Positions 1 through 64,000 of a stretch of 64,000 nt of DNA are shown one piece after another; within the stretch, counting starts at the first letter, position 1, and each line of letters opens with the position of its first letter. Origin of the DNA: Brevibacillus sp. (GTDB taxonomy: Bacteria; Bacillota; Bacilli; Brevibacillales; Brevibacillaceae); NCBI GenBank assembly GCA_017656235.1, contig JACDOF010000001.1, positions 1 through 64,000 on the forward strand, in the 5' to 3' direction. Position numbers and translations under genes: made by a program. The notes beneath the pieces are model-generated. The model did no database searches and was not told the DNA's origin. It saw only the letters and a program-made list of their open reading frames with translations.

Positions 1-55
1 GGGTGGGTCATTTTCATTCCGGCGAAACTGGGTCAATTATATCCCGGCGGTGACA
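1..55. mobile_element. Terminal end of an IS21-family element
   Basis: These bases carry the repeated motif layout of IS21-type termini. On the minus strand the end reads TGTCACCGCCGGGATA, followed by a GACCC-containing repeat, a CCGG segment and a second TGACCC. The outer TGACA at 51-55 would be the tip of the element, with its body to the left of the window. It abuts an IS3 transposase reading frame, so it appears to have inserted into an older element. No transposase of this element is visible here. The family assignment rests on the terminal pattern alone. Confidence 0.55.
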
Positions 56-160
56 AAGAATGCATTCCGCATTGGGTTATATGAGCCCAGTGGAGTATGA
101 AAAACAACATTCATAACCGATTGGTCTTAACTTCGTGTAAAGTAAATTAGGGCAAGTCCA
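56..160 (+). pseudogene. 3' remnant of an IS3-family transposase and its right end
   Basis: The frame read through 69-116 gives ALGYMSPVEYEKQHS and a TAA stop. This is the typical C-terminus of IS3-family OrfB (DDE integrase) proteins. Only about 20 codons survive, cut on the left by the IS21-type end. The following 44 bases (TTAACTTCG... to GGGCAAGTCCA) look like the right end of the same element. The fragment is non-functional and marks past transposition next to the Wadjet genes. Confidence 0.7.
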
Positions 161-335
161 GTACTGAATGCGATCAAAGACTTCATCGAAGAGAACTAGT
201 AACCGTCGACAGTGATGGGTGAAGTTCTAGGGATCAGGTCGCCCAGTACAATCAACGGCTACTTGGAGTGGTTGGGGTAGCATGGCATCATTACTTCGGA
301 ACCGATCTTCAGGAAATCGCTGTGGTTGAGGTATT
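161..335 (+). pseudogene. LexA-like repressor N-terminal domain, decayed
   Basis: One frame from about 161 reads LNAIKDFIEEN, two stop codons, then PSTVMGEVLGIRSPSTINGYLEWLG, split here by family position: PSTVMGEVLG, then IRSPSTINGYLEWLG. A third stop follows, then HGIITSEPIF. This matches the winged-helix DNA-binding domain of LexA, including the recognition-helix part around SPSTINGYLE. No Ser-Lys autoproteolysis domain follows, and the remaining sequence runs into a terminator hairpin. It begins exactly where the IS3 right end stops, so insertion probably destroyed it. It is not functional. Confidence 0.65.
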
Positions 336-344
336 ATGTTTTAG

Positions 345-387
345 GCTGTCGCTAGAAGGAAAAATCCTTTTGTGACAGCTTTTTTTA
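345..387 (+). terminator. Rho-independent terminator before the Wadjet operon
   Basis: GCTGTC (345-350) pairs with GACAGC (374-379), with an inner AAGGA/TCCTT stem, followed directly by a run of eight T. It would end transcription entering from the transposon and LexA-like remnants. Confidence 0.75.
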
Positions 388-400
388 CTTTTCGGTTCTC

Positions 401-409
401 TGATATATT
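401..409 (+). promoter_or_regulatory. Candidate extended -10 promoter of jetABCD
   Basis: TG-A-TATATT at 401-409 is an extended -10 element placed between the terminator and jetA. No good -35 hexamer is visible at the right distance because the T-run lies there. An imperfect inverted repeat (AACG...CGTT, 412-432) lies between it and the ribosome binding site and could be an operator. Confidence 0.35.
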
Positions 410-452
410 AATAACGTGTAAGATTTTTACGTTAAAGGGAGAAAAATCGAAA

Positions 453-1889
453 ATGAAGCTGTTCGAGGTAGTGCCGGAGCGTTTTTTCCATTTGCTGACG
501 GGCTCTAATAAGTATCTTTATGCGGAAGCAGTGCTTCTGTTGTATGAGCAGTCACAGCGGGAACGATTCGGTATCAGATATGACGTGATACGCGACCTTT
601 TTCAAGAGTTGATAGAGACCTATAAAGAGTTAGGCGTGGAGCTCACATTCGATGATGAAGATATCGCGAATCAGGCGAAGCACGACAATCGAGCAGGACA
701 AGTAACTGTCGAAGAGTATGCGAGGGCACAGGCCAACTCCCTTATCCGTAAACTGGCTTCGCTAAACTGGATCGATGTCGAAGTGCGCGACCAATTTCAG
801 CAGTTTATTGTTCTTCCCCACTACACCAGTCGGATCTTGGCAGTGCTTAAGGAACTGTGTGAGGCCAGGGCAGTTGAATACCAGCGTTTCGCGTTTGTTA
901 CCTACCAGTTGTTAACGGGAGAAGAAGCGAAACGACGTCCCTGTTTTGCAGTTCGTGAAGCGAAGTTACACACAGACCAATTTGTGAAAGAACTGGTTAC
1001 CCTCTATAACAACATGAAACATCACATGGAACAAGTTGTGCAAAAAAGTTCCATCCAAGATGTGTTGGATCACCATTTTGACAAATACAAATCAGAGATT
1101 GTCGATAAAAGCTACCATCGATTAAAAACCTCGGATCACGTTTCCCGCTACCGCTTTCAAATACTGCAAACGGTACAGCAATGGCTATTGGACAAAGCGT
1201 TGCTGGAAGAAACCGTCGAAGACGGACTGCGCAGCGAGTTTTACCGCGATCGACAAGAGGCAGAAGAAGATATCAGGGAATCCCTGCTGTACATCGAAGA
1301 GACATTTAGCGGATTGGATGAGATTTTCCATCAGATCGATATCCGGCACAATCAATACTTGCGCTCCTCGTATGATCGAGCCCGTTACCTCAGCCAGTAT
1401 CAACAAGGAATCAATCAACGCCTCGTCGATTTCATACGATGCTTGGCTGATTCAAAGAAAGATCTAGTGGAGTTTCCCTGGTCTCATCTATTCCGCTTGC
1501 AGAACATTGCGGGGTTATCGGAACAATCGCTGCTTCCGCCGCGCCGCAAAAAACCTCCGCATCAACCAGACGTACATGTTGTGGTACCGATCCCTGATGA
1601 ACTGAAAGAGGAATTGCGCCGAAAAAATCTCGAACGGATGCGAAAGGCGATCACTCGCCAAAAAGTGGAAGGTTATGTATTGGAGAAACTGGGGAATCGG
1701 CAGGAAATGGAGCTGAAAGAACTGGCGCCTACGAACTTGGAAGAGTTTTTGCTGCTTACCCACATCTATTTATACGGCCAAGACGGGGCATCGAGTTTTC
1801 GATTGAAGCGGAACCAGGAACGCTGTATTTTACAAATTGGAAACTACCGATTTGACAACCACCTGATCGTCCGGCAAGGGGGCAGATAA
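453..1889 (+). CDS. jetA: Wadjet anti-plasmid system protein JetA
   Basis: JetA is the kleisin-like (MukF-like) subunit of type I Wadjet, an SMC-family complex that recognises and cleaves small circular DNA such as plasmids. The 478-residue protein starts MKLFEVVPERFFHLLTGSNK, which is characteristic of the JetA/DUF5716 family, and is mostly helical with charged linker stretches. The start at 453 is preceded by AAAGGGAGA; the frame is open further upstream but lacks a ribosome binding site there. It is first in a tight jetABCD operon and is followed one base later by jetB. Family identity comes from sequence style and the gene order JetA-B-C-D. Confidence 0.9.
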   Translation: MKLFEVVPERFFHLLTGSNKYLYAEAVLLLYEQSQRERFGIRYDVIRDLFQELIETYKELGVELTFDDEDIANQAKHDNRAGQVTVEEYARAQANSLIRKLASLNWIDVEVRDQFQQFIVLPHYTSRILAVLKELCEARAVEYQRFAFVTYQLLTGEEAKRRPCFAVREAKLHTDQFVKELVTLYNNMKHHMEQVVQKSSIQDVLDHHFDKYKSEIVDKSYHRLKTSDHVSRYRFQILQTVQQWLLDKALLEETVEDGLRSEFYRDRQEAEEDIRESLLYIEETFSGLDEIFHQIDIRHNQYLRSSYDRARYLSQYQQGINQRLVDFIRCLADSKKDLVEFPWSHLFRLQNIAGLSEQSLLPPRRKKPPHQPDVHVVVPIPDELKEELRRKNLERMRKAITRQKVEGYVLEKLGNRQEMELKELAPTNLEEFLLLTHIYLYGQDGASSFRLKRNQERCILQIGNYRFDNHLIVRQGGR

Positions 1890-1890
1890 C

Positions 1891-2499
1891 ATGATATTCA
1901 ACGGAATAAGCGAGAGTGAACAGGAAAAAATCAGTGCGCTGATTAACCGGTTGTTGGCGACGAATTTTATAGTCAAAGAAAAAGAGAGAGAAGCGTATGG
2001 GATCGCCCGGCGCCATCGCGAAGCCCTGGAACGGTATTTTCGTTTTCTCGGCTGGGATTTGGTCATTGACGAACGTCATGAATGTTTGTTTCTGCATGCG
2101 CCGGAGCAGGGTTTGCGCAAAAAATTGAATAAGGATCAAAGCCTTTGGCTTCTTATCTTGCGGTTGATCTACCAGGAAAAACGCGAGGGTTTATCCTTAA
2201 GTGAATTTCCGATGACAACCCTGTACGAAATCCGGAGCAAATACGAGACATTCCGCATTCCTTGGATCAATCGGACGAAGCTGGCCGAGATGGTGCGATT
2301 GTGTACAAGCTATCAATTAATGGAGGCGCTTGATAGCGACTTTCGTTCCGATGAATGCCGGTTTCGCCTCTTTCATACGTGGATATACCTAATTGATGCG
2401 GACGAGATGAATGTTGTGAAAGAAAAAATCGAACGGTATGAGACAGCGTTGGAAGGAGGGATGTTTGATGAAATGGATGAAGAAATTGAGGCTCATTAA
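1891..2499 (+). CDS. jetB: Wadjet anti-plasmid system protein JetB
   Basis: JetB is the KITE-type (MukE-like, DUF4194) winged-helix subunit that binds JetA and helps close the SMC ring. The 202-residue sequence has the family's pattern of helical winged-helix segments (for example DQSLWLLILRLIYQEKREG near residues 77-95). It starts one base after the jetA stop and its 3' end overlaps jetC by 32 bases, implying translational coupling. The assignment relies on size, the KITE-like pattern and its place between jetA and jetC. Confidence 0.88.
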   Translation: MIFNGISESEQEKISALINRLLATNFIVKEKEREAYGIARRHREALERYFRFLGWDLVIDERHECLFLHAPEQGLRKKLNKDQSLWLLILRLIYQEKREGLSLSEFPMTTLYEIRSKYETFRIPWINRTKLAEMVRLCTSYQLMEALDSDFRSDECRFRLFHTWIYLIDADEMNVVKEKIERYETALEGGMFDEMDEEIEAH

Positions 2500-5400
2500 C
2501 TGGCATTACTTTACCGATGTGACGATGGAGTTCGGAAAACAGACTCTCATTACGGGACAAAACGGAGCCGGCAAATCGACGATCATCGACGCCCTGCAGG
2601 TTCTCTTTGTCGCCGACCAACGGCAGATTCGCTTTAATCCGGCGGCGCATGAGGAAGCAAAACGGACGATGATCAACTACTTGCGGGGAAAAATCGGAAA
2701 CGATGACCGGACGTTTGTGCGGAACGGTGACTTTACATCTTACATTGTTGCAGAATTTCGCGATGATGAGAAGAAAGAGTCGTTTGTCGTCGGTGTGGTG
2801 ATGGATATTTTTCGGGATCAATCGTATGAGGAAGAGTATTTTATTTTGGCCAATCGCACGCTTGACAGCCTTACATTTGTGAAACCTTCCGGCCATCTGC
2901 GCAACCGAGATGAATTCAAGCGTCTGTATCATAACGATGGTGCCACTCGCGCTCGGACGATATTCGAGCGTAACAAAACCAACTACCAAAAGGCTCTGCT
3001 TGCACGCATGGGTCAGGTTCATGAACGCTTCTTCTCCATTTTTACCAAAGCGCTTTCGTTTAAGCCTATCCAGAATATCCGCGATTTTATTTACGATTAC
3101 ATTCTGGGCCGGCGTGAGCTACAACTCGATTTGATGAAACAGAATTTTGAGATCCACGAGCGGTACAAACAGGAATTAGAAGAGTTGCAGAAGCGCAAGG
3201 AAAAATTGCTTGGCATCCGCAACAGCTTCCAGCAGTACGCAAAACTGCGGGAAACGGTTATTGAACAGGACTATGTGCTCCGCAGGTTAAAACGAGACAT
3301 GGAGCAAGAAACGCTGGAGCAACATGAACAGACCTTGAATGATTTGGAGAAGGCGGTGGCCCAATTGGCGGACGATATCCAGTTTTATGAGCGGAAGCGG
3401 GAGGAAGCGGCGCATGAAAAGGAGGAGGCGTACCAACGCTGGAAAAGCCACTCTGCGGAACAGCAGAAGCGGCAGCTGGGAGAAGAGATCCAACAGTTAG
3501 AGATCCATGAGAAAGAAACGAGACAACAGCTTTCGCTATGGGCGAAGCAGTTGCAGCAAGAGCTTTCCGTGCTTCAGGCATTGACGGATTGGAACGGGAA
3601 TGAGGTCTGGAAATGGGAACCTGGCGAACAGGAACAACTTGTACGCACGCGCGAAACGGTAGCCCATGTGTTGGCGGTGATTGAAAAGGGACAAAGCGGT
3701 GTTGAACATGACGAGGGTGTGCTTCAAACATTCCGCAGCGCAGGGTTGTTGCTCTTGGCGCTTCACGAACGATTTTTGGTTGTAAGGACCCGCTTAGAGG
3801 ATCAATTGCGGGAGGTGGAGAACAGGCTCGCTGAGCTGGAACGGGTGATCCGCGATCTGGAGGATCGCAAACGTCCGTATCCTCCTTCTGTGGCAAGGCT
3901 GAAAGAATTGCTGGAGGAATGTTTTTCTGGCCGTTCTCACGTGTGGATTTTCTGTGAAGAGATGGAGATAGAGGACGAAGTGTGGCGGGATGCGGTAGAA
4001 GGGTATTTGAATACGCAGAGATTTGACCTGTTGGTGGAACCGGAAGTATTTGCTGAGGCATTGTCGGTTTACGAGAAGGAGAAGTTTACTTACAAATTGG
4101 AAGGGGTAGGTCTGGTCGACACCGAAAAGGAACGGAAATACTTGGGGAGGTCGGAACCAGGTTCTCTCGCTGAGGCAGTGAAGGCAGAACATCCTGTTAT
4201 TCGTGCACACATGGAGCATTTACTCGGCAAAGTAATGAAAGCAGCAAACGAACAGGAACTGCGTGAACACCGTACAGCCATTACGAGTACATGCATGTTG
4301 TACCAGAATTTAGTTGCTCGTCAAATTCCGAAAGATCGCTATGCGATTCCGTATATCGGCGCCCAGGCGATCGTTCGGCAACTGGAAATCAAACGCGCAG
4401 AATTAGCACGTGCGAAGGCACAGCAGAAATCGATGAGACTCGCTATGGAAGAACTGTCTGGCTGGGCCGCGCGTTTGGCGCAAAAACACACTCAATATGA
4501 GCGTATATTGGACAATGTTGATCTTCCTACACGACTGCGGGTTTGTCTGGAGAGATTAGCGGCGAAACGGAAAGAATTGACCGGTCTTGACATGAGCGAA
4601 GCGGAACGATTGAAAGCAGATTATGAAGAATGGAGACGGATGGAAGAGGATTGGAATCAGAAGAGCAAGGAATTGACCGGGTTAAAAGCGCAGCGGGAAG
4701 AGAACAAGAAAAACTTGTCAGCCGTTATCTATTTGCAGCAGAGGAGGGTACGCGAAGCGCACCAGTTTCTCGAGCAGTGGCTGCAGGAGAACGGTCCTGA
4801 GAAAGAGCAACGGGCTTTGGTTCGCTGGGAAGAAGCACAGAAACAAGATTTGCCTACCGCCCGCAAGATTGATAACTGGGAAAACAACTGGAAAGGCAAT
4901 CAAACGCGACGTGATGACGCATTTCGCGATCTGCAACTGCTTCGCCAGGAATTTAACATCGAATATTCCTTTAGCGGTCCCATCACCTCTGAGGAGAATG
5001 ATGCGTACGAATCACTTCTGTACAACATCGAACACTTGAATATTCCGGAATATCAGAAAAAGGTGGAGCTTGCGCTAAAGGAATCGGAGGAGGAGTTCAA
5101 GACACACTTCCTATTACGGATGAGAGAAGCGATCCAAATGGCTCGCAAGGAATTTGATCAACTCAACTATGCCCTGCGCCATTTTCCGTTTTCCGATGAC
5201 AAATACCACTTTGAAGTCTCCGCAAGCGAGAAATATAAGAACTTTTACGACGCGATTATGGATCCAATGTTGATGGAAAAGGGATCTTTGTTCGATATTC
5301 CAGACAATGACCGAAGCGAAGTCCTGCATCATCTCTTTGAATTGCTGGTACGGGGAGATACAGGTGATATCGAAGAATTTACCGATTACCGGCGCTACCT

Positions 5401-5806
5401 AGATTTTGACATCATCGTCACCACGCGTGACTCGCGTTACCGTTTTTCGCAGGTGCTCAAAGAGAAATCCGGTGGTGAGACGCAAACGCCGTTTTACATC
5501 GCGATTCTCGCTTCATTTCATCACTTGTACGCAAGCGGGAAGACGATGCGCCTGGTTGTTTTTGATGAAGCCTTCAACAAGATGGATGAACAACGCATTC
5601 AAACGAGCTTGCGCTTGATCAAGCAGATGAATTTACAGTTGATCGCTGCCGTTCCGGACGAAAAGATGCAGCACATGGCACCGGAAGTAACGACAACGCT
5701 TATTGTTAGCAACCAAAACTACGAATGCTTCGTCGACATAATCGATCGATGGGACGCGGAGGATGAAGTGGCTTCGACGTCGGCAGAAGACTCCACGCGC
5801 TTGTAG
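2468..5806 (+). CDS. jetC: Wadjet anti-plasmid system SMC-like ATPase JetC
   Basis: JetC is the MukB/SMC-like motor of Wadjet. The 1112-residue protein has Walker A GQNGAGKST near residues 30-38, long coiled coils with a hinge-like middle (about residues 500-640), an ABC signature KSGGETQT near 1000-1007 and Walker B LVVFDEA near 1029-1035. The chosen start (ATG 2468) has GGAGG eight bases upstream. An upstream in-frame ATG at 2438 lacks this and would extend the overlap with jetB. All ATPase motifs look intact, so the system is probably active. Confidence 0.92.
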   Translation: MKWMKKLRLINWHYFTDVTMEFGKQTLITGQNGAGKSTIIDALQVLFVADQRQIRFNPAAHEEAKRTMINYLRGKIGNDDRTFVRNGDFTSYIVAEFRDDEKKESFVVGVVMDIFRDQSYEEEYFILANRTLDSLTFVKPSGHLRNRDEFKRLYHNDGATRARTIFERNKTNYQKALLARMGQVHERFFSIFTKALSFKPIQNIRDFIYDYILGRRELQLDLMKQNFEIHERYKQELEELQKRKEKLLGIRNSFQQYAKLRETVIEQDYVLRRLKRDMEQETLEQHEQTLNDLEKAVAQLADDIQFYERKREEAAHEKEEAYQRWKSHSAEQQKRQLGEEIQQLEIHEKETRQQLSLWAKQLQQELSVLQALTDWNGNEVWKWEPGEQEQLVRTRETVAHVLAVIEKGQSGVEHDEGVLQTFRSAGLLLLALHERFLVVRTRLEDQLREVENRLAELERVIRDLEDRKRPYPPSVARLKELLEECFSGRSHVWIFCEEMEIEDEVWRDAVEGYLNTQRFDLLVEPEVFAEALSVYEKEKFTYKLEGVGLVDTEKERKYLGRSEPGSLAEAVKAEHPVIRAHMEHLLGKVMKAANEQELREHRTAITSTCMLYQNLVARQIPKDRYAIPYIGAQAIVRQLEIKRAELARAKAQQKSMRLAMEELSGWAARLAQKHTQYERILDNVDLPTRLRVCLERLAAKRKELTGLDMSEAERLKADYEEWRRMEEDWNQKSKELTGLKAQREENKKNLSAVIYLQQRRVREAHQFLEQWLQENGPEKEQRALVRWEEAQKQDLPTARKIDNWENNWKGNQTRRDDAFRDLQLLRQEFNIEYSFSGPITSEENDAYESLLYNIEHLNIPEYQKKVELALKESEEEFKTHFLLRMREAIQMARKEFDQLNYALRHFPFSDDKYHFEVSASEKYKNFYDAIMDPMLMEKGSLFDIPDNDRSEVLHHLFELLVRGDTGDIEEFTDYRRYLDFDIIVTTRDSRYRFSQVLKEKSGGETQTPFYIAILASFHHLYASGKTMRLVVFDEAFNKMDEQRIQTSLRLIKQMNLQLIAAVPDEKMQHMAPEVTTTLIVSNQNYECFVDIIDRWDAEDEVASTSAEDSTRL

Positions 5807-5836
5807 CAGGATACGCTGTTTTAAGAGGGGGGCAAC

Positions 5837-7126
5837 ATGGAAAAGGGCGTAAATGAACAGCAGTTTAAGAATAGGTTTATCAAACAGGTTCTTGGCTATT
5901 TGCTGGAAAAATACGAACGGAGTCAGGCCTTCGTAAGGGAACAGCCTGGAAGATCGAAGCCGCAATTTGCCATAAAAGAAAGTCCGTTTTTCTCCGACTA
6001 CTTTGACGAGATGGATTTTCGTAAAAGGGAATGGATGCACGATGTCCTGCTGCAGTTGGAGCAGCAGGGCATCGTGTCCTTGTCCTGGGTAAAATTCAAA
6101 GAGGGTACGGAACTTTCCAAAGTAGTCCTTTCCTTGGACTCGGTTGAGAGTGCTTACACCTTGTCCGGGATTACACCAAAACTAGAAAAAATCAAGCGTC
6201 TGCAAGAGATTCTCAAGCCGTTGGAAACTCACCCTTGGGAATGGGTGAAAAACTGGTGGAAGCAGACGGACGAAGCCCTTTCCCGCAAAAAGACATCCGG
6301 CCTCGAGCTCGATGACCCCGATGGATATACGGATCTGGTGAAAGTGTTACTCAAATTGCCGAAAATGGAACTGGATACTCCAAAACGCCTATTCAGCCAG
6401 GATGTGTTCCTCGACTCGAAATATTTTGAGCAAAAGGTGGAAAAACGACTTGTATCTCTGCTGAAAACATGCGTAGAGAAGGAGTTTGAAACAGATCAAG
6501 AGTATCTGGACAGCGTCGGGATTGTTCAACACCCAAGGAGTGTCTTCGTGTCGGGGATGTTTCAGTTTCGAGTTGGAGAAACCATAATCAATTCCAAAGG
6601 ACTTCCGGGCGGAATCGGCCTGTCCATGCAAACGATCATGGAGATGGAGATTTTGAGCTTGCAAACTGAAAGAATTATTATGGTCGAAAATCTGACGAGC
6701 TATTATCAATGGATACAGTATCGATATGGATTTGACGAGCTTGTCATATATACAGGAGGATTTCCCCACGGGGTGCTGAGAACCTTCCTTTCCAAACTTG
6801 CTACTTTTATTGATTCCTACCATGTGAAAATCCCCGTGTATCATTGGGGGGATATCGATCTTGGCGGCATCAGAATTTTTGAGCATCTCAGGCAGAACTA
6901 TTTTAAAGAATTACAGCCACTTTGGATGGATGAACAAATACTAATCAAGTATAAAGATAGGGGTATTCCATTAAAAGACCCCTATCTGCTAAAAGTAAAA
7001 GCCTTGTTAGCAGACCCTCGTTATGCCACCTGGGTAAATGTCTTACGAGGCATGATTCAACATCGTGTCCGGATCGAGCAAGAAACTGTTTTTGAATACG
7101 CCAATTTTGCTGGTACGGCAGAATAG
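5837..7126 (+). CDS. jetD: Wadjet anti-plasmid system nuclease JetD
   Basis: JetD is the Toprim-fold nuclease subunit (DUF3322/DUF2220 type) that cuts DNA reeled in by JetABC. The 429-residue protein keeps the Toprim acidic residues: Glu284 in MVENLTSYY, and Asp339/Asp341 in HWGDIDLGG. A TGGFP segment lies between them. The N-terminal half (DUF3322-like) is helical and would contact DNA or JetA. The start has a strong AGAGGGGGG site and lies 30 bases after jetC. With intact catalytic residues the four-gene system looks complete. Confidence 0.9.
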   Translation: MEKGVNEQQFKNRFIKQVLGYLLEKYERSQAFVREQPGRSKPQFAIKESPFFSDYFDEMDFRKREWMHDVLLQLEQQGIVSLSWVKFKEGTELSKVVLSLDSVESAYTLSGITPKLEKIKRLQEILKPLETHPWEWVKNWWKQTDEALSRKKTSGLELDDPDGYTDLVKVLLKLPKMELDTPKRLFSQDVFLDSKYFEQKVEKRLVSLLKTCVEKEFETDQEYLDSVGIVQHPRSVFVSGMFQFRVGETIINSKGLPGGIGLSMQTIMEMEILSLQTERIIMVENLTSYYQWIQYRYGFDELVIYTGGFPHGVLRTFLSKLATFIDSYHVKIPVYHWGDIDLGGIRIFEHLRQNYFKELQPLWMDEQILIKYKDRGIPLKDPYLLKVKALLADPRYATWVNVLRGMIQHRVRIEQETVFEYANFAGTAE

Positions 7127-7220
7127 GTCCCTATTTCTAAAAGATTGGCCGAATACCTCTCTGATAGTTACGATGAACATGGTTTCAGCAGATTTATAAG
7201 AAAGAGGGTGCAAAAAAACC

Positions 7221-7619
7221 GTGCGAATTGGTATAAACAATAAAGATTTATCCTGCCCTTTCTGCGATAGACAGTCCCTTAATATCATTCTGGAAAACGA
7301 CCTGGCCATTGCATTTTATGATAAATACCCGGTTCAACGAGGCCACCTGCTGATCGTCCCCAAACGGCATGCTGCTGCATATTTCGATGCTGCTGATGAA
7401 GAGATCATGGCTATTCACGAGCTCATTAAGAAAGGAAAAGAACTGCTTGATCGTGAATACTCCCCTGACGGCTACAATATCGGGGTTAATGTTGGGGAGT
7501 ACGGCGGCCAGACGGTCATGCATCTGCACGTGCACTTGATTCCCCGCTACAAGGGAGACATTGATGATCCGCGGGGCGGAATCCGCAAAGCAATCCCCAA
7601 TCTCGTACCGTATCCATAA
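7221..7619 (+). CDS. HIT-family nucleotide hydrolase/transferase
   Basis: The 132-residue protein carries the histidine-triad motif HLHVH at residues 101-105, the catalytic signature of HIT nucleotide-binding hydrolases (AMP-lysyl, Ap4A or similar bonds), and a CPFC pair at 12-15 that is common in zinc-binding HIT proteins. The C-terminus (DPRGGIRKAIPNL) is usual for this family. The GTG start follows AGAGGGTG. It is 95 bases after jetD and 14 bases before the MazG-like gene, so it more likely heads the HIT-MazG-helicase set than belongs to Wadjet. The substrate cannot be told from sequence. Confidence 0.88.
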   Translation: MRIGINNKDLSCPFCDRQSLNIILENDLAIAFYDKYPVQRGHLLIVPKRHAAAYFDAADEEIMAIHELIKKGKELLDREYSPDGYNIGVNVGEYGGQTVMHLHVHLIPRYKGDIDDPRGGIRKAIPNLVPYP

Positions 7620-7632
7620 AGGAGATTCTGCT

Positions 7633-7956
7633 ATGCCGATTTATAACAAACTGATTCGAGACCGTATTCCCGAAATCATTGCAGCATCCGGTAAACGGTA
7701 TGCGACCAGCGTATTATCGGATGATGAGTACCTGGTCAAACTACGGGAAAAGTGCCGGGAAGAGCTCAACGAGTACAACTCTGCCCAATCCGATCAGGAG
7801 CGCCTGGAGGAATTGGCAGATCTGTTGGAAGTTGTCTATGCGCTTGCCCGTGTTCACGGAGCTTCTCCGAGGGATTTGGAAGAGATTCGCAGATCCAAGG
7901 CGGAGAAGCGTGGTGGTTTTGAAAAAAAGCTGCTTCTTCACGAGGTAGAGGATTGA
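7633..7956 (+). CDS. MazG-like / PRA-PH-like NTP pyrophosphohydrolase
   Basis: The 107-residue protein begins MPIYNKLIRDRIPEIIAASG and carries the acidic helix set EELNEY and RLEELADLLEVVYAL, the metal-binding ExxE / ExxD pattern of all-alpha NTP pyrophosphohydrolases. Members remove pyrophosphate from nucleoside triphosphates or phosphoribosyl-ATP. No other his genes are nearby, so a housekeeping or defence role is likelier than histidine synthesis. The ATG at 7633 has GGAG just upstream. Its stop overlaps the start of the helicase gene (TGATG), which implies coupled expression. Confidence 0.85.
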   Translation: MPIYNKLIRDRIPEIIAASGKRYATSVLSDDEYLVKLREKCREELNEYNSAQSDQERLEELADLLEVVYALARVHGASPRDLEEIRRSKAEKRGGFEKKLLLHEVED

Positions 7957-10418
7957 TGTCAGAGGTCAGACTTGTTACCGAAAATCTAGTGACAGAATTG
8001 GTGGAGGAAATGAAGAAATCTTCCGCTATCTACATGCTCACTTCTTTTGTCATGTACTCCGGTGTTCGGCTGCTTGAGCCGCATCTGAAAGAAGCAGTCC
8101 AGCGTGGAGCAGAAGTAAAAGTTCTTACTGGAGATTATCTGTTTGTGACGCAGCCGCATGCGCTGCAGGCGCTGCTTGATATTGATCCACGGATGGAGGT
8201 TCGTCTGTGGCGAAGCGGTGGAGCATCTTTTCACCCCAAAGCGTATCTCCTCGAAAACGAAGAAAACGATGGAGTTTTGATTGTTGGCTCATCGAATCTG
8301 TCGCGCTCCGCCTTGACCTGTGGCGTCGAGTGGAATGTGGCTGTGCAGGCCAAAGCGGCACCCATGACATTTGAAGAAGCGCAAACCAAATTCATGCACC
8401 TGTTTTACCATGAGCAGACCGTTTCCCTAAACAGCGAGACCTGCTTGTCTTATGCAAAGGAGTATGATGAGTATCACCGTCTGCATCCCTCACTCGTCAA
8501 AACGTGGACAGAAACGGAAGAAATCGAACTGACCATGCCGGTGGTCGAGTATGCCGAAGAGCAGAATCCCCTTGTGCTAAAAGAAGCAATGGCTCCATAT
8601 GGTGGCATTGTTCCCCGGCCGGCTCAGCAGATCGCGCTCGAAGAATTGGAGAAAACGATGAGTGAAGGCTATGACAAGGCAATGGTGGTCATGGCTACCG
8701 GACTGGGAAAAACGTACTTGGCTGCCTTTTTTGCAAGGAACTTTAACAGGGTTCTCTTTATCGCCCATCGGGAAGAACTGCTCTACCAGGCGCGCCGTTC
8801 CTTTGCGGAAGTGATGCCGGAACGATCCTGCGGGATCTATGACGGCCACACGAAGGAAAGTCAGGCAGATTCCGTTTTTGCGTCCATATACACGTTAAGC
8901 ATGAAGCGCCATCTGGAAGTGTTTCGGCCTGACGAGTTTGAACTAATTATCGTGGATGAGTTTCACCACGCCGCCGCGAATTCATACAGACGTGTGCTTG
9001 ATTATTTCCAGCCAGCCTTCTTGCTGGGAATCACGGCGACGCCATACCGAACAGACGGGAAAGACGTTTACGCCATCTGTGACGGAAATGTTGCCTTTCA
9101 GCTGGATTTTTTGGAAGCGGTCCAGCGTGGATGGTTGGCTCCGTTTCGCTACTACGGCGTCTATGACGATACGGATTATTCGCAAATAACCTGGCTAGGT
9201 ACTCGTTACGATGAAGAAGAGCTGTTACACGCACAACTCAAAGATGAGATGGCAGCGAAAATATTTGCAGCATGGAACAAACATAAACAATCCAGAACGC
9301 TTGCATTTTGCTCCTCGATACGACAGGCGGATTTCTTAAAGAAATTCTTTCAGGATCAGGGTGTTCGGGCACTTAGTCTCCACTCCAGGACGAGGGAAAT
9401 GTCGCGGTCAGAGGCGATTCGCCGGATGGAAGAAGGGGAGTTGGAGATCATCTTTACCGTTGACCTTTTTAATGAGGGAACGGATATCCCATCGGTGGAC
9501 ACGCTCTTGTTTGTTCGCCCGACGGAATCTTTAACCATTTTTACCCAGCAAGTCGGGCGTGGTTTGCGTTTGCATCCTGCCAAAGAGTACTGCACGATTA
9601 TTGATTTGATTGGAAACTATCGCAATGCGGACGTGAAACTGGGCCTTTTTGATACAAGAACGGATACGGAAAGAAAGAATTCTGACTGGAAGCCTGTCGT
9701 GCCAAACAATTGTGCCATTGAACTGGAAACGGAAGTTGTCAACCTGCTGCAGGAAATGGCCCGTAAAAGGCAGCCGCGTAAGGAAAAACTTCTCCAGGCT
9801 TTTGAAGACGTAAAACGCGATCTGGGGCGGATTCCCACTTATCTTGAACTTCATCTGCACGGAAGAGAAAACAGTCGAGAGTACAGGCAGGAATTTACAT
9901 CGTACATCCGTTTTCTGGATTGGGCCGGTCAATTAACCGAACAAGAGAGAGAACTGCTGAGAAAATATGAGCCATGGCTCAACGAGGTCGAAGGGACAGG
10001 GATGGCTAAAAGCTATAAAATGATCGTCCTCCTTTACATGCTCAATCGAGGCGAACAAAGATGGCATCATCCGGTAACTCCACAGGAGGCAGCGCCTTTC
10101 TTTCACCGATATTTGACCGAAAAGGAATACCGCAAACGGATTGACTTCTCAGACAAGTCATCACAGAAATTATGGACGTACAATGAAGAACAGGTGGCCA
10201 GGCTGATCGCCGAGATGCCGATGAGCAAGTGGAGCGGCAGCTCGAAGGGATTGGTTACATTCGCTGACGGTGTGTTTTCACTCAATTTCGACATTGATCC
10301 GCAGGACAGCCCGATTCTCTACCGTTGGACAAGAGATATCTGTCTGTATCGGCTGCACTACCATTTTGAGAAGAAAGCGGGTAGATCAGAATTGGAGAAG
10401 GTCGATCCATCATTTTGA
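7956..10418 (+). CDS. PLD-nuclease / superfamily 2 helicase fusion, DUF3427-like
   Basis: The 820-residue protein joins an N-terminal phospholipase D-type domain to an SF2 helicase. The PLD motif is H93-x-K95 followed by the SSN run near 112-114. The helicase has motif I ATGLGKT (247-253), motif II DEFHH (334-338), motif III TATP (360-363) and motif VI QQVGRGLR. The C-terminal part resembles the DUF3427 region found in similar helicases. Only one HxK is present, so the nuclease would act as a dimer, as in other single-motif PLD enzymes. Such fusions occur in restriction and defence contexts. The partners HIT and MazG-like are co-translated; the exact role is unknown. Confidence 0.85.
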   Translation: MSEVRLVTENLVTELVEEMKKSSAIYMLTSFVMYSGVRLLEPHLKEAVQRGAEVKVLTGDYLFVTQPHALQALLDIDPRMEVRLWRSGGASFHPKAYLLENEENDGVLIVGSSNLSRSALTCGVEWNVAVQAKAAPMTFEEAQTKFMHLFYHEQTVSLNSETCLSYAKEYDEYHRLHPSLVKTWTETEEIELTMPVVEYAEEQNPLVLKEAMAPYGGIVPRPAQQIALEELEKTMSEGYDKAMVVMATGLGKTYLAAFFARNFNRVLFIAHREELLYQARRSFAEVMPERSCGIYDGHTKESQADSVFASIYTLSMKRHLEVFRPDEFELIIVDEFHHAAANSYRRVLDYFQPAFLLGITATPYRTDGKDVYAICDGNVAFQLDFLEAVQRGWLAPFRYYGVYDDTDYSQITWLGTRYDEEELLHAQLKDEMAAKIFAAWNKHKQSRTLAFCSSIRQADFLKKFFQDQGVRALSLHSRTREMSRSEAIRRMEEGELEIIFTVDLFNEGTDIPSVDTLLFVRPTESLTIFTQQVGRGLRLHPAKEYCTIIDLIGNYRNADVKLGLFDTRTDTERKNSDWKPVVPNNCAIELETEVVNLLQEMARKRQPRKEKLLQAFEDVKRDLGRIPTYLELHLHGRENSREYRQEFTSYIRFLDWAGQLTEQERELLRKYEPWLNEVEGTGMAKSYKMIVLLYMLNRGEQRWHHPVTPQEAAPFFHRYLTEKEYRKRIDFSDKSSQKLWTYNEEQVARLIAEMPMSKWSGSSKGLVTFADGVFSLNFDIDPQDSPILYRWTRDICLYRLHYHFEKKAGRSELEKVDPSF

Positions 10419-10483
10419 AATCGCGTTGCGGGCCAAACCAGCGGAACGGTCTCAGCAGATATACAGATAGATTTTCCTGTTCC

Positions 10484-10508
10484 GGGGACTGCCCATTGGG
10501 GCAGCCCC
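10484..10508. terminator. GC-rich hairpin between convergent genes
   Basis: GGGG-CTGCCC (10484-10494, one bulged A) pairs with GGGCAG-CCCC (10499-10508). It sits between the helicase gene and the end of etfA, which converge. Neither side has a good T-run, so termination strength is uncertain. Confidence 0.45.
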
Positions 10509-10518
10509 CAAAGTAGGT

Positions 10519-11493
10519 CTATTCATTTGCGGCGAGGTATTTTTTGAACTCTTGCGTCAACAACGGAATGACCTCAAACAAGTCTCCGACGATTCCGTAG
10601 TCAGCGACCTGAAAGATAGGCGCGTCCGGATCCTTGTTGACGGCAACGATGACTTTGGAGTTCGACATGCCAGCCAAATGCTGAATCGCCCCGGAAATTC
10701 CGCAGGCTATATACAGATCGGGCGTTACGACCTTACCAGTCTGTCCGATCTGCAGGGAGTAATCGCAGTAACCGGCGTCACATGCTCCCCGGGATGCACC
10801 GACTGCGCCGCAAAGCACGTCGGCCAGCTCCTGCAGCAGTTTGAAACCATCCGCACTTTTTACCCCTCGTCCGCCGGAAACAATGATCTTGGCCTCGGAC
10901 AAGTCTACGCCGCCAACTGCCTTCCGTACGGTCTCCCGGACCACCGTTCGCAGATCTTTGATGACTGGTTCAAAACGGACCGTTTGGGCATCAACCGGTT
11001 TTTCCGCGACGGGGAAGTTGTTCGGCCGAAGAGTTGCGAATATCCGACCATGTTTGAATGTTTTTTTCTGAAACGCTTTGCCGGAATAGATCAGACGTGT
11101 AAAGAGAATTTCTCCTGCTTCCACCGCGACATTCACGCAGTCAGAGATGAGCCCCATTCCCATGCGGCCGGCAATGCGCGGGGCAACATCCCGTCCGATC
11201 GCCGTATGGCCCATCAGAACCACATTCGCCTGCTCATGTTCGAGCAGCTGACACAGCGCTTGTGTATAGGCATCAGCGGTGTAGACGGAAAGCTCCGGCT
11301 GATCAAGTACATACACCTTGCTCGCGCCATATTTGCCCAGTTCACGGACGTGATCTTCCGAATGGTTACCCAACAGCGCCGCTGCAACTTCTCCGCCCCC
11401 GCTAAGCTGCTGTGCTGCTGATAACGCTTCAAAGGTGACATGTCTGATTTTTCCTTCCCTGGATTCGGCCATAACCAATACTTTATTCGACAT
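10519..11493 (-). CDS. etfA: Electron transfer flavoprotein subunit alpha
   Basis: EtfA holds FAD in the EtfAB heterodimer, which takes electrons from acyl-CoA dehydrogenases and passes them on to the membrane quinone oxidoreductase. The 324-residue protein has the C-terminal FAD-binding stretch: VSGGRGVKS, then VGASRGACDAGY, then QIGQTGKVVTPDLYIACGISG and KDPDAPIF. The order on the minus strand is quinone oxidoreductase, etfB, etfA, with 36 bases between etfB and etfA. This genomic context with an acyl-CoA dehydrogenase operon points to beta-oxidation rather than nitrogen fixation. Confidence 0.95.
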   Translation of the reverse strand: MSNKVLVMAESREGKIRHVTFEALSAAQQLSGGGEVAAALLGNHSEDHVRELGKYGASKVYVLDQPELSVYTADAYTQALCQLLEHEQANVVLMGHTAIGRDVAPRIAGRMGMGLISDCVNVAVEAGEILFTRLIYSGKAFQKKTFKHGRIFATLRPNNFPVAEKPVDAQTVRFEPVIKDLRTVVRETVRKAVGGVDLSEAKIIVSGGRGVKSADGFKLLQELADVLCGAVGASRGACDAGYCDYSLQIGQTGKVVTPDLYIACGISGAIQHLAGMSNSKVIVAVNKDPDAPIFQVADYGIVGDLFEVIPLLTQEFKKYLAANE

Positions 11494-11529
11494 TTCCTCA
11501 TCCCCTCTGGTATAGTCTTATCCAAGCTG

Positions 11530-12297
11530 CTAGACAACCTTGGCTTCATGACGAAGCAGTTGGACCAATTCGCTCACTTGCTGAGCCAGTTCACCACTAA
11601 GGATTTTTCCGCCCTGTTTCTTCGCGGGTAAGAATTGTTCCCGAATCTCCGTTTTCGCTTCCAGCTCCTCCTGAGCGAGCCCCAGATCAGCCACCGCCAC
11701 TCTTTCCAATGGTTTTTTCTTCGCCTTCATCAGCCCCGGAAGGGACGGATACCGAGGTTCATTTAACCCTTGCTGCGTGGTCGCCAGGAACGGAAGATTC
11801 ACTTCCACAATCTCCACATCGCCTTCGACATCACGCTCTACGGTTGCTTTGCTTCCTTTCCAACTCAGTTTGGTGACAGCGGAGACATGCGGAATCCCCA
11901 GTTCTTCCGCTGCACGCACCGCCACCTGGCCAGAGCCGGAATCGATGGCCATATAGCCGCCAAGAATCAGATCAAACGCCTTGTCCTTCACCGCTGCCGC
12001 TATCAGTTTGGCGATGCTGTATTCATCGAGCTCTTCATCCTCGGTCTCGATCTGGATCGCCTGGTCCGCTCCCATCGCCAATGCAGTCCGCAGCGCATTT
12101 TCCGCTCTCGCCGGGCCCACTGTAAGGACAGTTACATTCGCTCCTTGTTCTTCCTTTATCCTAATGGCTTCTTCAATGGCGTACTCATCATACGGGTTGA
12201 TGATAAACTCCACACCGTCTTCACTGATCTTTCCGTTTTGGATGACGATTTTTTCCTCGGTATCGAAGGTTTGTTTGATTAACACCAAAATGTTCAT
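11530..12297 (-). CDS. etfB: Electron transfer flavoprotein subunit beta
   Basis: EtfB pairs with EtfA and binds AMP. The 255-residue protein starts MNILVLIKQTFDTEEKIVIQ and has the family's adenine-binding region (VLTVGPARAENALRTALAMGADQAI) and the recognition-loop area NEPRYPSLPGLMKAKKKPLE. The start at 12297 has GGGAGGGA upstream; the frame is open for 25 codons more without a ribosome binding site. A sigma54-type promoter lies about 70 bases upstream, so etfBA can be switched on separately from the preceding gene. Confidence 0.95.
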   Translation of the reverse strand: MNILVLIKQTFDTEEKIVIQNGKISEDGVEFIINPYDEYAIEEAIRIKEEQGANVTVLTVGPARAENALRTALAMGADQAIQIETEDEELDEYSIAKLIAAAVKDKAFDLILGGYMAIDSGSGQVAVRAAEELGIPHVSAVTKLSWKGSKATVERDVEGDVEIVEVNLPFLATTQQGLNEPRYPSLPGLMKAKKKPLERVAVADLGLAQEELEAKTEIREQFLPAKKQGGKILSGELAQQVSELVQLLRHEAKVV

Positions 12298-12367
12298 GCA
12301 TGTCCCTCCCGTGATAATCTGAATAGTCCCATCCTCCTGCCGTGGAACCTTCGGCAGCACATAACGT

Positions 12368-12383
12368 AGCAAATATTATGCCA
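12368..12383 (-). promoter_or_regulatory. sigma54 (-24/-12) promoter of etfBA
   Basis: On the minus strand the sequence is TGGCATAATATTTGCT. GG and GC are exactly ten bases apart, and both elements fit TGGCAC-N5-TTGC. Transcription would start near 12357, about 60 bases before etfB. Candidate activator sites lie upstream at 12413-12522. Confidence 0.75.
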
Positions 12384-12412
12384 GCCTTGATGCCGCGAGA
12401 GACCAGCGGCAT

Positions 12413-12522
12413 TTGATGCAATTCGACATCAACCAACACTGTTTATCTTCTGGAAAAATAGTCTCCATGGCGTTTTTGCATGATTCGATGCATTATTTCA
12501 TCATCAGATGCATGCTTGCATC
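12413..12522. promoter_or_regulatory. Candidate activator (UAS) sites upstream of etfBA
   Basis: Three copies of GATGCA-N4-nnCATC occur: 12415-12430 (inside the 20-bp TTGATGCA...CATCAA palindrome 12413-12432), 12487-12502 and 12507-12522. The last two are spaced exactly 20 bp and overlap the 3' end of the quinone oxidoreductase gene. The same motif recurs in front of the chemoreceptor and the sigma54 activator, so it is a plausible binding site for the Fis-type domain of that activator. This is inference from pattern recurrence. Confidence 0.5.
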
Positions 12523-14604
12523 ATTTCGGATGCCTTCACCCGTTGGACAGTTCCCGACCAGCGATCTTTCTACAATTTCAACGATATCCAGAGTCTTGAC
12601 TCGATCCTCCACGTCTTTTGCCTTCGTCCCGTCACTCATCATGGTCAAGCAGTACGGGCAGTTGGTGGAGATTGTCGTCGGATTCAGTTTGAGCGCTTGT
12701 TCAGTTCGCTCGATATTGATCCGCTTGCCCTGCTTCTCTTCCAACCACATCATGCCGCCGCCGGCCCCACAGCACATAGCGTCTTCCCGATTACGCTCCA
12801 TCTCGAGAATCTTCACGCCGGGGATCGATTCAAGAATCTGCCGCGGCGTGTCATAAAGCTGGTTGTATCGTCCAAGATAGCAGGAATCGTGATAGGCGAC
12901 GGCTTCATCCACCTCGAATGACGGCTTGATCCGTCCCTCCCGAATCCACTGCAAAAGCAGCTCGGTATGGTGGTACACTTCTGCTTCCAGGCCAAATTCG
13001 GGATACTCGTGTTTGAACGTATTGTACGTATGCGGGCAGATAGTCACGATTTTCTTTACGTTATAAGCCCGGAAGGCGGCGATGTTCTCCTTGCAGAGCT
13101 GCTGGAACAGGAACTCATTCCCCATGCGACGGGCAGTATCTCCGGAGTTTCGTTCTTCATTGCCCAGAATCGAGAAGGAAATCCCGGCCACATTCATGAT
13201 CCTGGCAAACGATTGCGCAATCTTCTGACTGCGCGCATCGAAGGAACCCATCGACCCCACAAAGAACAGATACTCAAACTCGTCCACCTCATCGACGGTG
13301 GGAACATGTATATCGCTGCGTCCTTCTCGCCATTTGATCCGTTCATTGCGGTGGATTCCCCACGGATTGCTTTGCCGCTCGATGTTCTGGAAGTAACGGG
13401 CCGCTTCATGCGGCATGTCCCCTTCCGTCAAGACCAGATATCTGCGCATGTCGATAATTTTCTCCACGTGTTCGTTGGCGACCGGACATTGATCTTCACA
13501 GTTTCTGCAAGTGGTGCAAGCCCATAATTCCTCTGCTGTAATCACATCTCCGCACAGATTGACATTCTGTGCCGTTCTGGTCGGTTCTGCTCCCTTCGCA
13601 AACGCTGCCTGTGCCTCCCCTGCGAACACAAATGCAGGCATCCATGGAGTGCGGGACGTGATCGCAGCCCCTTTTTCGGTCAAATGATCCCGCAGCTTCA
13701 TGATCAGATCCATCGGCGACAGCGTTTTCCCTGTACCCGACGCGGGACACATGTTGGTGCATCGACCACATTCCACACAGGCGTACAGGTCGATCAACTG
13801 ATTCTGGCGAAAGTCTTCAATTTTGCCTACACCATACACTTCCTGGCTTTCGTCCTCAAAATCGATCGTGGTCAATTTTCCGACCGGTTTGGTATCACGC
13901 AGCATCACATTGACAGGGGCAAACAGCAGGTGGGCGTGTTTCGACTGCGGGATATAGACCAGAAAAACAAGCAATGTCAGCAGGTGAACCCACCAGAACA
14001 AATAGAACAATCCCCCTGCCGCCGTTGTGCCAATCTCGTCAAACCAGCCGGCAAGAAGCGTGGATACGGGGGCGTATACAGAGTACCCGGTACTTCCCAA
14101 CCACACATGCTCAAAAGCAAGCGTAAGCAGAATTGATGTCATCAAGGTGGATAAAAAAATAAGAACGAGACCGGGTTTCAGCCCTCGCTTCAAACGCGGT
14201 AACTTCTCAATGTACCTGCGGTAAAAGGCGTAACCCACCGCGAGCAGAACGAAAACGGTCGTGACTTCCTGGCTTAGCGAGAAGTATTTGTGCGCTTCCC
14301 CAAGCGGGAACGCGAATCCCCGGACAAAGCCCTTGATGATCAGTTCAATGGCCCCGAACTGCAGAATAATAAAACCATAGAACATAATCACGTGCATGAT
14401 GCCGCTTCTGGTATCCTTGAGCAGTTTCTTTTGGCCGAATACGTTTACCAACACTTCTTGAATCCGCTGTTGAACATCTTTGGCAAGGTTGGCATTCTTG
14501 CCCAGTCTGATGAAGATGACACGGCTGTACACCAAATGGGCAAACAGATACACTGCATAGCCGGTCACTGCGAGAAATGCAAGAAAATGTAATAGAGCAA
14601 ACAT
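12493..14604 (-). CDS. EtfAB:(mena)quinone oxidoreductase, iron-sulfur membrane protein
   Basis: This 703-residue protein belongs to the membrane Fe-S oxidoreductase family (NarI-like membrane part, two 4Fe-4S clusters, CCG domain) that moves electrons from EtfAB to menaquinone. About six membrane helices occupy residues 1-220. Cluster motifs are C276-C279-C282-C286 and C363-C366-C369-C373. The CCG domain includes YHDSCYLGRYN and MCCGAGGG. The start at 14604 has GGGAGGAG upstream; the frame extends back to 15414 over unrelated sequence and was trimmed. The etfBA genes follow, and it has its own sigma54-type promoter. Confidence 0.9.
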   Translation of the reverse strand: MFALLHFLAFLAVTGYAVYLFAHLVYSRVIFIRLGKNANLAKDVQQRIQEVLVNVFGQKKLLKDTRSGIMHVIMFYGFIILQFGAIELIIKGFVRGFAFPLGEAHKYFSLSQEVTTVFVLLAVGYAFYRRYIEKLPRLKRGLKPGLVLIFLSTLMTSILLTLAFEHVWLGSTGYSVYAPVSTLLAGWFDEIGTTAAGGLFYLFWWVHLLTLLVFLVYIPQSKHAHLLFAPVNVMLRDTKPVGKLTTIDFEDESQEVYGVGKIEDFRQNQLIDLYACVECGRCTNMCPASGTGKTLSPMDLIMKLRDHLTEKGAAITSRTPWMPAFVFAGEAQAAFAKGAEPTRTAQNVNLCGDVITAEELWACTTCRNCEDQCPVANEHVEKIIDMRRYLVLTEGDMPHEAARYFQNIERQSNPWGIHRNERIKWREGRSDIHVPTVDEVDEFEYLFFVGSMGSFDARSQKIAQSFARIMNVAGISFSILGNEERNSGDTARRMGNEFLFQQLCKENIAAFRAYNVKKIVTICPHTYNTFKHEYPEFGLEAEVYHHTELLLQWIREGRIKPSFEVDEAVAYHDSCYLGRYNQLYDTPRQILESIPGVKILEMERNREDAMCCGAGGGMMWLEEKQGKRINIERTEQALKLNPTTISTNCPYCLTMMSDGTKAKDVEDRVKTLDIVEIVERSLVGNCPTGEGIRNDASMHLMMK

Positions 14605-14651
14605 GGTTTTCTTCTCCTCCCAATTCCATCTGCCATCTGCACTTATCCGCA

Positions 14652-14667
14652 AGCAACAACCGTACCA
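14652..14667 (-). promoter_or_regulatory. sigma54 (-24/-12) promoter of the quinone oxidoreductase gene
   Basis: The minus strand reads TGGTACGGTTGTTGCT, with GG and GC ten bases apart. Predicted transcription start is near 14640, 36 bases before the ATG at 14604. The match has T instead of C in the -24 element. No GATGCA-type activator site is evident nearby. Confidence 0.6.
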
Positions 14668-14730
14668 ACTCACTGACAAACTACAAAGCTCTCTTAAGAA
14701 AGTGATGTGCCCCCCTCCATTCGAAATGCT

Positions 14731-14746
14731 TGGTATGGATTTTGCA
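14731..14746 (+). promoter_or_regulatory. sigma54 (-24/-12) promoter facing the decayed acyl-CoA dehydrogenase
   Basis: TGGTATGGATTTTGCA has the GG-N10-GC spacing and a perfect TTGCA. It points right, 154 bases before the pseudogene start, and is divergent from the promoter at 14652-14667. It is probably the relict promoter of the lost gene. Confidence 0.55.
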
Positions 14747-14899
14747 CTTGAAAGATGCCGAACGCTGCCCGCAGCCGAAATGAGAATAAGGGATGAGGGG
14801 GTTTTGCTTGCAAACAAGACTGAGCATGTTGGCAAGTCAATTCTGAATTGAGCATGCAGCTGTGACTTGGGATCAAACCATGGTGAAAGGAGAATTCCA

Positions 14900-15153
14900 A
14901 TGGTGCAGTTTACGGAGGAGTTGCGCCAAATCGCGCGTACGGTCGAAGCGTTTGTCGACAACGAGGTGGAACCCTTCGCCAACCAAATCGAAGAGGAAGA
15001 CCGCGTGCCGGAGCACCTGCTGGACAAGGCAAAACAACTGGGATTGTACGGCATGGGCATCCCGAAGAGTACGGCGGACTCGGTCTTGATGTTTTCGGCA
15101 AGTGCCTGGTCCTGGAAAAACTGGGCCGCACCCATAACGGATTCGTTTCGTGC
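14900..15153 (+). pseudogene. Acyl-CoA dehydrogenase N-terminal fragment, frameshifted
   Basis: The ATG at 14900 (AAAGGAG upstream) opens MVQFTEELRQIARTVEAFVDN, a typical acyl-CoA dehydrogenase N-terminus. Near 15064 one base is missing: the other frame continues as PEEYGGLGLDVFGKCLVLEK and then LGRTHNGF, exactly the order in the intact paralogue at 22507. Homology ends near 15153, so under a quarter of the roughly 380-residue enzyme survives. The FAD-binding and catalytic Glu regions are absent. It is not functional. Confidence 0.85.
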
Positions 15154-15228
15154 GATGTCCGGATTATAGCGGCTACCAACCGGGACTTGAAGAAGATGGT
15201 GGAGGAAGGTTCGTTCCGCGAAGATCTG
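15154..15228 (+). pseudogene. Fragment of a sigma54-activator AAA+ domain
   Basis: In the frame that continues from the dehydrogenase fragment, codons read DVRIIAATNRDLKKMVEEG and then SFREDL. This is the conserved sensor I region of sigma54 activators, compare DVRIIAATNRDLKELVEKG in the intact gene at 17987. About 25 codons remain, joined seamlessly to the preceding fragment, which points to deletion by recombination between two former genes. The next 100 bases (to 15331) match nothing I recognise. Confidence 0.75.
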
Positions 15229-15331
15229 TCTCGCGTGAAGAGTGCTGCATGTTATCACAACCTGAAAAAGGTAATTCTTGTCGAGCTGAGCCCGTTTCCA
15301 ACCGAACGTACCGGACAAAACCGTTTTATGG

Positions 15332-15604
15332 GAGGAATTCGTGGACGCCCACCCCGGCGTGCTGGAAGCGGCAGTGGTTGGCGTGCCGCACGAGTATCGG
15401 GGGGAGACGGTCAAAGCGTATATCGTTTTGAAACCGGGGGCCAGTGCGACGGCGGAGGAGATCGAGCAGTTTTGCCGGGAACGTCTGGCTGCTTACAAGG
15501 TCCCCCGGCAAATCGAGTTTCGCGACTCGCTGCCAAAAACGGCTGTTGGCAAGATCCTGCGCCGGAATCTTGCAGATGAAGCGAGAATGAAAAAGGAGTT
15601 GTAG
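15332..15604 (+). pseudogene. C-terminal fragment of an acyl-CoA synthetase (AMP-binding)
   Basis: The frame from 15332 reads [20 protein letters not shown], then [10 protein letters not shown], and ends [18 protein letters not shown]. This is the C-terminal lid domain of acyl/acetyl-CoA synthetases with its catalytic Lys in [11 protein letters not shown]. The adenylation domain is missing. It could still be translated from internal starts but cannot act alone. With the two fragments upstream it shows that a longer beta-oxidation locus has collapsed here. Confidence 0.85.
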
Positions 15605-15610
15605 GCAGAC

Positions 15611-15662
15611 GGCACAGAAGACAAGGCAGGAGGGCTTTCTCACCTGCCGCTTGCCCTGTGCC
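15611..15662. repeat. Long nested inverted repeat
   Basis: GGCACAG (15611-15617) pairs with CTGTGCC (15656-15662). Inside it CAAG and GCAGG pair with CCTGC and CTTG. The result is a long stem just after the synthetase fragment. There is no T-run, so it may be a processed 3' end or an additional weak terminator. Confidence 0.45.
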
Positions 15663-15696
15663 CTGCCGATCTCGTTGTCACCCAATAGGGTCTTGA

Positions 15697-15718
15697 CCCA
15701 GGGAAGCCTGGGTTTTTT
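15697..15718 (+). terminator. Rho-independent terminator
   Basis: CCCAGG (15697-15702), a GAAG tetraloop and CCTGGG (15707-15712) are followed by six T. It closes the transcript of the decayed gene block on the plus strand. Confidence 0.75.
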
Positions 15719-15746
15719 CGGATCTGCAGCAAGACGTTGTAGAAGG

Positions 15747-17498
15747 CTAAACTTCGAAGCGGTTGATCAGATTCTTCAGTTTCTTGGCCATTTGACTGAG
15801 GTTGGTCGCCATGCTCGAAACTTCCTCCATATACGCCAACTGTTCTTCTGTTGCCGCCGCCACGGATTGTGTATGGGAAGATGTTTCTGTAGTGATGGTC
15901 TCAGCTTCGGCGAGCGAATTGGCAACCTGATCGGAACCTGCGAGAAGATTCCCGGCAGCCTCGGCCACTTCGATGATCTGCACGGCCACTTGCTGTACGC
16001 TGGCGATGATTTTCTGAAAGGCTTCACCCGCCTCGTTGACGAGCGTCATTCCGGTCTCCACTTCTTTGGTGCCTTTGTTCATCGCGTTAACCGCTAGATC
16101 TGTATCGGACTGGATCTCCACAATCAATTGGGTGACAAACCTGGCTGATTCATCAGTCTGTTCAGCCAGCCTTCGTACTTCCTCGGCTACGACGGCAAAC
16201 CCTCTGCCATATTCTCCGGCACGAGCCGCTTCGATAGAGGCATTAAGAGCGAGCAAATTGGTCTGTCCGGCGATATCTTTTATCGTACCGACGATATTCC
16301 CCACTTCACGTGAACGGCTTTCAAGGACTTTCACCACGGAAGCCAGGTTTTCGACAGATTCCTTGATCGATTTCATTTGAGCGATCGCTTTTTGTACGGA
16401 CAGGTCTCCCAGGGCCGCTTCTTGCGATGCTCGTTGCGACGATTCGGACACGAAATCGGTTGAACGTCTGATCTGGTCGATGCTTTGCAGCATTCCGTGA
16501 ATGGCCATATTGGATTTTTTCGTTTCCGCTGCCTGTTTTTCCGCTCCCGCGGCGACTTCCTCCATCATTTCAGCGATCTGCACAACCGCCTTCTTCACCT
16601 GAACCGTATTCGCCTGAAGGTCCTCGGAGTAATCGCTGACATGGTCACTCGCCTCTTTGACCTGTTCAATCATTCTTCTTATACTATCTGTCATTCGGTT
16701 GAAGGATTCAGCCAGTTGACCAAGTTCATCCTTACGCTTGATGTCCACGCACGTCTGCATGTTGCCTTCGGCAATTCGGGAAGCCGCCTGAACGACTACA
16801 TTCAGCGGATTGACAATGGACCGGGTCACTAAGTGACCTGTTACCCCAGAGCACAGGATAGCTGCAATCGTTAGTCCTATCTGAATTACGAATACATGGT
16901 GCTGGATGGATCGAGCACTCTCATAGCTGGATCGCGCCAGATTTTGATTGTTCTCCACGGTCTCTTCCAGATACGCCGTTAGTATTCCGGCTTTATCCAG
17001 CAGATTTGAGCGGTACGTCTCCAGCGCGATTGCTGCTCCTGTGCCGCTGCCGAAATCCTCCGTCCCTTTTTTCATCCAGTCAAGTACGCTGAATAAGTCA
17101 GCGGAATATCCGTTCCAAATCGTTTGGAACTCGCTGGCTTTCTCGGCAGTCATCCCGTATGCCTCCGAGTTATTCATCAGTATTTGAACTCTCGTGTCAA
17201 TCTTCCCTCTGATGTCCTCAATCTGCGTGACGTAGGATGTCACGTCCGTATGATTCATTAAGAGAGCTGTGGCAATCGTACCGTTCAGCTTATCGTAGTA
17301 TGAAGAGAGCTGCATCATCTCGGTAACGGACTGCATTCGCTTGGTGTACATGTCCTCCATGGATTGCTCCAACATCATGGTGGAAAAGAGTCCGGAACCG
17401 CCTACCGCCAATAAGAAGGCAAGGATCAGCAGATAAGAACCCCAAATGCGAAAAATCAACTTTTGATTGGAAACGGGACGATCATTCAAGATGGACAC
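15747..17498 (-). CDS. Methyl-accepting chemotaxis protein
   Basis: A transmembrane chemoreceptor. It has TM1 near residues 15-40, an extracellular helical-bundle sensor of about 150 residues (4HB-like), TM2 near 205-225, a HAMP domain and a cytoplasmic signalling domain. The hairpin tip is [20 protein letters not shown] followed by [21 protein letters not shown] favour the GTG at 17498 because GGGAGG lies ten bases upstream; an in-frame ATG at 17516 would add six residues but lacks a site. A sigma54-type promoter precedes it and it is divergent from the sigma54 activator, so it probably senses the substrate of the nearby catabolic operon. Confidence 0.93.
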
Positions 17499-17544
17499 TG
17501 CTATGTCGCCTCCCATGTGGTTGTTTCAGCAGTCTAAAATTTTC

Positions 17545-17560
17545 GCAATTTTTATGCCAA
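17545..17560 (-). promoter_or_regulatory. sigma54 (-24/-12) promoter of the chemoreceptor gene
   Basis: The minus strand reads TTGGCATAAAAATTGC, with GG and GC ten bases apart and a near-consensus match in both elements. Transcription would start near 17533, about 35 bases before the chosen GTG. Candidate activator sites lie 125-270 bases upstream. Confidence 0.75.
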
Positions 17561-17681
17561 TCACCCTTGAATAAAGGCGACCTTGGAGACTCCCTTTCGA
17601 GAGATGGAAAGGGCCAGGAAAGCAGTGGGTGGGGAAAAGAGGACAGCAAAGAAGCGCAGCCTCAGGTGGTTTTGCCCTTCT

Positions 17682-17813
17682 TTGATGCAATCACGCATCG
17701 TTTTTTTCATTTGCGCGAAAATTCGACACATAGAATGTCGATTGCTGCACGCTTTTGCTTATTTACATCCATGTTGATGCAACTATACAATGATTGATGC
17801 AAATATACATCAA
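17682..17813. promoter_or_regulatory. Candidate activator (UAS) sites between chemoreceptor and activator
   Basis: GATGCA-ATCA-CGCATC occurs at 17684-17699, GATGCA-ACTA-TACAAT at 17776-17791 and GATGCA-AATA-TACATC at 17796-17811. The last forms the 20-bp palindrome TTGATGCAAATATACATCAA and is spaced 20 bp from the copy before it. The layout resembles the sites upstream of etfBA. These lie in the 470-base gap between the divergent genes and could serve both. Confidence 0.5.
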
Positions 17814-17951
17814 ATTCCGTGGAAATCGTCGTTTGTACATAAGCGGTATTCCTCGAATTGGGTAAAAATCCCCCTATCTTTGGCTCCATATTCGTTCTCT
17901 TTCCGGCAATCGTGTTCAAAATATTGGCACGGTTCTTGCTTTTGTAAAAAA

Positions 17952-17965
17952 TGAAAGCGCTTAAG
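17952..17965 (+). promoter_or_regulatory. Possible cre box (CcpA) before the sigma54 activator
   Basis: TGAAAGCGCTTAAG contains the palindromic AAGCGCTT core of CcpA sites and differs from consensus at the 3' end. It lies 22 bases before the TTG start and would allow carbon catabolite repression of the activator. No clear sigmaA promoter is visible in this gap. Confidence 0.4.
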
Positions 17966-17986
17966 GCGTTTGAGGAGTGAGGCAAT

Positions 17987-20074
17987 TTGATCGGGATCGT
18001 GAAGGATATCATGACAAGCCCCTTTGTTATCTTTTATGAAGACGATTCCCCGCATCGATGTCTGCAAACATTTGTTCAAAAAGATCTGGATGGGGCCTTG
18101 GTGTTTAATGACCTTGATGAACTCGTCGGCACTTTGACCGCGAAGGCGTTGTTGAAAGGGCTTTTCTCACAGGCCAAAACGATTCGTGAGATTATGACCA
18201 TTCCCGGAGAAATACTGAACGAAGATGATCGCATTGACTCCGCCATTCACTGCTCAGGCGAAATTCATCCGGTGAAGAACAGCCGCAACGAACTGATCGG
18301 CTGCATTACCCATAAGCAGCTGATCGAAGTGTACAGCGAGATGATTCAGGAGAAACTCAGCCTGATGGATGCCATCTTTAATTCGGCACATAACGGAATC
18401 CTGTCGATCGACGATAAAGGTTTTATCACTTCCATCAATCCGGCAGCGGAGAGGATGGCGGGAACAACGGCAGAGCAAGCAATCGGCCAGTACATCACCA
18501 ACGTGGTGGTTAATCCCGGGCTGCTGAAAGTGTTGAAAACCGGTAAACCATACAGCGCGAAGTATCAGGTGGGCAAAAGAAAATACATCAGTAATCGCTC
18601 GCCGATTATCCGGAATGGCAAAGTGGTTGGAGCCGTGGGAGTATTTCAGGATATATCCGAAATTGAATTCGTCTCCGCAGAACTTTCCAGCGTGAAGAAC
18701 ATCCTGCGGGAGTTGGATATTGTGCTGGAATCGTCCTGCGATGCCATTCTGATTACGGACGACCAAGGGAACATGATCAAAGCCAATCAGTCGTTTTTGC
18801 GGATCCTTGGCTTGGAAACCATCCCCCAAAACTATGATTCCCTGGTGGGTGACTATCTCGAGAGTTCGGTTGTTTCGGCCGTTTTGGCGAATCAACAGAC
18901 GGTTAAGGTCATGGAAAGGAACAAAAAGAATCAGAACTTGCTGATGATTACGGGCACACCGGTAATTGACACAGAGGGAAAAGTGTATCGCGTTGTGATC
19001 AATATTCAAAACATTACGGAAATCGATAATCTCAGACGCGAGTTGGACGAGGCAAAGCGGCATCTGAGTCAACTCCAGGGTGAACAGAATTCGCTGCACC
19101 ATCTGATTGCCGCCTCCGCCGGCATGAAAAAGGTGATCAGGATCGCGGAACAAATCGCCAAAGTGGATTCAACCGTGTTGATACTCGGGGAATCAGGGGT
19201 AGGCAAGGAGGAAATCTCCAAGCTGATTCATCAGTTGGGCGATCGAAAGGATAACCCTTTCGTCAAAGTGAACTGTGGTGCGATCCCGGAACAGTTACTG
19301 GAGTCTGAATTGTTTGGCTACGAGCCGGGCGCATTTACCGGCGCAAACAAAGGAGGGAAAATGGGGCTTTTTGAATCTGCGAACAATGGCACGATATTCC
19401 TCGATGAAATCGGTGAACTTCCACTGGGGCTTCAGGTGAAACTGCTCCGGGTACTGCAAGAGAAAGAAATAACCCGTGTGGGCGGAGTCCATCCAAAGAA
19501 GATTGATGTCCGCATCATTGCGGCCACCAACCGTGATTTGAAGGAACTCGTCGAGAAGGGGGCGTTTCGCAAAGACCTGTATTACCGGTTGAATGTTGTG
19601 CCAATCCACATCCCTCCGCTGCGTGAACGAGTGGAAGACATCCCGCTGCTCCTGGGTATGTTCCAGCAGCGATTCTCTCAGCACTACGGAATAGAAAAGT
19701 TCTTTTCACCCGAGGCCCTACAAGCCCTTATTCATTACCGCTGGCCGGGGAATGTCCGTGAACTGGCCAATGTAGTCGAAAGACTGATCGTGATGACGCC
19801 GGGTCCTACTATCGAGTGGAAGGACGTCAAGATGGTGCTGGAGGAAGAAGGGATTGGAGATGAGAACAGCTTCGTTTATGTAAGTGGCATCATGCCGTTG
19901 AAAGAAGCAGTGGATGAGGTGGAAAAACAGCTGCTGCTCAAAGCGCTTCGCTTGTATAAAAACACGCGTCGCACCGCAGAGGTACTGAAGGTGGATCAAT
20001 CTACCATCGTCCGCAAGATGAAAAAATACAGAAAAGGGATACTCGCTCCTGAGGTGGATTCGTTGAATCATTAA
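17987..20074 (+). CDS. sigma54-dependent activator with CBS, two PAS, AAA+ and Fis domains
   Basis: The 695-residue regulator has a CBS pair (1-120), two PAS domains (about 125-230 and 240-350), an AAA+ ATPase and a C-terminal Fis-type helix-turn-helix (about 645-685). Walker A is GESGVGKE near 401-408, the sigma54-contact loop GAFTGA is intact near 448-453, and Walker B is IFLDEIGELP. The TTG start has GAGGAGTGAGG upstream. CBS and PAS inputs suggest sensing of adenine nucleotides or acyl-CoA-like ligands, but no ligand can be named. Five sigma54-type promoters lie within 8 kb, including one just after its own stop codon. Confidence 0.93.
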   Translation: MIGIVKDIMTSPFVIFYEDDSPHRCLQTFVQKDLDGALVFNDLDELVGTLTAKALLKGLFSQAKTIREIMTIPGEILNEDDRIDSAIHCSGEIHPVKNSRNELIGCITHKQLIEVYSEMIQEKLSLMDAIFNSAHNGILSIDDKGFITSINPAAERMAGTTAEQAIGQYITNVVVNPGLLKVLKTGKPYSAKYQVGKRKYISNRSPIIRNGKVVGAVGVFQDISEIEFVSAELSSVKNILRELDIVLESSCDAILITDDQGNMIKANQSFLRILGLETIPQNYDSLVGDYLESSVVSAVLANQQTVKVMERNKKNQNLLMITGTPVIDTEGKVYRVVINIQNITEIDNLRRELDEAKRHLSQLQGEQNSLHHLIAASAGMKKVIRIAEQIAKVDSTVLILGESGVGKEEISKLIHQLGDRKDNPFVKVNCGAIPEQLLESELFGYEPGAFTGANKGGKMGLFESANNGTIFLDEIGELPLGLQVKLLRVLQEKEITRVGGVHPKKIDVRIIAATNRDLKELVEKGAFRKDLYYRLNVVPIHIPPLRERVEDIPLLLGMFQQRFSQHYGIEKFFSPEALQALIHYRWPGNVRELANVVERLIVMTPGPTIEWKDVKMVLEEEGIGDENSFVYVSGIMPLKEAVDEVEKQLLLKALRLYKNTRRTAEVLKVDQSTIVRKMKKYRKGILAPEVDSLNH

Positions 20075-20076
20075 TT

Positions 20077-20093
20077 TTGGCATAACTCTTGCA
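20077..20093 (+). promoter_or_regulatory. sigma54 (-24/-12) promoter of the CoA-transferase operon
   Basis: TTGGCATAACTCTTGCA starts three bases after the activator's stop codon and has the exact GG-N10-GC spacing with TTGCA at -12. Transcription would start near 20104, about 65 bases before the first gene. No GATGCA-type site is seen within 150 bases; the nearest lies 2.3 kb upstream. Confidence 0.8.
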
Positions 20094-20167
20094 AAAAAAG
20101 CCCGTGTGAAAGAGTCATCCACTCATCGTAGGGTGCACATCTTAAAACCAGAAGGGAGGTTATGATC

Positions 20168-20818
20168 GTGTCAACGAATGAACTGTCCGAAAGAGTCAAA
20201 ATTGCAAAACGAGTCGCGCAGGAACTGAAGGATGGACAAATCGTCAATCTGGGGGTAGGGATTCCCACTTTAATCCCTGATTACATAGACCCAGGAAAAC
20301 AAGTGTTTCTGCAGACGGAAAACGGCCTGCTTGGAATGGGGCCGACTCCGCCAGAAGATGAGATCGATATGGATATCATCAGCGCGAGCAAACAACCGGT
20401 GACCATGCTTCCAGGCGCGGCGTTGTTTGACAGTGCAGAATCGTTTGCGATGATTCGCGGCGGACATATCGATGTGGCTGTGCTGGGAGCTTTGCAGGTG
20501 GCCCAGACAGGAGAGATCGCCAACTGGGCAGTGCCGGGGCAGAACATTCTGGGCGTAGGCGGAGCAATGGATTTGGTAGCCGGAGCAAAAAAGATCATTC
20601 TGGCTTTAAGTCATGTATCGAAAAACGGAGAACCCAAGCTGGTGAAGAAATTGACCTATCCAAGCAGCGGTTCGCGCAAGGCCGATATGGTTGTTACGGA
20701 CAAAGCGGTGTTTACATTTACAGACGGAAAGATGACTCTGGTGGAGCTCGATCCTTCCTGCAGCCTGGAAGAATTGAAGAAAATAACGGACGCCGAATTC
20801 GAGGTTGCGCTCAACTGA
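20168..20818 (+). CDS. CoA-transferase subunit B (3-oxoacid type)
   Basis: Catalytic subunit of a class I CoA-transferase, which moves CoA from a donor such as acetyl- or succinyl-CoA to a carboxylic acid. The active-site Glu lies in QTENGLLGMG near residue 51, followed by the family's IRGGHIDVAVLGALQV and GEIANWAVPG stretches. The length (216 residues) is normal for a separate beta subunit. GTG 20168 is preferred since GGGAGG is eight bases upstream; ATG 20162 is only two bases from it. The partner subunit A is nine genes downstream at 29600, at the far side of the operon. Confidence 0.9.
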   Translation: MSTNELSERVKIAKRVAQELKDGQIVNLGVGIPTLIPDYIDPGKQVFLQTENGLLGMGPTPPEDEIDMDIISASKQPVTMLPGAALFDSAESFAMIRGGHIDVAVLGALQVAQTGEIANWAVPGQNILGVGGAMDLVAGAKKIILALSHVSKNGEPKLVKKLTYPSSGSRKADMVVTDKAVFTFTDGKMTLVELDPSCSLEELKKITDAEFEVALN

Positions 20819-20856
20819 CATCAACGGTGACTTGATATGGGAAGGAGATAGACGAG

Positions 20857-21708
20857 ATGGTGAAAAACATTGGCGTTATTGGCGGCGGCGTAATGGGGAG
20901 AGGAATCGCTTATGTGGCGGCGGTATCAGGGTACAACGTCGTGCTGCAAGATATATCCGCCGAAGCACTGGAGAAGGCCAGGCACTACATCGAATCGGAG
21001 CTGGCGAAAAGCGTAGAGAAAGGGTATATCAAACAGCAGCAAAAGGATACGGCGATAAAGAACCTCGCTTACAGTACGGATTTGGCTGCTGCGGCGCGGA
21101 ACGCCGACCTCGTCATAGAGGCAGTCTTGGAATTAATGGATGTAAAGATCGATGTGTTTAAAAAGCTGGATCAACATGCGCCGCCACATGCCGTATTGGC
21201 CACCAATACATCGACGATGAGTCCAACCGAAATTGCCGCCCAGACCTCCCGTCCTGACAAATGTGTGGCCATGCACTTTTTCAATCCGCCACACAAAATG
21301 AAGCTGATCGAAATTGTCAGAGGCCTGGATACTTCTGACGAAACGGTTGCCATCGCAAAAGAAGTAGCCAAGCAGATGAATAAGGAAAGCGTTGAGGTGA
21401 ACGAATATCCCGGATTCGTGACCAGCCGAATGAACTGCCTGATCGGCAACGAAGCGATGTACATGCTTATGGAAGGCGTGGCCTCCGCTGAAGATATCGA
21501 TAAAGCGATCAAGCTTGGCCTCAACCATCCGATGGGTCCGCTTGAGCTGGCCGATTTGGTGGGCTTGGATACGCGCCTGAGAAACATGGAGTATCTCCAC
21601 AAGACATTGGGGGAAAAGTATCGCCCCTGCCCGCTGCTGGTGAAATATGTAAAGGCGGGACGACTTGGCCGAAAATCGGGGGAAGGATTCTACAACTATG
21701 ACAACTAG
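20857..21708 (+). CDS. 3-hydroxyacyl-CoA dehydrogenase (3-hydroxybutyryl-CoA type)
   Basis: NAD(P)-dependent oxidation of a 3-hydroxyacyl-CoA, the third step of beta-oxidation. The Rossmann motif GGGVMGRG is at residues 8-15. Catalytic elements are visible: NTSTMSPTEIA, His in MHFFNPPHKMKLIEIV, and Asn in SRMNCLIGNEA. The 283-residue length fits the short single-function enzymes (Hbd/PaaH). The start has GGGAAGGAG upstream. Its 3' end overlaps the enoyl-CoA hydratase gene by 11 bases. Confidence 0.93.
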   Translation: MVKNIGVIGGGVMGRGIAYVAAVSGYNVVLQDISAEALEKARHYIESELAKSVEKGYIKQQQKDTAIKNLAYSTDLAAAARNADLVIEAVLELMDVKIDVFKKLDQHAPPHAVLATNTSTMSPTEIAAQTSRPDKCVAMHFFNPPHKMKLIEIVRGLDTSDETVAIAKEVAKQMNKESVEVNEYPGFVTSRMNCLIGNEAMYMLMEGVASAEDIDKAIKLGLNHPMGPLELADLVGLDTRLRNMEYLHKTLGEKYRPCPLLVKYVKAGRLGRKSGEGFYNYDN

Positions 21709-22492
21709 TCAGGACATTCCGTTTCAGAACCTGATCGTAGAGGCAGAAGACGGCATCGGAATCATCAAGATCAACCGGCCGGAACTTCGGAACACGCTAA
21801 GTAAAGATACGCTGCTGGAAATCGAACAGGCAATTGACTATCACGAAAATCGGGAAGATGTGCAAGTGATCGTCATTACCAGCGAAGGGAATCAATCCTT
21901 TGCCGCCGGAGCGGATATCAGACAGCTGCATGAGAGAACGATGCTGGAAGCGCTGGTACCCGGCATCCAGGCAACATTCAGAAAAATCGAACTTTGCGGC
22001 AAGCCGACCATCGCAGCCATTAACGGGTATGCCATCGGCGGGGGATGTGAACTGGCGATCTCCTGTGACATCCGGATTGCGGCTGACCACTGCAAAATCG
22101 GTCTTCCCGAATTGAACCTGGGGATCATCCCGGGCGGCGGCGGAACCCAGCGGCTGGCTCGTATCGTGGGCAAAGGAAGAGCGCTGGAAATGATCCTGAC
22201 CGGTACGTTGATTGATGCCAAGAGAGCGGAAGAGATCGGTCTGGTGTCCCGGGCTGTCCCCTACGAGCAATTGTGGGACGCTGTAAAAGAAACCGCTAAC
22301 AAAATCATGGGCAAAGGTCCTGTTGCGATTCGCTTGACAAAAATGGTGATCAACCGCGGTTATGACCTGGACTTGGACTCAGCGCTGATGATGGAGAAGC
22401 TGGCGCAAACCATTGCCTTCGCAACGGAGGATAAAGACGAGGGAACCAAAGCGTTCCTGGAAAAACGCAAACCAGAATTCAAAAACAGATAG
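21698..22492 (+). CDS. Enoyl-CoA hydratase/isomerase family protein
   Basis: A crotonase-fold enzyme that hydrates 2-enoyl-CoA in beta-oxidation. The oxyanion-hole segments are FAAGADIRQLHERT and GYAIGGGCELAISCD, and the catalytic Glu lies in LPELNLGIIPGGGGTQRLAR. The 264-residue length is normal. The ATG at 21698 overlaps the end of the dehydrogenase gene and has GGGGGAAGG upstream; the frame is open for 11 more codons within that gene. Substrate chain length is not readable. Confidence 0.93.
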   Translation: MTTSQDIPFQNLIVEAEDGIGIIKINRPELRNTLSKDTLLEIEQAIDYHENREDVQVIVITSEGNQSFAAGADIRQLHERTMLEALVPGIQATFRKIELCGKPTIAAINGYAIGGGCELAISCDIRIAADHCKIGLPELNLGIIPGGGGTQRLARIVGKGRALEMILTGTLIDAKRAEEIGLVSRAVPYEQLWDAVKETANKIMGKGPVAIRLTKMVINRGYDLDLDSALMMEKLAQTIAFATEDKDEGTKAFLEKRKPEFKNR

Positions 22493-22506
22493 GAAGTGAG
22501 TCTGCT

Positions 22507-23658
22507 GTGGATTTTCGATTGCCTGAAGATATCGTCACATTAAAAAACGGTGTAAGGGATTTTATCAAGGAAGAAGTTGACCCGCATGCCAATGAAATTG
22601 AGGAGCTGGACGCCATTCCCGACAAGATCATGAAAATGTCGAAGGAGATGGGCCTGTTCGGATTGAGCATTCCGGAAGAATACGGCGGCCTTGGGCTTGA
22701 CATGGTGGGGAAATGCGCGATTCTCGAAGAATTGGGCAAGACCCACAACGGCTATACCACCGTAATCGGTGCCCACGTCGGGATCGGGACGGTCGGCATC
22801 GTGGAAATTGGCAGCGAGCAGCAGAAGAAAAAATATCTGCCGGACATGGCTGCCGGTGACCGGATTGGTGCCTTCGCCCTTACGGAACCGGATGCCGGAT
22901 CACAAGCCTACAACCTGAAGACAAGAGCGGTTCGCAAAGGTGATAAATACATCATCAACGGTTCGAAGCACTTCATTACCAACGCGCCGATCGCGGATGT
23001 CTTCACGGTAATGGCTGTGACCGATCCCGAAAAAGGACCGAAGGGCATTACCTCCTTCATCGTCGAGAAGGATTTTCCCGGCTTCCGTGTCGGCAAGATC
23101 GAAGAAAAAATGGGGCTGCACGGCTCCCAATCGGCTGAATTGATCTTTGAAGACCTGGAAGTCCCGGTAGAGAACGTACTTGGTCAGGAAGGCCAGGGGT
23201 ACGTCAATGCTCTCAAGATTCTGACCAACGGACGTGCCGGCCTGGCGGCGAGGAACCTGGGCTCCTGCCAAAAGCTGCTGGACATGAGCATACGTTATGC
23301 GCAGGAGCGGATCCAATTCGGTCAACCGATCATTCAAATTCAGGCGGTGCAGCACATGCTGGCGGAGATGGCGGTGGAGATTGAAGCGCTCCGTTCGATG
23401 ACCTATCGTGTCGCCTGGATGACCGATCAAGGCATGAATGTAATCAAGGAGGCAGCGATGGTAAAACTGTACGGCTCCGAGGTATATAACCGCGTTGCCG
23501 ACAAGGCCGTACAAATTCATGGCGGCATGGGTTACATCAAGGAATACCAGATAGAGCGCTATTACCGTGACGCGCGCATTACCAAAATCTACGAGGGGAC
23601 GTCCGAGATTCAGAAAAACATCATCGCTGCCCAGTTGATCAAACAATACGCGATGTAG
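22507..23658 (+). CDS. Acyl-CoA dehydrogenase
   Basis: FAD enzyme for the first beta-oxidation step, donating electrons to EtfAB. The 383-residue protein has the family signatures AFALTEPDAGSQA and QIHGGMGYIKEYQIERYYRD. The catalytic Glu is in the YEGTSEIQ motif near the C-terminus. The GTG start follows GGAAGTGAG. It is the intact paralogue of the broken gene at 14900; the N-terminal PEEYGGLGLD and KTHNG segments line up between them. The etfBA and quinone oxidoreductase genes lie about 8-10 kb away. Confidence 0.95.
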   Translation: MDFRLPEDIVTLKNGVRDFIKEEVDPHANEIEELDAIPDKIMKMSKEMGLFGLSIPEEYGGLGLDMVGKCAILEELGKTHNGYTTVIGAHVGIGTVGIVEIGSEQQKKKYLPDMAAGDRIGAFALTEPDAGSQAYNLKTRAVRKGDKYIINGSKHFITNAPIADVFTVMAVTDPEKGPKGITSFIVEKDFPGFRVGKIEEKMGLHGSQSAELIFEDLEVPVENVLGQEGQGYVNALKILTNGRAGLAARNLGSCQKLLDMSIRYAQERIQFGQPIIQIQAVQHMLAEMAVEIEALRSMTYRVAWMTDQGMNVIKEAAMVKLYGSEVYNRVADKAVQIHGGMGYIKEYQIERYYRDARITKIYEGTSEIQKNIIAAQLIKQYAM

Positions 23659-23671
23659 GGAGAAGATGGGG

Positions 23672-24865
23672 ATGAGAAACGCTGTTATCATCGATTCCGT
23701 TCGGCTGCCCATTGGTCGCATGGGCGGTGCTTTGAAGGATGTTCTGGTGGATTTCCTTGCCGCCAAGGTAATCGGTGAGATCATTGTCCGCACCGGTGTT
23801 CCGCAAACCGATGTGGACGAGGTGATCATGGGCCAGGCCAAACAGAGCACAGATTCTGCCAATCTGGCACGCTTGGCGCTTCTGCGTGCGGGTTTACCGG
23901 TTGAAGTGCCGGGCTACACGGTTCACCGTCAATGCGGGGCCGGATTGCAGGCGATCAACAATGCTGCCCAGCAGATTATGTGCGGTCTGGCTGATGTGGT
24001 CATCGCTGGCGGAGCGGAAAGCATGAGCACGGCACCTTATTACATTCGCCATGCCCGATACGGATATGGGGCGGGCAACGGAGAGCTTCTTGATCCGAAC
24101 ACGGAAAGCCAGCCGCGTTCCCAGCCGATTGAAGTATACGGCAACCTGACCATGGGTTTGACCGCAGAAAACCTGGCGGAAAAGTACCGGATCTCCCGGG
24201 AGGAGCAGGATGAGTTTGCCATGCGCAGCCAGGAGCTGGCTCATCAGGCGATCCAGCAGGGCCGCTTTCAACGGGAGATTGTACCGTATGAAATCAAAAA
24301 CAAAAAAGAGACAATTGTTTTTGATACCGACGAACATCCGCGCCGGACCAGCCTGGACAAGCTGGCCGCCCTGCAGCCGGTGTTTAAAGCAGGAGGAAGC
24401 GTCACCGCAGGAAACAGCAGCGGCAGAAACGACAGTGCATCAGTGGTGTTGATGATGTCGGAGGAGGCAGCCGAAAAACGCGGATTGCAGCCGAAAGCCA
24501 AAATCATTGCCCAAGCCGTAGCTGGTGTTTCTCCGGAGATCATGGGAATCGGCCCCGTGCCAGCGACCCAAAAGGCGCTCAAGCAGGCCGGACTTACCCT
24601 GGATGACATTGGATTGATTGAATTAAATGAAGCTTTTGCCGCGCAAGCACTTGCCGTGATCAAGCAGTTGGGATTGAAGCTGGACCGGGTAAACGTGAAT
24701 GGCGGGGCGATCGCCCTCGGCCATCCAATCGGGGCAACCGGAGCAATTCTCATGACCAAACTGCTGCACGAGATGGAAAGGCGCGGGGAGAAATACGGTC
24801 TGGTGACGCTTTGCATCGGTGGAGGACAGGGCATCACCACAATCGTGGAAAATCTGCAAGTGTAG
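23672..24865 (+). CDS. Thiolase family protein (acetyl-CoA acyltransferase)
   Basis: Thiolytic cleavage of 3-ketoacyl-CoA, the last beta-oxidation step. The acyl-carrying Cys is in VHRQCGAGLQAINNA. GHPIGATGA supplies the catalytic His, and CIGGGQG near the C-terminus supplies the second Cys. The 397-residue length is usual. Of two close ATGs, 23672 is preferred because AGGGAGA lies eight bases before it. Genes 20857-24865 supply a full beta-oxidation set: dehydrogenase, hydratase, hydroxyacyl-CoA dehydrogenase and thiolase. Confidence 0.94.
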   Translation: MRNAVIIDSVRLPIGRMGGALKDVLVDFLAAKVIGEIIVRTGVPQTDVDEVIMGQAKQSTDSANLARLALLRAGLPVEVPGYTVHRQCGAGLQAINNAAQQIMCGLADVVIAGGAESMSTAPYYIRHARYGYGAGNGELLDPNTESQPRSQPIEVYGNLTMGLTAENLAEKYRISREEQDEFAMRSQELAHQAIQQGRFQREIVPYEIKNKKETIVFDTDEHPRRTSLDKLAALQPVFKAGGSVTAGNSSGRNDSASVVLMMSEEAAEKRGLQPKAKIIAQAVAGVSPEIMGIGPVPATQKALKQAGLTLDDIGLIELNEAFAAQALAVIKQLGLKLDRVNVNGGAIALGHPIGATGAILMTKLLHEMERRGEKYGLVTLCIGGGQGITTIVENLQV

Positions 24866-24868
24866 GAA

Positions 24869-24890
24869 GGAGGCGGGACCTCCCGTCTCC
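24869..24890. repeat. Intergenic hairpin after the thiolase gene
   Basis: GGAG-G-CGGG (24869-24877) pairs with CCCG-T-CTCC (24882-24890) around an ACCT loop. No T-run follows, so it may partially terminate transcription or protect the upstream mRNA before the transporter genes. Confidence 0.45.
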
Positions 24891-25003
24891 GATCTATCAG
24901 GTTATTTCCTTCGGAAGAGGTCTGGGGAATCAGAACAATTGGGACTTCTTCTTGCGGGATAACATACTTTTCCTATTTCATTCCAAACTTTGGGGGGACT
25001 GCT

Positions 25004-26023
25004 ATGAAAAAACTGATTGCGACCTTAACGGTAATTTTCACGCTGGTTGCTGCGGGATGCTCGCAAAATGAGATCCAATCAAACGGCAATCAAACGGCTG
25101 CGGGGGATCAGGGCAGCCAGGCGAACACGGATTATCCGACCAAACCGATCGAGATCATCGTTCCGTATGCTCCAGGAGGCGGTACGGATACAGCTTCACG
25201 GATTCTGTCCACCGCAGTTTCGAAGCATCTTCCCAACGGACAATCCGTCGTCGTGGTGAACAAGGCGGGCGGAGCCGCTACCATTGGAATGACCGAGGTA
25301 TTCAAGGCGAAACCGGATGGTTATAAAATCGGCATGACAACCACCGGTGCGACTTCCATCCAGCCCCATTACGGCAAGGCTCCTTACACCCATGACAGCT
25401 TCCAGGCCGTCATCCGGGTACTGTCTGTGCCGCAGGTGCTGGTCGTCAGAGCCGATGCTCCGTGGAAGACATTTGAAGAGTGGTTGGAATACGTGAAAGC
25501 CAACCCGGACAAGTTCACCTACGGAACGGCGGGTGCAGGCCATACGGCTCACATTGCAATGGAAGCGCTTAATGCGGCTGCCAATATCAAAACCAAGCAC
25601 GTACCGTTTGACGGCGCCGGACCGGCTGTAACCGCACTGGTAGGCGGCCATGTGGAAGGTGCTGTTGTTCAGGTACAGGAGGCAAAGGCGCAAATCGACG
25701 CGGGCAAGATCAGAGCCCTGATCAACGTAGGCAGCAGCAAGGTCGAAGCGTACAAAGATGTACCGCTGGCAAAGGAAAAGGGGTACGATGTCCAGGTTGA
25801 TGTTTACACGGGCCTGCTCGCACCGAAGGATACGCCCAAAGAGATCGTAACCATTCTGCACGATGCCTTCAAGAAGGCGATGGAGGATCCTTCCGTCATT
25901 GAACAGTTTAGGAAACTTGGCGTAGATCCTTCCTATGCGGGCCCGGAAGATTTCCAAAAGGACATCACAGACAGCTTTAACCGCAACGGCGAGATCATGA
26001 AGAAGATTGGCTTGATCAAGTAA
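25004..26023 (+). CDS. Tripartite tricarboxylate transporter substrate-binding lipoprotein (TctC family)
   Basis: Extracellular binding protein of a TTT uptake system for carboxylates. The N-terminus is a lipoprotein signal with lipobox LVAAGC (Cys near residue 19). The mature part opens YPTKPIEIIVPYAPGGGTDT, the TctC/Bug family hallmark. The 339-residue length fits. The start follows GGGGGGAC. TctB and TctA membrane genes follow. In this operon it presumably delivers the acid that the CoA-transferase activates; the ligand is unknown. Confidence 0.93.
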   Translation: MKKLIATLTVIFTLVAAGCSQNEIQSNGNQTAAGDQGSQANTDYPTKPIEIIVPYAPGGGTDTASRILSTAVSKHLPNGQSVVVVNKAGGAATIGMTEVFKAKPDGYKIGMTTTGATSIQPHYGKAPYTHDSFQAVIRVLSVPQVLVVRADAPWKTFEEWLEYVKANPDKFTYGTAGAGHTAHIAMEALNAAANIKTKHVPFDGAGPAVTALVGGHVEGAVVQVQEAKAQIDAGKIRALINVGSSKVEAYKDVPLAKEKGYDVQVDVYTGLLAPKDTPKEIVTILHDAFKKAMEDPSVIEQFRKLGVDPSYAGPEDFQKDITDSFNRNGEIMKKIGLIK

Positions 26024-26053
26024 TCCTAGTGATCCAGGAAGTTCATCAAAACC

Positions 26054-26083
26054 GGGCATACAGGAGTATATACCTGTATGCCC
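26054..26083. repeat. Perfect hairpin between tctC and tctB homologues
   Basis: GGGCATACAGG (26054-26064) and CCTGTATGCCC (26073-26083) form an 11-bp perfect stem with an 8-base loop. No T-run follows. The position after a binding-protein gene suggests an mRNA 3'-end stabiliser that raises binding protein relative to the permease. Confidence 0.6.
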
Positions 26084-26117
26084 CTGATTACTTGAAGAGA
26101 GGGGACGGTGCAGCTTT

Positions 26118-26570
26118 GTGAAAAAATGGACTGCGGATGTGTGGGCCGGAATTGGTGTCTCGCTGTTTTCACTCACCTTTTTGCTTCTTTCCCTGGAGTT
26201 TTCATATACGGGTCCGGCTGGTCCGGGACCGGGCTTTATGCCAATCTGGATTAGCGGGATCATGCTCGTGCTATCTTTGTTTTATATCTTGGAGTCGGCA
26301 AGGGACAAGGATGGAACTGGAGAGCTGATGCCGCGGGGAGCCGCCTTGAAGAGTGTCTTTTTCGTTCTGGTTTGCCTGGTGCTGTATCTGATCCTGATGC
26401 CAATCCTCGGCTTTATCGCAGCCAGCGTACTCTTCCTGTTTACGCTCTTCGTCCGACACTATAAATGGCACACCAGTATTGGTGTGGCTGTAGTCGTCAC
26501 CTTCCTCTTGTTTTGGTTGTTCGGTTCCGTGTTGAACGTAGATTTGCCCGAGAGCACATTCGGTTGGTAA
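26118..26570 (+). CDS. Tripartite tricarboxylate transporter small membrane subunit (TctB family)
   Basis: A 150-residue protein with four predicted membrane helices (about residues 8-28, 40-58, 77-93 and 97-135). It has the family hallmark GPGPGFMPIWISG near residues 37-49. TctB pairs with the large TctA permease. The GTG start lies after AGAGAGGGGAC at moderate distance. The family is DUF1468. Confidence 0.85.
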   Translation: MKKWTADVWAGIGVSLFSLTFLLLSLEFSYTGPAGPGPGFMPIWISGIMLVLSLFYILESARDKDGTGELMPRGAALKSVFFVLVCLVLYLILMPILGFIAASVLFLFTLFVRHYKWHTSIGVAVVVTFLLFWLFGSVLNVDLPESTFGW

Positions 26571-26582
26571 GGAGGAGAGGAG

Positions 26583-28088
26583 ATGGATTCAATAGCTTTG
26601 CTTCTGGGCGGTTTTGAACACGCACTTACGCTTTGGAATCTCCTCTACTGTCTGATAGGTGTATCTATTGGCATGTTTGTGGGAGTGCTGCCCGGATTGG
26701 GGCCGGTAGCTGGAACGGCTTTGCTGATTCCGCTTACGTTTGGTATGGAACCGACATCCGCGATCATCATGCTTTCCGGGATCTTTTACGGTTCCATGTA
26801 TGGCGGAACGATTACTTCTGTGCTGATCAATACCCCCGGGGAGTCAGCGTCGGTCATCACCTGTATCGACGGATACCAGATGGCCAAGCAGGGCCGTGCA
26901 GGTACCGCATTGGGTGTATCGGCCATCGGTTCCTTTATCGGTGGAGTGACGGCGATCCTCGGCTTAACCTTCTTAGGCCCGCCTTTGGCCGAATTCGCCT
27001 TGAAATTCGGGCCGCCAGAGTACTTCTCTCTGCTTCTTCTCGGCTTGATCATGCTCGTTGGATTGATGGGAAAATCAGTCATCAGGGGGTTGATTGCCGC
27101 ATGTTTCGGATTGATGCTGTCCCTGATCGGCATGGATCCCGTCTCTGGCGCAATCCGTTTCACCTTCGGTCAGATGGAACTGTTGGAAGGGCTCGATTTT
27201 GTCGTGGTGGCGATGGGATTGTTCGGGATCTCGGAAATCCTGCTGAATGCCGAAAAACACATGAAGATGGAAAAACCTTCGACAATTCAAGGACTGCTGC
27301 CTGAGAGGCATGAATGGAAACCGACGCTATCAGCGATCGGCCGGGGGACAGGCTTGGGCTTTCTCATTGGCTTGATCCCTGGAGCCAACTCCGTAATTGC
27401 CTCGATTCTCTCTTATTCCCTGGAGAAGAAAGTAGCCAAGGATCCTTCCCGTTTCGGCAAGGGGGCCATCGAGGGGGTTGCCGGACCGGAGACAGCAAAC
27501 AACGCGCATAGCGGCGCTGCAATGATTCCGTTGTTTACCCTTGGGATTCCCAGTTCTCCGACGGTCGCCGTGATTTTGGGCGCATTTATCATGCATGGCT
27601 TGACGCCGGGACCCGCGCTTTTTCAGAATAATCCTGATTTTGTCTGGGGCGTTATCGCCAGTATGTTCGTCGGCAATTTGATTCTTTTGATCTTTAACCT
27701 GCCGCTGGCCAGAGTATGGGCCAAGATCGCCATGGTTCCGTATGAGATTCTGTTTCCCCTGATTCTGATCCTGTCTGTCGTGGGAGTGTACAGCATTAAC
27801 AGCAGTTTGTGGGATGTCGGGATGATGATATTGTTCGGGGGGATCGGTTATCTCATGAAGAAACTGGATCTGCCGATTGCTGCGACTGTGTTGACTTTCG
27901 TCCTGGGTGCGCAGATCGAATCGACCCTGCTTCAGTCCCTGGCCACGTCTCAGAATGGCCTGCTGATCTTCTTCGAACGTCCGATATCTGGAGTCCTGCT
28001 TACCCTGGGGTGCGTGATCCTGGTATTCAGTTTGATTAGCGGAATCAAGAAGAGAAGATCTACTCTTATCAACGATTTCGAATTGTAG
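26583..28088 (+). CDS. Tripartite tricarboxylate transporter large permease (TctA family)
   Basis: The 501-residue main permease of the TTT system, with about 11-12 membrane helices. Family signatures include GVLPGLGPVAGTALLIPLTF near residue 38, FYGSMYGGTITSVLINTPGE near 68, and FTLGIPSSPTVAVILGAF near 318. It starts 12 bases after tctB with GGAGGAG upstream. Transport would be driven by an ion gradient. Confidence 0.95.
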   Translation: MDSIALLLGGFEHALTLWNLLYCLIGVSIGMFVGVLPGLGPVAGTALLIPLTFGMEPTSAIIMLSGIFYGSMYGGTITSVLINTPGESASVITCIDGYQMAKQGRAGTALGVSAIGSFIGGVTAILGLTFLGPPLAEFALKFGPPEYFSLLLLGLIMLVGLMGKSVIRGLIAACFGLMLSLIGMDPVSGAIRFTFGQMELLEGLDFVVVAMGLFGISEILLNAEKHMKMEKPSTIQGLLPERHEWKPTLSAIGRGTGLGFLIGLIPGANSVIASILSYSLEKKVAKDPSRFGKGAIEGVAGPETANNAHSGAAMIPLFTLGIPSSPTVAVILGAFIMHGLTPGPALFQNNPDFVWGVIASMFVGNLILLIFNLPLARVWAKIAMVPYEILFPLILILSVVGVYSINSSLWDVGMMILFGGIGYLMKKLDLPIAATVLTFVLGAQIESTLLQSLATSQNGLLIFFERPISGVLLTLGCVILVFSLISGIKKRRSTLINDFEL

Positions 28089-28145
28089 GGCCTCTGACCA
28101 GAACCTTTTTTCGCGCTGGATGGAAGGTCTAAGGGGGCGCAAAGC

Positions 28146-29549
28146 ATGGGAACTGTGAAGTCACTGCAAAAAATTCAGGGAATCATGATCTTTGCAGTGG
28201 CTCTGGGCTATCTTGCCTGGCAATTGGTTCAGGATGATTGGATGCAAAGAACCGTCCTTGCATGCTGCGTAGTCATGACACTTTTGTTGTTTCCTCAAGT
28301 AAGAGGAATCACCCTATTGATCAGTACCTGTATGCTTGGCGTTGGCCACCTGCTCTTTTGGATCTACGATCTGGAATGGACAGTCTGGCAGGAAGCCGTG
28401 CTGTTTAACCTGAATCTGATTACCTTGTTCGCGTCTGTCCCTTTGCTCAGTCTGCCGATACAGTACGGGGGATACATGCACAGCCTGGAGCGAGTGCTGT
28501 TACTTTATGCAGGTAAGAAAAAAGCGTTCTTTACGTTTATCTCTGCCATTACGTTTGTAATCGGTTCCATCATGAACCTGGGGGTAATCCGCCTCCTGTA
28601 CGGGTTCCTCAAGAGCGTACCCTATCGCCGGGACTGGGTGGGAAGAGCCTTGCTGGTCGGATTTGTCTCCACGATTATGTGGTCGCCTTATTTCGCGTCG
28701 GTCGCACTGGTCATCAAGGCACTTCATCTAAACTATAGTGACTTCGCGCCGTTTGCCGTTTCCGAGGCGCTGCTCCTCTTTCTGGCCGGAAATTTGATGG
28801 TGACGGCACAGATGAACAGACAGTCCGCCGAGTTTGCCGCTGTTGCTCATGGGGATCGGGGGGGCGTACAAGGGCAGGTTACAGCACCGTGTACACCCGA
28901 GGACCGCAAGAAGGTAAAACAGCTTGCCGTCATCATGGCAGCGATGCTGGTTAGCCTCATCCTTCTGGAGAAATGGACCGGCATCAAGGTAATGGTTCTT
29001 GCAGCCTACGTCAGCATACTGGTGACGGTAACCTGGATGCTTTATCTGGGAAAAGCGGAGCGGCTAAAGGAGTGCGCCAAAGAATACCTGTACAAGCTTC
29101 TGCCTTCAATCGGCAACGAAGTGATTCTTTTTTTGAGTGCCGGCTTTTTTGGGGTGATCTTGCTTCATACCCCCTTTAATGCTCTCTTGGTTGAACAGCT
29201 GCAGAAGATCGATGGGCTCTGGCCGATCGCCAGGATTCTTCTGTTCGTGGCGATGCCTGTCATTTTGTCGTTGATTGGCGTCCATCAGATTATCACCGTG
29301 ACCATTCTGGCCACTTCGATTGACCCGGCATTGATCGGGCTGCATCCGGTGGCATTCGGCATTCTCCTGATGGCCTCCTGGTCCATATCCACGATTGTCT
29401 CACCCGTCACCCCGGTGAATATCACCTTGGGTATTCTCCTGCGCGAAAATTCGCTTACGGTGGGGTTGGGGAGGAATTACGGATATGCATTGACAGTCAT
29501 CCTCCTGACGACTGGATTTGTTTTTGCCATCAATCAGCTGCTGCGTTAA
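28146..29549 (+). CDS. Multi-helix membrane protein, probable anion permease of unknown family
   Basis: A 467-residue protein with about 12 hydrophobic helices. A loop near residue 245 is polar and variable. The C-terminal segment SWSISTIVSPVTPVNITLG has the polar Ser/Pro/Asn-rich half-helix typical of ion-transporter (IT) superfamily members such as arsenite or dicarboxylate carriers. I cannot place it in a named family. It sits between the TTT permease and CoA-transferase subunit A in the same operon, so it may be a second importer or an exporter for the product. The ATG start has AAGGGGGCG upstream. Confidence 0.6.
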   Translation: MGTVKSLQKIQGIMIFAVALGYLAWQLVQDDWMQRTVLACCVVMTLLLFPQVRGITLLISTCMLGVGHLLFWIYDLEWTVWQEAVLFNLNLITLFASVPLLSLPIQYGGYMHSLERVLLLYAGKKKAFFTFISAITFVIGSIMNLGVIRLLYGFLKSVPYRRDWVGRALLVGFVSTIMWSPYFASVALVIKALHLNYSDFAPFAVSEALLLFLAGNLMVTAQMNRQSAEFAAVAHGDRGGVQGQVTAPCTPEDRKKVKQLAVIMAAMLVSLILLEKWTGIKVMVLAAYVSILVTVTWMLYLGKAERLKECAKEYLYKLLPSIGNEVILFLSAGFFGVILLHTPFNALLVEQLQKIDGLWPIARILLFVAMPVILSLIGVHQIITVTILATSIDPALIGLHPVAFGILLMASWSISTIVSPVTPVNITLGILLRENSLTVGLGRNYGYALTVILLTTGFVFAINQLLR

Positions 29550-29599
29550 GTGATACAGCTACCGTGGAATGAACACTGTGCGGAAAGGAAGGAGTATCT

Positions 29600-30280
29600 G
29601 TGAAGAAGCTATTAAGCCCGGAACAGGCAGTGACATTGGTGAAATCGGGAGATGTGGTGATGGTGGGGGGATTCGGTCTGTCCGGCGCCCCCTTGACACT
29701 CATCGACGAATTAACCAGACATACCGCCAAGGGATTGACGATTATCAGCAACAATCTGGGGGAGCCCGGCAAAGGACTGGGGAAGCTGCTGCTCACCGGT
29801 GCCATCAAGAAAGCGATTGGCTCCTACTTCACGACGAATCGGGATGCGGTGGAGGCATGGAAAAAGGGCGAACTGGAAATCGAGCTGATCCCGCAGGGAA
29901 CATTCTCGGAAGCGATCCGTGCCGGTGGAGCGGGTATCGGCGGCTTCTACACCAAAACGTCCGTAGGCACCAAACTGGCGGAAGGGAAGGAATTGAGGGA
30001 AATCGACGGCGAATTGTATGTATTTGAAAAAGCGCTCAAAGCCGATGTCTCTCTGATCAAGGCACATAAAGCCGATCATCTCGGCAACCTGGTCTATTAC
30101 AAAACAGCCATGAACTTCAATCCTCCGATGGCGACGGCCGGAAAGATTGTGATTGCCGAAGTGGACGAGATCGTGGACACTGGAGAACTGGCTCCGGAAG
30201 AAATCCGTACGCCCCATGTCTATGTCGATTACGTGGTTCTGAACAAATACGTAAAAAAGGGAGGGCGTTATCTCATCTAG
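29600..30280 (+). CDS. CoA-transferase subunit A (3-oxoacid type)
   Basis: The alpha subunit of a class I CoA-transferase. It shows the N-terminal GDVVMVGGFGLSGAPLTLID motif (CoA-binding glycine loop) and the ELIPQGTFSEAIRAGGAGIG and GGFYTKTSVGT segments. Its 226 residues are normal for a split enzyme. The GTG start follows AAGGAAGGAG. It must pair with subunit B, which is encoded at 20168. Splitting the two subunits to opposite sides of a transporter and beta-oxidation block is unusual. Confidence 0.92.
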   Translation: MKKLLSPEQAVTLVKSGDVVMVGGFGLSGAPLTLIDELTRHTAKGLTIISNNLGEPGKGLGKLLLTGAIKKAIGSYFTTNRDAVEAWKKGELEIELIPQGTFSEAIRAGGAGIGGFYTKTSVGTKLAEGKELREIDGELYVFEKALKADVSLIKAHKADHLGNLVYYKTAMNFNPPMATAGKIVIAEVDEIVDTGELAPEEIRTPHVYVDYVVLNKYVKKGGRYLI

Positions 30281-30335
30281 GGAAGCGGGCATATGCACCG
30301 CATCCGTCACAGCATGGAACGGGGAGAGTGATGTC

Positions 30336-30926
30336 ATGTATTGCAAACCGGAAGACTTGGCTCGAAAGGACGTCTACAAGCTTTTGTCAGGAATCGTTGT
30401 CCCGCGGCCCATCGCCTGGATCTCCACCTTGAGCGGGGAGGGCATTCTGAATTTGGCTCCATTCAGCTTCTACACAGCCATCTCCAGCGATCCTCCCTTG
30501 GTCTGTGTTTCCATCGGGAGTCACAAGAATCGGAAGAAAGATACGATGGTGAACATTGAATCGACCAAGGAATTCGTCATCAATTCGGTAAGCGAGGAAT
30601 TGGTGGAACAGATGGATCAGTCGGCGATCGAATATGAGGCATCTGTAAATGAATTCGAGCAAGTGGGATTGACCCCGGAACCATCCATCATGGTAAAAGT
30701 GCCACGGGTGAAAGAAGCCAAGATCTCGATGGAGTGTAAACTGTTTGAGTGTTTGGCTTTAGGAGTGGACTTTACTCTCGTGATCGGACAAGTCGTTAAC
30801 TTTTACATCGCCGAAGAGGTGTACTTGCCAAATTACAAAATCGATCATGCGAAGGTAAAGGCTGTGGGTAGAATGGCAGGAAGCTACGCGAGAACGACGG
30901 ATATTTTCCCTGTGACGAGAAGGTGA
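30336..30926 (+). CDS. Flavin reductase-like FMN-binding protein
   Basis: A 196-residue protein of the flavin reductase-like split-barrel family. It shows GIVVPRPIAWISTLSGEGILN, split as VVPRPIAWISTLS and EGILNLAPFSFYTAISSDPP, which is the typical FMN-binding start. Members supply reduced flavin to a monooxygenase or act on aromatic acids, but no monooxygenase is encoded here. It starts after GGGGAGAG and is followed four bases later by the dehydrogenase gene. Its role in the pathway is unclear. Confidence 0.85.
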   Translation: MYCKPEDLARKDVYKLLSGIVVPRPIAWISTLSGEGILNLAPFSFYTAISSDPPLVCVSIGSHKNRKKDTMVNIESTKEFVINSVSEELVEQMDQSAIEYEASVNEFEQVGLTPEPSIMVKVPRVKEAKISMECKLFECLALGVDFTLVIGQVVNFYIAEEVYLPNYKIDHAKVKAVGRMAGSYARTTDIFPVTRR

Positions 30927-30930
30927 AGAG

Positions 30931-31923
30931 ATGCACAAGATTATGCAAATTTTGTCCATGTACCATCCTGACGCTGAGAAATGGCTGACGGAGAATGCGG
31001 AAGTCATCCGTGTCGATGATCATCAGACTGAATCGATCATCTCCGCTCTTCATCATCATCCGGATGTGGAAGGGATTATTCTGCGTGCTCCGGCACGAAT
31101 TACGCGTGACATTATGGATGCCGCCCCGTCTGTCAGGGTTATTTCCGGAGCGGGTGTCGGCGTAGACAACATAGACGTTGATTATGCGACGGAAAAAGGG
31201 ATTGCCGTCCTGCATGCGCCCAAAGTGAATGCGGAGTCCACTGCTGAACATGCGGTAGCGTTACTATTTGCGCTCACCAAGAAAATCGTGATCTTCGATC
31301 AAAAGATGAGAAGGATGAATTTTCAAATCCGCAATCATCTATATCCCCGCGAATTGAGAGGAAAAGTGTTGGGTCTCGTGGGGTGGGGAGAGATCGCGCG
31401 GCATGTCGCCAGAATATGCAGACTCGGCCTGGGCATGAAGGTGGTCGGCTACGTCCGCAGTTATAGTGAAGACAAAATGAAAGCGGCTGAAGAAATCGGC
31501 GTTGCTTTGACTACCGATCTAAACGAAGTTTTTCGCGGTGCGGATGTGATTTCCGTTCATATTCCGCTCACGGATGACACGCGCGGAATGATTGACAAAA
31601 AACTGCTGAAGCTGATGAAACCTGATGCCTATTTCATCAATACTGCTCGTGGAGCGATTGTCAATGAAGAGGATCTCTATCAGATTCTAAAGGAGAAGCG
31701 CATCGCCGGAGCCGGTTTGGATGTGTTTACCATTGAGCCTCCCACGCCAGACATCCCTTTTCATGAATTGGAAAACGTCGTTCTTACCCCTCATGTCGGC
31801 GGAATCACCGAGGAAGCGTCCAAATTGTCCGCAGGACTGGTAGCACGCAGCATTCTCGATTTTTTAGATGGACAAACACCCAAACATATCGCAAATCCGC
31901 AGGTATTGTTGAGATCGACCTAG
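30931..31923 (+). CDS. D-2-hydroxyacid dehydrogenase family protein
   Basis: The 330-residue NAD-dependent enzyme resembles phosphoglycerate dehydrogenase and hydroxypyruvate reductases. The Rossmann segment VLGLVGWGEIARHVAR is slightly atypical (GWGEIA). Catalytic Arg is in NTARGAIVNEEDL, Glu in LDVFTIEPP, and His in LTPHVGG. No C-terminal ACT domain follows. The close spacing ties it to the catabolic operon, suggesting that a 2-hydroxy or 2-keto acid is the substrate or an intermediate. Confidence 0.88.
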   Translation: MHKIMQILSMYHPDAEKWLTENAEVIRVDDHQTESIISALHHHPDVEGIILRAPARITRDIMDAAPSVRVISGAGVGVDNIDVDYATEKGIAVLHAPKVNAESTAEHAVALLFALTKKIVIFDQKMRRMNFQIRNHLYPRELRGKVLGLVGWGEIARHVARICRLGLGMKVVGYVRSYSEDKMKAAEEIGVALTTDLNEVFRGADVISVHIPLTDDTRGMIDKKLLKLMKPDAYFINTARGAIVNEEDLYQILKEKRIAGAGLDVFTIEPPTPDIPFHELENVVLTPHVGGITEEASKLSAGLVARSILDFLDGQTPKHIANPQVLLRST

Positions 31924-31978
31924 GGATTGGGCAGCATAGGGAAAGAGCCGTGATGGCACGAAGGAAAGGAGCAGTGCG

Positions 31979-32395
31979 ATGAGCTGTCAAAAGGATCCGC
32001 TACTTGCAGAAGCATTGAAGAAATTTGAGGAAAGTCCGTTTTGGAATTGGCTGGGGCTTGAGGCACATCACATTGAGCCGGGAGAAGTTCAGCTCAAACT
32101 GGCGGTTCGACCTGACTTTTTGAATGTGGTTAGAAGTGTTCACGGCGGCGTCTATGCCTCCATCCTGGATACAACCATGGGCTTCACCGTTCGCAGCCTG
32201 GCTGGATGCCCGGTGGTTACCGTGAATATGAATATATCCTTTTTGAAAGCGACTAACGAAGGAAATCTCTGGAGCAAGGGGAGGATCATCAATATGGGCA
32301 GAAGCTTGGCCACGGCGGAAGCATACATCTATGATGATGAAATGAGGCCGCTCGCTCACTCCACGGGTACATTTAAAATGGTTAAAAACAAATAG
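31979..32395 (+). CDS. PaaI-family (hotdog-fold) acyl-CoA thioesterase
   Basis: The 138-residue protein has the hotdog thioesterase motif VHGGVYASILDTTMGF near residues 55-70, with the acidic catalytic residue in the DTTMG helix. PaaI-type enzymes hydrolyse stalled aryl- or acyl-CoA esters and free the CoA. It is the last gene of the operon, 55 bases after the dehydrogenase gene, and is followed by a terminator-like structure. Confidence 0.88.
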   Translation: MSCQKDPLLAEALKKFEESPFWNWLGLEAHHIEPGEVQLKLAVRPDFLNVVRSVHGGVYASILDTTMGFTVRSLAGCPVVTVNMNISFLKATNEGNLWSKGRIINMGRSLATAEAYIYDDEMRPLAHSTGTFKMVKNK

Positions 32396-32521
32396 CAAGC
32401 GCACTGTCTTAAGGTTCCGCGCCTTTGTCCGGATATGCCTCGCCTTCATTTGATAATGGATTCTGCTGCTGTTTTTTCTGGACCACACCTCTTCTGTAAG
32501 GTAGGGATGGCTTTGACAGCT

Positions 32522-32570
32522 CACTTTCCCAAACAGAGTGGGGTGTTTTTTTATTTTTTTAGAAGACTCA
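32522..32570 (+). terminator. Probable terminator of the CoA-transferase operon
   Basis: CAC-TTT-CCCA pairs with TGGG-GTG, with a bulge of three T, followed by a long T-rich run (TTTTTTTATTTTTTT). The stem is short and bulged. It lies within the 276-base gap before the next gene, in which I see no coding sequence. Confidence 0.5.
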
Positions 32571-32582
32571 TCGTCAGCTTTA

Positions 32583-32634
32583 TTGTCGAAATTTGTCGAA
32601 TTATTTTTTATTGTTATACTACCATACAAGTATA
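32583..32634 (+). promoter_or_regulatory. Promoter and candidate operator of the uronate GntR gene
   Basis: TTGTCGAA is repeated at 32583 and 32593; the second copy sits 16 bases before a -10 TATACT (32615-32620). TATACT and AGTATA (32629-32634) form an inverted repeat around the predicted start. The arrangement suits autoregulation by the FadR-type GntR protein encoded at 32672. Confidence 0.45.
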
Positions 32635-32671
32635 CTAATATGTTAAAATCCTGACTGAGAGGGGCGAGAAA

Positions 32672-33355
32672 ATGAAGAATCTTGAGTTATCGAAGAAAAC
32701 GAACTACTCCATTCGGGATCATATTTATCAGGAATTAAAGAAAAACATCATAAGTCTGAAGCTTGAACCCGGTTTAAGTATCTCGGAAAAAGAAATATCC
32801 GCGATGCTAAATGTTAGCCGGACTCCGGTAAGAGAAGCGTTTGTGAAGTTGGCCCAGGAAGAGTTGTTGGAAATATATCCTCAGAAGGGGACGTTCGTTT
32901 CTCTTATTGATCTCGACCATGTGGAAGAGGCCAGGTTTATCCGGGAGCATTTGGAGAGGGCTACGGTAAGAGTGGCCTGTGAAAAAATCTCCGCTGACAG
33001 TTTGCTGGAGTTAGAAACGAATCTGGTCATGCAGCAGTTGTGTGTGAATGATAAAAATTACACAAAACTTTTTGAATTGGATGAAGAATTTCACAGCACC
33101 CTTGCAAAGGGATGTGGAAAAGAGAGGGTTTGGTCGGTCATCCAGCAAACGAATCTCCATCTAAACCGTATTCGAATGCTTAGATTGGCATCCAACTACA
33201 ACTGGGATACGATCTTGTCTCAACATAGGGAGATATTGAATGCAATCAAAGAAAGAGATCCCGATAAGGCCGAGCAGGTGATGAAAGAGCATTTAACAAT
33301 GGTGATTGCTGAGCAGGATGAGCTGAAGAAATCATATCCCAATTATTTCAAATGA
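32672..33355 (+). CDS. GntR/FadR-family regulator of the uronate cluster
   Basis: The 227-residue regulator has an N-terminal winged helix (SEKEISAMLNVSRTPVREAFVKL, residues about 38-60, given in two parts: SEKEISAMLNVS and RTPVREAFVKL) and a C-terminal FCD ligand-binding domain with metal-binding His residues (FHSTLAKG, QHREIL, KEHLTM). It is first in a run of uronate genes, so it likely responds to a sugar acid such as glucuronate, fructuronate or KDG. The ATG has GAGGGGCG upstream. Confidence 0.9.
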   Translation: MKNLELSKKTNYSIRDHIYQELKKNIISLKLEPGLSISEKEISAMLNVSRTPVREAFVKLAQEELLEIYPQKGTFVSLIDLDHVEEARFIREHLERATVRVACEKISADSLLELETNLVMQQLCVNDKNYTKLFELDEEFHSTLAKGCGKERVWSVIQQTNLHLNRIRMLRLASNYNWDTILSQHREILNAIKERDPDKAEQVMKEHLTMVIAEQDELKKSYPNYFK

Positions 33356-33391
33356 TTGACAGCGCCCCGATTGCTTGTTTTTTCAGGTAAA

Positions 33392-33405
33392 TGAAAGCGT
33401 TATTA
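33392..33405 (+). promoter_or_regulatory. Probable cre box before the TRAP transporter genes
   Basis: TGAAAGCGTTATTA matches the CcpA consensus TGWAANCGNTNWCA at all but one position. It lies 77 bases before dctP, where it could subject uronate uptake to carbon catabolite repression. Confidence 0.55.
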
Positions 33406-33481
33406 TCGTTGTCATGATGTAGGAATTACCATATCCATTCCTGCATTTATTCAATAGAAAATCATGGTAGGGGGAAGAAAA

Positions 33482-34501
33482 ATGAAGAGAACTGTTATGG
33501 GTTTACTGCTGTCTTTGGTCATGATGTTTGTGAGTGCATGCGGTCAGCAATCCGCAGAAAATGGTGGAGGAAGCGGCCAAGCTGATGATGGAAAGGTTTA
33601 CACCTTAAAGGTAGGGACTGCCTTGTCAGAATCCGATCCAATTTATCAGGGGCTTGAGGCATTTCGGAAGGCAGTAGAAGAAAAAACCAATGGAAAAGTG
33701 GAGATTGAGATTTATGGAAGCGGTTCCTTGGGCGATGATAAAGACATTTTGGAGCAGGCCAAAGTAGGGGCGAACGTGGCTGTTCTGGTGGACAGCGGAC
33801 GCCTGGCCGAGATGGTGCCGCAAATGGGGATTATGACCGCTCCCTATATCGTGGATAATTTCGATGAAGCCCGCAAAGTCGTAACGTCCGATTTGTTTAA
33901 AGGCTGGGAGGAGCAGCTGGCAAAAGATCATGGGTTGCGGGTATTATCGTTTAACTGGTACCAGGGGGAGCGCCATTTGTTAACCAATAAACCGGTATTA
34001 AAGCCTGAAGATTTGGAGGGCGTAAGATTGCGTACACCTGGTGCTCCGATTTGGTTGGAAACCATTAAGGCAATGGGCGCAAATCCGACGGGTATGGCAT
34101 GGTCTGAAGTGTATGTTGCACTCCAGCAAGGAATCATTGATGGTGCTGAGGCGCAGCATCCGGCTACGTATGGTGCAAAACTGTACGAGGTTATTAAACA
34201 CATCTCCAAAACAAGGCATTTCCAACTGTTGACGGGTATTGTGGCAAGCGACAAGTGGATGGCAGAACTCCCGGAAGAATATCAAAAGATTGTGTTGGAA
34301 GAAGCATTTAAAGCTGGTGACGATGCATCCAGAAAAACAGAAGAACTGTTGGGCGAATTTGAGCAAAAATTGGCTGACCAAGGTGTGGAAATTCATGAGG
34401 TTGACGTCAATTTGTTCAAGGAAAGAACCAATGTCGTGTATGAAAAATTCGAAGGCTATACAGAACTTCGCGATCAGATCAACCAACTCCTTGGTAAGTA
34501 A
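33482..34501 (+). CDS. TRAP transporter substrate-binding lipoprotein (DctP family)
   Basis: Extracellular binding protein of a TRAP system. The signal peptide ends in lipobox FVSAC (Cys near residue 20). The mature part has the DctP pattern GTALSESDPIYQGLEAFRKA and the ligand-contact region GVRLRTPGAPIWLETIKAMG. The 339-residue length is typical. The ATG at 33482 follows GGGGGAAG; the frame is open six codons further without a site. The sugar-acid enzymes downstream suggest glucuronate or galacturonate as ligand. Confidence 0.93.
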   Translation: MKRTVMGLLLSLVMMFVSACGQQSAENGGGSGQADDGKVYTLKVGTALSESDPIYQGLEAFRKAVEEKTNGKVEIEIYGSGSLGDDKDILEQAKVGANVAVLVDSGRLAEMVPQMGIMTAPYIVDNFDEARKVVTSDLFKGWEEQLAKDHGLRVLSFNWYQGERHLLTNKPVLKPEDLEGVRLRTPGAPIWLETIKAMGANPTGMAWSEVYVALQQGIIDGAEAQHPATYGAKLYEVIKHISKTRHFQLLTGIVASDKWMAELPEEYQKIVLEEAFKAGDDASRKTEELLGEFEQKLADQGVEIHEVDVNLFKERTNVVYEKFEGYTELRDQINQLLGK

Positions 34502-34515
34502 AGGGAGTGTTCGCC

Positions 34516-34998
34516 TTGAAAAGGTTAGCGGACTGGTATATTCGGGTTGAACATTTGCTTTGCCAATTACTCATGATTGGTGTCGTATTCTTTGTCTTCT
34601 TTGCAGCGGTCATGCGATGGGTGGGCGTACCCATCGCGTGGTCCGTCGAATTTGCCCAATTGTTGTTCGCCTGGCTCATTTTCCTTGGTGCCAATTGGGC
34701 ATTACGGGAGGATTGTCACATTGGTGTGGATATCTTCACCAAGCGTTTGCCGAAAAAAATTGCTCTTCCCTTACAGATTGTGATGATGGTATTGATGCTG
34801 TTCTTCTTGATCCTCGTTGGAGGCTATGCGGTACTGCTTAGTATTGAAAATTCAGTCAGGTTAATCAATAACATGTCAATCAGCTACTCGTTTATCACTT
34901 TATCTGTTCCTGCCGGATGTTTGCTGATGAGCTGTACCCTCATCGCCAAGATAAAGCACACGGTCGGTCAGGCAAAGGAAAAGCATGATTCAATCTGA
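34516..34998 (+). CDS. TRAP transporter small permease (DctQ family)
   Basis: The 160-residue subunit has four membrane helices and the DctQ signature RWVGVPIAWSVEFAQLLFAW around residues 35-55. It bridges the binding protein and DctM. TTG 34516 is preferred: AAGGGAG lies eight bases before it, whereas the in-frame GTG at 34507 overlaps that site. Confidence 0.9.
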   Translation: MKRLADWYIRVEHLLCQLLMIGVVFFVFFAAVMRWVGVPIAWSVEFAQLLFAWLIFLGANWALREDCHIGVDIFTKRLPKKIALPLQIVMMVLMLFFLILVGGYAVLLSIENSVRLINNMSISYSFITLSVPAGCLLMSCTLIAKIKHTVGQAKEKHDSI

Positions 34999-35048
34999 AG
35001 TCAAACGGGCTGATCGCTAATTGACGTGGCACGTAGTAGGGGGGCAAC

Positions 35049-36329
35049 ATGCTAACGGTTTCCATCATTTTTCTCATACTCCTGTTTCTCAACATGCCTG
35101 TCGCTTTTGCCATTGGCATAGCCAGTTTGTGCTACTTCCTAATTGAGCCTAATCTGCCAATTTCCATTACCGCTCAAAGAATGGTAGCAGGTACGCAATC
35201 GTTTCCCTTATTGGCAGTGCCCTTTTTCATCTTGGCTGGTAACTTGATGAATTCCGCGGGTATCACCTCACGCTTGATCCGTTTTTCGAATGCCTTGACG
35301 GGGCATTTGGTCGGAGGATTGGCGCATGTATCCATCATCCTCAGTACGATTATGGGGGGGATTTCCGGATCGGCCAATGCCGATGCAGCGATGCAAAGCA
35401 GAATACTAGGCCGTCAAATGATGATGAGAGGGTATTCCGGCGGATATTCAGTAGGGGTTATTGCAGTAAGCTCGCTCATAACCGCTACGATTCCCCCGAG
35501 CATCGGACTGATTCTCTATGGATATGTGGGGGAAGTGTCAATAGGAAAGTTGTTTTTGGGTGGAGTCATTCCAGGGCTCCTAATGATGATTGTTCTCATG
35601 ACAATCGCCTATGTTATTGCCAAAAGAAGGGGCTATGATTCAGAGAATAACATTCGACGTGCTTCTCTAAAAGAGGTACTGCAAGCCGCAAGGGAGAGTA
35701 TTTGGGCGCTGCTTTTTCCCGTGATCCTTGTCGTGGGGATTCGGTTTGGCGTGTTTACGGCATCTGAAGCGGGTGCCTTTGCCGTTGTTTACGCGCTAAT
35801 CGTCGGGTTTTTTATCTATAAGGAATTGAATTGGAAAAATATGAAGGAGTGCATTGGGCAGTCGGTGCTTGACAATGCCAGGATTCTACTGATTATTTCT
35901 ACTTCTTCCATCCTGGGCTACCTGATTACGTATGATCGTTTGCCGCAAACGGCTGCCGAACTGCTTGTCGGAATCACGGACAATCCCACCTTGCTATTGT
36001 TTTTGATCGTGTTGTTCCTGATTGCTGCCGGAATGTTCGTGGAATCAACCGTCCTTGTACTGCTGCTGACCCCTATCTTTATGCCCATTATTAAAAATAT
36101 TGGCGTAGATCCGGTACACTTCGGCATCTTAATGATGACCATCGTCACCATGGGAGGAATGACGCCGCCAGTCGGGGTAACCATGTATACGGTTTGTTCG
36201 TTAACGAACGTTTCCGTTGAAGAGTATATGAAGGAATCGTTTCCTTTCATTGCAGGAGTTGTCGTCCTGGTTATCCTGCTCATGCTTTTCCCGGATATCG
36301 TGTTGTTTTTGCCAAATTTGCTGATGTAA
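35049..36329 (+). CDS. TRAP transporter large permease (DctM family)
   Basis: The 426-residue membrane subunit, about 12 helices, drives sodium-coupled uptake. Family hallmarks are FPLLAVPFFILAGNLMNSAG near residue 52 and GISGSANADAAM near 103. Near the C-terminus MGGMTPPVGVTMYTVCSLT is also typical. The start follows GGGGGGCAAC. It completes the DctPQM set. Confidence 0.95.
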   Translation: MLTVSIIFLILLFLNMPVAFAIGIASLCYFLIEPNLPISITAQRMVAGTQSFPLLAVPFFILAGNLMNSAGITSRLIRFSNALTGHLVGGLAHVSIILSTIMGGISGSANADAAMQSRILGRQMMMRGYSGGYSVGVIAVSSLITATIPPSIGLILYGYVGEVSIGKLFLGGVIPGLLMMIVLMTIAYVIAKRRGYDSENNIRRASLKEVLQAARESIWALLFPVILVVGIRFGVFTASEAGAFAVVYALIVGFFIYKELNWKNMKECIGQSVLDNARILLIISTSSILGYLITYDRLPQTAAELLVGITDNPTLLLFLIVLFLIAAGMFVESTVLVLLLTPIFMPIIKNIGVDPVHFGILMMTIVTMGGMTPPVGVTMYTVCSLTNVSVEEYMKESFPFIAGVVVLVILLMLFPDIVLFLPNLLM

Positions 36330-36360
36330 CCTGACTCATCACATAAGGAGGAGCAAGTTC

Positions 36361-37119
36361 ATGTATTCATTTGCAGGAAAGGTTGTTTGGATAACGGGGA
36401 GCAGCTCCGGCATCGGACGCGCAATGGCTGTTGCCTTTGCGGAGCACGGAGCTGATGTGATCGTTCACGCGAACAAGAACATAACGTCAGCCAAAAAAGT
36501 AGTGGAGGAAATTCAGCAAAAAGGACGCAGTGCGATTCTCGTTCAGGGAGATGTGGCAAATGCCCGGCAGGTCCAGCAAATGGTGTCTGAAATCGAAAAC
36601 GCTTTTGGCCGGTTGGATATATTGGTGAACAATGCCGGGAGTATGCTGCAACGATGCAGGATTGAAGAGATGGACGAAGCATTGTGGGATCAGGTGATCA
36701 ATATCAATCTAAAATCCGCATTTCTTGTTACCAAAGCGATTTTGCCCATCATGAAAAGACAAAAGCAGGGAAAAATCATCAATATCACATCTTTGGCGGC
36801 ACGAAACGGCGGCGGATTCGGAGCGGTTGCCTATGCTGCCGCAAAAGGAGGATTAAGTACATTCACCCGTGGGCTGGCCAAAGAATTGGTAGAATACAAT
36901 ATCCTGGTTAACGGCATAGGTCCCGGGGTCATCGCAACACCCTTCCACGACCGTTACACCCCTGAGCAAATGCGTCTGAATGCAATCAAACAGATTCCGC
37001 TCGGAAGGGAAGGAACGCCGGAAGAAACCGTTGGGGCCGCCTTGTTTCTCGCTTCTGATTACGCCAGCTTCATAACCGGTGAAATCATAGAAGTAAACGG
37101 CGGACAGTTAATGGATTAG
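36361..37119 (+). CDS. SDR-family oxidoreductase in the uronate cluster
   Basis: A classical short-chain dehydrogenase of 252 residues. The cofactor loop is TGSSSGIGRA near residue 12, NNAGS follows near 88, and the catalytic set is Ser in INITSLAAR and YAAAKGG. It starts after AAGGAGGAG. A second SDR occurs in the same cluster at 39651, so this one may act on another uronate-derived keto acid or on a product of the TRAP ligand. The substrate is not readable. Confidence 0.88.
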   Translation: MYSFAGKVVWITGSSSGIGRAMAVAFAEHGADVIVHANKNITSAKKVVEEIQQKGRSAILVQGDVANARQVQQMVSEIENAFGRLDILVNNAGSMLQRCRIEEMDEALWDQVININLKSAFLVTKAILPIMKRQKQGKIINITSLAARNGGGFGAVAYAAAKGGLSTFTRGLAKELVEYNILVNGIGPGVIATPFHDRYTPEQMRLNAIKQIPLGREGTPEETVGAALFLASDYASFITGEIIEVNGGQLMD

Positions 37120-37152
37120 TCTTTGTCATGAAGATAGGTGGGGTGGAGATAG

Positions 37153-38553
37153 TTGAAACCGTTTATGGATGAAGATTTTCTCCTGGATACGGACACGGCC
37201 AAAAGGCTGTATCACGATTGCGCAAAAGACATGCCAATCTTTGATTACCACAGTCACCTTCCCGCCAAAGAAATTGCCGAAAACAAGACATTCGCAAACA
37301 TCACAGAGATTTGGCTGGGTGGAGACCATTACAAATGGAGACTACTGCGAAGCAACGGTGTGCCTGAAGAATATATTACGGGAAACAGAAGTGATAAAGA
37401 AAAATTTTACAAATGGGCGGAAACGGTCCCTTATATGATCGGGAATCCTCTTTATCACTGGACGATTTTGGAACTAAAGAGGTATTTTGGGGTAACAGAG
37501 GTGTTAAGCGCGAAAAATGCGGATGAAATATGGGAAAAGTGCAATGCGATGCTTCAAACAGAGGCGTTTACCCCAAGAGAATTGATCAAGAGGTCCAATG
37601 TAAAAGCGCTGTGTACAACCGATGATCCTGTCGATTCTCTGGAATATCACAAGATTTTGCGGGACGACCCGACTTTTGAAGTCAAGGTGCTTCCCACCTT
37701 TCGGCCGGACGGCGCTTTGAATATTGAGAAAGATACGTTCATCACCTGGGTGCAGCAGCTGGAGCAGGCGTCAGGAAACAAAATAAACAGCTATCATGAC
37801 TTTTTGGAATCATTGGAAAGCAGAATCAAGTATTTCCACGAAGCAGGCTGCAGGTTGTCCGATCATGGAATAGAGTCCCATTTCTATATGGAAGCTGATG
37901 ACGAGGAAGTCAGCAAAATCTATGAAAAAAGAATGTCTGGGGAACATTTGACAGCAGAGGAAATCGCCAAATATAAATCGGCCGTCCTTGTTTTCCTTGG
38001 AAGAAAGTATCAGGAATACGGATGGGCTATGCAGCTTCACATCGGCGCCCTGCGAAATACCAACACAAGAATGTTCCGTTCCCTTGGACCCAATACCGGT
38101 TTTGATTCGATTGCGGACTTCACCTATGCACAGGAACTCTCGCAATTTTTGGATGCGCTGGACTGTACGGATTCACTCCCGAAGACGATATTGTACTGTC
38201 TGAATCCCAGGGATAACTACATGATTGCGTCCATGATCGGGAATTTTCAGGGGGAAATTCCGGGGAAGATCCAGTTCGGTTCCGCCTGGTGGTTTAACGA
38301 TCACAGGGACGGAATGGAAGAACAGATGAAAGCATTGGCAAACGTGGGGCTTCTCTCCAGATTTGTCGGTATGCTGACCGATTCGAGAAGCTTTCTCTCG
38401 TTTACAAGACATGAATATTTCAGAAGAATCCTGTGCAGCCTGATTGGAACCTGGGTGGAGAATGGAGAATATCCGGCTGACTTTGATGTGCTGGAACAAA
38501 TAGTGAGAAACATTTGTTATGACAATATAAAAAATTATGTAGGAATTGAATGA
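37153..38553 (+). CDS. uxaC: Glucuronate isomerase
   Basis: Isomerises D-glucuronate to D-fructuronate (and galacturonate to tagaturonate). The 466-residue protein begins KPFMDEDFLLDTDTAKRLYH and has the FDYHSHL motif near residues 33-39, where the paired histidines bind metal, plus TTDDPVDSLEYH near 155 and the C-terminal FVGMLTDSRSFLSFTRHEYF. The TTG start follows GGTGGAG. It is the first dedicated enzyme of the catabolic pathway in this operon. Confidence 0.95.
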   Translation: MKPFMDEDFLLDTDTAKRLYHDCAKDMPIFDYHSHLPAKEIAENKTFANITEIWLGGDHYKWRLLRSNGVPEEYITGNRSDKEKFYKWAETVPYMIGNPLYHWTILELKRYFGVTEVLSAKNADEIWEKCNAMLQTEAFTPRELIKRSNVKALCTTDDPVDSLEYHKILRDDPTFEVKVLPTFRPDGALNIEKDTFITWVQQLEQASGNKINSYHDFLESLESRIKYFHEAGCRLSDHGIESHFYMEADDEEVSKIYEKRMSGEHLTAEEIAKYKSAVLVFLGRKYQEYGWAMQLHIGALRNTNTRMFRSLGPNTGFDSIADFTYAQELSQFLDALDCTDSLPKTILYCLNPRDNYMIASMIGNFQGEIPGKIQFGSAWWFNDHRDGMEEQMKALANVGLLSRFVGMLTDSRSFLSFTRHEYFRRILCSLIGTWVENGEYPADFDVLEQIVRNICYDNIKNYVGIE

Positions 38554-38578
38554 TACATGTAACTGGAGGAATATCACT

Positions 38579-39667
38579 GTGAGGATGGTATTCAGATGGT
38601 TTGGTGAGGGCAATGATCGCATTCCTCTCAGCTATATCAAACAAATCCCCGGTGTAGAGGGAATTGTCTGGGCTCTGCACGATCTGCCGGCAGGCGAAGA
38701 GTGGCCGATGGATCGAATCCTTGAAGTGAAAGAGCAGGCCGACAGGTACGGCTTGCACATTGAGGTCGTGGAGAGTGTCAACGTCCACGAGGATATAAAG
38801 CTGGGACTTCCGTCGAGAGATCAATACATCGAAAACTATAAGCGAACCATCGAGAAACTGGCCAAAGTTGGCGTCAAGGTGATTTGCTACAATTTCATGC
38901 CTGTATTTGACTGGGTAAGAACGGAACTGTACAAAGAACTGGAGGATGGATCAACGGCCCTATTCTATGAAAAGGCGAAAATAGAAAGTATCGACCCAAT
39001 GGAATTAGTGGACAAGATTGCGGGCAATCCGGATTATACCATGCCGGGATGGGAACCTGAGAGGTTACAGCATCTTTCCAGACTTTTTGAAGCGTATAAA
39101 AACGTAACAGAAGAAGATTTGTGGAATCATTTGAAATATTTCCTGGAGCAGATTATTCCGGTTGCAGCGGCGAATGACATCAAGATGGCGATCCACCCGG
39201 ATGATCCGCCGTGGTCTGTTTTCGGGCTGCCTAGAATCATTACCAATCAGGAAAATATTCGAAGATTCTTGCGCCTTGTGGACAGTCCGTACAATGGTGT
39301 TACGCTTTGCAGCGGTTCTTTAGGGGCCGATCCGAATAATAACGTGCCGGAAATGGTTCGAGAGTTCGCTGAACGGATTCCGTTCGCCCATATCCGAAAC
39401 GTGAGAATCTATGAAAATGGCGATTTCATCGAAACCTCACACAGAACGCAAGATGGTTCCGTCGACATTTACGATGTGGTAAAGGCCTATCATGAGAACG
39501 GTTTTACCGGTTTTGCCAGACCGGACCATGGAAGGCACATTTTTGATGAAGAATGCAGACCGGGGTACGGGCTGTACGACAGGGCTCTTGGAATCATGTA
39601 TTTATGGGGGATCTGGGATTCATTAGAGAGGATGAAACAGGAGGGAACACATGCTGCCAATTCATGA
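38579..39667 (+). CDS. uxuA: Mannonate dehydratase
   Basis: Converts D-mannonate to 2-keto-3-deoxygluconate. The 362-residue protein opens [20 protein letters not shown] with [18 protein letters not shown], the UxuA start. Metal ligands appear in [23 protein letters not shown] and ARPDHGR. GTG 38579 has TGGAGGA eight bases upstream; the frame is open into uxaC without a site. It overlaps the next gene by 17 bases. Confidence 0.95.
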
Positions 39668-40499
39668 AAACCTGAAGGGAAAAGTTGCGGTCATCACAGG
39701 CGGTGGCGGAGTCCTGTGCGGAGCCATGGCCAGAGAGCTGGGGAGACAAGGAGTGAAGGTGGCCATCCTGAATCGTACGGCGGAAAAGGGAGAAAAAGTA
39801 GCCGCAGAAATCAAGAACGCCGGCGGTGAAGCGATTGCCGTTGCCTGCGACGTGCTGGACATCGAAAGTGTCAAGAAAGCGGAACAGATCGTTTCCAACG
39901 AGTTTGGAGACTGCAACATTCTGATTAACGGTGCGGGCGGCAACCATCCCAAGGGGGTCACAACGAAGGAAACATTGAGCCTGGAGGATCTTGAGAACAA
40001 AGAGATTACCACATTCTTCGACCTGAGTGAAGAAGGATTTCGCTATGTTTTCAACCTGAATCTGCTCGGGACGCTGATCCCCACCCAAGTGTTTACGAAG
40101 AAGATGCTTCATAAAAAAGGCGCCGTTGTGATTAATATTTCATCCATGAGCGCTCCGTCTCCGATGACAAAGGTTCCGGCATACAGCGCAGCGAAAGCCG
40201 GAATCGATAACTTTACCAAATGGCTGGCCGTACACATGGCTGATGTCGGCATTCGGGTGAATGCGATTGCTCCCGGCTTTTTCCTGACCGAGCAAAACCG
40301 GAATTTATTAATCAACGAAGATGGTTCCTTAACGGAGAGGTCCCATAAAATCATTGCACATACCCCGATGAGGAGATTCGGTTCTCCCGAAGATCTGCTT
40401 GGCACCTTGTTATGGCTCGTGGATGAGGACATGTCGGGGTTTGTTACAGGAATCACCATTCCAGTCGACGGCGGTTTTATGGCCTACTCTGGAGTGTAA
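39651..40499 (+). CDS. SDR-type D-mannonate oxidoreductase (UxuB role)
   Basis: Expected to reduce D-fructuronate to D-mannonate, between UxaC and UxuA. The 282-residue protein has a cofactor loop [16 protein letters not shown], the GAGGNHPKG segment and a YSAAKAG catalytic motif, matching the SDR mannonate oxidoreductases of Bacilli rather than the long-chain UxuB of E. coli. The start has CAGGAGGG upstream and overlaps uxuA. Context makes the role likely; the annotation remains family-based. Confidence 0.85.
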
Positions 40500-40541
40500 T
40501 CGAACGAATATCGACAATTTAGCTTGTTAGGGTGTGAACAC

Positions 40542-41183
40542 GTGAAGAAGTGGGATGTGCTGAAACGGATTGCGGATATCGGCATCGTTGCCGTGGTGAG
40601 GGCGGGAAATGTAGCGGAAGCGAAAGAGATTTCCCATGCATGTGTAAAGGGAGGGATTTCGGCCGTAGAAGTAACGTATACCGTACCCGGTGCCACGGAT
40701 GTCATCAAGGGGTTGAAGGAAGAAAATGCTGCCAGCGGGCTTGTGGTTGGCGCCGGCACCGTTTTGGATGCAGAAACGGCCAGAATAGCCATCCTGGCCG
40801 GCGCCGATTTTGTCGTTTCCCCGGGTTTTGATCTGGAAACGGCTAAGCTGTGCAATCGGTATCAGATTCCGTATATGGCGGGATGCATGACGATAACCGA
40901 AATGATTCGCGCATTGGAAGCAGGATGCGACATTATCAAGCTGTTCCCGGGAAGCGCATTTGGCCCTTCCTTTATCAAGGACATCAAGGCGCCGCTCCCT
41001 CAGGTGAACCTGATGCCGACTGGAGGCGTCAGCATGGACAACGTCAAAGAATGGATAAAAAACGGAGCCATTGCCGTAGGCGTCGGCGGTCAACTGACCA
41101 AGGGAGAGCCGGAACAAATTGCGGAAACGGCAAGACAATTTGTTGAGAAAGTCCATGAAGCGAGACAGGAACGAACCCAATAA
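40542..41183 (+). CDS. kdgA: KDPG aldolase (2-dehydro-3-deoxyphosphogluconate aldolase)
   Basis: Splits 2-keto-3-deoxy-6-phosphogluconate to pyruvate and glyceraldehyde-3-phosphate. The 213-residue TIM-barrel protein has the catalytic Glu in AVEVTYT and the Schiff-base Lys in CDIIKLFPGSAFGP, with the phosphate-binding PTGGVSMDN. The GTG at 40542 is chosen over a TTG at 40524 as the weak AGGGTG site sits ahead of it. Confidence 0.94.
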   Translation: MKKWDVLKRIADIGIVAVVRAGNVAEAKEISHACVKGGISAVEVTYTVPGATDVIKGLKEENAASGLVVGAGTVLDAETARIAILAGADFVVSPGFDLETAKLCNRYQIPYMAGCMTITEMIRALEAGCDIIKLFPGSAFGPSFIKDIKAPLPQVNLMPTGGVSMDNVKEWIKNGAIAVGVGGQLTKGEPEQIAETARQFVEKVHEARQERTQ

Positions 41184-41195
41184 AGGGAGGTCCAT

Positions 41196-42209
41196 ATGAA
41201 AAAGGCTGTAACGCTGGGGGAAGCCCTGCTCCGATTGACACCACCGGGAAGGAACAGGCTGATCGGCAGCAATATGTTTGAAGTCATTTATGGCGGCAGC
41301 GAAGTCAACGTCGCTGTTGCCTTAAGCCAGTTTGGAATCGATACCTCATTGATAACCAGGCTTCCCGATCATGATTTGGGAGATGCATTTATTTACAAAT
41401 TAAGAGAGTTCGGCGTAGACACTTCTCATATCGCGAGAGGCGGAGAACGAATCGGACTCTATTTTTTGGAAGCCGGATACTCTGTCCGGCCAAGCAAGGT
41501 CATCTATGATCGGAAGCATTCTGCAATGGCCGAAGCGAAAATCGAAGAATTCGACCTGGATGCGATTTTTGCCGGCCGGGACTTGTTTCATGTTTCGGGA
41601 ATCACCTTGGGCATCAGCGAACAAGCTTTCCAGCTGGCGAGAACATTCATGCGCAGGGCTAAGGAAAAAGGGTTGAAAGTTAGTTTCGATTTCAACTATA
41701 GAAGCAAACTATGGTCAGTCGAAGCGGCCAGGGAGAAGTTTGAGCAAATATTGGAGTATGTTGATATTGCCTTTGCAGGACATCTTGATTTTACGAACAT
41801 CCTTGGAATCAAGCCTGATAAACCCTTGGAGGAAAGGGACATCCTGGACTATTATCGTGACTTGTACAGCAAGGTACAAAAGATGTATAACTTTGAATGG
41901 ATTGTATCGTCGATCAGGAATGTGGAATCAGCCTCGAAAAATCAATATCAGGGGATTATCTGGAACGGAGAACAACTTTACCAATCCAAGTCGTATACAA
42001 TCGACATCATAGATAGAGTTGGAACGGGTGACGCCTTTACTGCGGGATTTCTCTATGCATACCTAACGAACAAAGATGACGAGTATAAGGTACAATTTGC
42101 GGCAGCCTCAGCAGCACTAAAACATACAATCCCTGGCGATATGTTAGTCGCTACGGCAGCTCAGGTAGAAAACCTTTTTCAATCAGGCAGTTTTCAGGTG
42201 CAGCGATAA
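41196..42209 (+). CDS. kdgK: 2-keto-3-deoxygluconate kinase
   Basis: PfkB-family kinase that phosphorylates KDG to KDPG. The 337-residue protein begins KKAVTLGEALLRLTPPGRNR, has the GGSEVNVAVALSQFG substrate motif near residue 31, and ends with the PfkB signature DRVGTGDAFTAGFLYAYL, whose Asp is the catalytic base. It is the last gene of the uronate operon and is followed by a strong terminator. Confidence 0.93.
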   Translation: MKKAVTLGEALLRLTPPGRNRLIGSNMFEVIYGGSEVNVAVALSQFGIDTSLITRLPDHDLGDAFIYKLREFGVDTSHIARGGERIGLYFLEAGYSVRPSKVIYDRKHSAMAEAKIEEFDLDAIFAGRDLFHVSGITLGISEQAFQLARTFMRRAKEKGLKVSFDFNYRSKLWSVEAAREKFEQILEYVDIAFAGHLDFTNILGIKPDKPLEERDILDYYRDLYSKVQKMYNFEWIVSSIRNVESASKNQYQGIIWNGEQLYQSKSYTIDIIDRVGTGDAFTAGFLYAYLTNKDDEYKVQFAAASAALKHTIPGDMLVATAAQVENLFQSGSFQVQR

Positions 42210-42270
42210 AAGACATGCGGGTGAGTGATGGGCACCCCTTAAAGTAAACAATGGGAAAAGAATCGTGATA

Positions 42271-42306
42271 AGGGGCGTGCGATGCGGGCGCCCCTTCTTT
42301 TTTTGG
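42271..42306 (+). terminator. Terminator of the uronate operon
   Basis: AGGGGCG (42271-42277) pairs with CGCCCCT (42289-42295), followed by TCTTTTTTTTT. A strong Rho-independent terminator 60 bases after kdgK. Confidence 0.85.
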
Positions 42307-42379
42307 ATGGCAAGCCAAATTCATGCTTTTCTTACTCAATATATCGTGTTATATTACTGTCATATAAACTATATATTGT

Positions 42380-42562
42380 GTTCTTTGTGGTGTGCTTACC
42401 CGGGAATCCGGCAAGCGCTTAAAAGGGAAGACCGGTGAAAGTCCGGCGCGGTCCCGCCACTGTGAATGGGGAGCAGTTCTGAAAGATGCCACTGTTGATC
42501 GTATCGACGGGAAGGTTCAGAGAAGCGATGATCCATGAGCCAGGAGACCTGCCGCAAAGAAA
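42380..42562 (+). ncRNA. Cobalamin (AdoCbl) riboswitch
   Basis: The conserved blocks are present: AAGACCGGTGAAAGTCCGG, then GGTCCCGCCACTGTGA, and the B12 box GAGCCAGGAGACCTGCC at 42538-42554. The closing helix P1 is TTCTTTG (42381-42387) with CAAAGAA (42555-42561). It lies ahead of nrdAB with a terminator in between, so cobalamin would shut down this B12-independent ribonucleotide reductase. That usually implies a B12-dependent class II enzyme elsewhere in the genome. Confidence 0.93.
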
Positions 42563-42675
42563 ACACCGTTGGAACCACGAGGATGGGGAGGTGTGATTGA
42601 TACGGAGGGCGTGCCGCTCTTTCTTGTGCTTGTCATGCGTAGGCACCGCCATGCCTTATTCGTTGTCTACCGCAA

Positions 42676-42709
42676 GCATCCTTTCCCGACGAGAGAGGAT
42701 GCTTTTTTT
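42676..42709 (+). terminator. Riboswitch expression-platform terminator
   Basis: GCATCCT (42676-42682) pairs with AGGATGC (42696-42702), followed by seven T. It sits between the riboswitch and nrdA, so cobalamin binding would favour termination here. Confidence 0.85.
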
Positions 42710-42733
42710 CATTACGTAAAGGAGATGAAGATA

Positions 42734-44974
42734 TTGCAAACATTTGTTTCTGACATCGACAGACGGCTCACTTCGCTCATCAGCGAAATCATGGTTGATT
42801 TTCCGCAGTTGAATGCGGATGCCGTCATTCGCGGTGCCTCGGCGAAAGCGAAACACAAAGAACTCACGGAACAAGAACTGGCGAACGTCGCCGCCATGTC
42901 GGCCGCCGAACTGATCTCCAAAGAGGAACCGGAATGGACCTATGTCGCAGCCAGGACGTATCTCGCTGCGCTGTATCACGAAGCGGCCCGAAACCGGGCA
43001 TACCCATTCAGCCTGTCTCGTCCCTACGGTTCTTTTCCCACCTTGTTGCAGCAGTTGGTTGAAAAAGGCATTTACAAAAAGGAACTGCTGACTGCCTATC
43101 GTCGGGAAGACATCGTGGAACTGGAACGAGAGATCGATCCCGAAAAGGACAAGCTGTTTACCTATTTGGGGATTGTTACGCTCGCCGAGCGGTATTTGGC
43201 CAGGGATTACACCGGCAACCTGTATGAACTGCCCCAAGAGCGGTTTATGATCATTGCCATGCACCTGATGATGCAGGAGCCCACCGAAAAAAGACTGGCT
43301 CTGGTGAAAGAAGCCTATTGGGCACTGAGCCATCAGTACATGACGGTGGCAACGCCCACCATGGCCAATGCAGGAAAAGCAAGGGGCGGACAGCTCTCGA
43401 GCTGCTTCGTGGACACGGTCGACGACTCTCTGCAGGGCATCTACGATTCCAACACCGATATTGCCCGGCTGTCCAAAATGGGCGGCGGCATCGGCGTCTA
43501 TATGGGAAAAGTGCGGGCGCGCGGCTCTTCCATCCGCGGGTACGAAAACAAATCCAGCGGGGTCATTCCGTGGATCCGCCAACTGAACAACACAGCGGTA
43601 AGCGTCGACCAACTCGGAACACGAAACGGCAGCGTTGCCGTTTATCTCGATGTGTGGCACAAGGATATCCTGGCTTTTCTGGATCTGAAGATGAACAATG
43701 GCGACGAGCGCATGCGAGCGCATGACGTCTTCACGGGTGTGTGCATTCCTGATCTCTTCATGGAAGCGGTGGAAAAAAGGGGAGAGTTTCACTTGTTTGA
43801 TCCGCATGAAGTTCGCAGCGTCATGGGCTTTTCCTTGGAGGATTTCTATGATGAGGAGCCGGGGCGAGGCAGCTTCCGCGAACGTTATGAAGCGTGCGTC
43901 CGCCATCCCCGCTTGAGCCGCGTGACCTTACCGGCCATCGAGATCATGAAGCGGATCATGATCTCGCAGCTGGAGACGGGAACTCCGTTTATGTTCTACC
44001 GGGATACCGTCAACCGCGCCAATCCCAACAAACATGCGGGAATGATTTACTCCAGCAACCTGTGCACGGAAATTCTGGAGAACATGTCTCCCACAACGGT
44101 GCGCGAAGAAGTGCTGCAGGACGGAGAGATTGTGATTCGGAAAACACCGGGCGATTTCGTCGTCTGCAACCTCTCCAGCATCAACCTGGGTCGCGCCGTA
44201 CCCGCTAATGTGTTGGAGCGGCTGATTCCCATTCAGGTGCGCATGCTGGACAACGTGATCGATGTGAATCGGATCGACGTTTTGCAGGCCCACCATACCA
44301 ACCAAAAGTACCGGGGCATTGGGCTTGGCGCCTTTGGACTGCATCATCTGCTCGCCCTCCATCATATCAGATGGGAAAGTGAAGAGGCGGTCACCTTCAA
44401 CGATCGTCTGTTTGAGCGGATCAATTATTTGGTCATTCGCGCTTCATTGGAATTGGCCAAAGAAAAAGGAGCCTATCCGCTCTTTTCGGGCAGCGAGTGG
44501 GAAAGTGGGGAGTATTTTGTCCGCAGGGGCTACGATTCTCCCGAGTGGAAGGCGCTGGCGAAAGAAGTGGCCGAATACGGCATTCGAAACGGGTATCTGA
44601 TGGCCATTGCACCCACCGGCTCCACGTCGCTGATCGCCGGTTCCACCGCTTCCGTCGATCCGGTTTTCGAGCCGGTCACCTACGAAGAGAAAACAACGTA
44701 CAAAATCGCCAATCCCGCTCCCGACCTGTCTCCCCGCACGATGTGGTACTACAAGGGAGCGCATCATCTGGATCAGCACTGGTCGATCAAACAGGCTGCC
44801 GCCCGCCAACGTCATCTCGATCAGGGACAAAGTGTCAATTTGTATGTCCGCCCAGACATCCATGCCAGGGATTTACTGCGGCTGCATATGGAGGCCTGGA
44901 AACAGGAACTGAAGACAACCTACTACGTCCGCAGCCGCGCGATTGAGATCCATCAATGCGAAGCCTGCACATAA
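42734..44974 (+). CDS. nrdA: Class I ribonucleoside-diphosphate reductase, large subunit
   Basis: Reduces ribonucleotides to deoxyribonucleotides. About 746 residues. The active-site Cys of the redox pair is in GQLSSCFVDTVDD, the radical-site residues are in SSNLCTEI (Asn, Cys, Glu), and the second redox Cys is in DFVVCNLSSINLG. The C-terminal tail carries CEAC for reactivation. No N-terminal ATP-cone is seen, so allosteric activity control may be absent. TTG 42734 is chosen with AAAGGAG nine bases before it; ATG 42725 abuts that site. The frame extends back to 42569 through the terminator and is not coding there. Confidence 0.93.
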   Translation: MQTFVSDIDRRLTSLISEIMVDFPQLNADAVIRGASAKAKHKELTEQELANVAAMSAAELISKEEPEWTYVAARTYLAALYHEAARNRAYPFSLSRPYGSFPTLLQQLVEKGIYKKELLTAYRREDIVELEREIDPEKDKLFTYLGIVTLAERYLARDYTGNLYELPQERFMIIAMHLMMQEPTEKRLALVKEAYWALSHQYMTVATPTMANAGKARGGQLSSCFVDTVDDSLQGIYDSNTDIARLSKMGGGIGVYMGKVRARGSSIRGYENKSSGVIPWIRQLNNTAVSVDQLGTRNGSVAVYLDVWHKDILAFLDLKMNNGDERMRAHDVFTGVCIPDLFMEAVEKRGEFHLFDPHEVRSVMGFSLEDFYDEEPGRGSFRERYEACVRHPRLSRVTLPAIEIMKRIMISQLETGTPFMFYRDTVNRANPNKHAGMIYSSNLCTEILENMSPTTVREEVLQDGEIVIRKTPGDFVVCNLSSINLGRAVPANVLERLIPIQVRMLDNVIDVNRIDVLQAHHTNQKYRGIGLGAFGLHHLLALHHIRWESEEAVTFNDRLFERINYLVIRASLELAKEKGAYPLFSGSEWESGEYFVRRGYDSPEWKALAKEVAEYGIRNGYLMAIAPTGSTSLIAGSTASVDPVFEPVTYEEKTTYKIANPAPDLSPRTMWYYKGAHHLDQHWSIKQAAARQRHLDQGQSVNLYVRPDIHARDLLRLHMEAWKQELKTTYYVRSRAIEIHQCEACT

Positions 44975-44994
44975 CAGCGGAAAGGAGAACGGAA

Positions 44995-46026
44995 ATGCTG
45001 CAGCAGCAGAAGGTGTTTCAGACAACTGCGCCGAACAGGTCAAACAAAATCATTAACGGCAATTGTTCCGGGGTGTTAAACTGGGATGATATCCGCCACC
45101 CGGCGATGTATAAGCTGTACAAGGTGTTAATTGCCAATCACTGGATCCCGTCCGAGATTTCCATGAACAAAGACAGGCAGCAGTTTCCGGAACTGACGCC
45201 GACCGAACAGAACGCCTTTAAGAAGATTATCGGGCTGTTGGCTGTTTTGGACAGCATGCAGACCAATTTTGTGGCCGATGTCGGATCGTACTTTACAGAT
45301 TCCTCTCTGGTGGCCATTGCTGCCATTATTAACCAGCAGGAAGTGATTCACAACCAGTCGTATTCCTACGTACTCTCCAGCCTGGTCGATTACCGGACGC
45401 AAAAGGAGGTGTTTGAATACTGGAAACACGATGAGGTGCTGCTGGAGCGAAACCTGTTCATCGCCGACATGTACCAGCGCTTTCGGGACGAAAAAACCCC
45501 TCAGACATTTTTTGAGGCGCTTGTCGCTGACATGATTCTGGAAGGAGTTTTCTTCTACAGCGGATTCGCTTTTTTCTACAATCTGGCCCGTCATCAAAAG
45601 ATGCTGGGAACCAGCCAGATGATTAGCTACATCCAGCGCGACGAGGCCCAGCACACGTTCTTTTTTGGAGAAGTGTTTCAGCTTCTCTTGACCGATTATC
45701 CCGAGCTGGATACGGACAGCAACCGGGCCTTTGTGTATCGCACAATGAACGAAGCGGTTGAATTGGAAATGAAATGGGCCCGCCATGTTCTGACCGGCGT
45801 TGAAGGCATTGATTTTCATGAATTGGACCGTTATATTCGGTTTATTGTCAATAAGCGCTTGGCGCTGATGGGGCTTGAGAGAGCGTATGAAGGAGTGGAC
45901 AATTGCATGCCGTGGATTCGACCGTTCTCCGACGAAGCACTGAATCAAACAAAAACGGACTTTTTCGAGGGAAAATCCCGCACCTATGCCAAAGTAACGA
46001 ACGAGAACGGTTTTGACGAGCTGTAA
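44995..46026 (+). CDS. nrdB: Class I ribonucleoside-diphosphate reductase, small subunit
   Basis: The ferritin-like radical-generating subunit, 343 residues. Metal ligands and the radical Tyr align with known NrdB: Asp in LAVLDSMQTNF, Glu and His in NQQEVIHNQ, then Tyr in SYSYV. Later ligands are seen in DMILEGVFFYSGF and RDEAQHTFFFGE. The ATG at 44995 follows GGAAAGGAG, 20 bases after nrdA. It shares the riboswitch control of nrdA. Confidence 0.94.
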   Translation: MLQQQKVFQTTAPNRSNKIINGNCSGVLNWDDIRHPAMYKLYKVLIANHWIPSEISMNKDRQQFPELTPTEQNAFKKIIGLLAVLDSMQTNFVADVGSYFTDSSLVAIAAIINQQEVIHNQSYSYVLSSLVDYRTQKEVFEYWKHDEVLLERNLFIADMYQRFRDEKTPQTFFEALVADMILEGVFFYSGFAFFYNLARHQKMLGTSQMISYIQRDEAQHTFFFGEVFQLLLTDYPELDTDSNRAFVYRTMNEAVELEMKWARHVLTGVEGIDFHELDRYIRFIVNKRLALMGLERAYEGVDNCMPWIRPFSDEALNQTKTDFFEGKSRTYAKVTNENGFDEL

Positions 46027-46042
46027 AGGATAAAATGTGAAC

Positions 46043-46079
46043 GCAGCCTGAGCCTGGTTTTGTACCGGGCTCAGGCTGC
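46043..46079. terminator. Long perfect hairpin after nrdB
   Basis: GCAGCCTGAGCC (46043-46054) pairs with GGCTCAGGCTGC (46068-46079), a 12-bp perfect stem. Only TTAACC follows, so it may end transcription weakly or stabilise the nrdAB mRNA end. Confidence 0.6.
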
Positions 46080-46144
46080 TTAACCGGCAACAACTGCACT
46101 CTTTTTGTACACATTCGATAATTTTCGGCATTGACAAAAAAGAC

Positions 46145-46172
46145 TTGAAATTTAAAAAATGCGTGGTATATT
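46145..46172 (+). promoter_or_regulatory. sigmaA-type promoter of the gabT operon
   Basis: TTGAAA (46145-46150) and TATATT (46167-46172) are 16 bases apart, with an extended TG before the -10. It is followed by two operator-like palindromes in the leader. Confidence 0.65.
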
Positions 46173-46205
46173 GATTGGCAGGGAAACGATTTCATATTCG
46201 CAAAT

Positions 46206-46240
46206 TATTCAATATTGAATATATTATTCATTATTGAATA
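46206..46240. promoter_or_regulatory. Tandem operator-like palindromes upstream of gabT
   Basis: Two 16-bp sites share TATTCA-N4-TGAATA: 46206-46221 (a perfect palindrome) and 46225-46240. They start 19 bases apart and lie downstream of the promoter, where a bound repressor would block elongation or initiation. The protein that binds is unknown; the AAA+ regulator at 55295 is the local candidate. Confidence 0.6.
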
Positions 46241-46282
46241 TAATAAGCAGTCATCAAAAGGGAAGAGAGGTAAAATAAAGCG

Positions 46283-47644
46283 ATGAGTACTCCAACCAGA
46301 AAGTTTATTCAATTGAAGACATCGATCCCTGGCCCCAGAGCACAGCAAATTCTTGCTCGCAGAGTAAACCATGTACCGCGAGGTGTGGGGAACACGGTTC
46401 TCTCATTTGTTGAAAAAGCTGAGGGAGCGCTGTTGACCGACGTAGACGGCAATACCTTCATTGATTTAGCTGGTGCGATTGGAACGATAAACGCAGGGCA
46501 TTGTCCGCCAAAAGTGGTTAAAGCGTTGAAAGACCAGCTCGACAAATACATCCATACCTGCTTTCACGTCATGATGTATGAACCATACGTGCAGCTCGCG
46601 GAGAAGCTGAATGAAATTACTCCAGGGACACATGAGAAAAGAACATTCTTCTTGAACAGCGGCGCAGAAGCAGTGGAAAATGCCGTGAAGATTGCTCGCA
46701 AACATACCGGGCGCAAAGCAATCATTTCTTTTGAAAGAGGATTTCACGGCAGAACCTTAATGGGAATGTCACTAACAAGTAAAGTGAAGCCCTATAAATT
46801 CGGTTTTGGTCCTTTTGCTCCGGAAACATACAAAATGCAGTATCCGTATTATTATCGCCGTCCCGAAGGAATGTCTATCGAACAATATGATGAAGAGATG
46901 CTTCGTCGTGTGGAAGATTTCTTCTTGTCAGAAGTTCCGCCAGAAGATGTGGCGGCTGTAATCATGGAGCTTGTACAGGGTGAAGGTGGTTTTGTTGTAC
47001 CTTCGAAAACCTTTGTGCAAGGCATCAAGAAACTATGTGAGAAGTACGGCATCTTGTTTATAGCAGACGAAATTCAAACCGGGTTCGGTCGTACAGGCAA
47101 ACTATTCGCTTCTGAGCATTTTGAAATTGTACCTGATCTCATGACGATGTCCAAGTCTCTCGCTGCCGGTTTGCCGATCAGTGCCGTGACAGGACGGGCA
47201 GAAATCATGGATGCAGCCAACCCTGGAGAAATTGGTGGAACTTACGGAGGCAGTCCGCTCGGTTGTATTGCTGCGCTCCAAGTAATCGAAATGATGTTAC
47301 ATGACGGCCTGGTGGAACGGAGCAATATCATTGGCGAAACGATCAAGGCGCGATTCCAAAAAATACAGCAGAAAACAAGCGTCATCGGCGATATTCGCGG
47401 ACTTGGAGCAATGTGTGCCGTGGAAATCGTCAAAGATCAAGCAACAAAGGATCCTGATAAAGAATTGACAGCGAAAATCATTTCGGAATGCGCGAGACGT
47501 GGTGTAGTTGTGCTAAGTGCAGGATTATATGGAAACGTATTGCGTTTCTTAAGTCCACTCGTCATCACGGATGAGCAGTTGAACGAAGCTCTGGATGTCA
47601 TTGAGGAAGTCATTTTGGAGAATGCCCGGAGGAGTGGGACATGA
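46283..47644 (+). CDS. gabT: Class III aminotransferase, 4-aminobutyrate type
   Basis: PLP enzyme that transaminates an omega-amino acid such as GABA to its semialdehyde. The 453-residue protein has NSGAEAVENAVKIARKHTGR, GFHGRTLMGMSLTSK, the cofactor-binding ADEIQTGFGRTG with Asp, and the PLP Lys in MTMSKSLAAGLP. The ATG start follows GGGAAGAGAGG. It overlaps the aldehyde dehydrogenase gene by four bases. The GABA assignment rests on family resemblance and the paired dehydrogenase; beta-alanine or putrescine products are alternatives. Confidence 0.87.
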   Translation: MSTPTRKFIQLKTSIPGPRAQQILARRVNHVPRGVGNTVLSFVEKAEGALLTDVDGNTFIDLAGAIGTINAGHCPPKVVKALKDQLDKYIHTCFHVMMYEPYVQLAEKLNEITPGTHEKRTFFLNSGAEAVENAVKIARKHTGRKAIISFERGFHGRTLMGMSLTSKVKPYKFGFGPFAPETYKMQYPYYYRRPEGMSIEQYDEEMLRRVEDFFLSEVPPEDVAAVIMELVQGEGGFVVPSKTFVQGIKKLCEKYGILFIADEIQTGFGRTGKLFASEHFEIVPDLMTMSKSLAAGLPISAVTGRAEIMDAANPGEIGGTYGGSPLGCIAALQVIEMMLHDGLVERSNIIGETIKARFQKIQQKTSVIGDIRGLGAMCAVEIVKDQATKDPDKELTAKIISECARRGVVVLSAGLYGNVLRFLSPLVITDEQLNEALDVIEEVILENARRSGT

Positions 47645-49065
47645 TGAAAAAACATCTGCTGATTCATGGACAGTGGGTTGAAGCAAAAAACTATACATCA
47701 TTAAAGTCTCCCTATACGGGAGAAGAAATAGCCCAGATTCCTGCAGCCACGAATGAAGAGGTTGAACTGGCAATTCAGGCTGCTTATGAAGCGCGTAACG
47801 TCATTGCAAAAATGCCTGCACATCAACGTGCTTCAATTCTTGAAAAAGTAGCTCGGTTGCTTGAGGAGCGAGCAGATGAAGCTGCAAGATTGGTCGCTTT
47901 GGAAGCAGCGAAGCCGTTTTCCACGGCAAAAGCAGAAATTGCACGTACGATTCAAACCTATAAATTTGCTGCAGAGGCGGCAAAAAATATTCATGGTGAA
48001 GTACTGCCATTGGATGCAGCGCCAGGGGGCGAAAATCGCATTGCTTATACAGTACGTGAACCATTAGGCGTGGTAGGTGCCATTACTCCGTTTAACTTCC
48101 CGTTTAACTTGGTTGCACATAAGCTTGGCCCTGCGGTTGCGGCTGGAAATGCGATTGTGTTAAAGCCAGCGTCACAAACGCCATTGTCTTCCTTCTTTAT
48201 CGCAGAATTGTTCCAGGAAGCAGGACTGCCTTCGGGGGTTCTTAACATCGTCACAGGCAGCGGACGTACGGTTGGTGAAAAAATCGTCACTGATCACAGG
48301 ATAAACATGGTGACGTTTACCGGAAGCCCAGGCGTAGGGATCGGTATTCGCAATAAGGCAGGACTGAAACGCGTTACGTTAGAGCTGGGTTCCAACTCTG
48401 CCGTAATTATCGATCAAGGTGTGAATATTGAAAAAATTATTCCGCGCTGCGTCACAAGTGCATTCGCCTTCCAGGGACAAGTTTGTATTTCTTTGCAAAG
48501 AGTATACGTACACGAAAGCGCTTATGAAGCGTTTGTTGAAAAATTCGTAGAAGCAACAAAGAAACTTAAGGTTGGAGACCCCCTGGATCCGACGACTGAT
48601 GTTTCTGCAATGATTTCTCCTGGAGACGTAAAACGAACGCTGGATTGGATTGAGGAAGCAAGGCAGCACGGTGCGGTTGTAGCAACAGGGGGGGAAGCTG
48701 AAGGCAATGTACTTCTCCCAACTGTATTGTTGCAGGCTGACCATTCGTTGAAAGTGTCCTGCCAGGAAGTGTTCGCGCCTATTGTGGTCATCAACAAGGT
48801 GAAAACGGTTGATGAAGCGATCGAATTCGTAAATGATTCTCGTTACGGGCTGCAGGCAGGAATTTATACAGATAACATCCATACTGCCCTCCATGCGGCT
48901 GAAAGGCTTCATGTAGGTGGAGTGATGATTAACGATACACCGACATTCCGCGTGGATCACATGCCTTACGGTGGGGTTAAGGAAAGCGGTACAGGACGGG
49001 AAGGGCTGAAATATGCAGTGGAAGAAATGACGGAAATGAAGCTTGTCATATTCAATCGGAACTAG
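47641..49065 (+). CDS. Aldehyde dehydrogenase, probably succinate-semialdehyde type
   Basis: NAD(P)-dependent oxidation of an aldehyde to an acid, here most likely the semialdehyde made by the aminotransferase. The 474-residue protein has the catalytic Asn segment TPFNFPFNL, the Glu in TLELGSNSAVI, and the catalytic Cys in AFQGQVCISLQRV. The ATGATG start overlaps the stop of the previous gene, implying coupled translation. The glutamate context is LELGSNS, not the more usual LELGGKS of betaine-aldehyde enzymes. Confidence 0.85.
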   Translation: MMKKHLLIHGQWVEAKNYTSLKSPYTGEEIAQIPAATNEEVELAIQAAYEARNVIAKMPAHQRASILEKVARLLEERADEAARLVALEAAKPFSTAKAEIARTIQTYKFAAEAAKNIHGEVLPLDAAPGGENRIAYTVREPLGVVGAITPFNFPFNLVAHKLGPAVAAGNAIVLKPASQTPLSSFFIAELFQEAGLPSGVLNIVTGSGRTVGEKIVTDHRINMVTFTGSPGVGIGIRNKAGLKRVTLELGSNSAVIIDQGVNIEKIIPRCVTSAFAFQGQVCISLQRVYVHESAYEAFVEKFVEATKKLKVGDPLDPTTDVSAMISPGDVKRTLDWIEEARQHGAVVATGGEAEGNVLLPTVLLQADHSLKVSCQEVFAPIVVINKVKTVDEAIEFVNDSRYGLQAGIYTDNIHTALHAAERLHVGGVMINDTPTFRVDHMPYGGVKESGTGREGLKYAVEEMTEMKLVIFNRN

Positions 49066-49078
49066 GGGGGGGCGTGCA

Positions 49079-50461
49079 GTGTCCATCATTGACGTGTCGA
49101 TCATCATCATTTACTTTATTGCGATCTTGTTCATCGGGTATTTAGGTTCAAAGAAAGCAAGAACAAGTGAAGATTATATTGTGGCAGGACGGAATTTGGG
49201 ATTTTTCATGTATTTGGGCTGCCTTGCCGCCGTCATATTAGGTGGCGCCTCCACTATGGGCACAGCAAAAGAGGGGTACACCAACGGGTTCGGTGGGATA
49301 TGGATCGTAACCATGCTGGGACTCGGTATCGTAGCAATAGGTTTGTTTCTGATTAATAAGCTGACTGGTTTAAAAGTTCTTACCATCTCCGAAATGCTTC
49401 ATAACCGCTTTGGCAGTGGATCACAAAGTATTAGTGCGATCGTTGCGGCGATTTATGCCATGCTGGTTACCACTACACAGGTCATTGGAATAGGGAAAAT
49501 TTTACACATTCTTGTCGGCTGGGATCTGGATCTTTCCATGATCATTGGAGGCGGTATCGTACTTGCCTATACCATTTTGGGCGGCATGTGGTCTGTAACC
49601 ATGACAGATATCGTGCAGTTTGTTGTCATGACAGTCGGTATTTTCTTCATCTTCTTTCCCATCAGCCTTTCCAAAGCTGGTGGCTGGAGCAGCATTACGG
49701 CAACGTTACCAGCCGAATACTTCAGCATTGCGAATATCGACGGAGAGCTGTTTGCGGCTTATTTCCTGGCATTTTGTTTAGGAATGGTTGTTGCGCAGGA
49801 TATATGGCAGCGAGTGTTTACAGCAAAGAACGTAAAGGTTGCAAAAGCAGGAACGATTGGAGCGGGTATATACAGTTTCTTGTATGCAATCGCAATCGTC
49901 ATGATTGGGATGTGTGCATTTATCGTAGTTCCCGACCTGGAAGATCCCGAGAATGCCTTTGCTGCGATGGCACTTGAAATTCTGCCAACCGGAGTGGCGG
50001 GTATCGTGTTTGCAGCTGTCATCTCTGCATTAATGTCCACAGCTTCAGGTACATTGTTGGCATCTTCTACACTGATTATAAATGATCTCATCAAACCTAG
50101 AATGCCGGCACTATCAGATGAAAGAAGATTCTTACTAGCATCTCGTTTCACTACATTCGCCATTGGGATTATTTCCATTGTATTCGCATTAACGATTAGC
50201 AGTGTTACAAAAGCGCTATTAATAGCCTATGCGTTCTTGGCGGGAGCCATTTTCTTCCCTGTCATTCTGGGATTTTTCTGGAAAGGCGCCACTGCAAAGG
50301 GAGCATTCTACTCTATTTTAGCTAGTTCACTTGCAATCGGGGTTTCCTTTTTCTATTACCCGTACTATGCGAATGAACCAATCTTCGTAGGTCTTGGGGT
50401 AAGCTTTGTAACCATTATCATTGTTTCCCTGCTTACTGCCAAACAACCTGAGAAAGCCTGA
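49079..50461 (+). CDS. Sodium:solute symporter (SSS family)
   Basis: A 460-residue permease with about 13 membrane helices. It begins SIIDVSIIIIYFIAILFIGY, then SKKARTSEDYIVAGRNLGFF, the SSS-family start, and carries AAVISALMSTASGTLLASST in the sodium-site helix. It starts with GTG at 49079 after a GGGGGGG run, 14 bases after the dehydrogenase gene. Likely cargo is a guanidino or amino compound used by the neighbouring enzymes. Confidence 0.92.
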   Translation: MSIIDVSIIIIYFIAILFIGYLGSKKARTSEDYIVAGRNLGFFMYLGCLAAVILGGASTMGTAKEGYTNGFGGIWIVTMLGLGIVAIGLFLINKLTGLKVLTISEMLHNRFGSGSQSISAIVAAIYAMLVTTTQVIGIGKILHILVGWDLDLSMIIGGGIVLAYTILGGMWSVTMTDIVQFVVMTVGIFFIFFPISLSKAGGWSSITATLPAEYFSIANIDGELFAAYFLAFCLGMVVAQDIWQRVFTAKNVKVAKAGTIGAGIYSFLYAIAIVMIGMCAFIVVPDLEDPENAFAAMALEILPTGVAGIVFAAVISALMSTASGTLLASSTLIINDLIKPRMPALSDERRFLLASRFTTFAIGIISIVFALTISSVTKALLIAYAFLAGAIFFPVILGFFWKGATAKGAFYSILASSLAIGVSFFYYPYYANEPIFVGLGVSFVTIIIVSLLTAKQPEKA

Positions 50462-50527
50462 TACGTCGGGAATTCACTCTTTTTATACATGAACAGATAC
50501 CAGATGGATCAGACAGGAGGGTAAACC

Positions 50528-51499
50528 ATGCCTAAATATCAACCCAAGAACTCATTCGAATCTCCAAGATTCAGCGGTCCTCGCACCTTTATGAGACTGC
50601 CGTACGTTGAACAATTGGATGAGCATATGGACTTTGTCATTACAGGGATTCCATTTGATTCAGGTCAATCCTTTCGAACGGGGGCTCGTTTCGGTCCTGG
50701 TGCAATTCGTGATTTTTCCATTTTACTCCGTCCATACAATCCGGAACAGGACATTCATATCTTTGATTATATTTCTGGCGTTGATTTTGGTGATATCCCG
50801 ATCATTCCGGGATATATTGCGGAGACGTATGACAAAATTGTTGCTGGTTTAACACCAATTCTGAATCGCGGAATTATTCCGATTATCCTTGGCGGAGATC
50901 ATTCCATTACATTGGGTGAACTTCGCGCTGTCGCCAAGAAGTACGGCCCTGTTGCACTCCTGCAGTTTGATGCCCATTCCGATACGTGGGACAGCTATTT
51001 CGGTCAAAAGTACAATCATGGAACGCCGTTCCGCCGTGCGTTGGAAGAAGGCCTGATAGATGTTTCCCGCTCGATTCAGATTGGCATGCGCGGAGGATTG
51101 TATGGACCAGAAGATTTAAATGATGCACGCAAGATGGGGTTTGAAGTATGGACAACGAATCAAATGAAGAAGGCCGGAGTCGAACGCATGCTGGAGGTTA
51201 TCCATCACAGAGTTGGAAGCGGCCCCGTATTCGTGACGTTTGATATCGATTTTCTTGATCCGATCTATGCGCCAGGAACAGGGACTCCGGAGGTAGCAGG
51301 GGCAAGCATTGATGAGGCCTTGGCTTTGGTCAGAGGTCTGCACGGATTGGATTTTGTCGGATTTGATCTGGTTGAAGTTCTTCCCGCATTTGATCATGGC
51401 CAAATAACATCTGCATCCGCAGCCAATATTGTATATGAGTTCATTACCTTGATCGCATTGAAAAAGAGACAGCAGCTTCAGCAGCAAAAATCATGGTGA
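50528..51499 (+). CDS. Ureohydrolase (agmatinase or guanidinobutyrase type)
   Basis: Binuclear manganese hydrolase that releases urea from a guanidino compound. The 323-residue protein has all three metal motifs: GGDHSIT, DAHSDTWD and FDIDFLDP. Neighbours convert GABA and guanidino-aldehydes, which favours 4-guanidinobutyrate (giving GABA) over agmatine. Sequence alone cannot separate these. The ATG start follows CAGGAGGG. Confidence 0.87.
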   Translation: MPKYQPKNSFESPRFSGPRTFMRLPYVEQLDEHMDFVITGIPFDSGQSFRTGARFGPGAIRDFSILLRPYNPEQDIHIFDYISGVDFGDIPIIPGYIAETYDKIVAGLTPILNRGIIPIILGGDHSITLGELRAVAKKYGPVALLQFDAHSDTWDSYFGQKYNHGTPFRRALEEGLIDVSRSIQIGMRGGLYGPEDLNDARKMGFEVWTTNQMKKAGVERMLEVIHHRVGSGPVFVTFDIDFLDPIYAPGTGTPEVAGASIDEALALVRGLHGLDFVGFDLVEVLPAFDHGQITSASAANIVYEFITLIALKKRQQLQQQKSW

Positions 51500-51514
51500 A
51501 GGAGTGAACAAACG

Positions 51515-53002
51515 ATGCATGGATCCCTTCACTTGTACATTGACGGACGATGGATACATGGAGAAGGGGGCATTCGCCCCATTCTCGACCCGTCGAATGA
51601 AAGCGTTTTGACTACGGTAAGGGAAGGGTCTCCGCAGCAGGTAGACCAAGCAGTGCAAGCAGCAAAGAAAGCTTTTGAAACCACGGATTGGTCTACAAAT
51701 GCAGCAAAAAGAGTTGAAATATTGCGGAGAATTGCAGAACTCATGGAAAAATCGGCTGAAGAATTTGCGAGGCTTGAAACCCAAAATACAGGAAAGCCGA
51801 TTCGTGAATCCCGGTTAGATGTAGCGGATTCGATTGCATGTCTGCGCTATTATGCAGATTTGGTTGAATCACGCCAAGCATGGGAGAAAGACATGTCTGA
51901 CGGAACAACAAGCCGCGTCACAGAAGAAGCGATCGGTGTTTGTGCGTTGATCGTTCCGTGGAATTTTCCTTTGTTGCTAGGCGTCTGGAAGCTTGCTCCA
52001 GCACTTGCAGCAGGAAATACGGTTATTTTTAAACCATCTGAATGGACACCGTTGACTTTTCTGAAATTATCGCTGCTCATGGATGAGGTTGGAATTCCAG
52101 CTGGTGTATATAATCTGGTACTTGGCGATGGACAACAAGCAGGAATGCCGTTAATATCCCACCCTGACGTAGACAAGGTATCTTTTACAGGAGGGTCTTC
52201 AACAGGACGGACCATATACACAGAGTGTGCAAAGCAGTTGAAGCGGGTGTCACTTGAATTAGGCGGAAAATCGCCGCTCCTCATTTTTGAAGATGTCGAT
52301 ATCGAAACAGCAGTCGATTGGACCATGTTCGGTGCTTTTTTTAACCAGGGACAAGTATGTGTCGCATCATCAAGAATTCTCGTCCATCAAAATCTTCACG
52401 ACGAGTTTCTCAATAGGCTTTGTGCAAGAGTGTCTCAAATTCGTATCGGTGACCCGTTGGATGAACGCACGGAAATGGGCCCCATCATATCTGAACCGCA
52501 TTTGCGAAAAATTCATCAGTATGTCGAAATCGGACTGTCCGAAGGAGCAGTATTAGCAGCGGGAGGAAACAGGATTTCGCGCGTAAAAGATGGAGCGAAT
52601 GTAAGCGGTTACTATTATCAGCCGACCATTTTTACACACGTTACCCAAAGCATGCGGATTGTCCAGGAAGAAATATTCGGCCCCGTTATTACGATCCAAG
52701 CTTTTTCCACCGAAGATCAAGCAATCGAGCTTGCGAATGGAACCAATTATGGATTGGCGGCAGGAGTTTTAAGCCGGGATTTGGACAGGGCAAAACGGGT
52801 ATCGGGTCGTCTGAAGGCTGGTACGATTTGGATCAATGGATACCATACCCCTCATGTGGAAGCACCTTGGGGAGGATTCAAGCAAAGCGGTATCGGCAGA
52901 GAGTTAGGGCCGCATGGACTTTCTGCATTTACTGAAGTGAAGCATGTCAATACGAACCAGCGGCTTCAATTAAATGGTTGGTATTCCTTTTCTCACTCGT
53001 GA
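51515..53002 (+). CDS. Aldehyde dehydrogenase, betaine-/guanidinobutyraldehyde type
   Basis: NAD(P)-dependent enzyme of 495 residues. Catalytic Asn is in IVPWNFPLLLG, Glu in SLELGGKSPLLIFED, and Cys in FNQGQVCVASSRI. It resembles betaine and gamma-aminobutyraldehyde/guanidinobutyraldehyde dehydrogenases. Placed after the ureohydrolase gene with 15 bases between them, it would fit 4-guanidinobutyraldehyde to 4-guanidinobutyrate. Substrate is inferred from context. Confidence 0.85.
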   Translation: MHGSLHLYIDGRWIHGEGGIRPILDPSNESVLTTVREGSPQQVDQAVQAAKKAFETTDWSTNAAKRVEILRRIAELMEKSAEEFARLETQNTGKPIRESRLDVADSIACLRYYADLVESRQAWEKDMSDGTTSRVTEEAIGVCALIVPWNFPLLLGVWKLAPALAAGNTVIFKPSEWTPLTFLKLSLLMDEVGIPAGVYNLVLGDGQQAGMPLISHPDVDKVSFTGGSSTGRTIYTECAKQLKRVSLELGGKSPLLIFEDVDIETAVDWTMFGAFFNQGQVCVASSRILVHQNLHDEFLNRLCARVSQIRIGDPLDERTEMGPIISEPHLRKIHQYVEIGLSEGAVLAAGGNRISRVKDGANVSGYYYQPTIFTHVTQSMRIVQEEIFGPVITIQAFSTEDQAIELANGTNYGLAAGVLSRDLDRAKRVSGRLKAGTIWINGYHTPHVEAPWGGFKQSGIGRELGPHGLSAFTEVKHVNTNQRLQLNGWYSFSHS

Positions 53003-53047
53003 GAAAGAATGCTAAATACATGACATTCACTCAAGGGAGGTATGCAA

Positions 53048-54415
53048 ATGGCCAATCTTACAAATGGATTCGGATTGGACAGTGTTCAACCGGTAAAATC
53101 AAATGATCGGACAATGAATTTGTTCTCCACGTTTTCACTCTGGTTGGGAGCCAACGTTGTCGTAACAACTGTCCTTACAGGGATGTTCCTTGTGCCTGAC
53201 CTTACGTTCTTACAAGCAATGTTTATCATCCTTGTAGGTTCCTTACTTGGTGCCATTCCGCTAATTTTAACCGGGAATATAGGTACTCGTACAGGCCTGC
53301 CAACGATGATTTTAACTCGCGGTGCGTTTGGACATTACGGTGCTGTATTGCCCTCTGCAGTCAATATGCTCATATTAATAGGTTGGACCTGGATTCAAGC
53401 CTACATGGCCGGATTGAGTTTAAACCATGCCGTAGAATTCATGACAGGTTACAGCAATGTTAACTTGTTTACGATATTGACCGAGATTGCTGTTGTAGCG
53501 ATCACGATTTATGGTCACCGTGGCATTGAAAAAATGGAAAATATCATAGCATCATCCATGTTGGTACTTTCTGTTATTGTCTTTGGATATATGTTTATTA
53601 CCTTCGATGTGGGTAACTTGATCACGATGGCAGCCAGCAAGGAGCCGGCAATTACTGCCATGATTGGTTTCGATATTGTTGTTGCTACGGCGTTTTCCTG
53701 GATGCCTACGGTATGTGACTTTAACCGTTACTGCAGCAATGAGAAAACAGGTATGTTGGGTACCTACTTCGGTTACGTACTAGCTACAGTTGTGGCAATG
53801 GGGTTGGGGGCAACTGTTTCCGGTTTTTCTATCATGAACAATATGGAACAAACGTACGACCCGACCGTGTTGATTGGTCAATTTAACCCAATATTAGGCT
53901 TTGTTGCAGCGATTGTCATCTTCTTCTCAGTACTGTCTACCAACGTGATGGCATTATACAGTGCAGTGATGTCCTACCTGGTCCTTGCACCGAAACATCG
54001 TTTCTGGATTCCGGCTATTATCTTGGGTATCATTAGTATCATTGGTGCATTGTTGAAAGATTGGTTGATGGATCATTTTTTTGATTTTGTGTTGATGATT
54101 GCTACGTTGTTTATTCCGGTCATTGCCGTGATGTTAGTTGATTATTACATCATAAAGAAAGAAAAGTACGATCCTGAGGAAATAATTGAGGGAGCGAGGA
54201 AACAATACTGGTATCATGGTGGAATAAACGTAAAAGCATATCTCGCGTATATCATTGGCGCAATCTTTGCATATTTCTTTACTTACAAGGTGCCATTGGC
54301 AACAGGTTCAACCATTATTACATTCTTCGTCACTGCCAGTGTGTATTATCTGTTCATGAAGATCGGAAAAGATATATCTGTATCCGACTCTTCCGGTCAT
54401 GTGAGTGAAGGTTGA
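53048..54415 (+). CDS. Cytosine/purine permease-like transporter (NCS1 family)
   Basis: A 455-residue membrane protein with 12 predicted helices. It has the NCS1 features TILTRGAFGHYG near residue 85-95 (TMILTRGAFGHYGAVLPS) and the CodB-like FSWMPTVCDFNRYCSNEKTG near 215. NCS1 carriers move cytosine, allantoin, hydantoins or other nitrogenous compounds. ATG 53048 follows GGGAGGT by seven bases; ATG 53042 is too near. It is a second uptake route in a cluster that already has an SSS symporter. Confidence 0.9.
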   Translation: MANLTNGFGLDSVQPVKSNDRTMNLFSTFSLWLGANVVVTTVLTGMFLVPDLTFLQAMFIILVGSLLGAIPLILTGNIGTRTGLPTMILTRGAFGHYGAVLPSAVNMLILIGWTWIQAYMAGLSLNHAVEFMTGYSNVNLFTILTEIAVVAITIYGHRGIEKMENIIASSMLVLSVIVFGYMFITFDVGNLITMAASKEPAITAMIGFDIVVATAFSWMPTVCDFNRYCSNEKTGMLGTYFGYVLATVVAMGLGATVSGFSIMNNMEQTYDPTVLIGQFNPILGFVAAIVIFFSVLSTNVMALYSAVMSYLVLAPKHRFWIPAIILGIISIIGALLKDWLMDHFFDFVLMIATLFIPVIAVMLVDYYIIKKEKYDPEEIIEGARKQYWYHGGINVKAYLAYIIGAIFAYFFTYKVPLATGSTIITFFVTASVYYLFMKIGKDISVSDSSGHVSEG

Positions 54416-54416
54416 T

Positions 54417-55259
54417 ATGAAACGGGCTTACCGGATTGCCGTTGTACAAGCAAAATTTCCACGTGGAAATACAGAGTTGAATACGGTCCTGATGAGACGG
54501 TTTGTTGATCAATGTATGAAGCAGTATCCAGATGTGCAGCTAGTTCTGTTTCCGGAACTGGCTGCCACAGGGTACTTTTTGTCTGAGTCTTTACGAAACC
54601 TGGCACAGCCTGGAAATGGAAACGTATACCAGTTGATGGCTAAAGCAGCTTTGCAATATGGAATTTATATTGGTTATGGTTACGTAGAAACGGGGATTGA
54701 CGGCTGTATTTACAATTCCTTTCAATTGATTGGCCGCGATGGTGGAAGTGTTGCGAACTATCGCAAAATACATTTGACCCCATTGGAAGTGGGACTGTTT
54801 GAACCAGGGGATCAAGTAACGCTCGTGCAAACTGATCTCGGTAAAATCGGGATGATGATTTGTTGGGATATTGCATTCCCGGAAATGTCCCGATTGCTTG
54901 CTGTGCAAGGAGCGAATCTTATCATCGTTCCCAGTGCATGGGAAAAGCCCTATGACGCTCCCTTTTGCAGGTTTGCCATGTCGAGAGCACTGGACAATAC
55001 TGTTTTTTTGGCGATTAATAATCATATCGGTAAATATGCTGATCTTTCCTTTTTCGGAAAGTCGCAAGTCTTTGCACCGGATGGCAGCTCGATTGCGGCA
55101 GCTGGGGAGGATGTCGAAACGATCCTCATTGCTGACATTGATTACAATCAGACAGAGCAGTTACAATCTGCCTTTTACACCATGATGAATGAGAGACGAA
55201 CCGACTTGTATGATGTAATATGGAAAAAAGGCGGTGTACTTGCTTGTAGGGGGGAATAG
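54417..55259 (+). CDS. Carbon-nitrogen hydrolase (nitrilase superfamily)
   Basis: A 280-residue amidase-like enzyme with the Glu-Lys-Cys triad: Glu in LFPELAATGYF, Lys in YRKIHLTPLE, and Cys in GMMICWDIAFPE. Such enzymes hydrolyse amides, N-carbamoyl compounds or nitriles. Its place next to an NCS1 carrier suggests an N-carbamoyl or omega-amide substrate. It starts one base after the carrier gene's stop codon. Confidence 0.9.
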   Translation: MKRAYRIAVVQAKFPRGNTELNTVLMRRFVDQCMKQYPDVQLVLFPELAATGYFLSESLRNLAQPGNGNVYQLMAKAALQYGIYIGYGYVETGIDGCIYNSFQLIGRDGGSVANYRKIHLTPLEVGLFEPGDQVTLVQTDLGKIGMMICWDIAFPEMSRLLAVQGANLIIVPSAWEKPYDAPFCRFAMSRALDNTVFLAINNHIGKYADLSFFGKSQVFAPDGSSIAAAGEDVETILIADIDYNQTEQLQSAFYTMMNERRTDLYDVIWKKGGVLACRGE

Positions 55260-55294
55260 CGATCGAAAATCTTTCATTTGATTGGGCCGAACTT

Positions 55295-56632
55295 TTGGAT
55301 GCATTGCATAATAACGTGTTCATCACCGATCACACCGGGACCGTTTTGTATGCCAACAAGCAAACGGAATCACTGTATCTGGTTCCAAGGGAGTATTTGG
55401 TTGGAAAAACGGTGGAAGAACTGGAGCGCAATCGAATCTTCAACCCTTCGATTACGAAACAGGTATTAATCGAAAAGAAGAAGAAGACAATTATTCAGGA
55501 AACCAAAATAGGGAAAAAAGTACTTGTTACAGCAACCCCTGTTTTTGATGAAGTCGGTCAAATTAAATATGTCATCAGTTATTCCCATGATGTGACGGAA
55601 TTAATTCATCTTAGACAATATGTCACGGAAATGGAAAAAGAGATGAAGAAGGTGCGGAATGAACTGCATGATTTACGATTTCACAAGCATATGGATGATG
55701 GAGTCATTGCCTCCAGCTTGTCGATGAAAAAAGTCACCTCGTTTGCGAAGAGGATCGCCAGGTTTGATATTCCCGTACTCATTACAGGTGCATCAGGCGT
55801 AGGGAAGACAACAATTGCCAAATTTATACATCATCATAGCGAACGGGCTGCAAAACCGGTAGTAGAAATTAGCTGTTCGGAATTACCGGAAGCCCTGTTG
55901 GACATAGAACTATTCGGAATGGCAGATTCCTCTGATGATGACCCGCTGTCAACGAAAAAACCTGGTATGCTGCATGAACTGGATGGGGGCACTTTGATAT
56001 TGGACAAAATTGAGCATTTACCCGATTCTCTACAGGTAAAGCTGCTCAACCTGTTAAGAGATAGAAAGTTCGTTCCGGTAGGAGGCAATACCCCTGTAGA
56101 TACTAATGTACGCCTCATCGTAACGACAAGTGCAGATCTTGAAAAAAAGGTTCAAGCGGGAGATTTCCGTCAGGATTTGTATTCCCGATTGTCGGTCGCA
56201 CCCATTCACATTGCCTCATTGCAAGAAAGACCGGAAGATATTTACGTTATGCTGATGGAGTTTAACAATCGCTTTAATGTCCAATATCAACAAAACAAAA
56301 GGTTTCAGCAGCGTGCGATTGATCAATTGGTCAAGTATCGTTGGCCAGGCAATGTCAGAGAGCTCGAAGACTTGGTGGAACGCATGATCCTGACCACTGA
56401 CGTTCAAATGATCGGAATCGAGCATTTGCCGGACAAAGTAGTAGACGACAATGAATCTATTGATATGTCAAAGAAAACTTTGACTGAGTTGCTTGAAGAA
56501 TTTGAAGCGAAAATCATAAAGAATGCTTACATGAAAACAAAGAGTACGACGAAATTGGCAGAGGAACTGGGGATTAGCCAGCCGACAGCCACTCGCAAGT
56601 TGCAAAAATACAAACATTTGTTGGAAGAATAA
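55295..56632 (+). CDS. PAS-AAA+-Fis regulator lacking the sigma54 contact loop
   Basis: The protein has a PAS domain (about residues 1-110), an AAA+ domain and a Fis-type helix-turn-helix at the end (TKLAEELGISQPTATRKLQK). Walker A is GASGVGKTT. At the position of GAFTGA, between ELFG and KPGML, it has MADSSDDDPLSTK. Walker B reads ILDKIEHLP instead of LDEIGELP. It should therefore not activate sigma54; TyrR-like regulation of sigmaA promoters is likelier. The start is uncertain: a GGGGGG site sits before ATC 55262, in frame, while TTG 55295 has no site and would truncate the PAS start. Confidence 0.85.
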   Translation: MDALHNNVFITDHTGTVLYANKQTESLYLVPREYLVGKTVEELERNRIFNPSITKQVLIEKKKKTIIQETKIGKKVLVTATPVFDEVGQIKYVISYSHDVTELIHLRQYVTEMEKEMKKVRNELHDLRFHKHMDDGVIASSLSMKKVTSFAKRIARFDIPVLITGASGVGKTTIAKFIHHHSERAAKPVVEISCSELPEALLDIELFGMADSSDDDPLSTKKPGMLHELDGGTLILDKIEHLPDSLQVKLLNLLRDRKFVPVGGNTPVDTNVRLIVTTSADLEKKVQAGDFRQDLYSRLSVAPIHIASLQERPEDIYVMLMEFNNRFNVQYQQNKRFQQRAIDQLVKYRWPGNVRELEDLVERMILTTDVQMIGIEHLPDKVVDDNESIDMSKKTLTELLEEFEAKIIKNAYMKTKSTTKLAEELGISQPTATRKLQKYKHLLEE

Positions 56633-56731
56633 ACCTGCTCTTAAACGATTGCCCCCCATGTGTCATCCATTCCATTTGATATGCCGCCACCTAGTGACCA
56701 TCTTGTACCAACAAACTGGAGGAGGAAATCG

Positions 56732-57793
56732 ATGAGAACATATGAAATCGCCGTCATCCCCGGCGACGGGATCGGCAAAGAGGTAGTACCGGCTTCGCTT
56801 GAAGTGCTCAACACCATCGCTGACGTGCATGGCGGAATCCGCTTTTCCTTTACGCAGTTTCCATGGAACTGCGACTATTATCTGGAGCATGGCACGATGA
56901 TGCCTGATGACGGTCTGGAAATCTTGAAGCATTTCGAAGCTGTATTCCTGGGGGCGGTTGGCGACCCTGCCCGCGTACCCGACCATGTCTCCCTTTGGGG
57001 ATTGCTGATCAAAATCCGCCGTGAGTTTGAGCAGGTCATCAACATACGGCCGGCGAAGTTGATCAAGGGCATTGCCTCTCCACTGGTCAATCCAAACGAC
57101 TTTGATTTGATCGTAGTCAGGGAAAACAGCGAAGGGGAATACAGTGAAATCGGCGGCAGGATTCATCGTGACGCAGACGAGATCGTCGTGCAAAACGCAG
57201 TCTTTACCCGAAAAGCGACGGAACGGGCGATCCGGTTTGCGTTTGAGCTGGCCAAAAAGCGGCGCAAGCACGTCACCAGCGCGACAAAATCGAACGGAAT
57301 TGTCCACACCATGCCGTTTTGGGATCAGGTGTTTCAAGAGGTGGCAGGCGATTATCCCGACATTGCGACCGCTTCTTACCATATCGATGCCTTGTCCGCC
57401 TTTTTTGTGACCTCGCCGCAGCGGTTCGACGTGATTGTCGCAAGCAACCTGTTCGGTGATATTCTTACCGATCTGGGTGCCGCCATTATGGGCAGTATCG
57501 GGATTGCTCCGGCTGCCAACATCAATCTGAACGGAAAATATCCCTCGATGTTTGAACCAGTACATGGTTCGGCGCCCGACATTTACGGGCGGGGCATTGC
57601 CAATCCGATTGGACAAATCTGGACAGCCAAAATGATGCTGGATCATTTCGGCCAGGATGAATTGGGCGCATTGTTGCTGGACGTCGTTGAAGAGGTAACG
57701 AATGACGGGATCAAAACGCCTGACGTCGGCGGTACCGCTACGACCATTGAGGTGACCAAAGAGATTTGCCGTCGGTTGAGCGAAAAATCGTGA
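56732..57793 (+). CDS. Tartrate / D-malate dehydrogenase (isopropylmalate dehydrogenase-like)
   Basis: NAD- and metal-dependent beta-decarboxylating dehydrogenase, 353 residues. The start MRTYEIAVIPGDGIGKEVVP is the family hallmark. Substrate residues are in LIKIRREFEQVINIRPAKL, and VVRENSEGEYSEIGG is typical of tartrate/D-malate enzymes. Metal-binding Asp residues are in NLFGDILTDLGAAIMG. C-terminal EPVHGSAPDIYGRGIANPIG completes the fold. ATG 56732 has GGAGGAGG upstream. No leu genes are nearby, which argues against LeuB. Confidence 0.88.
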   Translation: MRTYEIAVIPGDGIGKEVVPASLEVLNTIADVHGGIRFSFTQFPWNCDYYLEHGTMMPDDGLEILKHFEAVFLGAVGDPARVPDHVSLWGLLIKIRREFEQVINIRPAKLIKGIASPLVNPNDFDLIVVRENSEGEYSEIGGRIHRDADEIVVQNAVFTRKATERAIRFAFELAKKRRKHVTSATKSNGIVHTMPFWDQVFQEVAGDYPDIATASYHIDALSAFFVTSPQRFDVIVASNLFGDILTDLGAAIMGSIGIAPAANINLNGKYPSMFEPVHGSAPDIYGRGIANPIGQIWTAKMMLDHFGQDELGALLLDVVEEVTNDGIKTPDVGGTATTIEVTKEICRRLSEKS

Positions 57794-57817
57794 CGAACGC
57801 CTTCGAAATAACGTGAT

Positions 57818-58579
57818 TTAGCGATAGGCTGCCTTCTGGAACCGCTGTAAAAGCCAAATCATCAAACCTGCTTGAAGGACGATACCGACGACCAATGCGG
57901 CCCACCACCAACTGCTGCCTTCGAGAGCCATCCAAAAGGACTTGCTGATCCAAAACGGCGGGAACAATCCGATCAGCCACTGCAAGGGTTCCGGAACGAA
58001 CCAGCCGAACAGGACCGTCCAGCCTGCGATGCCGCCGAACTTGGCCAGCGCGAACCCCTGTACCTTGTTTTCGGCAAAGGTGGCAAAGAACAGAGCAGCA
58101 ATTGACGCTGTCAGCGATGCCCCGCCTGTAATCAACAGCAGCGGCCACAGCGGCAGAAGTGCCTGATTGATCATGAGTACCATGGTTGTGCTGGTCAGAA
58201 ATGCAAGAATTGCCGGCACTCCGGCACGATACATCGCATATCGTTTGAATGGAACGGGCGTGACCAACATCGCTTTGATGGTGCTGTCTTCTTTTTCATC
58301 GAGCAGCAGAAAGCCAAAAATCATCCCAACCAGCAGCGCTCCTTGAAAAAGGGCAAAGAAGGCCACCAACATCGGGTAGACATCGGCCAGGCTGATGGGA
58401 ACCGCAGGATTGGGGAGGATGCCATATTCAGCCAGGTAGTCGTTCAGCCACGGCAGGGCAAAGCGCAACATGACCGCAATGGCCAGCGTAAACAGGAACA
58501 TCCCGATGAGAAAACGGTCGCGTCCGATCAGGACAACATCGTTATGCCCGAGCCTGCGTACCAGTTTTGCCAATTGCAT
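57818..58579 (-). CDS. ABC transporter permease (ABC-2 type)
   Basis: A 253-residue membrane protein with six helices, the size and layout of ABC-2 exporter permeases. It is the last gene of a minus-strand set: TetR regulator, ATPase, permease, permease. No substrate motif is readable. Its start lies four bases after the preceding permease gene's stop. Confidence 0.82.
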   Translation of the reverse strand: MQLAKLVRRLGHNDVVLIGRDRFLIGMFLFTLAIAVMLRFALPWLNDYLAEYGILPNPAVPISLADVYPMLVAFFALFQGALLVGMIFGFLLLDEKEDSTIKAMLVTPVPFKRYAMYRAGVPAILAFLTSTTMVLMINQALLPLWPLLLITGGASLTASIAALFFATFAENKVQGFALAKFGGIAGWTVLFGWFVPEPLQWLIGLFPPFWISKSFWMALEGSSWWWAALVVGIVLQAGLMIWLLQRFQKAAYR

Positions 58580-58583
58580 GGCG

Positions 58584-59312
58584 TTACCTCACTTTCATAA
58601 CGATATGCGTATGAAAGGCGCGCTGTGCCCAGATGGTCAGGCCAATCAACAGCAGGAGCGTGCAGCCCGCTGCATAAACCCATTCCCATGCTGCCAAATG
58701 CACGTAGGCGCCCCGGATCAACAGCGTTGGCGCACTAGTCGGGACGAGGAGAAAGGCCGGATGGACCACCCACCCTATAAAATACAAGAAAGGCAGTTGC
58801 AGCACCATCGCAATGGCCGAGAGCGGCACAAGAACATCCGTAATTTTTTCGTATCGGACAACGAGGATGATGCCGATTAGTGTGTGGAGGACACCGATTG
58901 CGATGATGCCAAGCAGCAAAACCGGAACATCAGGCAGGGGTACTTCATGGGATCGGCTCATCATCAGCATGGCGCCGCCAATCATCACCACCGATTCTAC
59001 CGCTGCCAGAAGGGTCAATGTGATCATCTTCGACCACAGATATTCGGATGTCCTGAGCGGAGAGACGATGACTGCATGGAGCGTTCCCTCTTCTTTTTCG
59101 AAAATGATGACGCCCGCAACATAAAGCAGCGTGGATCCACCGATAATCAGCAGGACCGTCGCCGGAACAGCGGCGGCCAAACTATCGGGTGTGGATAGTT
59201 GCGACAATGCCACAGCAAGCATGGTCCCAACGACAATTCCGATGGCATACAGCTTGTTGCGCACCTGTATCGTCACATCGGTTTTCATGGCTGTTCGCAA
59301 TCGGTTCATCAT
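58584..59312 (-). CDS. ABC transporter permease (ABC-2 type)
   Basis: A 242-residue protein, six membrane helices, with an amphipathic N-terminus (MNRLRTAMKTDVTIQVRN) typical of ABC-2 permeases and the conserved IIFEKEEGTLHAVIVSPLRTSEYLW cytoplasmic segment (given as EKEEGTLHAVIVSPLR). The start overlaps the ATPase gene's stop by four bases. Confidence 0.85.
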   Translation of the reverse strand: MMNRLRTAMKTDVTIQVRNKLYAIGIVVGTMLAVALSQLSTPDSLAAAVPATVLLIIGGSTLLYVAGVIIFEKEEGTLHAVIVSPLRTSEYLWSKMITLTLLAAVESVVMIGGAMLMMSRSHEVPLPDVPVLLLGIIAIGVLHTLIGIILVVRYEKITDVLVPLSAIAMVLQLPFLYFIGWVVHPAFLLVPTSAPTLLIRGAYVHLAAWEWVYAAGCTLLLLIGLTIWAQRAFHTHIVMKVR

Positions 59313-60172
59313 GGGCTTAACTCCTGTCCGGTTACATTGATAAAAATATGGTCAAGCGTTGTTTCCTGCGAATGGATGGATTCAATGCGACAGGCGGATT
59401 GGAGCAGGCTGAGGAATTCCTGATTGTTTCCCAGCCCATCCAAAGGGAAATCCTGTCGTTGGATGTTCTGTGCAGCATCCAGGTATTCAATTTGTACGTT
59501 GCGCTTGCCATATCGTTTCTTCAGGGCTGACGGTGCGTCAATCATGCTGATCTTTCCGGCTGTGATGAAGGCCACGCGGTCGCACAGTTCATCGGCTAAC
59601 ATCATATTGTGCGTCGTTACGAAAACGGTCGTGCCGCAGCGGCGAAGTTCCCGGACCAATTCTTTGATTTTCCGCGCATTCACCGGGTCAAGGCCGCTTG
59701 TCGGTTCGTCCAGGAACAGCACCTTTGGTTTGTGAATAATGCTTCGCGCCACATTCAAGCGAATTTTCATCCCTTTGCTGAACTCGGCTACTTTCTTGTT
59801 GGCGTCATCCTGTAGTCCGACCCATTCCAGCACTTCCATCGGATCGTATGTTTCGCCGCTGTATAGAGACCTGAAGTGATTCAGATTCTCCAGAGCCGTG
59901 AGCTTTCCATAGTGGTTCGGCAGTTCGAAGGAGACGCCGATATGCTCGTAGTAGTCCTGCCCCCATGTGCTGACCTCACGATTCATCACCTGCACATGGC
60001 CGCCGTAATCTTTTATCAGCCCGATGAGAATTTTCTGTGTGGTTGACTTGCCAGCACCTGATGGACCCAGAAAGCCAAATATTTCTCCTTCGGCAATCTC
60101 AAAGTTCAGGCCTTGCAGGGCTGCATGGTTGGCCATCGGGTAAGTGTATGATACATTCCTGACGGATATCAA
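59309..60172 (-). CDS. ABC transporter ATP-binding protein
   Basis: The 287-residue ATPase has Walker A GPSGAGKST near residues 35-43, signature FSKGMKIRLNVARS, and Walker B VLFLDEPTSGLDP. It powers the two downstream permeases. TTG 60172 is chosen because GAGG lies five bases upstream within the end of the TetR gene; the frame is open for 52 codons inside that gene but those codons are not ABC-like. Confidence 0.93.
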   Translation of the reverse strand: MISVRNVSYTYPMANHAALQGLNFEIAEGEIFGFLGPSGAGKSTTQKILIGLIKDYGGHVQVMNREVSTWGQDYYEHIGVSFELPNHYGKLTALENLNHFRSLYSGETYDPMEVLEWVGLQDDANKKVAEFSKGMKIRLNVARSIIHKPKVLFLDEPTSGLDPVNARKIKELVRELRRCGTTVFVTTHNMMLADELCDRVAFITAGKISMIDAPSALKKRYGKRNVQIEYLDAAQNIQRQDFPLDGLGNNQEFLSLLQSACRIESIHSQETTLDHIFINVTGQELSP

Positions 60173-60179
60173 TGTGACC

Positions 60180-60872
60180 TCACTCCCGGTCCGATTCCGA
60201 TTTTGTCGAATCCTCCAGCTTTCGACGGGCCGCCTCCAGGATGTGCCGGACAACCGCTTTGCCTGCCTCACTGCTGCCACCGTCCTCAGGCGTGAGCGCC
60301 CTGTCCATGATCTCGGCAATGCCCTCAATGATGTCCCGAGTAGGGGGGAAATCTTCCCTGTCCATCACCTCGCCCAATCCCACCAAACCGTAAGCCAGCA
60401 TATTCATAATGTGTGCTATGACCTTGGGATCCATGTCCCGTCTAACTGCGCCCGCATCCTGCATCATCTTTACGAATTCGTAGCGTGCAGCCTTGTTTCG
60501 TGTGTCACGAAAGAAGTTGTCGGGTTTGCGGAGATAGCTCCCGAGGACCCGCCCATCCTGCCTGAGCATGGCAGACATAAAGGGACTGCCCTCAAGCGCG
60601 TACAAACTGTTTTTGTACATGCTTCCCAGCGTTCCGCCATTGGGATCGGCTTCAAGGAGTGCCAGCCATGTCTCACTGTAGGCGGCCATTTCTCGTATGA
60701 GCAGGCTTTTAAACAGTTCATCCTTGCTCTTAAAGTACAAATATATTGCGCCCTTGCTGATGCCGGCTTTCCGTGCAATATCGTCCACCGTCGTCTTGTC
60801 GTAGCCGTAATGTATGAACAAGTCGGCGGCCGCATCGAGAATTCTTTGCTCGCGTTCATCTGACTTGGACAT
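60180..60872 (-). CDS. TetR-family transcriptional regulator
   Basis: The 230-residue repressor has a typical TetR helix-turn-helix (TVDDIARKAGISKGAIYLYF, about residues 28-47) and a variable helical ligand domain. AAGGAGG lies upstream of the ATG at 60872. It heads the ABC exporter operon, so it probably represses its own operon until a toxic or amphipathic ligand binds. A repeated operator motif sits directly upstream. Confidence 0.92.
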   Translation of the reverse strand: MSKSDEREQRILDAAADLFIHYGYDKTTVDDIARKAGISKGAIYLYFKSKDELFKSLLIREMAAYSETWLALLEADPNGGTLGSMYKNSLYALEGSPFMSAMLRQDGRVLGSYLRKPDNFFRDTRNKAARYEFVKMMQDAGAVRRDMDPKVIAHIMNMLAYGLVGLGEVMDREDFPPTRDIIEGIAEIMDRALTPEDGGSSEAGKAVVRHILEAARRKLEDSTKSESDRE

Positions 60873-60890
60873 GAAAGCCCGCCTCCTTCT

Positions 60891-60930
60891 TGACCAAATG
60901 ACCAAATGACCAAAATAATTGATTTGGTCA
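60891..60930. promoter_or_regulatory. Operator repeats of the TetR/ABC operon
   Basis: TGACCAAA occurs three times in tandem at 60891, 60899 and 60907, and its inverse TTTGGTCA at 60923-60930. The last pair forms an 8-8-8 palindrome around the likely promoter. This should be the binding site of the adjacent TetR protein. Confidence 0.6.
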
Positions 60931-61042
60931 AATAGTATCAGGATTGCTTAGCGAAGTCAAGGACGGTCGGGAGAAATCAGCTCGTCGATGCTCAACAATA
61001 TCGAAACCGAATGCAACAACGAATCTCTGTAGAGGAAAACGC

Positions 61043-61083
61043 AAACAGGCGTGTGATCCAACTGTGGATTCACACGCCTGTTT
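61043..61083 (-). terminator. Terminator overlapping the end of the YczE-like gene
   Basis: On the minus strand AAACAGGCGTGTGA pairs with TCACACGCCTGTTT, a 14-bp stem that includes the stop codon, with an inner ATCCA/TGGAT pairing. The tail TTTGCGTTTTCC is moderately T-rich. Confidence 0.7.
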
Positions 61084-61711
61084 CCTGCGACGGCATGCCT
61101 TCTGACCGTTTGAAATATCTCTGCTCGAACCGGGCGACGTACGGCATGAATAACTTGATGATGGCGCCTGTGCAAAGAGCATTCACAATGGTACCGATGC
61201 CGATGGGGCCGTGAAACAGCAGGGCCAGAAAGACAAGGATAAGGCTGATGACGGCTCTTGAAGCCGCTACATTCCAACCGGTTAACTCTCTAACCACCAG
61301 CATCGAGCGATCCATTGGATTGGGGGCGAAGTTGGCCTGTAAGTTGATCGCGATGCCCATTCCTCCGAGTATGGTGCCAAGACCTAGAACAACGATTTGA
61401 GCAAAAATCGTCTCGGGCCGAATCCAGTCGCCCATGACGAACAGCCAGAAGTCGATGGAGACTCCGGTAATCAAAGACGTCAGCAGGGCAAAGTATTCCG
61501 GCCGCTGCCGCTGTGCGTACGCATTGCAGAGGACCATTGCCAAACCGACAACGATTTCCCAACTTCCAATGGTAAGGCCGAATGTTTTGTACAGGCCCAC
61601 AAGAAGGGCGTCAAAAGGAGAGGCCCCCATCTGGGATTGTATGGTTAGCGCAATGCCCAACGTAAGAATCAGGATACCTGCCGCATAAAACAGGAACCGT
61701 TGTTTTGTCAC
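61070..61711 (-). CDS. YczE/YitT-like membrane protein
   Basis: A 213-residue protein with five or six membrane helices. Segments such as QSQMGASPFDALLVGLYKTFG and ITGVSIDFWLFVMGDW resemble the YczE/YyaS/YitT membrane families of Bacilli. The function is unknown; some members affect secretion or lipopeptide production. GTG 61711 follows AGGAGGGA by eight bases. It stands alone between the TetR operon and the GntR operon. Confidence 0.78.
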   Translation of the reverse strand: MTKQRFLFYAAGILILTLGIALTIQSQMGASPFDALLVGLYKTFGLTIGSWEIVVGLAMVLCNAYAQRQRPEYFALLTSLITGVSIDFWLFVMGDWIRPETIFAQIVVLGLGTILGGMGIAINLQANFAPNPMDRSMLVVRELTGWNVAASRAVISLILVFLALLFHGPIGIGTIVNALCTGAIIKLFMPYVARFEQRYFKRSEGMPSQETGV

Positions 61712-61762
61712 ATTTCTTTCCCTCCTGTAACGAAAAAGCGGCCTGAAGAGATGCATAACCCT

Positions 61763-61829
61763 TTTGCCTGATGATCGTCAGGCAAAGTATCTCACGTTTT
61801 CCCGATCCATTCAAGCATGCTTGGATCGG
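61763..61829. repeat. Inverted repeats in the divergent intergenic region
   Basis: TTTGCCTGA (61763-61771) pairs with TCAGGCAAA (61778-61786). CCGATCCA (61802-61809) pairs with TGGATCGG (61822-61829), enclosing the palindrome CAAGCATGCTTG. They lie in the 277-base gap between the YczE-like gene and the GntR gene; I see no coding there. Confidence 0.5.
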
Positions 61830-61897
61830 TCGAACTTTTCCGGCATCCTGACGATTATAACGGTGCTTTTCCAAACGACAAAAAATATCGAATTGTA

Positions 61898-61926
61898 TTG
61901 ACAATTGTGGTGTAGACGATTATATT
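61898..61926 (+). promoter_or_regulatory. sigmaA promoter of the GntR-DUF2848 operon
   Basis: TTGACA (61898-61903) and TATATT (61921-61926) are 17 bases apart, a near-perfect vegetative promoter. The operator at 61929-61954 covers the predicted start. Confidence 0.85.
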
Positions 61927-61928
61927 CT

Positions 61929-61954
61929 GAGGTATATGGTATACCAGATACCTC
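61929..61954. promoter_or_regulatory. GntR operator palindrome at the transcription start
   Basis: Outer arms GAGGTAT (61929-61935) and ATACCTC (61948-61954) share one centre with the perfect inner palindrome TGGTATACCA (61937-61946). One base pair mismatches between them. Its length and position suit a FadR-type GntR dimer repressing its own promoter. Confidence 0.7.
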
Positions 61955-61988
61955 ATACCACATACCTTACACCAATATGAGGGTGATC

Positions 61989-62645
61989 ATGATGGCTTTT
62001 TCCAAAATCGAACAACCCCAACTGTTCAAACAACAAGTTTACGAGGAGATTAAAAACGCGATCATCAATCACCAGATTCTCCCGGGTGAACCGCTGTATG
62101 AGCGGAACTTGAGTGAAAGCCTGGGAATCAGCCGTACGCCGATTCGGGAAGCCATTCAGCAGCTGGAACTGGAAGGGTGGGTCAAGTCGATACCGCGAAA
62201 GGGCACCTTTGTCAACAACATCTCGGAAAAAGACGTAGAAGAGGTGCTGCAGTTACGCCGTGCGATTGAGGGACTGGTCATGGAACTGCTGATTCCGACG
62301 ATTACAGACGAGCAGTTGGAAAAGGTGGAGCAAATCTATTTTTCCCAATCCGCACAGCGGGAGGACAACAAGCGCTTTATCGCCATTGACAAGGATTTCC
62401 ATAATTACCTAGCTGAATTGAGCGGGAACAGTCGGGTTGTACAGTTGATGCAGACCATCAGCGATCAGATGCGATGGTTCGGAATTCGCGCCTTGAATCA
62501 GTTGGGGCGGGCGGAACAGACGCTGCGGGAACACGAAATGATCCTGACGGCTCTGAAAAAACGCGATCTGGCAGCGGCCAAAGAAGCCATCTTCACCCAT
62601 ATTGAACATACGCGAATCGCGGTGCGAAAAAGTCTACAAACGTGA
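61989..62645 (+). CDS. GntR/FadR-family transcriptional regulator
   Basis: The 218-residue regulator has a winged-helix (LSESLGISRTPIREAIQQLE near residues 42-61) and a C-terminal FCD domain with His ligands (FHNYLAELSG, REHEMIL, IEHTRIA). It heads an operon with DUF2848 and an amidase and has its own palindromic operator. Paired ATGs at 61989 and 61992 follow GAGGGTG; either may be used. Confidence 0.9.
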   Translation: MMAFSKIEQPQLFKQQVYEEIKNAIINHQILPGEPLYERNLSESLGISRTPIREAIQQLELEGWVKSIPRKGTFVNNISEKDVEEVLQLRRAIEGLVMELLIPTITDEQLEKVEQIYFSQSAQREDNKRFIAIDKDFHNYLAELSGNSRVVQLMQTISDQMRWFGIRALNQLGRAEQTLREHEMILTALKKRDLAAAKEAIFTHIEHTRIAVRKSLQT

Positions 62646-62658
62646 GCAGGAGGACAGC

Positions 62659-63345
62659 ATGATACACAAAATTGTAAGCGTTCAACCCCGCTGCGGCGAA
62701 AGCCAGGAGATGGAGATTCAGATCGAGCGGGTACTTGTCGTCGGGTACGGAGGAAGAGACATGCAGAAAGTCATGGAACATATCCATGAGCTCGCCGAGA
62801 TCGGGGTGGCGCCGCCGAGTACCATTCCGGCACTCTACCCGCAGCCGCTCACCGGCTTGTGCTTCGATTCGTCCATTACCGTAAGCGGCAGGCAGACGTC
62901 AGGTGAGGCGGAGTACGTTTTGTTTCACAACGGTGAAGAGTGGCTGGTCACGGTTGGCAGCGATCACACAGACCGTCAGGTGGAAAAAGCGGACATCCAG
63001 AAGTCCAAGGAGATTTGTCCCAAACCGCTGGCCAGTACGTTCTGGAGGTTAACGGACCTGGAGGATCACTGGGACCAGTTGATGCTCCGCTGCTGGGTGA
63101 CCGACGCGTCGGGCAGAAGGCTGTATCAAGAGCACGATTTGACCGCTCTGCTTCCGGTCTCGCAGCTGCTGGCCAAGCTGGACGAATTCGGCTGCAAGGA
63201 TTTGAAGAACACAGTGATCTTCTCCGGCACGGTTCCAACGCTGGAGGGGTTCGTTTACGGAGACAGGTATGAGCTGGAACTGGCCGACCCGGTTTTACAG
63301 CGGTCGATTACGATGACTTATTCAGTAGAAGTAAAGGAGGGGTAA
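62659..63345 (+). CDS. DUF2848 family protein
   Basis: A 228-residue protein matching the DUF2848 family by its opening VVGYGGRDMQKVMEHIHELAE and the VGSDHTDRQVEKADIQKSKE block (GSDHTDR near residue 101). These resemble fumarylacetoacetate hydrolase-like folds, and a metal site is plausible, but no reaction is established that I know of. The ATG follows AGGAGGA. It lies 13 bases after the GntR gene and 3 bases before an amidase gene, so the two enzymes probably work on the same compound. Confidence 0.8.
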   Translation: MIHKIVSVQPRCGESQEMEIQIERVLVVGYGGRDMQKVMEHIHELAEIGVAPPSTIPALYPQPLTGLCFDSSITVSGRQTSGEAEYVLFHNGEEWLVTVGSDHTDRQVEKADIQKSKEICPKPLASTFWRLTDLEDHWDQLMLRCWVTDASGRRLYQEHDLTALLPVSQLLAKLDEFGCKDLKNTVIFSGTVPTLEGFVYGDRYELELADPVLQRSITMTYSVEVKEG

Positions 63346-63348
63346 TCT

Positions 63349-64000
63349 ATGAAAATCGCGTTGATTCAAATGGATGTGAAGATTGGTGAACCCGAGGTCA
63401 ATTTCGCCCATGCGCAGCGGCTGGTAGAGCAAGCGGCCGCGGGCAAACCCGACCTGATCGTGCTGCCGGAGATGTGGAACACCGGATACGCCTTGGAACA
63501 AGCAAAGGAACTGGCCGACGTGGACGGGCGGCGGACGCGGGAATTGTTTTCCCGATTGGCCCGTGACTGCCAGTCCACCATCGTCGCCGGCAGCGTATTG
63601 TATCGCGATTCGCAAGCAGACGAAATCACCAACACGATGCTGGTATTCAACCGGCAGGGACAGGAAGTGGTTCAGTACAACAAACTTCACCTGTTTCGCC
63701 TGATGGACGAGCACCTGTACCTGACGGCGGGCAACTCCGTTCAAGGGTTTGAACTGGACGGAGTGAGATTTGGCGTGATGATCTGCTACGACCTGCGCTT
63801 CCCGCAGCTTTCCCGCAAGCTGGTGCAGCAAGGAGCCAAGGTGTTGATCAACGTGGCACAGTGGCCGACGGCGCGCGTCGATCATTGGCAGACACTGCTG
63901 CAAGCGCGGGCGATTGAAAACCAGTCGTACATGATCGCGGTGAACCGCTGTGGCGAAAGCCGCGGTACGGCTTTTCCCGGCAGTTCGATGGTGATAGATC
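63349..64000 (+). CDS. Carbon-nitrogen hydrolase, 5' part (runs off the window)
   Basis: The first 217 codons of a nitrilase-superfamily amidase. The catalytic triad is visible: Glu in VLPEMWNTGYA, Lys in YNKLHLFRLMDE, and Cys in GVMICYDLRFPQL. The RLMDEH segment resembles omega-amidase-like members. AAAGGAGGGG lies just upstream of the ATG. The open frame continues to the last base with no stop, so the 3' end is missing here. Confidence 0.88.
   Translation, partial: MKIALIQMDVKIGEPEVNFAHAQRLVEQAAAGKPDLIVLPEMWNTGYALEQAKELADVDGRRTRELFSRLARDCQSTIVAGSVLYRDSQADEITNTMLVFNRQGQEVVQYNKLHLFRLMDEHLYLTAGNSVQGFELDGVRFGVMICYDLRFPQLSRKLVQQGAKVLINVAQWPTARVDHWQTLLQARAIENQSYMIAVNRCGESRGTAFPGSSMVID

What the first reader, a model, noticed from the sequence alone, without database searches (positions are those of the whole stretch)
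7221..10418. HIT / MazG-like / PLD-helicase set as a possible second defence module beside Wadjet
Three genes are tightly arranged (14-base gap, then a TGATG overlap) and directly follow a complete Wadjet operon in a region scarred by transposons. A nucleotide hydrolase, an NTP pyrophosphohydrolase and a nuclease-helicase together fit signal or nucleotide-depletion defence. I do not recognise it as a named system. Housekeeping roles remain possible.
Basis: partly seen in the sequence, partly recalled or inferred. Interest (0 to 1): 0.65.

Follow-up and report, generated by a model that had tools for sequence, protein, structure and literature searches.

The report
Nuclease-helicase defence cassette with nucleotide-acting partners
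Three neighbouring genes form a small cassette found across the Bacillota, a DNA-cutting motor enzyme related to the SauUSI restriction enzyme plus one or two small nucleotide-acting enzymes, probably a restriction system whose small partners keep its trigger out of the host's own DNA; the partner role is inferred, not shown.

Summary
HIT (7221-7619), a MazG-like pyrophosphohydrolase (7633-7956) and a PLD-SF2-helicase (7956-10418) are intact and follow a complete Wadjet type I operon. They form one unit. Their DNA block (7254-10398) recurs in B. thermoruber-like G026 at 90% identity with wholly different neighbours (C5-methylase, Vsr, AIPR). Of 108 homologous nuclease-helicase loci, 105 have a MazG-like (91), HIT (18) or small SAM-methyltransferase (8) gene within 700 bp. 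HIT and MazG-like are fused in three genomes, and partners were swapped repeatedly on the tree. Flanks are rich in defence genes.

The large protein is closest to SauUSI. PLD nuclease and motor match, and the helical coupler fits, but SauUSI's methyl-cytosine-reading SRA domain is absent. SRA-bearing cousins usually sit beside a NudG-like NUDIX gene, and SauUSI itself does.

Best reading: a SauUSI-like restriction nuclease whose small partners clear unusual nucleotides that would otherwise enter host DNA and provoke self-cleavage. Defence role: likely. Partner role: inferred (about 40%). The target is unknown; a broad methyl-cytosine target is not supported. New variant of a known kind. Wadjet is an island neighbour, not part of the system.

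The parts
7221..7619 (+). HIT-family nucleotidyl hydrolase/transferase (132 aa, HLHVH motif); start codon GTG uncertain
   Evidence: Pfam HIT 5.9e-23; triad invariant in alignment A3
7633..7956 (+). MazG-like / PRA-PH all-alpha NTP pyrophosphohydrolase (107 aa)
   Evidence: Pfam PRA-PH 6e-6; acidic catalytic residues E43 E44 E47 E59 E60 D63 invariant in 32 relatives
7956..10418 (+). SauUSI-like endonuclease: PLD nuclease (aa ~1-190), linker (~190-220), SF2 motor (~220-600), helical C-terminus (~605-809), no SRA domain (820 aa)
   Evidence: phmmer to SauUSI 7clg 8e-84 over aa 8-654; AlphaFold2 model with Foldseek top hit 7clg 9e-41; C-terminal model against SauUSI 616-799 Z 7.2
8232..8255 (+). 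PLD catalytic motif H93-x-K95-x4-E100 of the nuclease
   Evidence: same spacing as the SauUSI H(X)K(X)4E motif; H93 and K95 invariant
7254..10398 (+). block of DNA conserved as one unit with different flanks in relatives (90% in G026, 86% in G003)
   Evidence: blastn
453..7126 (+). neighbouring complete Wadjet type I operon (jetA 453-1889, jetB 1891-2499, jetC 2468-5806, jetD 5837-7126); context, not part of the cassette
   Evidence: PADLOC JetA/B/C/D models at 1e-88 or better

Best explanation
A mobile restriction (anti-invader) cassette. Its effector is a SauUSI-like enzyme that lacks SauUSI's SRA domain: a PLD nuclease that probably dimerises, an ATP-driven double-strand DNA motor, and a helical coupler that probably senses the target itself (it has weak winged-helix resemblance). 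It would load on invading DNA that carries a feature the host lacks (a modified or unusual base, or a structure), translocate and cut both strands. The small partner enzymes, here HIT and a MazG-like pyrophosphohydrolase, most likely sanitise the nucleotide pool. They would hydrolyse the modified or damaged (d)NTPs or nucleotidyl conjugates that, once built into host DNA, would make the chromosome a target; during infection they may also starve a phage of its modified nucleotides. Shown here: gene set, intact catalytic motifs, SauUSI relationship, absence of SRA, conserved coupling, partner swapping, defence-rich context. Inferred: DNA cleavage, target, partner substrates, protection.
For: SauUSI relationship. 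Coupling: 105 of 108 loci have a partner within 700 bp, mostly overlapping or nearly abutting genes on the same strand; HIT-MazG fusions in L156, L179 and L188; gene order MazG-HEL in Bacillales but HEL-HIT-MazG in Clostridia-type lineages; partner type changed at least 4 (SAM), 6 (HIT+MazG) and 5 (HIT) times on well-supported branches of a FastTree tree. In 398 Bacillota genomes the MazG-like gene lies within about 0.45 kb of the nuclease in 26 of 37, while 32 of the other 361 genomes have such a gene at all (counted by hand). Defence context: 107 PADLOC families matched by 70 flank proteins against 4 by 70 random proteins; DndFGH, GmrSD, NERD-UvrD and McrB-like AAA near by; AIPR, C5-methylase and Vsr in G026. 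Pool-sanitiser role: SRA-bearing cousins have a NudG-like NUDIX neighbour in 31 of 44; SauUSI itself has one 1 bp upstream; the closest named enzyme of known activity to that NUDIX is E. coli Orf135/NudG, PDB 2RRK, a 5-methyl-dCTP pyrophosphatase (PMC5389931, PMC10742078); the human MazG-family enzyme DCTPP1 also hydrolyses 5-methyl-dCTP (PMC10742078, PMC4491611). The same MazG-like family also sits next to other restriction-type nucleases: DUF2357-PDDEXK_7, an MTES_1575-like nuclease-helicase, HNH plus Schlafen-type helicase. The host genome has no match to PF00145 or PF02384 and none over cut-off to PF01555.
Against: No cleavage, substrate or protection data. The SRA domain that makes SauUSI modification-dependent is missing, so modification dependence is an extrapolation. 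C5-methylase genes are not depleted in genomes with this nuclease (10 of 37 against 99 of 361), and in G026 a C5-methylase is in the same island, so a general methyl-cytosine target is unlikely. A SAM-methyltransferase in the partner slot does not fit a simple hydrolase story. HIT substrates are hard to predict. Only profile-level similarity links this MazG-like protein to enzymes of known substrate.
Confidence: 0.45

Rival explanations
1. Nucleotide depletion. On infection the MazG-like and HIT enzymes break down (d)NTPs or a nucleotide cofactor and stop phage replication, while the nuclease-helicase cuts DNA or acts as the sensor.
For: MazG-like hydrolases are predicted defence domains in DefensePredictor (PMC13092281, unvalidated). 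Catalytic residues are invariant.
Against: Partners can be exchanged for a SAM-methyltransferase and differ in chemistry; no regulatory domain is visible on the small enzymes; the NUDIX on the cousin system is NudG-like, a house-cleaning type.
Confidence: 0.2
2. Modification-dependent restriction with the C-terminal winged-helix-like domain as reader of N6-methyladenine or another mark; partners are auxiliary.
For: The C-terminal model resembles the SauUSI coupler and, weakly, winged helices (Z 5-7); wH domains read N6-methyladenine in other type IV enzymes, probably including PLD-wH fusions (PMC11037411); the host genome has no N6_Mtase match and only a fragmentary D12 match.
Against: Z under 8 for a helical domain may be a common arrangement only; adenine methylases were not surveyed across genomes with the nuclease.
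Confidence: 0.15
3. DNA repair or stress set: house-cleaning hydrolases plus a RadD/UvrB-like motor nuclease that removes damaged stretches from the cell's own DNA.
For: The motor domain also resembles RadD, and MazG/NUDIX enzymes are known house-cleaners.
Against: Patchy distribution (only G000 of three genomes of the genus has it), block transfer with different flanks, defence-rich flanks and the PLD nuclease of the SauUSI type.
Confidence: 0.12
4. HIT and MazG-like enzymes make or destroy a small nucleotide signal that switches the nuclease on or off.
For: Tight coupling and HIT-MazG fusion imply action on one pathway.
Against: No cyclase, Cap-like or ligand-binding domain in the cassette or regularly next to it; the SauUSI motor is triggered by DNA.
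Confidence: 0.06
5. Chance neighbours in a defence island.
For: Defence islands gather unrelated genes; Wadjet next door is such a neighbour.
Against: 105 of 108 loci, overlapping genes, fusions, order changes with linkage kept.
Confidence: 0.02

Closest known systems
SauUSI (type IV, 5-methylcytosine-dependent, Staphylococcus aureus)
   Same: PLD nuclease with HxK(x)4E, linker, SF2 motor, helical coupler; a small nucleotide-pool enzyme gene abuts both
   Different: SauUSI has a C-terminal SRA target-recognition domain (806-953) that this protein lacks; the partner is NUDIX there, HIT and MazG-like here
DUF3427 PLD-helicases (PADLOC mREase_IV)
   Same: 30-37% identical over PLD and motor; often within 4 kb of this nuclease
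   Different: They carry DUF3427 and pair with NUDIX (PADLOC PDC-S07); this family pairs with MazG-like, HIT or SAM-methyltransferase
NgoAVII / CglI restriction systems
   Same: PLD nuclease plus SF2 motor
   Different: Two separate subunits with a B3 recognition domain (PMC7913695); here one chain without B3
MazG-family house-cleaners (DCTPP1, MazG)
   Same: Catalytic acidic motif, predicted NTP pyrophosphohydrolase
   Different: No close solved relative (best PDB profile hit 0.004, a HisE domain); linked to restriction nucleases

Membership tests
SauUSI-type restriction enzyme | N-terminal PLD nuclease with H(x)K(x)4E | tested here: met
   H93-P-K95-x4-E100, H and K invariant
SauUSI-type restriction enzyme | SF2 helicase-like ATPase | tested here: met
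   ResIII 6e-39, Walker A/B and motif VI intact, PDB fold matches
SauUSI-type restriction enzyme | alpha-helical coupler after the motor | tested here: inconclusive
   First part aligns by sequence to SauUSI 665; the whole C-terminus matches SauUSI 616-799 with Z 7.2, best row but below the level that is safe for helical domains
SauUSI-type restriction enzyme | C-terminal SRA target-recognition domain | tested here: not met
   The protein ends where SauUSI's TRD begins; no DUF3427/SRA hit; all-helical model apart from one hairpin. A longer cousin used as comparison does hit DUF3427
Type IV (modification-dependent) restriction | cleaves only modified DNA | not testable with these tools
   Indirect tests: no C5-methylase depletion; few methylases in the own genome
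MazG-like all-alpha NTP pyrophosphohydrolase | acidic EExxE...ExxD metal-binding residues | tested here: met
   Invariant in 32 relatives; Pfam PRA-PH over cut-off, MazG-like below cut-off
HIT family | HxHxH triad | tested here: met
   H101, H103, H105 invariant
Thoeris (ThsC, HIT family in PADLOC) | ThsC-type HIT together with ThsA/ThsB | tested here: not met
   HIT hits the ThsC model at 1e-12, but the other genes of the unit and the four upstream genes show no ThsA/ThsB among the matches listed
Wadjet | cassette is a constant part of the Wadjet locus | tested here: not met
   G026 has the cassette without a JetC match; in G003 it lies about 11.6 kb from Wadjet

The most novel reading that the evidence does not exclude
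Restriction nucleases of the SauUSI kind carry an exchangeable 'guardian' slot (NUDIX, MazG-like, HIT, HIT-MazG fusion, or SAM-methyltransferase) whose products prevent autoimmunity by removing from the nucleotide pool the very nucleotides that the nuclease recognises in DNA. The guardian's substrate would then reveal the nuclease's target.
Probability: 0.3. Interest if true: 0.78.

Novelty: new variant of a known kind. Interest (0 to 1): 0.6.

Why it matters
Type IV enzymes have no protective methylase, and how their hosts avoid self-cutting through salvaged modified nucleotides is rarely asked. A pool-cleaning partner coded beside the nuclease would answer it and can be tested directly. The MutT-like neighbour of SauUSI homologues was noted in passing for Streptococcus (PMC7641849), and MazG has been predicted as a defence domain without validation (PMC13092281); the MazG-like/HIT/SAM-methyltransferase slot beside an SRA-less SauUSI relative is, as far as the held papers show, not described.

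Tried and rejected
Wadjet extension: rejected. Methyl-cytosine as general target: C5-methylases not depleted. Phage- or plasmid-borne system: no full-length relative in plasmids, phages or IMG/VR, only DUF3427-type or other motors. Known fold for the C-terminal domain: Foldseek gave no hit under E 0.1; VIA gave SauUSI coupler and winged helices at Z 5-7. MazG-like substrate from structure homologues: only a HisE domain at 0.004. One fetch from genomes failed for an over-long region. The defence enrichment counts PADLOC families matched, not proteins, and several models can match one protein, so it is a rough measure. The tree is a FastTree tree with some long branches; L164 and L293 are unsafe in it.

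Full report
Observation. The three genes are present and intact: HIT 7221-7619, MazG-like 7633-7956, PLD-helicase 7956-10418. The HIT-MazG gap is 13 bases; the MazG stop and the nuclease start share one base (TGATG). Catalytic residues are complete and invariant among relatives. Upstream lies a full Wadjet type I operon. The window is the start of contig C1 of a 3.6 Mb genome whose nearest relatives at this locus are a Brevibacillus thermoruber record (92% in the nuclease) and a record named Anoxybacillus sediminis (88%).

One unit. Between the window and the B. thermoruber-like genome G026, DNA similarity starts at 7254 and stops at 10398, that is, at the cassette's edges, at 90% identity; the flanks there are a C5-methylase, a Vsr endonuclease and an AIPR abortive-infection protein instead of Wadjet. 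In G003 the block is 86% identical and lies 11.6 kb from a Wadjet operon. The genome has a second HIT gene on another contig, so this one is not its only HIT protein.

Linkage across genomes. In 80 loci fetched by the nuclease alone, the MazG-like gene directly precedes the nuclease, usually overlapping it, in most Bacillus, Paenibacillus, Exiguobacterium and related loci. In 398 Bacillota genomes I counted 37 with a relative that reaches the C-terminal domain; 26 have the MazG-like gene within about 0.45 kb. In more distant lineages the order is nuclease-HIT-MazG. HIT and MazG-like domains are fused in L156, L179 and L188. Relatives without either carry a roughly 195-aa SAM-methyltransferase overlapping or abutting the nuclease; the same occurs on a Pseudoalteromonas plasmid, although that 983-aa protein may belong to the longer cousins. 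In a pooled set, 105 of 108 nuclease loci had a partner within 700 bp: MazG-like 91, HIT 18, SAM-methyltransferase 8, the last never with the others. On a FastTree tree, starred branches force at least 4 changes for SAM, 6 for HIT+MazG and 5 for HIT. The slot is stable while its occupant changes.

What the nuclease is. By sequence its best PDB match is SauUSI, 8e-84 over residues 8-654; PADLOC's best models are mREase_IV. The AlphaFold2 model (pLDDT 83) has SauUSI as top Foldseek hit at 9e-41. SauUSI is nuclease 1-191, motor 221-617, coupler 618-805, SRA domain 806-953 (PMC7913695). The C-terminus here, modelled alone (pLDDT 91), fits SauUSI 616-799 best (Z 7.2, 147 residues) and the chain then ends. 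The SRA domain is thus missing, and the target reader is unknown. A second, DUF3427-bearing PLD-helicase lies near this nuclease in many loci.

The cousin system as a clue. DUF3427/SauUSI-type proteins have a NUDIX gene within 700 bp in 31 of 44 loci, and in an S. aureus stretch the NUDIX gene ends 1 bp before a 953-aa SauUSI-type gene. This NUDIX is closest in the PDB to a 'Mutator mutT protein' (5x1x) and next to E. [quoted passage not shown] SauUSI cuts 5-methylcytosine DNA. DCTPP1, of the MazG-like superfamily, also takes 5-methyl-dCTP (PMC10742078, PMC4491611). The neighbourhood NUDIX-SauUSI was mentioned in a legend of PMC7641849.

Defence context. Neighbours include DndF/DndH, GmrSD, NERD-UvrD, McrB-like AAA proteins and the PADLOC candidates PDC-M33 and PDC-S07. 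A sample of 70 flank proteins matched 107 PADLOC families at 1e-25, and 70 random-region proteins matched 4. The MazG-like family without this nuclease sits in some genomes beside DUF2357-PDDEXK_7 proteins, an MTES_1575-like nuclease-helicase, or an HNH protein with a Schlafen-type helicase, again restriction-type nucleases; in others its neighbours are unremarkable.

Mechanism. Shown: architecture, motifs, linkage, swapping, context. Inferred from SauUSI: dimeric PLD nuclease, DNA translocation, double-strand cuts. Inferred and weaker: that partners guard host DNA by clearing nucleotides that the nuclease would recognise once built in. Against a simple methyl-cytosine version: C5-methylases are as common in genomes with the nuclease (10 of 37) as in the rest (99 of 361), and G026 has one next door. 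The host genome lacks PF00145 and PF02384 matches and has only sub-threshold or fragmentary ones for PF01555 and PF02086, which allows but does not prove modification dependence.

Verdict. A real, conserved, apparently undescribed variant of the SauUSI kind with an exchangeable nucleotide-acting partner. Defence role about 0.85, SauUSI-like cleavage about 0.75, guardian role of partners about 0.4.

Noticed in passing
window 1-55: 96% match to the end of an IS21-like element of the relative G026 (L298 14117-14171); the contig probably breaks in this repeat.
   Followed up: partly
L297 14799-14906 (G003): A 108-bp remnant of the nuclease gene (like window 8421-8528, 88%) lies just downstream of JetD, while an intact copy sits 11.6 kb away: an older cassette may once have followed Wadjet there too.
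   Followed up: partly
L012 1474-3273 (G019): The nuclease's helical C-terminal domain is fused to a DUF4145 domain without PLD or motor, next to a NucS-like/DUF5655 protein: the C-terminus is a portable module.
   Followed up: partly
L136, L147, L149, L151, L152, L159, L293: About 195-218-aa SAM-methyltransferase of the Methyltransf_11/TehB type overlapping or abutting PLD-helicases; substrate unknown.
   Followed up: partly
L179 5208-11587: NUDIX gene, HIT-MazG fusion gene and a 1618-aa protein with DEAD/DEAH and UvrD helicase domains in a row, without the PLD-helicase.
   Followed up: partly
L183, L186: The MazG-like gene sits beside DUF2357-PDDEXK_7 proteins.
   Followed up: partly
window 14867-15604: Short ORFs look like fragments of acyl-CoA dehydrogenase and acyl-CoA synthetase genes next to the etf and Fe-S oxidoreductase genes; likely decayed (judged by eye).
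   Followed up: no
window 42569-44974: Ribonucleotide reductase large subunit (Pfam barrel 1e-162).
   Followed up: no
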